In this document: positions 1-39,883 of the stretch, piece by piece
Layout of the letters: the number at the start of each line of letters is the position of its first letter
Position numbering within the stretch: the stretch's first letter is position 1
Assembly: GCF_016938855.1 (NCBI RefSeq)
Contig: NZ_JAFHAP010000003.1
Coordinates: 1 to 39,883 of the forward strand
Length of the DNA stretch: 39,883 nucleotides
Direction: 5' to 3'
DNA from: Polycladomyces zharkentensis
Lineage (GTDB): Bacteria; Bacillota; Bacilli; Thermoactinomycetales; JIR-001
The notes under the pieces: model-generated
The model's database searches: none
What the model was told of the DNA's origin: nothing
What the model saw: only the letters and a program-made list of their open reading frames with translations
Program-made: the position numbers and the translations under genes

Positions 1-5
1 ATTCA

Positions 6-20
6 CCAGACACGCCCTAG
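6..20. repeat. Terminal end of a dispersed GTGTCYG/CTAG element (cut by window edge)
   Basis: The motif CCAGACACGCCCTAG matches the right-hand end of the element next to pcrA (8358-8375), and its reverse complement matches the left end at 14864. Only the end lies in the window. See the repeat entries at 5819, 14864, 26377 and 37038. Confidence 0.5.
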
Positions 21-54
21 CTGTCTCATTGAATCTCCCCAACTCACGATCGGC

Positions 55-90
55 CTGAAATGAAAATAGGCAGGTTGAAAAACACCTGCC
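55..90 (-). terminator. Probable terminator of the sortase gene
   Basis: A perfect 7-bp stem (GGCAGGT at 69-75, ACCTGCC at 84-90) with an 8-nt loop. Read on the minus strand it is followed by a T-rich stretch (TATTTTCATTTC). It lies about 145 nt beyond the sortase stop codon. The T-tract is interrupted, so the call is moderate. Confidence 0.5.
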
Positions 91-234
91 GGCTGATGAT
101 AAAAACACAAATCAATGAGAAAACCGTTTGTCAGATGTGCGGCTCTCGCTGAAGGCAAAGCGGGAAACGACCTTCCGTGGGACTCAACAGTCCTTTGATC
201 ATGACTCTGTGAATCTACCTACCATCTTCTTTTT

Positions 235-834
235 CTAATCAATCCCGATCAATTCCGCCCGCACGATATACCGGTCGGGTGCACTGCCCACATAGTTGAA
301 TGGATAGCATGTGGTCAGGGTCAGGATCGGCTTGGGGTGGGGGACGATCACTGTACGGTCGTCGGCGTCAGTCACCCACATGGTACGTACCTGATAAACG
401 AACATCCCGTCGGCAGTTTGGACGTACAGTTTATCCCCTTTTCGCACCTCTCCCATCCGGCGGAACACCGTATCCCTGTGCCCGGACAGAACCACGTGCC
501 CCGTTTCCCCCGGCATCACGGTACCATAACCAACGTAATGGCCCACCCCTTTGGCCAAATCATCGGGACTTGTACCTTCCACGATCGGCAAAATGGCCCC
601 GATCCGGGGGATGATCAGTTTTCCGATCCTCTCTCCCGAACGGGGCTGTTGGTGCGAAGTGATTCCTAGCGACAATGCAGGCCGTGGTGAGGTATCCAGG
701 CCGTCCTTCGCGATCGACATTGCCAGCTCCGGATCATACACCGCGATATGAAGTTGATCCCACCAACGAAAGCCGTTGTACAACAGGGTCATGCTTCCGA
801 TGATGATGAGCAGAATGGCGATCGCGCGCGTCAT
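235..834 (-). CDS. Class D sortase
   Basis: A 199-residue membrane-anchored cysteine transpeptidase that cleaves LPxTA/G-type sorting signals and joins the cut protein to the cell wall. An N-terminal membrane anchor (about residues 5-20) is followed by the extracellular sortase barrel. The catalytic set is visible: His119 in SGHRDT, Cys176 in TLTTCYPF, and Arg188 in DRYIV. The TTCYPF context and total length fit class D (YhcS-like) enzymes better than class A or B. The start lies one base after the stop of the upstream gene (TAA-C-ATG), so the two are translationally coupled. That gene encodes an LPVTA-ending surface protein, almost certainly the dedicated substrate. The family call is firm; the pairing is inference from adjacency. 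Confidence 0.93.
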   Translation of the reverse strand: MTRAIAILLIIIGSMTLLYNGFRWWDQLHIAVYDPELAMSIAKDGLDTSPRPALSLGITSHQQPRSGERIGKLIIPRIGAILPIVEGTSPDDLAKGVGHYVGYGTVMPGETGHVVLSGHRDTVFRRMGEVRKGDKLYVQTADGMFVYQVRTMWVTDADDRTVIVPHPKPILTLTTCYPFNYVGSAPDRYIVRAELIGID

Positions 835-835
835 G

Positions 836-2053
836 TTATCCCCTCACCGTGCGGAATTTGAGCAGGGTCAGACCGATCAGGAGCATCAGCCCGCCAAACA
901 GCGTACCCATCGGGTAATTGGTGGCCGTCACCGGCAATTTGCCGCCTTTTTTGGCTTCGTTCATCATTTCTTTGCTTTTTTTCACGGGCATGATCGGTGG
1001 TTTTTTCGCATCTTTTCCATCCCCGTCTTTTGGCGGAAGCACCACTGTTTTGCCGCCGTCCTTCACCTCGATGCTAATCGTGTTGCCCGCTCCCATCGGC
1101 ACGCCATCCACATCGCCGGCGAACAACGCAACGACATCATAGGTGCCCGGCTCCAGTTTGTCGATGGTATAGGTGAACGACGTTCCTTTGTAATCCGGTT
1201 CGGACATGGTTTCCGTAATGGCTTCTTCGTCTTCCAGATGACCCACACCGATGTACCAGATACCTTGGGCTTCTTTGGCATAAGTCAATTCGGCCTTGAT
1301 CACGTGTTTGCCGTTTTCCGTCGTATAAGTGATTTTCATCCCCGGAATGGCGAAGTCATGGTCTTTTTCCAGCGTGACCTCTTTCCCATCCACCGTTCCG
1401 GTGAACTTCACGTGCAGGGTGTATTCACCCTCTTCATACAATTCTTCGAACACGGCCGTGCCGTTTTCGGAAGTTACGGGATTCAATCCGTCAATGGTGA
1501 ATTCCCATTTCCCTTTGATGTCTTTGGCATTTTCAATCTCGGCTTTGAACAGGATGAACCCTTCGTCATTCAAGTCTTGATAGACCTTGATGTCGTAGTT
1601 GCCGGGATCGTCCCCGGTTTGTTCATCTCCGTTTCCTTTTTTATCTTCATTTGTTCCTTTTTGCTCGTCTTTTCCCTTGTCATTGCCCGGTTTGGACTCA
1701 TCCAGGGTCACCGATACATTGCCGGACAACTCCTGGTCTTCCGTTCCATTGTTCACTTTTCCTTTAAAAGTGACCGTCAGTTCCAACACGCCATCTTGTT
1801 CTGTCAAGGAAGCCGGAAGCTCAAACGTGACGGACGGGCTTTTGGATTCTTTTTTGGTTTCGATATCCGTTTGTCCTTTCAGCGTCCATTCACCGTCCGC
1901 TTGGGTCGCGCCCGGGATGGTCGCCGTAACCAGGTGTTTGCCGTCCTTCACTTCATGGTTGACATCCAGCGCAGCAGAACCGGAGTTGGCCCAGGCGGTA
2001 GGGATCACCGCAAACACCAACAGTAGGGCCATAAGGGCGGATACAAGTCTCAA
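836..2053 (-). CDS. Secreted, sortase-anchored surface protein (LPVTA motif)
   Basis: A 405-residue cell-wall protein. It has a signal peptide ending near PTAWA, a Lys/Glu/Asp-rich ectodomain, then LPVTA (373-377), a hydrophobic stretch and a short basic tail (KFRTVRG), the standard sorting signal. The ectodomain contains about three related beta-rich units, each with a DGKHLV/GKHVIKAEL-like strand and a G-W-F/Y turn, suggesting repeated Ig-like domains separated by a charged Asn/Gly/Lys linker. The chosen TTG start at 2053 has GGGAGGA nine bases upstream; an ATG at 2089 would place that ribosome binding site inside the gene. LPxTA is the signal reported for class D sortases, matching the next gene. 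The surface function is unknown. Confidence 0.82.
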   Translation of the reverse strand: MRLVSALMALLLVFAVIPTAWANSGSAALDVNHEVKDGKHLVTATIPGATQADGEWTLKGQTDIETKKESKSPSVTFELPASLTEQDGVLELTVTFKGKVNNGTEDQELSGNVSVTLDESKPGNDKGKDEQKGTNEDKKGNGDEQTGDDPGNYDIKVYQDLNDEGFILFKAEIENAKDIKGKWEFTIDGLNPVTSENGTAVFEELYEEGEYTLHVKFTGTVDGKEVTLEKDHDFAIPGMKITYTTENGKHVIKAELTYAKEAQGIWYIGVGHLEDEEAITETMSEPDYKGTSFTYTIDKLEPGTYDVVALFAGDVDGVPMGAGNTISIEVKDGGKTVVLPPKDGDGKDAKKPPIMPVKKSKEMMNEAKKGGKLPVTATNYPMGTLFGGLMLLIGLTLLKFRTVRG

Positions 2054-2095
2054 AATTCCCAATCCTCCCAAAAGAAAAATATGAATCACGAAAAA

Positions 2096-2125
2096 ATGAT
2101 AGCATAAGGGATTTCATTAAGTCAA
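2096..2125 (-). promoter_or_regulatory. Sigma-A-type promoter for the surface protein-sortase pair
   Basis: On the minus strand TTGACT (2125-2120) and TATCAT (2101-2096) are separated by 18 bp, about 45 nt upstream of the TTG start at 2053. The surrounding DNA is markedly AT-rich. Confidence 0.55.
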
Positions 2126-2223
2126 TATTTGTTTTTATTTGAAAAACCTATGTTTGTATACAAAATCGATAAATACAATCAAACCGTCATCAATAAATTT
2201 TTGTAAATATTCCCCTCATATTC

Positions 2224-2254
2224 CATAAACAAACTCCCTGCCGCGGCAGGGAGT
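2224..2254 (-). terminator. Terminator-like perfect palindrome after the transglutaminase gene
   Basis: A 22-bp perfect palindrome (2233-2254; half-site ACTCCCTGCCG). Read on the minus strand it is followed by TTTGTTTA, so it can end the transcript of the gene that stops at 2342. The symmetric core would also allow a DNA-binding dimer. Confidence 0.55.
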
Positions 2255-2341
2255 GAGACGCTGACAAAGTGGTCTAAGGCGTTTTTGGGAATTCCATAAG
2301 ACAGGAAATTCGAGATGCGCATGATCGATAATCGATACGGT

Positions 2342-4045
2342 TTAATACATCACACCGGTTCGCCGATGTGTTCGGGCAAAGAAAGACGGTTCCGGATCAA
2401 AGTAACGGGAATCGTATTTGGCCACGAAACGACCGTCCGGTGTCAGATACCCCGATCCCCAAGTGGGGTCCATCGTCAACCACCGACCGTCGATGCGCGC
2501 TTCCACCCACGCATGCCGGTTGCCTTGGGACATGCCTTCTACGAACCGCGCCTCGATCCCGATCGACCGCAACAAGGCGATGGTGAGAAAAGTATAGTCT
2601 TGGCAGACCCCTTTTTTCTCACGCAATGTCTTCAACGCACTGTCGTCCAGTTCAAACGCGTCTGTCCGAAATTTGTTCACATCATAACGCACATGGGTGG
2701 CAACGTATCGGTATATGGCTTTGGCCTTGGCTCGATCATCAGATTGGCCGGCAACAATCTGACGGGCCAATGTTTCGATTTGCGGCGAATCAGACTGAAT
2801 GCCCCTTGACGGCAAAAGATAGCGTTGATCTTTCGGCCCCGTGGCGTTCACTTCAAACTGGGCAACACGGAAAAAACGGAAATAGTCGCGATTTTCGCGG
2901 GTGATTTCCGGAACATTAACCGAGACTTCATACCGTCCCGGACCAAACCGGAGCCAAAAAACGCCGTCAAACCGATAATTTTTGACCGGGATCAAATAAG
3001 TGGCTTCCTCGCCGTCTTTCATCGTTTGAATGATCAATTCCTTCGTCTCACTGGCATAAGGTGCGTCCGGATCTATCCGACCGGCGATCCGATACGTGTA
3101 TTTTCCGGTCCCCCCGCTGGTTTGCGGGACCGTGATCTGTATTCCCCGTTTTTCGTAATCGGCAAAATACCGGATCGGCGCTTTTTTCGACTGATCGACA
3201 TTGTCCACCAGAATCTCCGCGCCTTCCTGATAGTATCGCTGGCGCTTGGCGTCCGGTACCAGCACCCGTAAGTGATGAATCCCTTTCCCGTAATAGAGGG
3301 GAATGTCGACGTCAAATGCTCCGTTTTTCACCGAAACCAACCGATCCCAGGATTGTGATCCTTTCACCAGCTGAATCATCACATTGTTGCGCCCATGAGT
3401 TTGGCGGATGATGCCTGTCACATGAATCCGGCCGTTCGCCCGCACCAATCCCTGTGACGGTTGTGTGAGGGAAAGCCCCGTCTTCCACGCGTATGGCGAA
3501 TAGGCAACATCCCGTTTCACCCGGGGATTGACGTTGACAACGGTAAATTGCGTCAGCTCGTAAAAAGTATCAGCTTTCTCCCGACTCGGCAATCGAACCG
3601 TCACCTGGTACTCGCCTTTACCGGCAAATAATCGGATGCTTTGCGCGAAAGACCCTTTTTTAATGGGAATGTAGACATCAAATTCGTTCTCCGGACCCGC
3701 CGACTGATTCCTCATTTTCCGGAGACTCACCCATACGAATGGTGATCGCAATCCGTGATGATTCTTCACCGTGCCGGACAGGGAAAACGTTTCGTTTACC
3801 GCAAACCTCTGATAGCGTGGGGAAGAAAGCGACGCCCCCACTTCCCGTGCGTAGGTGGAGTACTGGAGCGGCTCTTTGATCCATTGCGTGTTGAACCGCC
3901 GCACCATCTCCGCCAACGGATCGGTGGAGCCGTCCTGTTTGAGAAACGGCAGATCGCAAGCGGAAACCATCGCCGACAACAACAGCAAAACGGCGATACC
4001 GGTTTGTCGCACTCGTTGCACACAGTCACCCCGTTTCCGAGCCAT
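2342..4045 (-). CDS. Transglutaminase-like lipoprotein
   Basis: A 567-residue predicted lipoprotein. The signal peptide ends in a lipobox (MVSAC) with the lipid-bearing Cys at position 30. Residues about 70-390 hold three tandem beta-sandwich-like units, each with a G-x-V/I strand followed by 'FA/YYGKG/FGPG-x-Y/H-x-V' and a long C-terminal strand. The C-terminal domain is a bacterial transglutaminase/protease fold with the triad Cys481 (GVCQDY), His511 (RHAWVE) and Asp526 (TMDPTW). Such proteins act outside the membrane as peptidases or cross-linkers; the actual substrate cannot be deduced. GGAGGC lies just upstream of the ATG. Its neighbours are the sortase pair, so it may belong to an envelope-maintenance group. 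Confidence 0.85.
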   Translation of the reverse strand: MARKRGDCVQRVRQTGIAVLLLLSAMVSACDLPFLKQDGSTDPLAEMVRRFNTQWIKEPLQYSTYAREVGASLSSPRYQRFAVNETFSLSGTVKNHHGLRSPFVWVSLRKMRNQSAGPENEFDVYIPIKKGSFAQSIRLFAGKGEYQVTVRLPSREKADTFYELTQFTVVNVNPRVKRDVAYSPYAWKTGLSLTQPSQGLVRANGRIHVTGIIRQTHGRNNVMIQLVKGSQSWDRLVSVKNGAFDVDIPLYYGKGIHHLRVLVPDAKRQRYYQEGAEILVDNVDQSKKAPIRYFADYEKRGIQITVPQTSGGTGKYTYRIAGRIDPDAPYASETKELIIQTMKDGEEATYLIPVKNYRFDGVFWLRFGPGRYEVSVNVPEITRENRDYFRFFRVAQFEVNATGPKDQRYLLPSRGIQSDSPQIETLARQIVAGQSDDRAKAKAIYRYVATHVRYDVNKFRTDAFELDDSALKTLREKKGVCQDYTFLTIALLRSIGIEARFVEGMSQGNRHAWVEARIDGRWLTMDPTWGSGYLTPDGRFVAKYDSRYFDPEPSFFARTHRRTGVMY

Positions 4046-4093
4046 TTTGCCTCCATTATCTCATGAAACCGAATCAAATCGTATACATTGATG

Positions 4094-4125
4094 AAACAAA
4101 AAAGGGGACCGCACGATGCGACCCC
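4094..4125 (-). terminator. Intrinsic terminator of a minus-strand transcript in the 4.1-4.4 kb gap
   Basis: On the minus strand a GC-rich hairpin (GGGG with CCCC, plus CGCA with TGCG; 4104-4125) is followed by TTTTTTGTTT. No convincing minus-strand coding gene lies directly upstream, so it may end a short non-coding RNA or an unrecognised leader. It also precedes the lipoprotein gene that starts at 4045, so it could be an attenuator. Confidence 0.6.
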
Positions 4126-4190
4126 GCATACATCTAGACCAAGACCAGACCGAGTGAACGAGCGCCTTCGGTCAATAATAGTGTACACCA
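4094..4190 (-). ncRNA. Possible small RNA upstream of the transglutaminase gene
   Basis: The minus strand from about 4190 contains a hairpin (GACCGA with TCGGTC, 4151-4177) followed by the strong terminator at 4094-4125. Tandem Spo0A-type boxes lie immediately upstream (4217-4233). No conserved coding sequence is recognisable. This is a hypothesis; it could equally be the attenuated leader of the downstream gene. Confidence 0.25.
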
Positions 4191-4215
4191 TATTGCCGAT
4201 GTTGTGTTTTTAAAA

Positions 4216-4235
4216 CTTCGACAAAATTCGACAAA
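4216..4235 (-). promoter_or_regulatory. Tandem Spo0A (0A) boxes
   Basis: Two exact copies of TGTCGAA (minus strand, 4217-4223 and 4227-4233) are spaced exactly 10 bp apart, each preceded by a T-tract. TGTCGAA is the core 0A box bound by phosphorylated Spo0A, and a one-helical-turn tandem is typical of functional sites such as the abrB promoter. They sit between the lipoprotein gene (minus) and the XRE-TPR regulator (plus), so either could be the target. Confidence 0.55.
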
Positions 4236-4326
4236 AACTCCCCCCCATTTTTTCGTTTTTGCCGCTGTTTTTTGACCATGTTTTAAAACCCCCAAAAATT
4301 GCATTTTTTCACCCCGTATTTGTTTC

Positions 4327-4354
4327 TTGACACCAATGTCGTTCCATGTAAGAT
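4327..4354 (+). promoter_or_regulatory. Sigma-A-type promoter of the XRE-TPR regulator
   Basis: TTGACA (4327-4332) and TAAGAT (4349-4354) with a 16-bp spacer, about 60 nt upstream of the GTG start at 4418. The -35 is a perfect match; the -10 is partial. Confidence 0.5.
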
Positions 4355-4417
4355 TGATATGCAAAGGAATCTATTCAAAAAATGACTTGTTGCCTCATAA
4401 TTAAAGGCAGGTGAACC

Positions 4418-5773
4418 GTGATCGAACTCGGTCACAACATCCGACGCCGGCGAAAGGAACTGGGTTTGACGCAATCACAGTTGGCCGAAGGCATCATTTC
4501 CATCCCTTATCTCAGTTTGATTGAAAACGGCAAAGCGTTGCCCCGTCCGGACGTACTGCTCCCACTGGCCGAACGGCTACAGACCAGTGTGGAGAGTTTG
4601 ATGGGAGTTACCGACGAAAACACGATGGAACAAGTGCAGTCCCTGATCGAAAAAGCACGGTCTGCACTGATCTACGAAGCCAACGGTTTTGAACAGGCAC
4701 ATCAGTATGTCGACACGCTTCGAAAATTGGTGGAGTCCGTCTCGGATCCCCATATCCTGATGAAAGTGGATCTTTTGGAAATCAACTTGTACGAGCACAA
4801 ATTCGATATTGAACGGTATACGCAATTGATGAATGCCTTTGAAGAAAAATGGGAAAATTTCCGAAACGATCCTGACATTTTCGTGCAATACTTGCGGATC
4901 AAAGGGAACATGGAATTCCACATGGCCCGCTACGAACGGGCCATGTGGCACTACAAGGCGGCGGAGAAGCGATTGGCCGAAGTAACGGACGAAATCGAGA
5001 AAGGGTACATATACGGCAATCTGGGAAAAACATACTTGCTGCTGGCCAATCCCTCTCTCGGCATCCTGTACGCGGAAAAAGCGATGCAGATTATGTCGTC
5101 TCACGATCGCTGGCTGGAAATGTGCCATCTGCTGCAACTGATCGGATCATGCTACTGTTACAACGGCGAATATGAGGAGGCGTTACAATACTTTGAACGC
5201 ATCCTGCGCATGTGTGATCAATTTCTTGTTTCCTCTCTTCTCATCTCGCGGGCCTATCACGAAATCGGCATCTGCCACATGAAATTGGGTAACACCGAAA
5301 AAGCCATCGAATTTCTGAATCAATCACTGGAAGTCGTGGAACCCGGCGAATTGCCCGATTGGGAGATCGGAGTGGTCCATCAATCCCTGTGTCAGACGTA
5401 TTTGAAGCGAGGGGACCTCGTCCGGGCCAAGAAACATATCATCACGGCTCTGGAACTGCTTCAAGACAGAAAAAACTTTTTGGCGGAATGTTACATCTAT
5501 CTCGGGAAAATTGCCTATGCCGAAAACAACCCGGAAACATTTGTCACCTACTATATGCGTGCCATCGAGATTTTCGAGGAGCTGGACATCGGGGAGAAAA
5601 TCGCACGTGCGACCCATACGCTGGGAAGATACTTCCTGGAACAGGGTGAGTATCAACGGGGCGCTCAATTGTTGCTGAAAGCATCCCAGCATTACGGTCA
5701 ATTGATTCCGACCGTCGACTTTGACGTCGATCTGCCCACCCCAAAGAAAATGGCACAACAGAAAAGCGGGTAA
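4418..5773 (+). CDS. XRE-family HTH regulator with TPR domain
   Basis: A 451-residue cytoplasmic regulator. Residues about 5-62 form a Cro/C1-type helix-turn-helix (RRRRKELGLTQSQLAEG...YLSLIENGKALP). The rest is a helical TPR array: repeats with AxxxY/F spacing, such as GNLGKTYLLL, GSCYCYNGEYEEALQYFE and YHEIGICHMKLGNTEKAIEFL. This layout is shared with quorum-sensing (RNPP) regulators such as NprR/PlcR and with Rap-like proteins, where the TPR part binds a peptide or a partner protein. No adjacent export-signal peptide gene is convincing here, so the signal is unknown. The GTG start has GGCAGGTGA upstream. The Spo0A-type boxes nearby hint at a stationary-phase or sporulation role (inference). 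Confidence 0.85.
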   Translation: MIELGHNIRRRRKELGLTQSQLAEGIISIPYLSLIENGKALPRPDVLLPLAERLQTSVESLMGVTDENTMEQVQSLIEKARSALIYEANGFEQAHQYVDTLRKLVESVSDPHILMKVDLLEINLYEHKFDIERYTQLMNAFEEKWENFRNDPDIFVQYLRIKGNMEFHMARYERAMWHYKAAEKRLAEVTDEIEKGYIYGNLGKTYLLLANPSLGILYAEKAMQIMSSHDRWLEMCHLLQLIGSCYCYNGEYEEALQYFERILRMCDQFLVSSLLISRAYHEIGICHMKLGNTEKAIEFLNQSLEVVEPGELPDWEIGVVHQSLCQTYLKRGDLVRAKKHIITALELLQDRKNFLAECYIYLGKIAYAENNPETFVTYYMRAIEIFEELDIGEKIARATHTLGRYFLEQGEYQRGAQLLLKASQHYGQLIPTVDFDVDLPTPKKMAQQKSG

Positions 5774-5793
5774 TCCTTGCAGCAGGATTACCC
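5768..5793 (+). terminator. Hairpin overlapping the regulator's stop codon
   Basis: A perfect 9-bp inverted repeat (GGGTAATCC at 5768-5776, GGATTACCC at 5785-5793) with an 8-nt loop; the TAA stop is in its left arm. There is no clear T-tract straight after it, so it may be a weak terminator or an RNA-stabilising hairpin. Confidence 0.4.
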
Positions 5794-5818
5794 GATTGTT
5801 GACAGAGTGGTTTTTGTT

Positions 5819-6060
5819 GACGTGTCCGGTCATTCATCAAACAGCCATGTTTCCCGGGCGAGCAAAAAGACCCAAGCCCGGCCAAGCGAAAACCGGCAAG
5901 GCGCAGGCATTCCAATCGCGGGCCATTTCCTTTTGAGCCAAGCGTATGTTACCCGCGTCCTGCGCCCCCGGTTAGCAACGACTAAGACCATCTTCCTTGC
6001 AAAGCGCGGGTGAAATGAGCCGGGATGTGGACCCGAATTCGGCATTCGCGGACTTTGTCG
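5819..6060 (-). repeat. Dispersed GTGTCYG element, copy D (reverse orientation)
   Basis: This fills most of the 340-bp gap between the regulator and ligA. It begins GTGTCCGGTCATT, continues through CCATGTTTCCCGGG and AAGCCCGG, and then has ACCCGCGTCCTGCGCC. Each block matches, in order, the reverse complement of the copy at 26377-26574. The last ~20 bases (GCGGACTTTGTCGAC) instead resemble the right end of the TGACAAAGT-type element seen at 25749 and 35437. No gene is seen in this gap. Confidence 0.55.
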
Positions 6061-6113
6061 ACTTGGCGGGTAACCTGCAAAGGCTACCCGCGTTTTTGTT
6101 TGGAGGACCGACC

Positions 6114-8371
<2,258 letters not shown>

Positions 8372-8375
<4 letters not shown>

Positions 8376-10576
8376 CTTTCCACGCGAGTAATCGGGGCAT
8401 ACCGCGCCAACAGACGCTTGACGCCGACCGGTGCGGGGAAGGCGATGTTCAGCTCGGTATCCTCGCCTCCTCCCTGCACTTTGACCACCGTACCCACTCC
8501 CCATTTGCCGTGACGCACCTTGTCCCCCACGCGCCAATCGACATCCGGGTTGGGGGTGGGCCGTCTGACAGGACCCTGGCGCAACGTCGGTTTGGTTCCC
8601 GCTGTTTCTTTCCCGTCCGCCGGTTGGATCAGATGGTCGGGAATCTCAGAGAGAAAACGGGACGGTGGATTGGCACTCGTCTGTCCGAACAACATCCGCA
8701 TCCGGGCCCGGGTCAGGTACAACCGTTTCTCCGCCCGTGTGATCCCGACATAGGCCAGACGTCGCTCTTCCTCCATCTCCTCTTCGTCGTCCAACGACCG
8801 GACATGCGGAAAAATGCCTTCCTCCATCCCCACGAGGAATACATGCGGAAATTCCAGCCCCTTGGCACTGTGCAACGTCATCAGAGTGACGCCGCGATCC
8901 GCCTCATCTTCCTCTTCCAACGCGTCGATGTCCGAGATCAGGGCCAGGTCGGTCAGAAAGGCGACGAGTGTCTTATCCTCACTCCGCTGTTCAAATTCCT
9001 GCGCCACCGAAAGAAACTCGTCGATATTTTCCAGACGGGAAGCGGCTTCCAACGTCCCTTCCTTTTTCAACTCCTCCCGGTAGCCGGAACGGTTTAACAC
9101 CTCTTCGGTCAGCTCGACCGCAGAGAGGTACTCCACCATCGCATGCAGTTCACGGATCAACTGGACGAACGACGAAAGCGGCTTGAGAAAACGGGCCGAC
9201 AGTCCGATCTCCTCCGCCTCCAGCAGCGCTTCAAACAGGGAAATGCCGTGATCCGCCGCATGCTGGGCGACCTTGTCCATCGTCGCCTGACCGATGCCCC
9301 GTTTGGGCACATTGATCACGCGTTGCAGGCTGAGATCGTCATGCGGATTGACCACCAGACGCAGATAGGCCAAGATGTCTTTGATCTCCTTGCGTTCGTA
9401 GAACTTGATGCCCCCCACTACCTGGTAGGGAATATTTGATTTGAGAAAAACTTCCTCCAACACCCGTGATTGTGCATTGGTCCGGTAAAGTACCGCATAG
9501 TCGGAATAAGCGTGGCCTTCCCGGCGCCCCCGGATGATGGTTTCCGCCACAAAATACGCTTCGTCATGCTCATTGTCCGCTTCAAACAACTGAATGCGCT
9601 CGCCCCGCTCATTTTCCGTCCACAATTTCTTCGGCTTGCGTGAGCGGTTATGTTCGATCACTCCGTTGGCCGCGTCCAGAATGGTCTGCGTTGAACGGTA
9701 GTTTTGCTCCAGTTTGATCACCTGCGCCGACGGATAATCCCGTTCGAAATGCAGGATGTTGGAAATGTCCGCCCCGCGGAAACGGTAGATCGACTGATCC
9801 GAATCCCCGACGACGCACAGATTCTGATGCCGGGCCACCAGATGCTTCACCAACACGTACTGCGCATGGTTGGTGTCTTGGTATTCGTCGATGTGAATGT
9901 ATTGGAATTTGCGTTGGTAGTAGTCCAGCACTTCCGGTGCTTGTTGGAACAACTGCACGGTGGTCATCAGCAAATCGTCGAAATCCAGCGATTGGTTTTG
10001 TCGCAGACGGTGTTGGTACCCCTCATACACCTCCGCCGCCACTTCATCCATGAGTCCGTCGACCCGTTCCTTCATCCGGCGGGGGGTGAGCAACTGGTTC
10101 TTGGCCTGGCTGATCCGATGCAGAACGGCCCGGGGTTCAAATTTTTTGGGGTCCAGATTTTGCTCCTTCATCACCTGTTTGATGACGGTGAGCTGATCAG
10201 AGGTATCCAGTATGGTGAAATTTCGTGAATAGCCGATTCGATCGATGTCCCGCCGCAAAATCCGGACACACATCGCATGAAAAGTGGAAATCCAGATTTC
10301 CTCCGCTGACGGCCCCACCAGGGAGACGATCCGCTCTTTCATCTCCCGCGCCGCTTTATTGGTGAATGTGATGGCCAAGATGTTCCAAGGATGTACTCCC
10401 TTTGAAAGCAAATACGCCACGCGCCGGGTCAACACCCGGGTCTTACCGCTTCCCGCACCGGCGACGACCAGTACGGGACCTTCGGTCGTTTCCACCGCCC
10501 TCCGTTGCTCCGGATTGAGTCCTTGCAACAAGGCTTCGGTCGTTTTCGCATGTTGTGCCATAAAAATGGATCGCAC
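8372..10576 (-). CDS. pcrA: ATP-dependent DNA helicase PcrA (UvrD/Rep family)
   Basis: A 734-residue superfamily 1A 3'-5' helicase used in repair, replication-fork clearance and plasmid replication. It shows Walker A AGAGSGKT (Lys45), motif [15 protein letters not shown], the [10 protein letters not shown] motif and YVGITRA. The C-terminus ends in the PcrA-type Tudor-like domain ([16 protein letters not shown]). The GTG at 10576 lies three bases after the pcrB stop, implying coupling; an ATG five codons later (10561) is an alternative, and neither has a strong ribosome binding site. The stop codon TAG coincides with the CTAG border of a dispersed repeat. Confidence 0.96.
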
Positions 10577-10579
10577 CCG

Positions 10580-11329
10580 TTACGAGGCGCGATGCCCTCC
10601 TTTCCCTCTGTCGCTTTTCACTCCGACGTCCAAATCCGTTTCCTTCACCCATTTCACCGTTTGGACGGCCGCATCCACGTTGTAATAGACCAGATTTCCC
10701 ACCACGACGGTGTCTGCAATCTTCGCCATCGCGCGGGCACTCTCCTCGGACTGGATGCCGCCGCCGTAAAACAGACGCGTATCCGCCAAACCCTTCCGTG
10801 CCGCACGCACGATATCGGGATCACCGAAAGTACCGCTGTATTCAACATAAAATACGGGCAATCCAAACAGATGTTCCGCCATGCGGGCAAATGCGGTTAC
10901 ATCATCCTCGTCCAACGGGATGCGCGATTTCGTTACCCGCGCCACCTTGGACTCGGAGTTGAGCACGACGTAACCCAATACCATCACATCTTCCCACGGG
11001 ATCAGGGAACCGTAGATCTTGATCGCCTCATGATGCGCTCCCACGATCCAATGGGTGGAACCCGAATTCAACACAGTGGGAATCAAATAACCGTCAAATC
11101 CGGGAACAACCGCCGATTTTTTGGAGATCTCCTGGACGCACTCCACCGGGTAGCGCCGCACGCGCGTCAGCAGTTCCCAGGTATTGTCGAACGTGATCCC
11201 GTCCGTACCACCGATGATGATCGCGTCCGTGTCGGATTGGCATATCCGATCCAACGCCCGGTCCGACAACACGCGGTTGGGATCGAGCTTGAAAACGTGT
11301 CGCCAACTTTTTGCACGCTCTTTCAGCAT
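10580..11329 (-). CDS. pcrB: Heptaprenylglyceryl phosphate synthase PcrB
   Basis: A 249-residue TIM-barrel prenyltransferase that joins heptaprenyl diphosphate to sn-glycerol-1-phosphate, giving an archaeal-type ether lipid in Bacillota. Family motifs are present: WRHVFKLDPN at the N-terminus, DAIIIGGTDG, VPGFDGYLIPTVLNS, FYVEYSG and the phosphate-binding LFYGGGI/TVVVGN loops. The ATG at 11329 has AAGGAG nine bases upstream. In-frame coding potential extends 31 codons further upstream, but that stretch covers the promoter and a terminator and is not coding. It is the first gene of the pcrB-pcrA-ligA transcript. Confidence 0.94.
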   Translation of the reverse strand: MLKERAKSWRHVFKLDPNRVLSDRALDRICQSDTDAIIIGGTDGITFDNTWELLTRVRRYPVECVQEISKKSAVVPGFDGYLIPTVLNSGSTHWIVGAHHEAIKIYGSLIPWEDVMVLGYVVLNSESKVARVTKSRIPLDEDDVTAFARMAEHLFGLPVFYVEYSGTFGDPDIVRAARKGLADTRLFYGGGIQSEESARAMAKIADTVVVGNLVYYNVDAAVQTVKWVKETDLDVGVKSDRGKGGHRAS

Positions 11330-11366
11330 GGATGCCGGCTCCTTCCGTCCCCTTACATTCAGCAAC

Positions 11367-11395
11367 ATTATACACAACCGGACGGCAGAGAAAAA
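11367..11395 (-). promoter_or_regulatory. Promoter of pcrB-pcrA-ligA
   Basis: The minus strand has a perfect TATAAT (11372-11367) about 38 nt before the pcrB start. The -35 position (about 11395-11390, TTTTTC) is poor and overlaps the T-tract of the yerC terminator, so the promoter starts directly where the upstream transcript ends. Confidence 0.5.
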
Positions 11396-11419
11396 GAAAA
11401 CCCCGGTAGGATTCCGGGG
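11390..11419 (-). terminator. Terminator of yerB-yerC transcription
   Basis: A 6-bp GC stem (CCCCGG at 11401-11406, CCGGGG at 11414-11419) with a 7-nt loop, followed on the minus strand by TTTTCTTTTTCT. It lies about 315 nt downstream of the yerC stop and just upstream of the pcrB promoter. Confidence 0.7.
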
Positions 11420-11626
11420 CACTTTCAGGGGGCATGTTCAGCGACTTGCCCCACACGTGAAGCGCCAGAGGCGCTCCCTTTGGTCGCCGTGGGCTTCCTG
11501 CTTCGTCCGGCGTGGCAGCCCACATCGATCGACGATCGCTTCGTCCCAGCCTGGGTGAGTTTCATTTCACGGTTTTTACTCGCCCAGCAGTTTTCAGTGT
11601 TTTCGCACTTCCATACTCGATTGTTC

Positions 11627-11733
11627 CCAAATTCTGTCGGACTTGCGAGAGGAACAAGGCCCTCCCGCGTCCGACTACGGCTTTCATCCCCGCCCTGAAG
11701 GGTTGGCTCGCTCTTTATAAACGGGTTATCCCG
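11627..11733. repeat. Hairpin-rich repeat resembling an IS200/IS605 right end/omega-RNA, copy 1
   Basis: This starts CCAAATTCTG and has nested stems GTCGGA...GAGAGG...CCCTCC...GTCCGAC, then a 'CATCCCCGCCCTGAAGGG' block. It aligns almost base for base with 25885-26001 and, in its 3' half, with 23226-23282. The arrangement of paired stems plus a conserved CCCTGAAGGG end resembles right ends of IS200/IS605-type elements (inference). No TnpA or TnpB gene is present. The rest of this 310-bp gap (11423-11626) has no recognisable gene. Confidence 0.4.
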
Positions 11734-12039
11734 TCACTTTTCCTTTTCCTCTTCCTCCAAACGCTCCAACACCAGCTTGTATCCGTCCGTTCCGTAATGG
11801 AGACAACGTTTCACACGGGAAATGGTGGCCGTGCTGGCCCCTGTTTCCGATTCGATCTGGCTGTATGTGTACCCCTTGCGGAGCATACGGGCGACTTCCA
11901 GGCGCTGGGCCAATGACTTGATTTCACCGACCGTGCAGAGGTCGTCGAAAAACTGGTAGCACTCTTCCACATTTCGCAGTGTCAAGACTGCTTTAAACAG
12001 TTGCTCCAACTCTTTCTTACGCAGTTTGTTCAGTTGCAT
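11734..12039 (-). CDS. yerC: TrpR-like DNA-binding protein, YerC/YecD family
   Basis: A 101-residue all-helical protein. Its second half holds a TrpR-type helix-turn-helix (LRKGYTYSQIESETGASTATISRVKRCLHYG region, residues about 53-83), ending in an acidic/basic tail (EEEEKEK). Family members bind DNA as dimers; the regulated genes are not established from sequence. AGGGGGTGA precedes the ATG. It lies 78 bp downstream of yerB on the same strand, as in Bacillus subtilis, so the two are probably co-transcribed up to the terminator at 11390-11419. Confidence 0.9.
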   Translation of the reverse strand: MQLNKLRKKELEQLFKAVLTLRNVEECYQFFDDLCTVGEIKSLAQRLEVARMLRKGYTYSQIESETGASTATISRVKRCLHYGTDGYKLVLERLEEEEKEK

Positions 12040-12117
12040 CCGTTCACCCCCTGCGGCAGACGAACACTTTCACGATTTAACGTAGATAATTCGACAATCC
12101 GTCCCGTAGTTCCTCCC

Positions 12118-13104
12118 CTATTCAAATGTAACCTTTCCATTTTCGGGGATCACATTCACCCACGTTTTGCCCGGGACCAACGATACGATTTTACCACGAA
12201 CCGTCGGCACGATGACACCGGAACGATTTTCCCATCGGATCGGGATCGCTTTTCCTTTCTGGAACAGAAAGCCGTTCCCCGATCCTGCAATATTCACTTC
12301 CCGATGTCCGGCACTGTCGAAAATGCGATGTTTCGCACGGATTACCAGCACGTTTTGCATGGTGAGCGGTTGACCGCTTTCCCGTTCCTCCTGCTTCTCC
12401 CCTTGCGTGAAACGGACATATGCCTGCCGGCCGCTGTCGTATGCATATCCGCAATTGTACAGACGGTGGTACACGATGTGGATCTGTTCGGCCGGTTTTC
12501 CGCGGTCGGTGGCTCCTTGCGCCGAAAACGTCAGCGGCAATTGCAGAGGCATCGCATCGTATCCTTTGGATCGCGCTCTTTGTACCAGCTTGCCCAAATC
12601 GGTGTATAAATTGTGCGGCGGCTTCCGAAATCCAACCCGCCAGAAATACCGTTCATCCTCGTGAATCCCGTCAAGATGGGGAAGTCCTTCCTGTTTGATT
12701 GTCTCCATGGCGTTGGTGGCCCCGCCCGCATGCGCAACCACGGCATGAAGACCCTTTGCCAAGTCCAGATAATACTTCCGTACACTGCGAACCGGTCCCA
12801 CCACCCCGGATGCTTCACTGTGATAAAACGCCGCAAACCGCGTGATCTCCCCTTCAGCCAGGATCTCATATACCCAATCGGCTCGGCTCAATCCCGTTTG
12901 CGGACGGGCATGGTGATGATTGTTGATCATCACCATCAAAATCATAGGGTCCCGATTCTTCGTTGGCAACCCCGTAAGCGGTTCCCGATTTTGCTGCACA
13001 GCAGGTTCCCGTTGCGGACCGGGCTCCTTTTGAACGTGACCGCACCCGGCCAACGACACCATCAACCCACAGATGACCGTACCAAGAAGCCACTTCCGCA
13101 TCAC
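12118..13104 (-). CDS. yerB: YerB family lipoprotein (DUF3048)
   Basis: A 328-residue lipoprotein with a lipobox (SLAGC, Cys21) after a short basic and hydrophobic leader. The body matches the YerB/DUF3048 family: PLTGLPTKNRDPMILMVMINNHHHARPQTG near the start, SRADWVYEILAEGEITRFAAFYHS, and a C-terminal region of beta strands (VIPTVRGKIVSLVPGKTWVNVIP). The biochemical role is unknown; it is probably attached to the outer face of the membrane. The GTG at 13104 is seven bases after AAGGGG; the next codon is ATG. It is divergent from the small gene at 13310. Confidence 0.9.
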   Translation of the reverse strand: MMRKWLLGTVICGLMVSLAGCGHVQKEPGPQREPAVQQNREPLTGLPTKNRDPMILMVMINNHHHARPQTGLSRADWVYEILAEGEITRFAAFYHSEASGVVGPVRSVRKYYLDLAKGLHAVVAHAGGATNAMETIKQEGLPHLDGIHEDERYFWRVGFRKPPHNLYTDLGKLVQRARSKGYDAMPLQLPLTFSAQGATDRGKPAEQIHIVYHRLYNCGYAYDSGRQAYVRFTQGEKQEERESGQPLTMQNVLVIRAKHRIFDSAGHREVNIAGSGNGFLFQKGKAIPIRWENRSGVIVPTVRGKIVSLVPGKTWVNVIPENGKVTFE

Positions 13105-13195
13105 GTATCGTCCCCTTTTACAAAATATTTCCTTTCACCCTTTCCACACGAAATGCCCTGTCCCTTTTTCCCGTCATGAAAAAGTATGTAGACGT

Positions 13196-13223
13196 TTGAC
13201 AATCATGACAGGTGGAAAATAAC
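13196..13223 (+). promoter_or_regulatory. Promoter of the small gene at 13310
   Basis: A perfect TTGACA (13196-13201), a 16-bp spacer and AATAAC (13218-13223), about 85 nt upstream of the ATG. Confidence 0.4.
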
Positions 13224-13309
13224 AAAAATAAAGGATCAAGTAGGAATCCGCCGTGTGAATGACGAATGTTGCCGACGTCAACAAGCGAAAAGAACGAAGG
13301 AGGGATGAC

Positions 13310-13579
13310 ATGTCCATTCGGGTGGAGACGCGCGGAGTGGAGGAACACCAGCATCCGTTTTACGTCATTCGCTACGCCGTTGTCAGGGACGGTGAAGAAT
13401 ACATCACCAGTGTCGCCCGTTATGTACACAACGCTCAAGGAGGAAAAGTGCAGTTTCTGGAACCGGATATGCGAAAAATCCAAAAGCTTCCCAACGCAAT
13501 CGAACATATGAACGAAGTGGAACGCGTCATCAAAGAAGAAGCGGTGCAGTTGATGGAACAGTTGAAATCGAACGACTGA
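13310..13579 (+). CDS. Small conserved-looking protein of unknown function
   Basis: An 89-residue soluble protein, not recognised. The N-terminal half is predicted beta-rich (MSIRVETRGVEEHQHPFYVIRY... EYITSVARYVHN) and the C-terminal third is an amphipathic helix rich in Glu/Lys (NEVERVIKEEAVQLMEQLK). An ideal AAGGAGG is six bases upstream of the ATG, there is a promoter upstream, and a strong terminator follows 12 bases after the stop, so it is a complete single-gene unit. It is divergent from yerB; the function cannot be inferred from context. Confidence 0.78.
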   Translation: MSIRVETRGVEEHQHPFYVIRYAVVRDGEEYITSVARYVHNAQGGKVQFLEPDMRKIQKLPNAIEHMNEVERVIKEEAVQLMEQLKSND

Positions 13580-13589
13580 TACATGGAAT

Positions 13590-14060
13590 TCAAGCGCCTG
13601 GTCGATCACGGCAGGCGCTTTTTGAATTTGTTTGTTCGACGGGCCGCACGGGGATCAATGCGTGTGCGGTTCGGCGGTGTTCGCGATTCAGTTGAACCTG
13701 AAGCAGTTCCAGCCGCTCACCGTTTTTTGAATCCCCGACCCGGATCGTCACGCCGGGCGGCGGGACTTTCAGATTCGATGATTTGTCCCGGTTGTCGTGA
13801 AGCAATTTCTTGGTATTACGCGGGAAAAAGTCCCTTGCCATGGCTCGGTTTCTTTCCAAATCCGCCCATGCCGTCCGCATCATGCCAAACCATGGTCTGG
13901 CGTTCTTCAGATTCTCTTTTTGTCATTCAAACGTTGTCTGCACCATCCCGCTGAGCGCCGTTTCCCCCATATCCGAGAAAGCGGCGGATGCCGAAACAGT
14001 CAACCAAAGCAACACTGACATCATCACAGCCAGCCATTTTCCCCACGATTTCATGCTCAT
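13590..14060 (-). pseudogene. Small secreted protein gene broken by an in-frame TGA
   Basis: Reading from ATG 14060 (or 14054) gives a good signal peptide (MKSWGKWLAVMMSVLLWL then TVSASA-AFS) and about 45 codons, then TGA at about 13923. The same frame continues open for roughly 110 codons to 13590 with plausible composition (NARPWFGMMRTAWADLERNRAMA). A promoter lies upstream (14115-14087). The 3' end of the frame runs into the terminator hairpin of the convergent gene, suggesting the original stop was lost or that the last codons are not genuine. The family is unknown. The alternative is that only the first, short secreted peptide is made. Confidence 0.45.
13592..13626 (+). terminator. Intrinsic terminator of the small gene at 13310
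   Basis: A perfect 9-bp stem (AAGCGCCTG at 13592-13600, CAGGCGCTT at 13612-13620) with an 11-nt loop, followed by TTTGAATTTG; the run of Ts begins inside the stem. Confidence 0.75.
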
Positions 14061-14086
14061 TCTTTCATGAAAAAATTTACAGTTCG

Positions 14087-14115
14087 ACATTATCTTTTTA
14101 TCACGTTTTTATCAA
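14087..14115 (-). promoter_or_regulatory. Promoter of the broken secreted-protein gene
   Basis: On the minus strand TTGATA (14115-14110), a 17-bp spacer and TAATGT (14092-14087), about 27 nt before ATG 14060. The region is very AT-rich and is shared with the divergent lipoprotein gene at 14169. Confidence 0.5.
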
Positions 14116-14168
14116 TTTTTGTTTGATTGTGATACCATTTAGCTATGATGAAAAAAGGAGCGGATGAC

Positions 14169-14771
14169 ATGCGGACCCGTCTCGTTTTTTGTTTTCTTGC
14201 CCTCATTGGTTTGGCCGGTTGTGCATGGTTCTTGCCAAACATGTTTTTTGACGGTGGTACCATTTTCGATGGGGATCGGGCGTATTCGGTTCACCCTTCG
14301 ATCGTGGTGCCGGAGGAGAATGTGGGGGATGCCGTGGGAGATTCCAACGGCGGCATCGTTTACCGGATCAACAGGTTGTCCACCAAGGAGTGGCTGGCCA
14401 TGTGCCCCGATCACAATCTCGACTGCTTCGCCTATCAAGAAAACCATCTTCCCAAACTGGACATCCAACGATTTGATCCCTATCAAGCGGAAATCCGCCC
14501 CACTTTCGGCAATGGGCGAATCGTGACCATTCGGGACCCAGGAAAGATCCGATTGCTGATCGACACCTTTTTGACGCGACCCGATGTAAAAAGTGCGCAT
14601 CAGCGGCATAAACGGATCAAGCTTAACCGATTGGTCCAGTTTTACTCGAAAAAGTATCCCTCTCTCATTTACGAATGGAATTATGAGGTGGATGCAGACG
14701 GACGCCGCTATCTCATGGGCGACGGCAAAGTGGTGGAGTTGGGCGACGTGCTGAAACGGGAAATCCGTTAA
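14169..14771 (+). CDS. Lipoprotein of unknown function
   Basis: A 200-residue predicted lipoprotein: basic start (MRTR), hydrophobic core and lipobox LAGC (Cys18). The mature part has a WLAMCPDHNLDCFAY segment with two cysteines that could form a disulphide, and a C-terminal GDGKVVELGDVLKREIR. No family is recognised. The ATG at 14169 is eight bases after AAAGGAG; an ATG at 14145 lies upstream of that site. A TATGAT box (14144-14149) overlaps that upstream ATG, which would make it part of the promoter rather than the gene. Confidence 0.72.
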   Translation: MRTRLVFCFLALIGLAGCAWFLPNMFFDGGTIFDGDRAYSVHPSIVVPEENVGDAVGDSNGGIVYRINRLSTKEWLAMCPDHNLDCFAYQENHLPKLDIQRFDPYQAEIRPTFGNGRIVTIRDPGKIRLLIDTFLTRPDVKSAHQRHKRIKLNRLVQFYSKKYPSLIYEWNYEVDADGRRYLMGDGKVVELGDVLKREIR

Positions 14772-14863
14772 TAATGTGCAAGCGGTGATTCCGTTTGAAA
14801 CTGCTGACAAGTGATGGAACCACACGCGATTTCGGGAGCAGGTCGATTCCCCATCGAGTGGCT

Positions 14864-15106
14864 CTAGAGCGTGTCTGATTACCGTCCAATTGCTTTCCCG
14901 GTTCGCTCCACCTGCGCCCTCAAGGAAGTTGGTTATGGCCGCTAAAGACCTGGAGCACAGGACGCGGGCAAAGTACGCTTCGCTTAGAGGAATTTGCCCA
15001 CGATTTTATTCCTGTGCTATCCGGGTCTTCGCTCGGTGGGGCTTGGTAAGTCGCTCACCCGGGAAAGCATTTGCTCCCACACGGTTGTACCCCGGACACG
15101 TTCCTA
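14864..15106. repeat. Dispersed GTGTCYG/CTAG element, copy B
   Basis: Left end CTAGAGCGTGTCTG (14864-14877), right end CGGACACGTTCCTA (15093-15106): imperfect terminal inverted repeats. The interior shares TTTCCCGGTTCGCTCCACCTG, GGACGCGGGCAAAG, ACGCTTCGCTTAGAGGAA and CGCTCACCCGGGAAA blocks with the copies at 26377 and 37038. It fills most of the gap between the lipoprotein and the efflux pump. No coding gene is seen within it. Confidence 0.65.
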
Positions 15107-15160
15107 TCTGTTGTTACAAAGCGGAGATGGAAAATCGATACCCGCGACTCCCTGAATCGA

Positions 15161-16750
15161 TTATTCCGCTTGCGCTTGTTTCGGTTTGTGGTCAGCAAGC
15201 TGAATGCGGCCCATAAAAAGAGTGCAAACAGCGCCGAGCAGCACAAAGATCAATCCGAAAAGAAAGACGCTGTGCAACGAATCGACCAACGACGTTTTCA
15301 ATACATCCACGAAGGTCGGCGGCAATTTGGTCAACATCGCCGGATTCAACAAGGAATTATAGAGACTTTGCGCATCGCCTTGCATCATCGACGACAGCCG
15401 GGAGGCCATTTCACCAGGCAGATGCTGAAGCAGCGGTGCCATTTTCTCATTCAACGTCTCACTGGATTGGGCGTTCATCACCACTCCCAGCACAGTCATC
15501 CCGAACGTGCCGCCGATCTGCCGGAAAAATTGACTGGATGAAGTGACCACCCCCCGCTCGGAACGCGGGAAGCTCTCTTGCAACGCCAGCGTCAAGAGCG
15601 GCATGACCAAGCCCATTCCCAATCCCAGTATCACCATGTAGACCGACGCGGTAAAAGCGGAAGTATGAATATCCATGGTGGAGAGCAGAACAAAACCGCC
15701 GGCCATGATCAGCATGCCCAACGCCATTTGAACCCGCATCCCGATCTTATACACCAACTGTCCGCCCAACACGCTGCCCACAATCATGGTGATCATCATC
15801 GGAGTCATGACAGTGCCGGAAGCGGATGCACTGACCCCCGTGACGCCTTGCATAAACAACGGAACAAACATGATGGAGCCGAACATGCCGACACTCATCA
15901 AAAAACCGATACTGTTGATAATGGTAAACGTCCTGTTCCGAAAGAGACGAATCGGGAAAATCGGTTCGGCCGCCCGGGCTTCCACAAAGGCGAACAGGAT
16001 CAACGACACCAGTCCCAGCGCAAACAGTCCGAGGATTTGCCATGAAGTCCATTCATACTCTTTTCCGCCGAGGGATAGCGCGAGGAGCAGACTGACCACA
16101 CCCAACACCATCGTCACCATGCCGGCCCAGTCCAATTGAACGGAGGTGGAGGACCGGGGTCCTCTCAGACCGATCGCGATCAGGATCGCCGCCAGTATCC
16201 CGATCGGCAGGTTGATGTAGAACACCCATCTCCAGTTGAGCGCATCCACCAACCATCCGCCCAACTGGGGACCGATCACGGAGGAAAGACCGAAAATCGC
16301 CCCGAAGATCCCTTGCCATTTTGCCCGTTGTTTCCCTTCAAAAAGATCCCCGATGATGATCATCGCCATCGGCATCATCATGCCGCCGCCGATTCCCTGA
16401 AAACCCCTGAACAGGATCAGTTCGATCATATTTTGTGCCGCCCCGCACAGTGCCGAACCAATCACAAAGATGGTCAAACCGGCCACGTAGATCACCTTGC
16501 GCCCCATCAGATCGGCCAACTTCCCGGTAATGGGAACCACGGTGGTGGCTGTCAGCATATAGGCGGTGGTGACCCAGGTCAACAACGAAAGTCCGCCCAG
16601 TTCACCCACGATTCGCGGCATGGCCGTACCCACGATCGTTTGATCCAATGCGCCGAATAACATGGCGATGATCAAACCGGCAATCAATACCCCACGACGA
16701 TTCGCAGATGAAGAAGTATCCCATTCCACTTGATCATGTGCGGTTTCCAT
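15161..16750 (-). CDS. DHA2-family (EmrB/QacA) multidrug efflux MFS transporter
   Basis: A 529-residue integral membrane proton antiporter with about 14 hydrophobic segments. It shows the MFS signature between segments 2 and 3 (GKLADLMGRKVIYVAG), the DHA2 hallmark ALDQTIVGTAMPRIVGELGG in segment 1, and GFQGIGGGMMMPMAM. The family exports hydrophobic drugs, dyes or biocides; the substrate is unknown. The ATG at 16750 has AGGGGG seven bases upstream. The start overlaps the end of the MarR gene by 17 bp, so the pair forms an operon under MarR control. Confidence 0.93.
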   Translation of the reverse strand: METAHDQVEWDTSSSANRRGVLIAGLIIAMLFGALDQTIVGTAMPRIVGELGGLSLLTWVTTAYMLTATTVVPITGKLADLMGRKVIYVAGLTIFVIGSALCGAAQNMIELILFRGFQGIGGGMMMPMAMIIIGDLFEGKQRAKWQGIFGAIFGLSSVIGPQLGGWLVDALNWRWVFYINLPIGILAAILIAIGLRGPRSSTSVQLDWAGMVTMVLGVVSLLLALSLGGKEYEWTSWQILGLFALGLVSLILFAFVEARAAEPIFPIRLFRNRTFTIINSIGFLMSVGMFGSIMFVPLFMQGVTGVSASASGTVMTPMMITMIVGSVLGGQLVYKIGMRVQMALGMLIMAGGFVLLSTMDIHTSAFTASVYMVILGLGMGLVMPLLTLALQESFPRSERGVVTSSSQFFRQIGGTFGMTVLGVVMNAQSSETLNEKMAPLLQHLPGEMASRLSSMMQGDAQSLYNSLLNPAMLTKLPPTFVDVLKTSLVDSLHSVFLFGLIFVLLGAVCTLFMGRIQLADHKPKQAQAE

Positions 16751-17237
16751 CCGTATTCCCCCTTTTCTCTTCCTCATTTATGGTTGACAGGAACTCCTGC
16801 ACATCCAGATCGGCGGCAACACGGGCCAGCTTTTCAAATACCTGAATGAAAGTGGTGACCTCTTCTTCATCCAATTGTTGTAAGCAGTAGCCGACCACGC
16901 GTTTGCGCAGGTTCCAGATTTTTTGCAACACGTCCGCACCGGTTTTCGTTAATTGGACGATGACCACGCGGCGATCCTGTTGATCACGGAACCGCTCAAT
17001 ATAACGGCGGTTTTCCAAGCGATCCAGCATGACGGTAATGGCGCTGGGTTTGACCTCCATTTTTTCCGCCAACTGCGATACTGTACAACGTTCTTCTTTT
17101 TTAATCAAGTGCAAAAGAAACACTTGACCCGGTGTCAGATCAAATGGTGCCTGCAACACGATGTTCGCTCCCAAATGTTGGGCGACGGATCGGAGGGCAG
17201 CATCGAAACGATCAACCCGGTTATCCGTCTCTCTCAC
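16734..17237 (-). CDS. MarR-family transcriptional repressor
   Basis: A 167-residue winged-helix regulator: an N-terminal helix, then FDLTPGQVFLLHLIKKEERCTVSQLAEKM, the recognition helix KPSAITVMLDRLENRRYIERFRD with the wing QQDRRVVIVQLT, and a C-terminal dimerisation helix. MarR proteins repress efflux genes and release DNA when they bind phenolic or other ligands. The GTG at 17237 is nine bases after CGGGAGG; the frame is open ten more codons to an ATG at 17267, but that would place the ribosome binding site inside the gene. It overlaps the efflux pump gene, and a palindromic operator is present upstream. Confidence 0.9.
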   Translation of the reverse strand: MRETDNRVDRFDAALRSVAQHLGANIVLQAPFDLTPGQVFLLHLIKKEERCTVSQLAEKMEVKPSAITVMLDRLENRRYIERFRDQQDRRVVIVQLTKTGADVLQKIWNLRKRVVGYCLQQLDEEEVTTFIQVFEKLARVAADLDVQEFLSTINEEEKRGNTDGNRT

Positions 17238-17272
17238 ATTGTTTGACCTCCCGTTTCGCCATTTCATTTCAT

Positions 17273-17332
17273 AGTTTAATATTTAAGTTAGTTAATGATT
17301 AAACTGTATAATGAAACAGGCGGTTTTGTCAA
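17273..17332 (-). promoter_or_regulatory. marR-efflux promoter and palindromic operator
   Basis: On the minus strand TTGACA (17332-17327), a 16-bp spacer and TATACA (17310-17305). Overlapping the -10 edge and the expected start point is an AT-rich inverted repeat, AGTTTAAT (17273-17280) and ATTAAACT (17298-17305), with a TTAAGTTAGTTAA core. Position and symmetry fit an autoregulatory MarR site (inference). Confidence 0.6.
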
Positions 17333-17345
17333 CAGCTGAGAAAAT

Positions 17346-17373
17346 GGAAAAAGCTGCGCCTGATACGCGCAGC
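17346..17373 (-). terminator. Terminator downstream of yerA
   Basis: A perfect 7-bp stem (GCTGCGC at 17353-17359, GCGCAGC at 17367-17373) with a 7-nt loop; on the minus strand it is followed by TTTTTCC. It separates yerA from the marR promoter. Confidence 0.7.
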
Positions 17374-17527
17374 CATATTGTTGAAAAAAGACTCCGCACG
17401 CCCGTTTTCCCGAGAGCGGACTTTGCACACAGCCCTTCAGGAGAGGTGAAAAAGACACTTCGCGAAATCACATGCGGTCAGATCACTTCGGTAGGAATAC
17501 CGCTGGACCCGGCCGAAAAGACAAGCT

Positions 17528-19297
17528 TTACTCCCACCGCTCCGCCGGATACACGATCGTACGGTCCTTCACGCGCAAGACACCGTCCGCCGTCAGCCGG
17601 GCTTGTGGGAGATGCGTGGAGGAAAGGAACAAAAACGTGTATACCGGATCATGAAACGGATGGTCGAACCGCTTCAGTTTTTCCGTCAGCTCATCTGTTT
17701 TCTCCGCCAGCCGGTCCATCGGCCATTCACTCATCAGGCCCAAAAGCGGAAGCGGCAAATGATAATACGTCTCTCCTCCTTGAATCCATGTGATCCCGCC
17801 ACCTTCGTCGGATGCACGGCGGACGGCTTGAGCCATCGCCTCGATGTTTCTGCCGATCACCAGCCAATCGCCGGAACCATTGTAGGTGGACACCAATGCA
17901 TCGATGTTCCGCCCGAATCCGCGAATCAAACTCCGTGTGATCCAGCGTCCGTTCCGGTCGATCAAATAGGCGAACAGCCGGTCGTCATCCTCGAACAAGA
18001 CGGCCCCGTCGGGTCCTGTTGAGACGGCTTCTTCGGTCAACTTGGTGATTACGGGGTTGATCAGATTGAGCACAGGCACCGTTTCCCCCTCGTCCACATG
18101 CCATCGCAGTTGTTGCACGTCCGCCCACCACGGGGACGAACGTTGCACGGCGGAATAACGTGCCCAATCAATGGTCGGTGGTGATTTCACCCACTGCCCT
18201 TTGGCCGCCACCAATTCCCCGTTGGCGATCACTTGCAGGGGGACAGGCTCGTCCAGTGAAGAAAGGACATTGATATCCGCGAGTCGACCGGGTGCAATCC
18301 CCCCGATCCGTTCATCCATCCGGTAATACACGGCCGGATTGATCGTCACCATCTGATACGCCCGCACCGGATCACACCCGGCGTCGATGGCCGTACGTAT
18401 CAAATGATCGACGAACCCCTGGCGGAAATACGATGGAGTCGGCCCGTCCGTGGTCATCATCAGTCGATGCCACGGCACTTCCCGTTCCCGTACCAGTCCT
18501 TCCATCAACACCGGCAAATCGGGACGAAGCGAACTGTGTCGAAGGGTGACCATGTATCCGAGACGCAGACGGTCCCACACTTCATCCGGTGAAATGCTTT
18601 CGTGGTCCCCCGTTACCCCTGCCGCAGCCAACCGTGCCAACGTGCGGTGGGAGGCGCCGGGTGCATGCCCTTCCACTCTTTTGTTCCACTCATGGGCCGC
18701 TCCGATCCAGCTCTGCATCCGTTCGTCCCCATCCAACAGCGGCATCCAGTCGGACAGCTCACCCGCCTGCAACACCAACGGATGTTGCAAGATCCGCCGG
18801 ACCCGCTCATCGTCAAACAGATGAGCCAGAGATTCCGGCAAATGGGATTGCGGGTCCAAACGCGCCCACCATCGATACTTGACCGGTAAACGGGACAGTT
18901 CGTCCCAGATCCGGATCATTTCCTTTTCTTCCAACTGGGTAAATAAGAACAGATTGTCACTGATCAGCATCGTGGTCCCAAGCGGCAAGACATACTCAGC
19001 CAGCGTGACGGGATTGTACAATTGAAACGGATGGGCATGTACCTCGATATATCCGGGAACAAGCACACAACCCGACACATCCAGCACACGTGTAACCGTC
19101 CCCGGCTGGATGCGGGCCTCTTCCAGATCGCCCACATAGGCAATCCACCTGCCCGCCACCGCCACATCGGCCCGTTCCGTCCGCCCCGTATACACATTGA
19201 GCACTTCCGCTCCGCTCAGCACCAGCGAAGGCGATCGGCGTCCCATCGCCGTTTCGACCAACTTCCGCCGTTCCTTCCCATCCATCGGCAAAAACAT
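17528..19297 (-). CDS. yerA: Adenine deaminase-like amidohydrolase (YerA family)
   Basis: A 589-residue metal-dependent hydrolase of the adenine deaminase branch, expected to convert adenine to hypoxanthine and ammonia. It has a split small beta domain at both ends and a TIM barrel with the metal ligand pair HAH (His87, His89, in PGYIEVHAHP). Further marks are LPLGTTMLISDN, a GVTGDHESI loop, TTDGPTP and IAPGRLADINVL. Length matches the family. The assignment as a real adenine deaminase rather than a paralogue of different specificity is not certain. The ATG follows a purine-rich GGGGGAAAAGAGAG. It is near the purine operon as in Bacillus subtilis, fitting a purine salvage role. Confidence 0.85.
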   Translation of the reverse strand: MFLPMDGKERRKLVETAMGRRSPSLVLSGAEVLNVYTGRTERADVAVAGRWIAYVGDLEEARIQPGTVTRVLDVSGCVLVPGYIEVHAHPFQLYNPVTLAEYVLPLGTTMLISDNLFLFTQLEEKEMIRIWDELSRLPVKYRWWARLDPQSHLPESLAHLFDDERVRRILQHPLVLQAGELSDWMPLLDGDERMQSWIGAAHEWNKRVEGHAPGASHRTLARLAAAGVTGDHESISPDEVWDRLRLGYMVTLRHSSLRPDLPVLMEGLVREREVPWHRLMMTTDGPTPSYFRQGFVDHLIRTAIDAGCDPVRAYQMVTINPAVYYRMDERIGGIAPGRLADINVLSSLDEPVPLQVIANGELVAAKGQWVKSPPTIDWARYSAVQRSSPWWADVQQLRWHVDEGETVPVLNLINPVITKLTEEAVSTGPDGAVLFEDDDRLFAYLIDRNGRWITRSLIRGFGRNIDALVSTYNGSGDWLVIGRNIEAMAQAVRRASDEGGGITWIQGGETYYHLPLPLLGLMSEWPMDRLAEKTDELTEKLKRFDHPFHDPVYTFLFLSSTHLPQARLTADGVLRVKDRTIVYPAERWE

Positions 19298-19411
19298 CTC
19301 TCTTTTCCCCCTTTTCTGTCATCGATACCTCCATGCTATCACAAGGGAACAGGAATAAGGAATTGAGTGGGACCACATAATAAACCCAGCAATCGCAAGG
19401 AGGATGTGCCG

Positions 19412-19672
19412 ATGCAAAAAAATGTGGGAACCTGGGATGCAATCATGCGCATCACGATTGGAACGGCTGGTTTGGCTTGGAGCATCGCGCGAATGGTTCG
19501 CCGTCCGTACCGCAGTTTGCCGCTGTTGGTTGCGCTGCTCTCCGGTATGAAGGTGGCCGAAGGCATCACCCGCTTCTGCCCGATGCTGTATCTGTTGGGC
19601 CAAAGTACCGCAGAATCTCCCAAGCGGCAACCGCCTGCCACTCCACCGCCGAAACCGGAGCCCGCTCCGTGA
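19412..19672 (+). CDS. DUF2892-type small membrane protein
   Basis: An 86-residue inner-membrane protein with two short hydrophobic hairpin segments. It has the DUF2892 signature MQKNVGTWDAIMRITIGTAG at the start and EGITRFCPMLYLLG near the end, followed by a Pro-rich tail (KRQPPATPPPKPEPAP). Function is unknown; relatives are often fused to rhodanese domains. The ATG at 19412 has AAGGAGGA seven bases upstream. It is followed after 19 bases by another small membrane protein gene. Confidence 0.82.
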   Translation: MQKNVGTWDAIMRITIGTAGLAWSIARMVRRPYRSLPLLVALLSGMKVAEGITRFCPMLYLLGQSTAESPKRQPPATPPPKPEPAP

Positions 19673-19691
19673 CAGAGAAGAGGTGAAAGCT

Positions 19692-19826
19692 TTGACGCCG
19701 ACACAACCCTGGTCCTGGGTGATCGAAACGCTCAATGATTATGGATTCGTCATCCTTACCGCCGTCGGCTCGCTCGTCGTGATCGGCCTGGTCATTCGGC
19801 GCTTTTGGCGGCGGACGTATCTTTGA
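19692..19826 (+). CDS. 44-residue single-span membrane peptide
   Basis: A short frame starting with TTG (19692), six bases after AGAGGTG. It encodes a polar N-terminus with WSWVIETLNDYG, one hydrophobic segment (FVILTAVGSLVVIGLVI) and a basic end (RRFWRRTYL). The predicted orientation is N-out, C-in by the positive-inside rule. It lies 19 bases after the DUF2892 gene on the same strand, probably co-transcribed. No family is recognised; it resembles other short bacterial membrane peptides only in layout. Confidence 0.6.
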   Translation: MTPTQPWSWVIETLNDYGFVILTAVGSLVVIGLVIRRFWRRTYL

Positions 19827-19899
19827 GAAAAACGCCGTTCTGCTCCGATCCTCCCCTTAATATATTGAAGGTGGATCTTACAGGGAAGGATTGTTTCTT

Positions 19900-20536
19900 G
19901 TGTTTATCAAGAATTGCTTAACGCCGCGTGAACAGATTTTGACCGTCACGCCCGACACCCGCTTGGAAAGGGTGATCGAAACGTTGCAAGCCCATCAGCT
20001 CCATACCATCCCCGTCGTTGACCGGTTCAACCGGTTTCTCGGCATCACCGGATACCGCCACATGATGAAGGCTTTCTTGGATAACCACCGCTCCTGGAAG
20101 GAAGGTACCGTAACCGATGCGATGGAGCCCATTCGTCCGTTGACCGTTTTCAGTGGATTTTGAAGAGACGTTTCCTGTCATCGTACGCTATCCGTTTGTA
20201 CCGATTGTGGATGAAGACCGAATGACATTTCTCGGAATCGTGAAGATCAGCGATATCGAGAACGCCTTGTCTTCCGCTTTTGGCACACACATTCCAGGCA
20301 TCCGTTTGCTGTTGGGCGTGGTCATCGATATGCCGCACCAACTGGAACACGTGGTGGATGCAATCAAACCTTTTGATGTCAACATCATTTCCATCACCAC
20401 GTTTGATGCCGGCGATCCGGCGGCGCGCCGCATTTTGCTGAAAATCGAATCAACTCCCCATCTGTCCGCCATTCAACAGCGTCTTGTGGATAAAGGATTG
20501 CGTGTCCTCAGTGTAAACGAACGGCAAGTCCCGTGA
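19900..20536 (+). pseudogene. Frameshifted CBS-ACT domain protein (AcuB-like)
   Basis: Two overlapping frames together encode a complete ~210-residue protein. The first CBS domain (NCLTPREQILTVTPDT...TIPVVDRFNRFLGITG) is read from GTG 19900, nine bases after GGAAGGA. The second CBS domain (FVPIVDEDRMTFLGIVKISDIENAL) and a C-terminal ACT-like unit are read from about 20153 in the +1-shifted frame. The break is at about 20150-20155, where TTTTC is followed by AGTGG and the first frame stops ten bases on. CBS pairs bind adenine nucleotides; AcuB has this layout. It could be a true mutation or a sequence error; ribosomal frameshifting is less likely. Confidence 0.72.
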
Positions 20537-20542
20537 TCATGC

Positions 20543-20778
20543 CTACTGTGGCAGTATCTGTGTTAAAGGGCGAAACAGCGTATCCATCAATTGGGTGGGT
20601 CCTGGCAAGTTGGGATTGAACAGCAGTGCAACGGCCAGCGACCATCCGATCAACGTCAGGCCGATCAATGCGGCTTTTTCTTTTTTTTGTTCCGGATTGA
20701 TCCTCGGCCAGTCGGCCACTCAAACAGTACCAACAGGATGGCGACAACTGTGATGCCGGTGAAGGCTCCCCAATTCAC
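20543..20778 (-). pseudogene. Small germination-operon membrane protein gene with 8-bp tandem duplication
   Basis: From GTG 20778 (GGAGGTG seven bases upstream) the product starts NWGAFTGITVVAILLVLFEWP. It then goes out of frame because an 8-bp unit is repeated (20704-20711 and 20712-20719). Removing one copy restores a 75-residue two-span membrane protein continuing RINPEQKKEKAALIGLTLIG and ending PLTQILPQ. Its start overlaps the gerC stop (GTGA). Small two-span proteins of this sort accompany GerA-type germinant receptor operons in spore formers; that link is inference. Confidence 0.6.
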
Positions 20779-21774
20779 GGTTGCTTCACCTCCGGGACGG
20801 GACTTTCATTATTCAACAAAGCGCGCATAAGTGATGCACGGGGGCCAACCTTCACTTCCACCTTCGGGAACACTTCGTCCCACCGATCCTTCACCTCTTG
20901 CCATTGATCGGGAGATTTCCGGTAGAATACATCAGCAAAAACCGAAAACATCCGCTTTCATTCTCTTTTGCACCTGGTTCATCGCCACCATGATGGTGTT
21001 TTGTATATCCCGTTCCACATCCGTTTCCAATTTCTTGGTGACGTCGGGGCTGGCCATTCCCCGATCGGTTGCATTCTGAATAATGTTCCCTTCCATTTTG
21101 GTCCGGACGGCGATTTTCCATTTTCCTCCTGTTACTGAGGGCACCAGTTCTGTATTGGAATCCAACAGTTCGACCGATGCGTAGCCCTTGATCCCTTTGG
21201 GTTTGACTGTGATAATGCCCGTTTTGATTTCATTCCTCACCCACATCACGCCTCTGGTGATTCTGTCGTCAATCCGGCCCACGATTTTGTCTTTTTTCAG
21301 AACGGCCGCTCCGTTGAGGCGCAGACTGGGTTCCTGTTTTTTTGCTTCCCCCGGAACGGATGGGCTCTGTTCAATCCAAGGCAATATGACTGCGTGGGAA
21401 TCGCTGTTCAGCATCTGCAATACATCTTTCACGGTCATATCCAAACCGACTCCTGTTTTTGTCAAATCACGAAGCACTTCCCCGCTGCTTCGTCCGACAG
21501 GAGAGAGAATTTGCAACAGAGCGGATGCCGGACTCTTGGCGGCAAACACGGAATTGCGGTCAAAAAAATCCAACGGTCCGGCGGTTCCTTCCCTCAATAA
21601 CCTTTCTCCAAAAATGACGCAACAGTTGTGCTGCCAAAAAATTCTGCGCGGGAGTTTTTCCTGCAATTTCCGAATGGCATCGGCGACGGGACGCCTTCCG
21701 CGGCGACGACGTACGTTAGTTTGGCTCCACCGCCACCGTCCCCTCAGCTCCCGACAAGTCCCTCCATTGTACCC
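20775..21774 (-). pseudogene. Degenerate spore germination protein GerC (Ger(x)C family)
   Basis: This encodes most of a Ger(x)C germinant-receptor subunit: AKLTYVVAAEG, VADAIRKLQEKLPRRIFWQHN, FGERLLREG, LDFFDRN and a C-terminal domain ending VGPRASLMRALLNNESP. It is clearly broken. The 5' end with the lipobox (about 60 codons) is missing beyond ~21774, TGA interrupts the frame at 21744-21746, a one-base loss shifts it at about 21692, and an extra base in a run of five As (20937-20941) shifts it near the 3' end. The longest intact frame is 20932-21666. GerA- and GerB-type partners are absent from the window, so this is an operon relic. Confidence 0.8.
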
Positions 21775-21943
21775 CCCGATTTTTATCGGTGATTTAGTAG
21801 ATTTTTTCTTATATTACGATATTTGGAGTGAATCATGGAGTATTTTATGACGATTTCTTTGAAAAGGGCAGGAATTTGCGGTAGGTGATAGAATCGGAAA
21901 ATGATAGAATATTGATGTACCCAGAAACAAGGAGGTTTTTCCA

Positions 21944-23125
21944 TTGAAAAGGATATCGTTTGCAATTATCACCATTCTTATGGCCATCAGCTTCGTACTC
22001 GTCGGAATTCCCGGCGTGCAGGCATTGTCTCTGTCGTCCGCTCCCACGGATGCACGGTCGGATTCTTCCGGTCAAGAGATCATTGTCAAATTCAAACCGG
22101 GAATTTCCCGAGCAACACAATCTCTCATACATACCGAGGCAGCCACCCGGATCTTGTTTCACAACGATGTACTCGGTTTTGACGTAATCAAATTGAACGG
22201 GCAGTCAATTGAAAAAGTTCTTGAAATCTATCGTAACAACCCGCTTGTCGAATATGCGGAACCCAATTTCGTGTTCCATGCGACGATGACCCCGAACGAC
22301 ACGTATTTCAACGATCAGTGGTCTCTTACAAAAGTAGAGGCACCTACAGCGTGGGATCTCGGTCAGAGCGCGGACAGCGTGCAAATCGCCGTCATCGATA
22401 CGGGTGTGGACAGTACCCATCCGGATCTGGCCGGCAAAGTGATCAATGGCCATGATTATGTGGACAATGACGATGATCCGATGGATCTCAACGGACACGG
22501 CACGCACGTGGCCGGGGTGGCCGCCGCCGTCACCAACAATCAGCAAGGGATTGCAGGCATGGCGCCCAAAGCGAAGATTTATGCCGTCCGTGTGCTGGAT
22601 GAAAATGGGAAAGGCACGTTGGACAAAGTGGCCAGCGGTATTGTTGAAGCAGCCGATCACGGTGCCAAAGTGATCAATCTGAGCTTGGGTTCTTCCCAAA
22701 ACGCCCAAACCCTGAAGGACGCCATTGATTACGCTTGGAACAAAGGAGCGGTGGTGGTGGCTGCCGCCGGCAATGACGGAACCTCCGCTCCCACTTATCC
22801 GGCTTACTATAATCAAGTACTCGCCGTAGCGGCAACAGACAGCAGCGACCACAAGGCTGAATTCTCCAACTACGGCAAATGGGTGGATGTGGCGGCACCG
22901 GGAGTGGATATCACTTCCACCTATGTCGGAGGCGGTTATAAAACGATGTCCGGCACTTCGATGGCTGCTCCGCAGGTTTCGGGTTTGGCCGCACTTCTCG
23001 CGGCGAAAGGGAAAAACAACACGCAAATTCTCGGCACCATCCAAAGTACACCCGAAAAGGTTCCTGGCACCGGTTCCGATTGGGAATACGGTCGGATCAA
23101 CGCACTGCGTGCCATGCAGAAGTGA
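21944..23125 (+). CDS. Secreted subtilisin-family serine protease (thermitase-like)
   Basis: A 393-residue S8 peptidase precursor. Signal peptide (1 to about 27), I9-type propeptide (about 44-113: EIIVKFKPG...NPLVEYAEPNFVFHA), then the mature protease from about 115. The triad is Asp152 (VIDTGVD), His185 (GHGTHVAG) and Ser339 (SGTSMAAP), with oxyanion-hole Asn277. The NDTYFNDQWSL start and loops resemble thermitase of Thermoactinomyces. It should be an extracellular, calcium-stabilised endoprotease. The TTG start is eight bases after AAGGAGG. It stands alone between a decayed germination locus and a perfect terminator 25 bases after the stop. Confidence 0.96.
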   Translation: MKRISFAIITILMAISFVLVGIPGVQALSLSSAPTDARSDSSGQEIIVKFKPGISRATQSLIHTEAATRILFHNDVLGFDVIKLNGQSIEKVLEIYRNNPLVEYAEPNFVFHATMTPNDTYFNDQWSLTKVEAPTAWDLGQSADSVQIAVIDTGVDSTHPDLAGKVINGHDYVDNDDDPMDLNGHGTHVAGVAAAVTNNQQGIAGMAPKAKIYAVRVLDENGKGTLDKVASGIVEAADHGAKVINLSLGSSQNAQTLKDAIDYAWNKGAVVVAAAGNDGTSAPTYPAYYNQVLAVAATDSSDHKAEFSNYGKWVDVAAPGVDITSTYVGGGYKTMSGTSMAAPQVSGLAALLAAKGKNNTQILGTIQSTPEKVPGTGSDWEYGRINALRAMQK

Positions 23126-23146
23126 CGAACCGATGCATGAAAAGGC

Positions 23147-23180
23147 AAAGGGAACGCATTTGTCGGCGTTCCCTTTTTTT
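23147..23180 (+). terminator. Intrinsic terminator of the protease gene
   Basis: Perfect stem GGGAACGC (23150-23157) and GCGTTCCC (23166-23173), 8-nt loop, followed by seven Ts; flanking As and Ts extend the stem. Confidence 0.9.
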
Positions 23181-23225
23181 ACTATCCCGGTATTTGTCCA
23201 CGTACGGGATTTTTTTACGTATGGC

Positions 23226-23282
23226 GTCCGCGATGATCCCGACCCTGAAGGGACGGGTTTTCCCGCTCACCCTGTATAAATG
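23226..23282. repeat. IS200/IS605-end-like repeat, copy 3 (3' half only)
   Basis: CGTCCGCGATGATCCC, then CCCTGAAGGG, then ACGGGTTTTCCCGCTCAC and CTGTATAAATG matches the 3' halves of the copies at 11627 and 25885. The 5' hairpin portion is missing or unrelated. It lies directly after the protease terminator. Confidence 0.35.
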
Positions 23283-23348
23283 ATCCGACGTGGTCACTAA
23301 GCTTAAACGTTGTGAAGCCGGTGAGCGCTTTTACTCGATGTCCGTCCG

Positions 23349-23855
23349 TCATTGAACCAATGACAATATATGGCGGATCCATTCCGCTTTTCCCGACACA
23401 TAAGCGGGTCGGTCCTCCCGAAATCGTTGGGCCAAACGCCGTTTCAGCTCCGCGTATTCGTTGGCCGCATCCGGGTTTAATCGAAGGAAATCGCGGAAAA
23501 ATAGGTGGTGGCGAAATCCTTTGCTGTCCTGTTCCATGATATGAAGATGATGTGTTCGCGGCATTCCCTTACGGAAAAACAATCTCCCCTCCTCGCGGTC
23601 GTGAAACTGAAACACGTATCCGCAGGGATGGAGTCGTTCTTCATATGCAGAGGGCGGCAGGAGAGTGGGCACTCCGGCTAGAATATCAACGATAGGCTTG
23701 GCCGATAAACCGGGAACCGCCGTACTGCCAATATGATGAATGGACAACACCAATGATCCCAGTGCTTCTGTCAGGATTTTCTTTTCCCGTTTGTACACCT
23801 TGGGCCATGCCGGATCATAAGGTACAATCACGATAGGATCAGGATGAGGAGGCAT
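23349..23855 (-). CDS. GrpB family protein (UPF0157, nucleotidyltransferase fold)
   Basis: A 168-residue protein with the family marks IVIVPYDPAWPKVYKREKK at the N-terminus, IHHIGSTAVPGLSAKPIVDILAGV (nucleotidyltransferase-like G-S-T and D-I-x motif) and RDFLRLNPDAANEYAELKRRLAQRF near the end. The family has a polymerase-beta-like fold and is sometimes linked to dephospho-CoA kinase, but the reaction is not established for most members. AGAGGTGA is five bases before the ATG. It stands alone between other unrelated genes. Confidence 0.9.
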   Translation of the reverse strand: MPPHPDPIVIVPYDPAWPKVYKREKKILTEALGSLVLSIHHIGSTAVPGLSAKPIVDILAGVPTLLPPSAYEERLHPCGYVFQFHDREEGRLFFRKGMPRTHHLHIMEQDSKGFRHHLFFRDFLRLNPDAANEYAELKRRLAQRFREDRPAYVSGKAEWIRHILSLVQ

Positions 23856-24025
23856 GATTTCACCTCTTCACGATTGAAAGTCAATGATCTATAATAAATT
23901 CTCACAGAAGTTTCAAACTTTCACAAGGTCATGGTGGAAAATCGGCAGGGCCAAGGGTACAATAAGGGTACACGAACAAATGATCGCTTCCATTGACACC
24001 GGAAAGTTCAAGGGGGTGGGTAACC

Positions 24026-24238
24026 ATGATGCTCAGCGAAGAGGAAAAAGAAACCGTCATTCAATTCGATGAATCAGGCACCACGGCGACGGTGTACACT
24101 GCCAGCTGGAATGTAGCGCGTTCATTCAAGCGCGCAGGATACCAACCCGTCAAAAAAACCAAAGGAGCATGGTGGTTTGAAATCCCGGTCGGCGCCTTCA
24201 CCATCCAAGGCAGCAAACAGACCACCACCATCGGCTAA
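24026..24238 (+). CDS. Small hypothetical protein convergent with purD
   Basis: A 70-residue protein starting MMLSEEEKETVIQFDESG, with a predicted beta-alpha-beta core (ATVYTASWNVARSFKRAGYQPVKKTKGAWWFEIP). Two adjacent ATGs (24026, 24029) follow GGGGGTGGGT. It is not recognised. The compact fold and the WFEIP strand recall small phage or mobile-element-associated proteins but this is only an impression. It shares a bidirectional terminator with purD. Confidence 0.62.
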   Translation: MMLSEEEKETVIQFDESGTTATVYTASWNVARSFKRAGYQPVKKTKGAWWFEIPVGAFTIQGSKQTTTIG

Positions 24239-24240
24239 GA

Positions 24241-24268
24241 AAAACCCTGGGTCATCCCCAGGGTTTTT
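24241..24268 (+). terminator. Bidirectional terminator between the small gene and purD
   Basis: A perfect 11-bp stem (AAAACCCTGGG at 24241-24251, CCCAGGGTTTT at 24257-24267) with a 5-nt loop and A/T tails on both sides. It serves the plus-strand small gene and the end of the minus-strand purine operon. Confidence 0.9.
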
Positions 24269-24272
24269 GAGT

Positions 24273-25547
24273 TTATTTCTCTTCCGCTGCCAGGGCTTTT
24301 GCCGCGATGTCCCGCCGAAAATGCGCACCATCAAAATCAATTTGGCTCACCGTTTCATAGGCGGCCGCTTGTGCCGACCCGACATCCGCACCCAATGCAG
24401 TCACAGCCAACACACGCCCTCCGGCGGTGACCAACTGATCGCCTTCCTTTTTGGTACCGGCATGAAACACGATGCGATCCGGACGGGATTCGGGAAGCGA
24501 ACGAATGGGGACGCCTTTGCGATAATCACCCGGATATCCTTCGGACGCCATCACGATGCAGACTGCCGCTTCTTCCTTCCACCGAATCTCGATATCGGCC
24601 AGTTTTCCACGGACGGTCGCCAGCATGATTTCAGCCAGATCACTGTCCAATCGGGGCAAGACCGCCTGCGTTTCCGGATCACCAAATCGGGCATTGAACT
24701 CAATGACCTTCGGCCCCGCTTCCGTCACCATCAAACCGGCGTAAAGCACCCCGCGGAACGGTCGTCCTTCCCGTACCATCGCACGGGCGACAGGTTGCAG
24801 GATCTCGGCCACCGCCCGATCCACCACCGTGGATGGAATTTGCGGTACGGGGGAGTACGCGCCCATCCCGCCCGTATTGGGTCCTTGATCCCCGTCAAAT
24901 ACGGGCTTGTGATCTTGGGAGATGACCATCGGCCGCACGGTTTCCCCATCGACGAACGCCATCAGGGACATTTCCTGACCTGAAAGAAACTCTTCGATCA
25001 CCACGCGATTGCCTGCTTCACCGAATACTTTTTCGTTCATCACCCGTTCGATGGCCTCTTCCGCCTCTTCCACTGTCCGTGCCACGGTGACACCTTTGCC
25101 TGCCGCGAGACCGTCGGCTTTCACCACAATCGGCGCTCCCTGTTCCCGTACATACTGTTTCGCTTCTTCTGCGGAAGTAAATGTGCGGTACTTCCCGGTG
25201 GGGATGCCATAACGCATCATCAAATCCTTGGCAAACGACTTGCTGCCTTCTATCTCCGCCGCTTTTCGGTTGGGGCCGAACACGGCCAGTCCTTCCGCTT
25301 CGAACACGTCCGTTACGCCCGCCAACAAAGCCGCTTCCGGTCCCACCACCGTCAGGTCGATCTCTTGCTCCTTGGCAAACGCCAGCAACCGTTCCACATC
25401 GGTCACACTGATTGGAACGCACTCGGCCAACCCGGCGATCCCGCCGTTGCCGGGTGCACAGTACACGTTCTTTACCAAGGGACTTTGCGCCAATTTCCAC
25501 ACCAATGCGTGTTCCCGTCCGCCACTGCCAATTACCAGTACGCGCAA
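24273..25547 (-). CDS. purD: Phosphoribosylamine-glycine ligase PurD (GAR synthetase)
   Basis: A 424-residue ATP-grasp enzyme for step 2 of purine synthesis: phosphoribosylamine + glycine + ATP to GAR. It shows the N-terminal RVLVIGSGGREHALVWKLAQSP, APGNGGIAG, GPEAALLAGV, the ATP-grasp KADGLAAGKGVTVA, DHKPVFDGDQGPNTGGMGAYSP and EFNARFGDPETQAVLPRL. The TTG at 25547 is eight bases after GGAGG and gives the canonical start; an ATG two codons earlier (25553) is only two bases from that site. It is the last gene of the operon, but is separated from purH by ~1 kb containing a small membrane gene and repeats. Confidence 0.96.
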   Translation of the reverse strand: MRVLVIGSGGREHALVWKLAQSPLVKNVYCAPGNGGIAGLAECVPISVTDVERLLAFAKEQEIDLTVVGPEAALLAGVTDVFEAEGLAVFGPNRKAAEIEGSKSFAKDLMMRYGIPTGKYRTFTSAEEAKQYVREQGAPIVVKADGLAAGKGVTVARTVEEAEEAIERVMNEKVFGEAGNRVVIEEFLSGQEMSLMAFVDGETVRPMVISQDHKPVFDGDQGPNTGGMGAYSPVPQIPSTVVDRAVAEILQPVARAMVREGRPFRGVLYAGLMVTEAGPKVIEFNARFGDPETQAVLPRLDSDLAEIMLATVRGKLADIEIRWKEEAAVCIVMASEGYPGDYRKGVPIRSLPESRPDRIVFHAGTKKEGDQLVTAGGRVLAVTALGADVGSAQAAAYETVSQIDFDGAHFRRDIAAKALAAEEK

Positions 25548-25564
25548 AACCATTTCCTCCTTTT

Positions 25565-25787
25565 CCATCGATAAGCGAAAATGCTGACAAAGTGTGAACC
25601 CATTCACTATTCCGGTGTGTGTGTTCCCTCTCGCTTCTGCAACGCAAACGCTCAAAGGTCGCTCGTGGGAAAATGACTACCCTCTGTTAGAGGAACCGAT
25701 TCGAATTTCCCGTTGAGTACGGAGCTTAAGACGGGAAACTGGAGCTCACGTGACTTTGTCAACAACCTGCCTTTCCCATCGATAAGC
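25565..25787. repeat. Insertion-like element with TGACAAAGT inverted ends and 12-bp flanking direct repeat
   Basis: CCATCGATAAGC occurs exactly at 25565-25576 and 25776-25787. Between the copies (~199 bp) the left side has GCTGACAAAGTGTG (25583 on) and the right side GTGACTTTGTCAAC (to ~25763), an inverted pair. The interior has a CTCTGTTAGAGG hairpin and a TTTCCCGTT...GACGGGAAA hairpin. The right end recurs at 35437 and 6049 and the left end at 2262. No coding capacity is seen. Confidence 0.5.
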
Positions 25788-25884
25788 TTGTCCATCTACT
25801 GGCAGAGAGTTTTGCATCTCGGCTCCATTGCTGCATGTTGTTTCGGGCGCGCTATTTTTTCTCTTACCGAATGCATGATGATAC

Positions 25885-26001
25885 CCAAATCCTGTCGGAT
25901 CTGATGAGAGGGCTGAAGCCCTCCCTCGTCCGATGTCGCTATCAACCCAACCCTGAAAGGGCCGGGTTTCCCCGCTCGCTCCTGACAGAACGGGACTTAC
26001 C
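25885..26001. repeat. IS200/IS605-end/omega-RNA-like repeat, copy 2
   Basis: Begins CCAAATCCTGTCGGA, with nested stems GTCGGA...GAGAGGG...CCCTCC...GTCCGA, then CAACCC and CCCTGAAAGGG, then a GGGTTTCCCCGCTC block. It aligns with 11627-11733 over its full length. It abuts the 3' end of the small membrane protein gene. No transposase or TnpB gene is visible. Confidence 0.45.
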
Positions 26002-26283
26002 CTATGTGGGCCAAATCCAGCTCAGACCAAACAACCAGACTGATACCAATAAAAACGCGAGCGCCCAATCGTGCCGGGACATCCGCCCGCTTTGTTCCAC
26101 AGAAACAGACGGCATGCGAAGCGACAACACACCGCTGGCAATGACGGCGAGGACGAAAAAGAGTCCACCCATCACCCGCATGCCAAGCTGCCAACCGTGC
26201 GATTCATGGATCAGCGGCAGGATCAATCCGATCAGCAGCAACGAAAACAGGGTCAGAACGAATGACCAACGGAGACTGCGCAC
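26002..26283 (-). CDS. Small membrane protein inserted between purH and purD
   Basis: A 93-residue integral membrane protein with three hydrophobic segments: WSFVLTLFSLLLIGLILPLI, GMRVMGGLFFVLAVIASGVL and WALAFLLVSVWLFGLSWIW. No family is recognised. The GTG at 26283 is seven bases after AAGGAGGG. It lies on the same strand as the purine operon, in the widened gap between purH and purD, flanked by repeats on both sides; it need not have a purine role. Confidence 0.7.
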   Translation of the reverse strand: MRSLRWSFVLTLFSLLLIGLILPLIHESHGWQLGMRVMGGLFFVLAVIASGVLSLRMPSVSVEQSGRMSRHDWALAFLLVSVWLFGLSWIWPT

Positions 26284-26376
26284 GGGAATCCCTCCTTTTT
26301 CGCTCGATTCCATCATACGCAGCTGCTTCTCCGTTGGTCGCTTTTTGCGTCTCCTTCAGAAAAACGCATGATCCAG

Positions 26377-26574
26377 GTCATGTCTGATCAGTACCGCGTG
26401 CGCCACTTTCCCGGTTCGCTCCACCTGCACCCCGCAAAGAAGAAATCGCTCCGAACCGGGCGCAGGACGCGGGCAAAGGACGCTTCGCTCAGATTCCGGT
26501 TCTCTGCTCCGTCGGGCTTGGGAGTTGCCGCGTCCCCGGGAAAACATGGCCCGAAATTACCGGACACGCTCTAG
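26377..26574. repeat. Dispersed GTGTCYG/CTAG element, copy A
   Basis: 198 bp. Left end GTCATGTCTGATCAG, right end CCGGACACGCTCTAG; the right end is the near-perfect inverse of the copy B left end (14864). It shares CACTTTCCCGGTTCGCTCCACC, GGACGCGGGCAAAGGACGCTTCGCT and CCCCGGGAAAACATGG with other copies. The terminal CTAG (26571-26574) contains the TAG stop codon of purH. No coding sequence is seen. Confidence 0.65.
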
Positions 26575-28112
26575 TGTTTGAAATGGCGCACGTCGGTAAA
26601 CACCATCGCGATGCCGTGACGGTTGGCCGCCTGGATCGATTCTTCGTCGCGGATGGAACCTCCGGGTTGGATAATGGCCGTGATCCCGGCGCGGGCAGCT
26701 GCTTCCACTGTGTCGCTCATCGGGAAGAACGCATCGGAAGCGAGTACCGCTCCCTCGGCCAGTTCTCCCGCCTGGCGGATGGCGATTTCCGCTGCACCGA
26801 CACGGTTCATCTGACCGGCCCCCACCCCGATCGTCCGGTTGTCGCGTGCCAACACGATCGCGTTGGACTTGACGTGTTTCACCACTTTCCAGGCAAACAA
26901 CAATTGCTCCCACTCGTCTTCGGTCGGAACCCGTTCGGTGACCACCCGGCACTCTTCACGGGTGATCCGCTTTTGGTCCGTCTCCTGCACCAAAAACCCG
27001 TCGCCGGCAGTGATCTGTTTCCACGAAGGTTTCCCCGTTGCCGGAGCTTCCGGCATTTCCAGCAAGCGGAGGTTTTTCTTTTCGCGCAAAATCGCCAAAG
27101 CCGCTTCATCAAATCCGGGCGCCAGGACAATTTCCAGGAAAATTTCCCGCAACTTCCTTGCCGTCGCTTCGTCCACGGTGCGGTTGAATGCGATGATTCC
27201 GCCGAAGATGGAGACCGGATCGGCGTCATGCGCTTTTTGGAAAGCTTCCGCCACCGACGAGCCGATTCCGACACCACACGGGTTGGTGTGTTTCACAGCA
27301 ACCGCTGCCGGTTGATCGAACTCGGACACAATCTCCCAGGCAGCTTGTGCGTCTTGGATATTGTTGTAGGACAACGCTTTGCCGTGCAGTTGTTTTGCGG
27401 AAGCGATCCCGGGCGTTGACGGTAGAGGCTGACGGTAAAATGCCGCCCGCTGATGCGGGTTTTCACCGTAACGCAGATCCTGTGCTTTTTCAAATGTCAC
27501 CGTCCAGCGCTCCGGGAACGTTTCTCCCGTCTGTTCCGTGAGGTATCCCGCAATCAAGGCATCATACGCCGCCGTGTGACGGAACGCCTTTGCCGCCAAG
27601 CGCAGGCGGGTCTCAGGGTCCACTTCCCCGTTTTTCTCGATCTGATCCAGCACATCGTCGTAGTCGGCCGGATCGACCAACACAGTGACGAAACGGTGAT
27701 TTTTGGCAGCCGCGCGCACCATGGACGGCCCGCCGATATCAATGTTTTCCACAGCCGTTTCAAAATCCGTATCGGGGCGCGAAATGGTTTGCTGGAACGG
27801 ATACAAATTGACGACCACCAGGTCGATTGGCATCACCCGGTGTTCCTCCAGTTGTGTCAGATGCGTCTCATTGTCGCGAATCGCCAACAATCCGGCGTGG
27901 ATGAGCGGATGCAGTGTTTTGACCCGTCCGTCCAGGATTTCCGGAAAACCGGTCACGTCGGATACGCCGGTAACCGGTACACCCGCTTCTTCCAAAGCGC
28001 GTTTGGTTCCCCCTGTGGAGACGATCTCCACACCTTGATCGGCAAGACGACGGGCCAACTCCACCACGCCGGTCTTGTCGGATACGCTGATCAACGCACG
28101 TCGGATGGACAT
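26571..28112 (-). CDS. purH: Bifunctional AICAR transformylase/IMP cyclohydrolase PurH
   Basis: A 513-residue enzyme for the last two purine steps: AICAR + 10-formyl-THF to FAICAR, then ring closure to IMP. The N-terminal MGS-like cyclohydrolase domain (1 to about 195) contains [32 protein letters not shown] and [13 protein letters not shown]. The C-terminal transformylase domain contains [26 protein letters not shown] and [20 protein letters not shown] precedes the ATG. The start overlaps purN by 22 bp. The stop codon TAG coincides with the CTAG border of a dispersed repeat. Confidence 0.97.
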
Positions 28113-28720
28113 GTTGTTTGCTCCTCCCTTTGCTTCATCAACGTGACAGTATCGATCTCACCCCGGATCAAACGAAGCACCACTTCCGGATACAACCGGT
28201 GTTCCACCGTTTGAATCTTGCTCGTCAACGTCGTCTCATCGTCCCCGTCTTCCACGGGCACCGGCTCCTGTGCGAGGATCGGCCCCGTATCCATCCCCTC
28301 GTCGACCAGATGAACGGTGACGCCGGTCCATTTGACGCCTTTTTCCAGCGCTTGGCGAACCGCGTGCTTGCCGGGAAACTCCGGCAATAACGAGGGATGG
28401 ATGTTGACGATGCGACCGTAATAGGCTGTCAGCAGCGTCGGGCCGATCAAACGCATGTAACCGGCCAGCACGATCCAGTCCACCTGATACTCCCGCAGCA
28501 ACTGAAGAACGTCGGCTTCATACGCCGCTTTATCGGGATACGATTTGGGAACGAACGATCGGGCCGGCACATCCAACCGCTCCGCCCGCTCCAACGCTTT
28601 GGCGCCGGGGCGGTCACATACGAGCAACACGATCTCGCCCGGCCACCCCTGTTCGCGGGACGCCTTTACCAACGCTTCAAAATTGGAGCCGCTCCCGGAT
28701 GCGAATACGGCGATTCTCAT
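28091..28720 (-). CDS. purN: Phosphoribosylglycinamide formyltransferase PurN
   Basis: A 209-residue GAR transformylase (step 3; 10-formyl-THF dependent). The N-terminal phosphate loop [12 protein letters not shown] is followed by the catalytic trio Asn107 and His109 ([15 protein letters not shown]) and Asp144 ([13 protein letters not shown]), at the same spacing as in Escherichia coli PurN. It is slightly longer than average at the C-terminus. It overlaps purM by 4 bp (ATGA) and purH by 22 bp, so it is translationally coupled to both. Confidence 0.97.
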
Positions 28721-29754
28721 GTCTCACCGCCTCCGATCCAGCGAATCCCGCCGGCACCTTCCGCGATCCGTCCGATCAAATGGGCTGTTTCTCCCATCTC
28801 CCGCAGAACGGACAACGCTTCCTCCGCCTGATCCGCCGGCAAGATCACCACCATGCCGATTCCCATGTTGAATGTTCGGTACGCATCCGTCTCGCTCAGC
28901 CGTCCCTCGCGCACGATCCATTCCAGCACGGGCGGCACTTCCCACGCGGAGCGGTCGATCTCGGCCCGATACCCTTTCGGCAGCACGCGCGGGACGTTTT
29001 CGATCAATCCGCCGCCGGTGATATGCGCTCCCGCCTTCACCTCAAACTGTTTCATCAGTTCCAGAAACGGTCGGACATAGATTTTGGTGGGGGTGAGCAG
29101 CACTTCTCCGACAGTGGCCCCGCCCCACGGAACCGTGTCGTGCAAACGATCCGGATTTCCCTCCAGCAACACTTTGCGCACCAACGAGAAGCCGTTGCTG
29201 TGAATCCCGCTGGAAGCCAGCCCGATCAGTACATCACCGGGAACGATGTTCTCTCCCGTCAACAAACGGTCCCGCTCCACGGCACCCACGCAAAAACCGG
29301 CCACATCGTATTCACCTGCGCCGTACATCCCCGGCATTTCCGCCGTTTCACCGCCGATCAGCGCGCATCCCGCCTCTTGGCAACCGTCGGCGATCCCTTT
29401 GACGATCGCTTCCGCCTGAGCGGGATTCAATTTGCCTGTTGCCAGATAATCGAGGAAAAAGAGCGGTTCCGCTCCCTGCACCACCACATCGTTGACGCAC
29501 ATGGCCACGCAATCGATCCCGATGGTGTCATGTTTCTCCATCGCAAACGCGATCTTCAATTTGGTCCCCACACCGTCAGTGGAAGAAACCAACACCGGGT
29601 TCCGATAGGAAGGAAGGGAGAACAGCCCGCCGAAACCGCCCAAGCCCCCGATCACTTCGGGTCTCATCGTCCGCTTCACATGGGATTTGATTCGTTCCAC
29701 CGTTTCATTGCCCGCGTCGATGTCCACACCGGCCGCGCGGTATGCGTCGCTCAT
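28717..29754 (-). CDS. purM: Phosphoribosylformylglycinamidine cyclo-ligase PurM (AIR synthetase)
   Basis: A 345-residue ATP-dependent enzyme that closes FGAM to AIR (step 5). It belongs to the PurM/PurL superfamily: [19 protein letters not shown] at the N-terminus, [52 protein letters not shown] and [16 protein letters not shown]. Length and motif order are normal. The start overlaps the end of purF by 4 bp, the end overlaps purN by 4 bp. Confidence 0.97.
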
Positions 29755-31166
29755 CGTTCTCCCTCCAATACCAGACTCTCCTCCACCAGCGTCGGGTAGT
29801 TCCCGTCAAAACAGGCCAGGCAGTGGCCCCGGTCGGGTTCCCCGCTCGGGCGGCCGATCGCTTCCAGCATGCCTTCCTTGCTCAGGAACACGAGACTGTC
29901 CGCCCCGATCAATTGGCGGATTTCCTCGACCGAGTGAGAGGCGGCGATCAACTGTTTCCGATCCGATGTGTCGATCCCGTAGTAGCAAGGGAATCGCACC
30001 GGCGGAGAGCTGATGCGCACATGCACTTCCGTTGCGCCTGCTTCACGCAGGAGATTGACGATCTGACGGCTGGTCGTCCCGCGAACGAGCGAATCATCCA
30101 CCATGACGACCCGTTTGCCTTCCACCACTTTGCGAACGGCGCTCAACTTCATCTTGACGCCTTGTTCACGCAGTTCCTGACTCGGTTGGATGAAGGTGCG
30201 GCCCACATACCGGTTTTTGATCAAGCCCAGCTCATACGGGATTCCGGTCGCTTCCGCATACCCGATCGCCGCGGAAATGCTGGAGTCCGGCACACCGGTG
30301 ACCACATCGGCTTCGACGGGCGCTTCCTTGGCCAGTTGCTGGCCGAGCCGTTTCCGCGCCGCATGCACGTTGATGCCGCCGATGTCGCTGTCCGGGCGGG
30401 CAAAATAGATGTATTCAAACGAGCATACCGCCCGCCGCGCCGGCGGGGCGAACCGGTCAACGCGCATCCCGCCGTCATCGATGATCAGCATCTCGCCCGG
30501 TTCGACCTCCCGCACGTATTCCGCACCGATCACGTCCAACGCGCACGTCTCGGAAGCGAACACGATCGCATCTCCCAATCGTCCCAAGGAAAGCGGACGC
30601 AACCCATGGGGATCAGATGCGGCAATCAACTGTTCATTGGTCAAAATCAACAGGGCAAACCCGCCCACCACCTGATTCAACGCTTCCTTGACCGCATCCA
30701 CCAGATTGGTATGGCGGGAACGGGCGATCAGATGGGGAATCACTTCCGTGTCGGTCGTCGTCTGGAAGATGGAACCTTCCCGCTCCAATGCCCTGCGCAA
30801 CCGTTGCGCGTTGACCAGGTTGCCGTTGGTGCACAACGCCAGTTCACCCGCGGCATAGTTGAACACCAGCGGTTGAGCGTTAATGATCCCGCTTTCGCCG
30901 GTGGTGGAATAACGAACGTGACCGATGGCCGTGTGTCCCGTCAATTTGGCCAGCACATCTCCTTGGAACACCTCGGTCACCAGTCCCATTCCCCGGTGAT
31001 GGCGAAACTTGGTCCCGTCGGTCGTGACGATGCCGGCGCTTTCCTGCCCGCGATGCTGGAGCGCGTGCAAACCGTAATACGTCAATTGCGCGGCCGACGG
31101 ATGACCGATGACGGCGAACACCCCGCACTCTTCTTTCAGTTCGTCGAAGATGCATTCATCGCGCAT
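29751..31166 (-). CDS. purF: Amidophosphoribosyltransferase PurF
   Basis: A 471-residue enzyme for the committed step: PRPP + glutamine to phosphoribosylamine. The N-terminal Ntn glutaminase domain becomes active when the leader is cut before Cys14 ([12 protein letters not shown]), the catalytic nucleophile. The C-terminal PRTase domain has [16 protein letters not shown]. The four cysteines that hold a [4Fe-4S] cluster in the Bacillus enzyme are kept: VCSFEY, PCYYGI and CLAC. The ATG at 31166 is seven bases after AAGGAG. It overlaps purL by 31 bp and purM by 4 bp. It is expected to be feedback-inhibited by AMP and GMP like its relatives. Confidence 0.97.
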
Positions 31167-33400
31167 GGTATCGCTCCTTCCCACAGAGCGGTCAAATCGC
31201 CCACCGGCATATCGATCGCCTGCACGTCGTTGACCGTCACCCGCAGCTGTTGCCCACCGACCCGACCGATGCGCCGGAGGGGGACGCCGTATTCGTCGGC
31301 CAGCGATGCCAATGCGGAGGCATGGTCCTCAGACACACTGAGCAACACACGGGACTGACTTTCGCTGAAGAGGAACGTTGTTGCCGACAATGTTGTCTCG
31401 ATCTCCACTTGCGCACCGCGATTGCCGCTGATACAGGATTCAGCCAGGGCCACGGCCAATCCGCCTTCGGACAGATCGTGTGCCGAGGCCACCCAACCTT
31501 TTCGGATCGCTGCCAAGGTGAAATCCTGCACCCGTTTTTCCTTTTCCAGATCGATGCGCGGCGGACGTCCGGCGATGCGCCCCGTCACCGCTATTTGCAA
31601 TTCACTGCCGCCCAATTCGTCCAATGTCTCTCCCGCCAGGAAAATCACATGACCGTCCTCTTTGAACGCTTGCGTGGTGATGTGCTCCCGTTTCTCGATC
31701 AACCCGACCATGCCGACCACGGGAGTGGGCAACACCGCTTGACCGTTGCTCTCATTGTACAGGCTGACGTTGCCGCCGATCACCGGTGTATTCAGCGTAC
31801 GGCACGCAGCGCTCATGCCGTCGATCGCCCGGGACATTTGCCAGTAGATTTCCGGTTTTTCCGGGTTGCCGAAGTTCAGGCAATCGGTAATCCCGATCGG
31901 CTCCGCACCGGAGCAAACCACGTTGCGTGCCGCTTCGGCCACGGCGATGGCACCGCCCTGTTCGGGATCGAGGTAGACATAACGACCGTTGGCATCCGTG
32001 CACATGGCCAAAGCTTTCTCCGTACCGTGCAATACGATCACCGCCGCATCCGAACCCGGACGTACCGCTGTGGAAGTGCGCACCATGTGATCGTATTGGC
32101 GGTAGATCCATTTCTTGCTCGCCACCGTCGGAGAGGCCAGCACCCGCTTCACGGCGTCTTGCGGATCAATGTCCTTCAGCTCGCCACTGGCGTCGAAATC
32201 GGCAAAGCTGCGATAATATTCCGGCTCCCGTGCTTCCCGTACGTAAACGGGTGCGTCATCCACCAACGTGTTCACCGGGATATCGGCCACCCATTCACCC
32301 CGGTGGCGCAGTCGCAGACGACCGTCATCCGTCACGCGTCCGATCACGGCGGAGTTGAGACCCCACTTGTCGAACACGCGCTTCACTTCTTCTTCGCGCC
32401 CTTTTTCCACGACCAACAACATGCGCTCCTGCGATTCGGACAGCATGATCTCATACGGTGTCATACCGGCCTCGCGCTGGGGAACCCGATCCAGGTCCAG
32501 TTCCATTCCACAGCCTCCTTTGGCCGCCATTTCGGAGCTGGAGCAGGTCAACCCGGCCGCCCCCATGTCCTGGATGCCGATCAGAATGCCCATTTCCACC
32601 AATTCCATGCAGGCTTCCAACAGGAGCTTCTCCATAAAGGGATCGCCCACTTGCACGGACGGACGTTTCTCCTCCGATTCTTCGCTCAGCTCTTCGGATG
32701 CGAAGGTTGCGCCGTGAATGCCATCGCGTCCCGTGCTGGCACCGACGTAAATCACCGGGTTGCCGACGCCTTTGGCCACCCCTTTTTGCAAATGATCATG
32801 AGGCAAAATGCCGACACACATCGCGTTGACCAACGGATTGCCTTCGTAACGCGCATCAAACGCCACTTCGCCGCCCACAGTCGGAATCCCGATCGAGTTG
32901 CCGTAATTGGCGATCCCCGCCACCACGCGTTCCAACAGATACCGCACACGGGGGGAGTTCAGCTCGCCGAAGCGAAGCGAATTGAGCAATGCCACCGGAC
33001 GGGCGCCCATCGAAAACACATCGCGGATGATGCCGCCCACTCCGGTTGCCGCACCTTGGAACGGCTCAATGGCGGAAGGGTGGTTGTGGCTTTCAATCTT
33101 AAACACCACTGCTTGTCCGTCACCGATATCGATCACACCGGCCCCTTCACCAGGTCCCTGCAACACGCGCGGACCCTCGGTGGGAAAACGGCGCAGCAAC
33201 GGTTTGGAATTTTTGTAACTGCAGTGTTCCGACCACATCACGCTGTAAATGCCCGTTTCCGTCCAGTTGGGCAGACGTCCCAAATGGCCGATCACCTGCT
33301 GATACTCCTCTTCAGTCAGGCCCATTTCCCGATACAGTTTCTGATCCCGAATCATCTCGGGCGTCGGTTCCGACATCTTTGTCGTCTGTTCAAGCCGCAC
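31136..33400 (-). CDS. purL: FGAM synthase large subunit PurL
   Basis: A 754-residue small-type PurL that, with PurQ and PurS, turns FGAR + glutamine + ATP into FGAM (step 4). It shows [26 protein letters not shown] at the N-terminus, [43 protein letters not shown], and [15 protein letters not shown] in the second half of the pseudo-repeat. The GTG at 33400 is seven bases after GGGAGGAG and overlaps the purQ stop by 11 bp; the open frame continues upstream into purQ but is not needed. Confidence 0.97.
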
Positions 33401-34073
33401 CGTGATTCTCCTCCCAATATGCCAGCATCGAAGTGAAGAAACGCACACCGTCCGCCGATCCCAACCAGTCATGCACCGCCCGTTCCGGGTGGGGCATCAT
33501 GCCGAGCACATTGCCTCGCCGGTTGACGATCCCGGCGATATCATCGACTGATCCGTTCGGATTTTCCCCGGCATAACGGAACACAATCTGGTTGTGTTGT
33601 TTCAATTCCGCCAATGTCGCCTCGTCGCAGTAATAGTTGCCTTCGCCGTGCGCGATCGGGATGCGGATGATTTCCCCTTCCCGGTAATCCCGCGTAAATG
33701 GCAATGCTGCGTTTTCCACCCGGAGCGGATGAATGTCACAACGGAATTGCAGATGGTCGTTGCGCCGCATCGCGCCCGGCAGTAATCCTGCTTCGAGCAA
33801 AATCTGAAACCCGTTGCAGATCCCTACGACCAATTTGCCCCGTTCGGCCGCTTCGATCACAGCGTCCATCACCGGGGAAAAGCGCGCCAGTGCGCCCGTA
33901 CGCAGATAATCGCCGTAGGAAAAGCCGCCGGGAAGAATGATCGCGTCATATTTGCTCAAACTCCGTTCTTGGTGCCATACCGGTTCGACGGGAACCCCCA
34001 ACACGTCTTTGACCGCTCTCAAACAGTCCACGTCGCAATTGGAACCGGGAAACACCGGAACCGCAAAGCGCAT
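33390..34073 (-). CDS. purQ: FGAM synthase glutaminase subunit PurQ
   Basis: A 227-residue class I glutamine amidotransferase that delivers ammonia to PurL. It starts [17 protein letters not shown], has the nucleophile Cys86 in [10 protein letters not shown] and the His/Glu partner region ending in MPHPERAV. The ATG (34073-34071) overlaps the purS stop (TGATG), with GGAGGAGGGAG upstream. The C-terminal codons contain the ribosome binding site of purL. Confidence 0.97.
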
Positions 34074-34324
34074 CAGGCTCCCTCCTCCAGCTCGAACGTA
34101 TAATTTTCGATCACCGGATTGGCCAACAGCTTGTTGCACATGGCTTCCACGCGGGCTTCCGCTTCCGCCCGGTCGTCGGTGTTCAGCCACACTTCCATCC
34201 GCTTCCCGATGCGGACCTCTGTCACCTCTTCAAACCCCAGTGAGTGGAGTGAGCCTTTGACCGCACTTCCCTGCGGATCGAGCACACCCGGCTTCAACAT
34301 AACTACAATCGTTGCTTTCATCAT
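34073..34324 (-). CDS. purS: FGAM synthase small subunit PurS
   Basis: An 83-residue protein needed to assemble PurL with PurQ. It is a ferredoxin-like fold: [42 protein letters not shown] and a C-terminal [13 protein letters not shown]. Two adjacent ATGs are possible; the first (34324) is eight bases after GGAGGGG and overlaps the purC stop by four bases (ATGA). Confidence 0.96.
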
Positions 34325-35037
34325 GATGTTGTCCCCTCCAACCGGTTCCAGATTTCCCGATATGCCTCCACCACATCGCCCAAATCGCGGCGGAAACGAT
34401 CTTTGTCCAACACTTTGCCTGTCTCCACATCCCAGAAACGGCACGTATCCGGTGAGATTTCATCCGCCAAGATCAATCGTCCGTCCGGGTCGATCCCGAA
34501 TTCCAGTTTGAAATCAACCAACGTCACTCCGAGTTCCCGCATCTTTTTGCCCAGCAAGTTGTTCACCTGCAGGGCGATGCGTTTCATCTCCTCCCGTTGC
34601 TTGACGGTGGCCAATCCCAACACATCGATGTGATCTTCCGTGATCAAGGGATCTTTCAACTCATCGTTTTTGTAGTAAAACTCGACGATCGGGCGCGGCA
34701 ACATGCGGCCTTCCTCCAACCCAAGCCGTTTGGCCATGCTGCCGGCCGCGCGGTTGCGCACCACCACTTCCAACGGTACGATGGTGACTTTTCGGACCCA
34801 TTGTTCGGTCGGGGAGACTTCCTGAAGGAAGTGATTGTCTATGCCATTTTCACGCAAATACCGGAAAAAGAACGCAGCGATGCGGTTGTTCAGTTCCCCT
34901 TTGCCGGCCAGTTGCGCTTTTTTCTCCCCGTTGAATGCGGTGGCGTCGTCTTTGTACTCCACCCACAACACGTTCGGATCATCCGTCTGATACAGTTTTT
35001 TGGCTTTTCCTTCGTAGAGCAGGTCTCCCCGATTCAT
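34321..35037 (-). CDS. purC: SAICAR synthase PurC
   Basis: A 238-residue ATP-dependent ligase joining CAIR and aspartate to SAICAR (step 7). Family marks: LLYEGKAKKLYQTDDPNVLWVEYKDDATAFNG, VPLEVVVRNRAAGSMAKRLG, KNDELKDPLITEDHI, LVDFKLEFGID, GRLILADEISPDTCRFWD. The ATG at 35037 is nine bases after AAGGAG. It is preceded by a ~500-bp repeat-filled gap, unlike the tight purB-purC junction of Bacillus subtilis. Confidence 0.97.
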   Translation of the reverse strand: MNRGDLLYEGKAKKLYQTDDPNVLWVEYKDDATAFNGEKKAQLAGKGELNNRIAAFFFRYLRENGIDNHFLQEVSPTEQWVRKVTIVPLEVVVRNRAAGSMAKRLGLEEGRMLPRPIVEFYYKNDELKDPLITEDHIDVLGLATVKQREEMKRIALQVNNLLGKKMRELGVTLVDFKLEFGIDPDGRLILADEISPDTCRFWDVETGKVLDKDRFRRDLGDVVEAYREIWNRLEGTTS

Positions 35038-35537
35038 GTCCGGTCTCTCCTTCTCAGCGTTTTCGCACCCTTTATATGGAGAGGCGAATCCATCTGACTG
35101 ATCCATTCGGGTCAATCTAGGTGTGCTTGTTTCCCTCTCCCTTAAGACCGATCATTTGGCCAAGGTGTAGATGATTCATATCCCGTCCGTCACGATCTCC
35201 GCCTGTGCCCTCCGGGGCAGTAACAAGGTTCCTTCGAACCTTGGGCCTGCTGGCAAAGCGGGAGCCATCGTCATGATGGGTGAGCCGGTTTCCCTCTCGC
35301 TCCTCTTTCGGTAAATTCAACGGTCACGCGGGAAAACAGCCACCGCTTTTATGGAAAGCGACCCGAAATTCCCGTCCAGCTTCCAGCAACTCTGACTGTT
35401 GGCGGAGACGGGAGATCGGAGCCCGCGGACTTTGTCAATGATTGAATCCCGGTTGGATTCCTCGCGCTTTTCACGGACCCGGGTAAGGTGTCTCACACGG
35501 GAAAAGCTTGCCGCTTGTGCAAATGATCATTGACACC
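35038..35537. other. 500-bp gap between purB and purC filled with degenerate repeats
   Basis: No gene is seen. The stretch has two or more repeat-like pieces: GTTTCCCTCTCGCTCCT (35290 on) resembles 25627 on; a TTCCCGTC...GACGGGA hairpin followed by CCCGCGGACTTTGTCAATG (to ~35448) resembles the right end of the TGACAAAGT-type element; an AAGGTTCCTTCGAACCTT hairpin lies at about 35230; and GGTAAGGTGTCTCACACGGGAAAAGC at 35490 on recalls the GTGTCYG family. Boundaries cannot be fixed by eye. Confidence 0.5.
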
Positions 35538-36836
35538 TTACTCAATCAAACCCAACCGGCGGAAAATGGTATCCACATGCTTCAAGTGATGACGGTAATC
35601 AAAACAATCCGCGATTTCTTCCGGCGACAACGTGCGCGTGATCAATTCGTCGCCTTCCACCAGCCCGCGGAAAGGACGTTGTTCCTCCCATGCCTGCATG
35701 GCCAGCTTTTGCACGCGATCATACGCTTCTTCCCGCTTCATGCCCTTGTCGATCAGTGAGAGCAGGACGCGTTGCGAATAAATCAATCCGTAGGTGGCTT
35801 CCATATTCCGTTTCATATTGTCCGGCAGAACCGTCAGTTCTTCCACGATTCCCGCAAACCGACGCAACATGTAGTTGAGCAGCGTGGTCGCATCCGGCAG
35901 AATGATGCGCTCTACGGACGAGTGGGAAATGTCCCGTTCATGCCAAAGCGGTACGTTTTCGTAGGCCGACAGCATATGGCCGCGGATGACGCGGGACAAG
36001 CCGGTGATATTTTCCGATCCGACCGGGTTACGCTTGTGCGGCATCGCCGAGGAGCCTTTTTGTCCTTTTTTGAATGCTTCCTCCACTTCGCGGATCTCGC
36101 TTTTCTGCAGACCCCGGATTTCCACCGCAAATTTCTCCAGCGACGTGGCGATCAAGGCCAGTGTCGCCATATATTCCGCATGACGGTCCCGCTGCAGGGT
36201 CTGCGTGGAGATCGGGGCCGGTTTCAACCCCAATTTGTCACAGACATACTGTTCCACAAACGGGTCGATATTGGCGTAGGTGCCGACGGCGCCGGAGATC
36301 TTGCCGACCCGCACCTCTTCCATCGCCCAAACGAAACGGTCGCGGTTGCGCTTCATTTCGGCATACCACAGCGCCATTTTCAGTCCGAATGTGGTGGGTT
36401 CCGCGTGTACCCCGTGCGTCCGTCCCATCATCACCGTTTCTTTGTGTTCCAGTGCTTTTCTTTTCAGGACATCGAGAAAATGGTCGATATCCTTCAGCAG
36501 GATGCGGTTGGCTTGTAACAGCAAATAGGACAGAGCCGTGTCCACCACATCGGTGGAGGTTAATCCATAGTGAACCCATTTGGATTCGGGTCCCAATGTT
36601 TCTGCGACCGCACGGGTGAACGCCACCACATCGTGACGGGTATCCTTTTCGATCTCCAAAATGCGACCGATGTCGATCCGTGCGTTTTGCCGGATTTTCT
36701 CCACATCCTCTTTGGGGATGACGCCCAGCTCCGCCCAGGCCTCACACGCCAAAATCTCCACTTCCAGCCATGCGCGGTATCGGTTTTCGTCGTTCCAGAT
36801 TTCCTTCATTTCCGGTCGTGTGTATCGTTCAATCAC
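35538..36836 (-). CDS. purB: Adenylosuccinate lyase PurB
   Basis: A 432-residue enzyme of the fumarase/aspartase superfamily. It cleaves SAICAR to AICAR + fumarate and adenylosuccinate to AMP + fumarate, so it serves both IMP and AMP synthesis. Catalytic His141 ([10 protein letters not shown]) and the serine loop with signature [11 protein letters not shown] (261-271) are intact, as is [13 protein letters not shown]. The GTG at 36836 lies six bases after AGAGAGGG. Upstream of it is an ~820-bp gap before purK. Confidence 0.97.
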
Positions 36837-37037
36837 AGCATTCCCTCTCTTTCGACAACGACTTGATGATTCGTTTTTGATCCGGTTGTGAAGCCATTCT
36901 CTCTCACTCATGCAACACTGAAGCCTATGTTTCGGTCGAGTGCGGAAGCTTTGATACGGAAACGGGGTTCGGGGTCTTCCCCCAAGGAAAGATCCATGTC
37001 CCTTTGGCTCGACCAGCCAAAGCCAGCGTCACCAAGA

Positions 37038-37354
37038 CGGTGTCTGACACTGTGTACATCACTTTCCCGGATCGCTCCACCGTGCATCAACAAACTGGAT
37101 AATCCCCCGTCGTACTGGAACGTCTCGGCCTTGCCTTCGCTTTCACGCCGCGGTTGAAGAACGCCAGCTCCCGAAAACGCTCTTGCAGAACACACCGAAA
37201 TCGAACCGAGGCACCGAACGCAGGCAAAGCACGTTTCGCTGAGAGGAAATTCCCCGCGATGGGGTTCCAGCATGGCGGTCCTTTGCTTGGCAGGGAATCA
37301 AACGTCGCTCACCCGGGAAAACGTTGCCGCCGGATCAAATGACCAGACACGCCT
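37038..37354. repeat. Dispersed GTGTCYG element, copy C
   Basis: Left end CGGTGTCTGACAC, right end ACCAGACACGCC. It shares CACTTTCCCGGATCGCTCCACC, CGCAGGCAAAGCACGTTTCGCTGAGAGGAAAT and CGCTCACCCGGGAAAACGTTG with copies A and B, and is longer (~317 bp). It lies next to the 23S rRNA fragment. The remaining part of this gap (36837-37037) holds a TTTGGCT/AGCCAAA hairpin (37003-37021) but no gene. Confidence 0.6.
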
Positions 37355-37389
37355 GATCCCCTTCTCTTTCTGCACAATCACCACAATCC

Positions 37390-37535
37390 AACTCTTATCG
37401 GACTGGTGGGTTGCCCCATTCGGGAATCCTCGGATCAACGCTCGCTTACAGCTCCCCGAGGCATATCGGTGTTCGCCCCGCCCTTCATCGGCTCCTGGCG
37501 CCAAGGCATCCACCGTGCGCCCTTACTAGCTTCTC
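37390..37535 (-). rRNA. Fragment of the 5' end of 23S rRNA
   Basis: On the minus strand the sequence AAGCTAGTAAGGGCGCACGG, then GTGGATGCCTTGGCGCCAGG, AGCCGATGAAGGGCGGGGCG, AACACCGATATGCCTCGGGG, AGCTGTAAGC and CCGAATGGGGCAACCCACC follows the start of bacterial 23S rRNA in exact order for about 130-145 nt. It then stops; the rest of 23S is absent. The preceding ~55 nt (37536-37590) may be the end of the 16S-23S spacer. It is a non-functional rRNA relic inside the purine operon. Confidence 0.85.
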
Positions 37536-37656
37536 CTCAGGACTCGCTACCTGTGAATGCTTGACTCTCCCGTATCCAAACATCCCGTTTTCCTTCATCG
37601 TAATAGCACCGGTTAGGCCTGCTAAGCGCGCGGAGCCGGATGCCGGTCGGTAAGGG

Positions 37657-38832
37657 TCACATGTTCTCGAACCCGTCCATGTCTTCCCAAATACCGAGCT
37701 GCTGAACCGTTCCCCACGCTTCCGCCAACGACTCGCCCAAAACGGTGACGTGACCCATCTTGCGTCCGGGTTTCGCCTCTTTTTTCCCGTACAGATGCAC
37801 TTTCACATTGTCGGGTAAGGTCGGTATCCGCTGTATCAAGGACTCCACATGCTCACCCAATATGTTGACCATCACGGCCGGGGTTAACAAACGCGTCGAT
37901 CCCAACGGCAGTCCGCAAATCGCCCGCAGAAACTGTTCAAACTGTGAGGTCGCGCAGGCATCGTACGTAAAATGTCCGGAGTTGTGCGGACGCGGAGCCA
38001 ACTCATTCACCAGCAATTGTCCGTCCTCCAAGAGAAACATTTCCACTGCGCAAAGTCCCGTTATCTCCAGTTTCTCCGCCACATCGCGGGCCAACCGTTC
38101 GGCACGGGCGGCGATACGTTCGTAGACCGGCGCCGGTGCCAGCGTCACATGCAAAATATGATGGCGGTGAATGTTTTCCACCACGGGGAATGTAGCGATC
38201 TGTCCATGGATATTGCGTGCCACCACCACCGACAATTCTTTGATAAACGGGACAAACTGTTCCAGAATGCAGGGTTCCCCCGGACGGGACAGCGCCTGCC
38301 AAGCGGGTTCCACGTCTTCCTCCCCGCGCAAAATCCGCTGGCCTTTCCCGTCGTATCCGCCCGTGACCGTTTTCAGCACACACGGATAGCCCAACTCTGC
38401 GGCGGCGCCACGCAATTGCCCCGCGTCGTGGACCACCCGGAACGCGGCGACGGGAATGCCGCAAGCATACAGCGTCTCTTTTTCCCGAACCCGATGCCGG
38501 GTGATTTCCAGCAGACGGCTGCCTTGCGGGACATAAGCTTTTTGCTCCAGCCGTTTGACCACTTCAGGGTTGATGTTTTCAAATTCATATGCAACCACGT
38601 CCGACCATTCGCCCAACTGCTCTGCGGCAAGAACATCATGGTATTCGGCGGCAATGTGGTGATCCGACACTTGGCTGCCGGGACAATCCGTCGAGGGATC
38701 CAGCGTGACAAAACGATATCCCAGCTTCCTTCCTTCGAGGATCACCATGCGCCCCAACTGACCGCCGCCCAAAATTCCCACAGTGCTTCCCGGCAACAAT
38801 ACGGTTGGCGGTTTGACTTGCATTTCGATCAT
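37657..38832 (-). CDS. purK: N5-CAIR synthetase PurK
   Basis: A 391-residue ATP-grasp enzyme: AIR + bicarbonate + ATP to N5-CAIR. Motifs: [22 protein letters not shown] at the N-terminus, [35 protein letters not shown], and [37 protein letters not shown]. Its ATG overlaps the purE stop by 4 bp (ATGA), with AGGTGA six bases upstream. The reading frame is intact even though the gap downstream is heavily rearranged. Confidence 0.97.
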
Positions 38833-39317
38833 GTCAGCTCACCTGATTCGATCACTTGTTGACGAATTCTGGCCCGCCGTTGTTTCAGTCGTTCACGAAT
38901 GTCAGGGTCCCCGATTCCCAGCATTTCCGCCGCCAGCAAACCGGCGTTCACCGCGCCGCTCTCCCCGATCGCCACGGTTGCCACCGGTACGCCGCCCGGC
39001 ATCTGGACGATCGACAACAGGGAATCCAAACCGTTCAGTGACGAAGATTTGACCGGGACACCAATGACAGGCACCACCGTTTTCGACGCGACCATTCCCG
39101 GCAAATGGGCCGCACCACCCGCCCCGGCGATGATCACCTTGATTCCGCGTTCTTCGGCCTCTTCCGCATAGGCGAACATCTCATCCGGCGTCCGATGCGC
39201 GGAAACGACACGTGCCTCATAAGGAATGTCCAATTCATCCAACACTTCGCAAGCCCGCTTCATTGTGGGCCAATCTGACGTACTTCCCATGATTACGCCG
39301 ACACGTGGTTGATTCAT
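38829..39317 (-). CDS. purE: N5-CAIR mutase PurE
   Basis: A 162-residue class I PurE, the first gene of the operon; it converts N5-CAIR to CAIR. It has [14 protein letters not shown] at the N-terminus, [37 protein letters not shown] and [19 protein letters not shown]. The length equals that of Bacillus subtilis PurE. GAGGAG is seven bases before the ATG. Expression is set by the PurBoxes and guanine riboswitch upstream. Confidence 0.97.
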
Positions 39318-39351
39318 GGCACAACTCCTCTACATCGAAAATCTATCCAAG

Positions 39352-39398
39352 AAAAAATCCGAACGCAGATATTTCACCAGGAAAAATCTGCCGTTCGG
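39352..39398 (-). terminator. Riboswitch expression platform: attenuator/antiterminator
   Basis: On the minus strand CCGAACG (39398-39392) pairs with CGTTCGG (39365-39359), extended by CAGAT/ATCTG, and TTTTTT follows: an intrinsic terminator 35 nt before the purE start. The 5' arm and loop also contain AGATTTTTCC, a perfect complement to GGAAAAATCT in the 3' strand of the riboswitch P1 helix. The two folds exclude each other, so guanine binding should favour termination. Confidence 0.85.
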
Positions 39399-39415
39399 AG
39401 GGCACACCGAAGGAA

Positions 39416-39496
39416 GATTTTTCCCATAGTCCGGAAATTTACGGTTTCCGGGTAGAGACACTCGAGCCATATCCTCGAGCATATATGAGAAAAATC
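39416..39496 (-). promoter_or_regulatory. Guanine-type purine riboswitch aptamer
   Basis: The minus strand carries the purine aptamer: P1 GATTTTTCTCATA (39496-39484) paired with TATGGGAAAAATC (39428-39416), 13 bp; junction ATAT; P2 with the GCTCGAGGATATGGCTCGAG core; and P3 CCGGAAACCGTAAATTTCCGG. The specificity position in GACTATGG is C, as in the xpt guanine aptamer (U in adenine types). Guanine or hypoxanthine should stabilise P1 and switch off purE transcription by attenuation. Confidence 0.95.
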
Positions 39497-39508
39497 ACAT
39501 GCAATATC

Positions 39509-39538
39509 AGTTTAACATCCTGTACAAACCAGAGTCAA
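39509..39538 (-). promoter_or_regulatory. pur operon promoter
   Basis: On the minus strand TTGACT (39538-39533), an 18-bp spacer and TAAACT (39514-39509), leading about 10 nt later into the riboswitch. The -10 is a weak match (4 of 6), fitting a regulated promoter. Confidence 0.6.
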
Positions 39539-39542
39539 TGGA

Positions 39543-39586
39543 AATACGAACATTTAATTGGGGGTTCATATTTTCTGTTCGTGTTT
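39543..39586 (-). promoter_or_regulatory. PurR PurBox pair
   Basis: Two inverted CGAAC motifs: one reading ATACGAACATTT on the plus strand (39544-39555) and one reading AAACACGAACAG on the minus strand (39585-39574). The interval between CGAA and TTCG is 27 bp, close to that of the Bacillus subtilis pur operon as I remember it, and the pair sits just upstream of the -35. PurR would repress here and be released by PRPP. Confidence 0.75.
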
Positions 39587-39650
39587 TTTGGAATATCCCT
39601 CAGCAGATACAACCGTACCGTCAGGAAAAAACGGCTTCCTGGAAGGAAGG

Positions 39651-39809
39651 TCATACTATCATACATTTCGCTTCCACGTGCAAGGCAGGCGCTCGCTCCA
39701 GCTGCGCTTCAGACCCCATGTTCTTTGGAACAGCCAACCTCTCGCTCAACAGTTGATCATACAATCGGTTCATTCGAATTTGACGTTTATCATAAACGAT
39801 CCTGGCCAT
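39651..39809 (-). CDS. Possible small basic protein upstream of the pur operon
   Basis: An open frame of 52 residues starting ATG (39809): MARIVYDKRQIRMNRLYDQL, continuing LSERLAVPKNMGSEAQLERA. The N-terminal half would be a basic amphipathic helix. There is no clear ribosome binding site (a GGGGG lies ~20 bases away), and no family is recognised. A weak hairpin followed by TTTTTT is located about 15-25 bases past its stop. It may be chance. Confidence 0.25.
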   Translation of the reverse strand: MARIVYDKRQIRMNRLYDQLLSERLAVPKNMGSEAQLERAPALHVEAKCMIV

Positions 39810-39842
39810 CTGAAGCAAGTTTTTTTATTCCCCCATGCAAAT

Positions 39843-39876
39843 AAAAAACAGCTCACCATAGCGGTGAGCTGTTTTC
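39843..39876 (-). terminator. Bidirectional terminator at the right edge
   Basis: A perfect 13-bp stem (AAAACAGCTCACC at 39845-39857, GGTGAGCTGTTTT at 39863-39875) with a 5-nt loop and A/T flanks. It probably ends a gene that lies outside the window; the 39590-39840 stretch between it and the PurBoxes holds only the doubtful small ORF. Confidence 0.8.
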
Positions 39877-39883
39877 ATCCGAC

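Follow-up and report, generated by a model that had tools for sequence, protein, structure and literature searches.

A probable young rDNA scrap in the purine operon of Polycladomyces zharkentensis and two further rRNA insertions in the same genome

How does the beginning of a 23S rRNA gene come to lie between two genes of a purine operon? This question is raised by one contig of Polycladomyces zharkentensis (G000:C3, hereafter the window), which was analysed over its entire length of 39,883 bases and belongs to a 3.32 Mb draft assembly of 22 contigs. At its right end, the minus strand carries, in this order, a purine riboswitch, purE, purK and, after a 745-base spacer, purB, where the gene names are those we take to apply from the translations. 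The true start of purB is probably further in than position 36911. Given that the terminator-like hairpin at the contig end directly follows the 5S gene in two sister species, synteny indicates that an rrn operon is located just upstream of the purine operon. The distance from the rRNA piece to this rrn tail is approximately 2.3 kb (2304 bases).

An initial annotation, made from the letters of the DNA, placed a 5′ fragment of 23S rRNA of about 145 nt, perhaps with some spacer, on the minus strand inside the purine operon, and proposed that it had arisen by copying or recombination from an rRNA operon. We compared the region with two congeneric sisters of the window genome, namely G001, which is one contig of 3,197,230 bases and partly masked, and G002, which is a draft. 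BLAST against their rrn operons reveals that positions 37398-37579 are identical at 182 of 182 positions to two rrn copies in G001 (L031 3786-3967; L032/L038) and one in G002 (L034 16-197). This exact identity bears out the proposed copying and excludes a chance match (E 1.8e-92). The Rfam model RF02541 likewise recognizes 23S rRNA on the minus strand at 37381-37491, with 67.8 bits relative to a gathering score of 50, or 62.0 bits when the search is restricted to 36900-37670. The suspected spacer portion proved to be real, in that 43 nt from the end of the 16S-23S spacer precede 23S nt 1-139 (the gene begins at L031 3829 according to RF02541), whereas the length has to be corrected to 182 nt. 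Similarly, the covariance search that had been suggested for locating the breakpoint gives a significant match, but the edge is fixed by BLAST at 37398, and we rejected the Rfam extension past it to 37381 as spurious.

The breakpoint itself is sharp. Beyond 23S nt 139, only 7 of the next 24 bases of the window agree with G001, whereas G001 and G002 are the same over all 24. This end falls inside a hairpin of 23S rRNA that is presumably helix 9. We rejected the view that the window carries a divergent native helix 9 because a conserved block following the helix was found in six of the seven rRNA sequences compared and is missing in the scrap. The seventh sequence stops before the block, and the exact pattern used did not pick up 12 further loci. 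An imperfect inverted repeat at 37384-37405 (minus strand), with a 9-pair hairpin and a 4-nt loop, spans the breakpoint and is treated here as a chance occurrence.

Several known kinds of element can be compared with this piece, which we call a scrap. A functional 23S gene extends over roughly 2.9 kb and is followed by 5S, whereas the scrap comprises 182 nt and stops at 23S nt 139. On reading the sequence, the pre-23S processing stem lacks its 3′ strand, and therefore the normal RNase III site should not form. Inspection of the ends by eye identified neither the terminal inverted repeats nor the target-site duplication of a transposon or MITE. What is seen is a near-identical partial copy that lies outside an rrn operon and is missing at the orthologous sites of the sister species, as in an rRNA pseudogene fragment. 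The features of the locus, together with those of two related scraps described below, are collected in Table 1.

Table 1. Features at the right end of the window and further rRNA scraps of the same genome; positions are those of the window unless a contig is named.
Feature	Position	Strand	Evidence or remark
Contig end, terminator-like hairpin	39838..39883	-	directly follows 5S gene in G001 and G002
Purine riboswitch upstream of purE	39407..39508	-	RF00167, 88.5 bits
purK, upstream neighbour	37657..38832	-	95% and 94% identical in sisters
Stretch from purK stop to scrap	37580..37656	-	one short relative below E 0.001, rest weaker and at chance level
rRNA scrap, spacer end and 23S 5′ end, 182 nt	37398..37579	-	182/182 identity, G001 twice and G002 once
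16S-23S spacer, 43 nt, 5′ strand of pre-23S processing stem	37537..37579	-	L031 3786-3828; stem by eye
23S rRNA nt 1-139	37398..37536	-	BLAST to sister rrn
Stretch from scrap to dispersed repeat	37355..37397	-	no match reported over the stretch
MITE-like dispersed intergenic repeat copy	37041..37354	-	ends estimated by eye
purB, downstream neighbour	35538..36911	-	sister alignment starts 36888-36910
23S scrap, nt 1485-1719, 235 nt	G000:C14:96579-96813 (L111)	-	228/235 to G001, 230/235 to G002
16S scrap, nt 561-670, 110 nt	G000:C7:82084-82193 (L112)	-	110/110

In both sister species, purK and purB are also adjacent, and the spacers between them lack rRNA sequence. The gap between the aligned purK and purB blocks is 122 bases in each sister, compared to 763 and 736 in the window. 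The rRNA piece and a copy of a dispersed repeat, together with some further sequence, make up the extra length there. Because the sister spacers are too diverged, no empty site could be reconstructed from them for the window scrap. We dropped a possible deletion of the 5′ end of a G001 23S gene beside the purine operon, since the stretch concerned is N. Between purK and the scrap, positions 37616-37642 share a 27-nt motif (93%) with G000:C8:272805-272832, approximately 3 kb from retron genes.

When a complete rrn operon from G001 was used as the query against all three genomes, two further scraps came to light in the window genome, on contigs C14 and C7 (Table 1). The 12 matches in this genome comprise the three scraps, one match of 5S size on contig C11 that has counterparts in both sisters, five rrn stubs at contig ends (C7, C9 twice, C2 and C14), and three matches of 21-29 bases with E values of 0.09 or worse. 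The C14 scrap starts 56 nt past an rrn terminator and is 101 bases from a contig end formed by the rrn tail. It differs at 7 of 235 positions from G001 and at 5 from G002, a pattern that looks like this lineage's own variant of 23S. The C7 scrap is located between genes that are presumably tuf and rpsJ, and is antisense to both. Its own contig ends in an rrn stub, which is about 33 kb away and relative to which the scrap is inverted.

These two scraps are clean insertions. The corresponding empty sites are evident in G002, reading GAAAGGG/TTCGCGG for C14 and a short ATGCAGCCAAGTATGG stretch for C7. Read by eye against G002, the homology to the source at the left and right junctions amounts to 5 nt (AGGGT) and 2 nt for C14 and to 4 nt (GCCA) and 0 nt for C7, where three target bases may have been lost. 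The same comparison reveals no filler, no clear target-site duplication and no run of A at either insertion.

No internal rRNA scrap was found among the 9 matches in G001, which is partly masked, or the 14 in the draft G002; all of these belong to rrn operons, to stubs at contig edges or to the extra 5S, or span just 20-22 bases. In G001, one rRNA cluster is split (L038 483-6814), such that a 6.3-kb stretch with protein-coding ORFs separates 16S from the 23S-5S-tRNA portion; by eye, a terminator-like hairpin follows the 16S and a promoter-like sequence precedes the 23S. A search of 101 genomes with the purK-purB spacer, a query that carries only the 5′ end of 23S, matched 59 genomes, with at most five scored candidates per genome among the matches listed. 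Partial 23S matches in G034, G039, G022 and G005 were rejected as scraps given that they end exactly at contig ends, and, among the matches listed, several other partial ones start at contig base 1 or 2. Tandem 23S starts in G042 and G018 were also rejected, since N runs border both. In the titles and abstract openings that a literature search returned, no report of comparable rRNA scraps in bacteria appeared.

Could the scraps have been created during assembly, by rRNA reads wrongly built into contigs? The window genome is a draft in which no 16S or 23S gene is complete, its rrn matches include five contig-edge stubs alongside the scraps, the 5S-sized match and the three very short ones, and N runs adjoin the odd tandem starts of 23S in G018 and G042. 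However, the expected neighbours flank the scraps on both sides at all three places, and on this synteny we rejected assembly error as the main reading. The adjacency of purK and purB in the sisters makes a chimeric contig join unlikely, and the caveat attached to the initial annotation, namely that the piece might be the misjoined edge of a full rrn operon, does not accord with this synteny or with the presence of non-rRNA sequence on both sides. Moreover, the junction homologies of 0-5 nt would be far below any assembly k-mer, and no N is seen in the sequence around the three scraps. We therefore consider an assembly artefact very unlikely.

The dispersed repeat on the purB side of the scrap offers another potential explanation, wherein the scrap would be a cargo of this repeat or a hitch-hiker on it. 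A connection to the neighbouring mobile repeat had been suggested from the start. The estimated right end of the repeat (37354) is close to the scrap, yet 43 bases keep the two apart. Matches to a query spanning 36890-37397 number 38 in the window genome (including itself), 19 in G001 and 30 in G002, and the other matches in the window genome are 67-100% identical over 20-143 bases. Similar MITE-like copies also occur in the window at 14955-15071, 26460-26493 and 5934-5967, with ends like GTGTCYGGTCATT. Against a connection, the spacers at the C7 and C14 sites in both the window genome and G002 yield no match to 25 repeat copies at E 0.05, and, besides the copy in the window, no rRNA match of the window genome coincides with a listed repeat match there. 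In G001, however, the spacer at the orthologue of the C7 site contains a portion of this repeat (matched by 15 of 25 copies, best E 2e-6), so that a decayed copy at the C7 site is possible, which tempers the case against the link. The suggested connection is left unsupported by these findings, and we judge it to be highly improbable.

We also considered whether the scrap might serve a function, with the 23S 5′ end acting within the purine transcript as a decoy or as a regulatory leader for purB. The scrap is oriented as the operon is, and the fold of 37355-37660 is slightly above shuffled sequences in stability (z -1.96; 2 of 100 shuffles as good). Such stability is, however, expected of any rRNA piece. 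The scrap is absent from both sister species, and the other scraps are at unrelated places, one of them antisense to its neighbours. No promoter- or terminator-like site was found in 36800-37720. A functional role is thus extremely improbable, and the proposal of the initial annotation that the transcript might compete for ribosomal proteins or be processed by rRNA nucleases is unsupported.

A separate question is where the inserted segments come from and where they have been placed. We compared an 854-kb sample of the window genome (26%), which takes in the window and one stretch around a reverse transcriptase, with itself at thresholds of at least 90% identity, E of at most 1e-8 and at least 45 nt. 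This yielded 34 repeated pairs that by eye represent IS, MITE or other dispersed repeats, a tnpB piece, simple-looking sequence and a tRNA, and among these 34 pairs we recognized no piece of an ordinary gene copied elsewhere. An earlier run, on 454 kb and at 88% identity, produced 11 pairs, none of a different kind. When the rrn operon serves as the query, the settings of the 854-kb comparison recover the window scrap, which is the sole scrap inside the sample. Ribosomal-protein operons are strongly expressed, and a 3.5-kb stretch of this operon matched only itself when compared with its own genome, with no second copy of any piece.

Under equal per-base donor and acceptor rates, the chance that all three scraps derive from rRNA is about 6e-4, or 7e-3 without the starting scrap. 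Two of the three (C3 and C14) share the orientation of an rrn operon that ends less than 2.5 kb upstream of them, and for this arrangement the corresponding chance is about 3e-5, or 6e-3 without the starting scrap. Both tests were framed post hoc and assume four rrn copies, the number published for Polycladomyces abyssicola JIR-001, whose complete genome has four rRNA clusters and one extra 5S (PMC8210696). The low chance under a sequence-blind DNA process argues that the process favours rDNA or rRNA, a preference that an RNA template would explain as well. Three young rRNA insertions, with none found in the sisters and no ordinary-gene scrap recognized in the 26% sample, point to rRNA operons as a favoured source from which short insertions are drawn.

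The bias just described would also be expected of a process in which a fragment of rRNA or pre-rRNA is reverse transcribed and the cDNA is joined into the chromosome, much as processed pseudogenes form. All of the scraps come from rRNA, which is the most abundant RNA, and no ordinary-gene scrap was recognized in the 854-kb sample. In addition, the window genome carries a type XIII retron at G000:C8 ~266900-269700, whose reverse transcriptase is nearly full-length and is accompanied by its SWIM partner (L164, L169; PADLOC RT_XIII E 5.8e-176, SWIM_XIII 4.3e-117). G001 has no RVT_1 match, and G002 has only a partial one that by eye resembles a group II intron protein. However, this comparison rests on three genomes, and retron enzymes are known to copy their own RNA. 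The location of two scraps just downstream of an rrn operon is not predicted for a diffusible cDNA, and the window scrap includes 43 nt of spacer, which mature rRNA lacks. Neither a run of A nor a clear target duplication is seen by eye, and the ribosomal-protein operon likewise speaks against an RNA template, given that no piece of its 3.5-kb stretch has a second copy. On balance, we regard RNA-templated insertion as unlikely.

Instead, the window scrap is probably a young and functionless piece of rDNA that was copied into the purK-purB spacer by microhomology-mediated illegitimate recombination. Operons for rRNA are heavily transcribed places where replication forks stall and break. There, a few matching bases would allow a strand from an rrn operon to be copied or annealed into a spacer, frequently one close by. 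Either template switching where the fork has stalled or the annealing of a short single-stranded piece may be the route, and the inserted segment would have been neutral since. Illegitimate insertion of this kind characteristically depends on single strands, proceeds independently of RecA and is controlled by nucleases. An account at the level of DNA fits the bias towards rDNA, the proximity of two scraps to operons, the spacer portion and the junctions. Homologies of 5, 2, 4 and 0 nt at the junctions carry little weight as evidence.

The C7 scrap counts against this account of DNA-level copying, since it is far from an operon and inverted. Ku, which all three genomes have, does not help to tell the readings apart. 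The identity of the scrap is measured relative to sister rrn operons, as the 16S and 23S genes of the window genome itself are outside the assembly. Its own rDNA is the presumed source, with DNA presumably serving as the template and with forks or breaks near rrn operons as the putative occasion.

A single rRNA scrap would be an ordinary curiosity, whereas a set of three is moderately interesting. Such scraps can confuse counts of rRNA genes, annotation based on Rfam and genome assembly. A broader proposal holds that this lineage recurrently writes rRNA sequence into its chromosome, via either reverse transcription or rDNA template switching near rrn operons, and with a bias to rRNA and to near-rrn sites, which would make it a bacterial counterpart of rRNA pseudogene formation. 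We advance this generalization only tentatively and consider it doubtful.

The scraps can be compared with three known systems. Eukaryotic genomes contain rRNA and processed pseudogenes, including truncated copies of rRNA at ectopic sites, and the scraps resemble the rRNA pseudogenes in being truncated ectopic copies. They differ from processed pseudogenes in that the host is a bacterium, an RNA template is putative, and there is neither an A tail nor a clear target duplication. In the bacterium Acinetobacter baylyi, double illegitimate recombination of a kind reportedly termed short-patch is said to make use of microhomology, and the resulting substitutions are reportedly shorter than the insertions described here. 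The likeness, as far as the title of Harms et al. 2016, cited in PMC8116780, conveys it, is that short intragenomic segments are placed at other genomic sites. The present insertions are distinct in being 110-235 nt long, in coming from rRNA genes in all three cases and in being located beside rrn operons in two, and they are known from sequence alone. Finally, the model of microhomology-mediated break-induced replication or template switching, as presented in the title and abstract opening of PMC2621351, concerns human copy-number variants, whereas here the source is rDNA and the insertions are single and short; what the two have in common is templated change with small junction homology.
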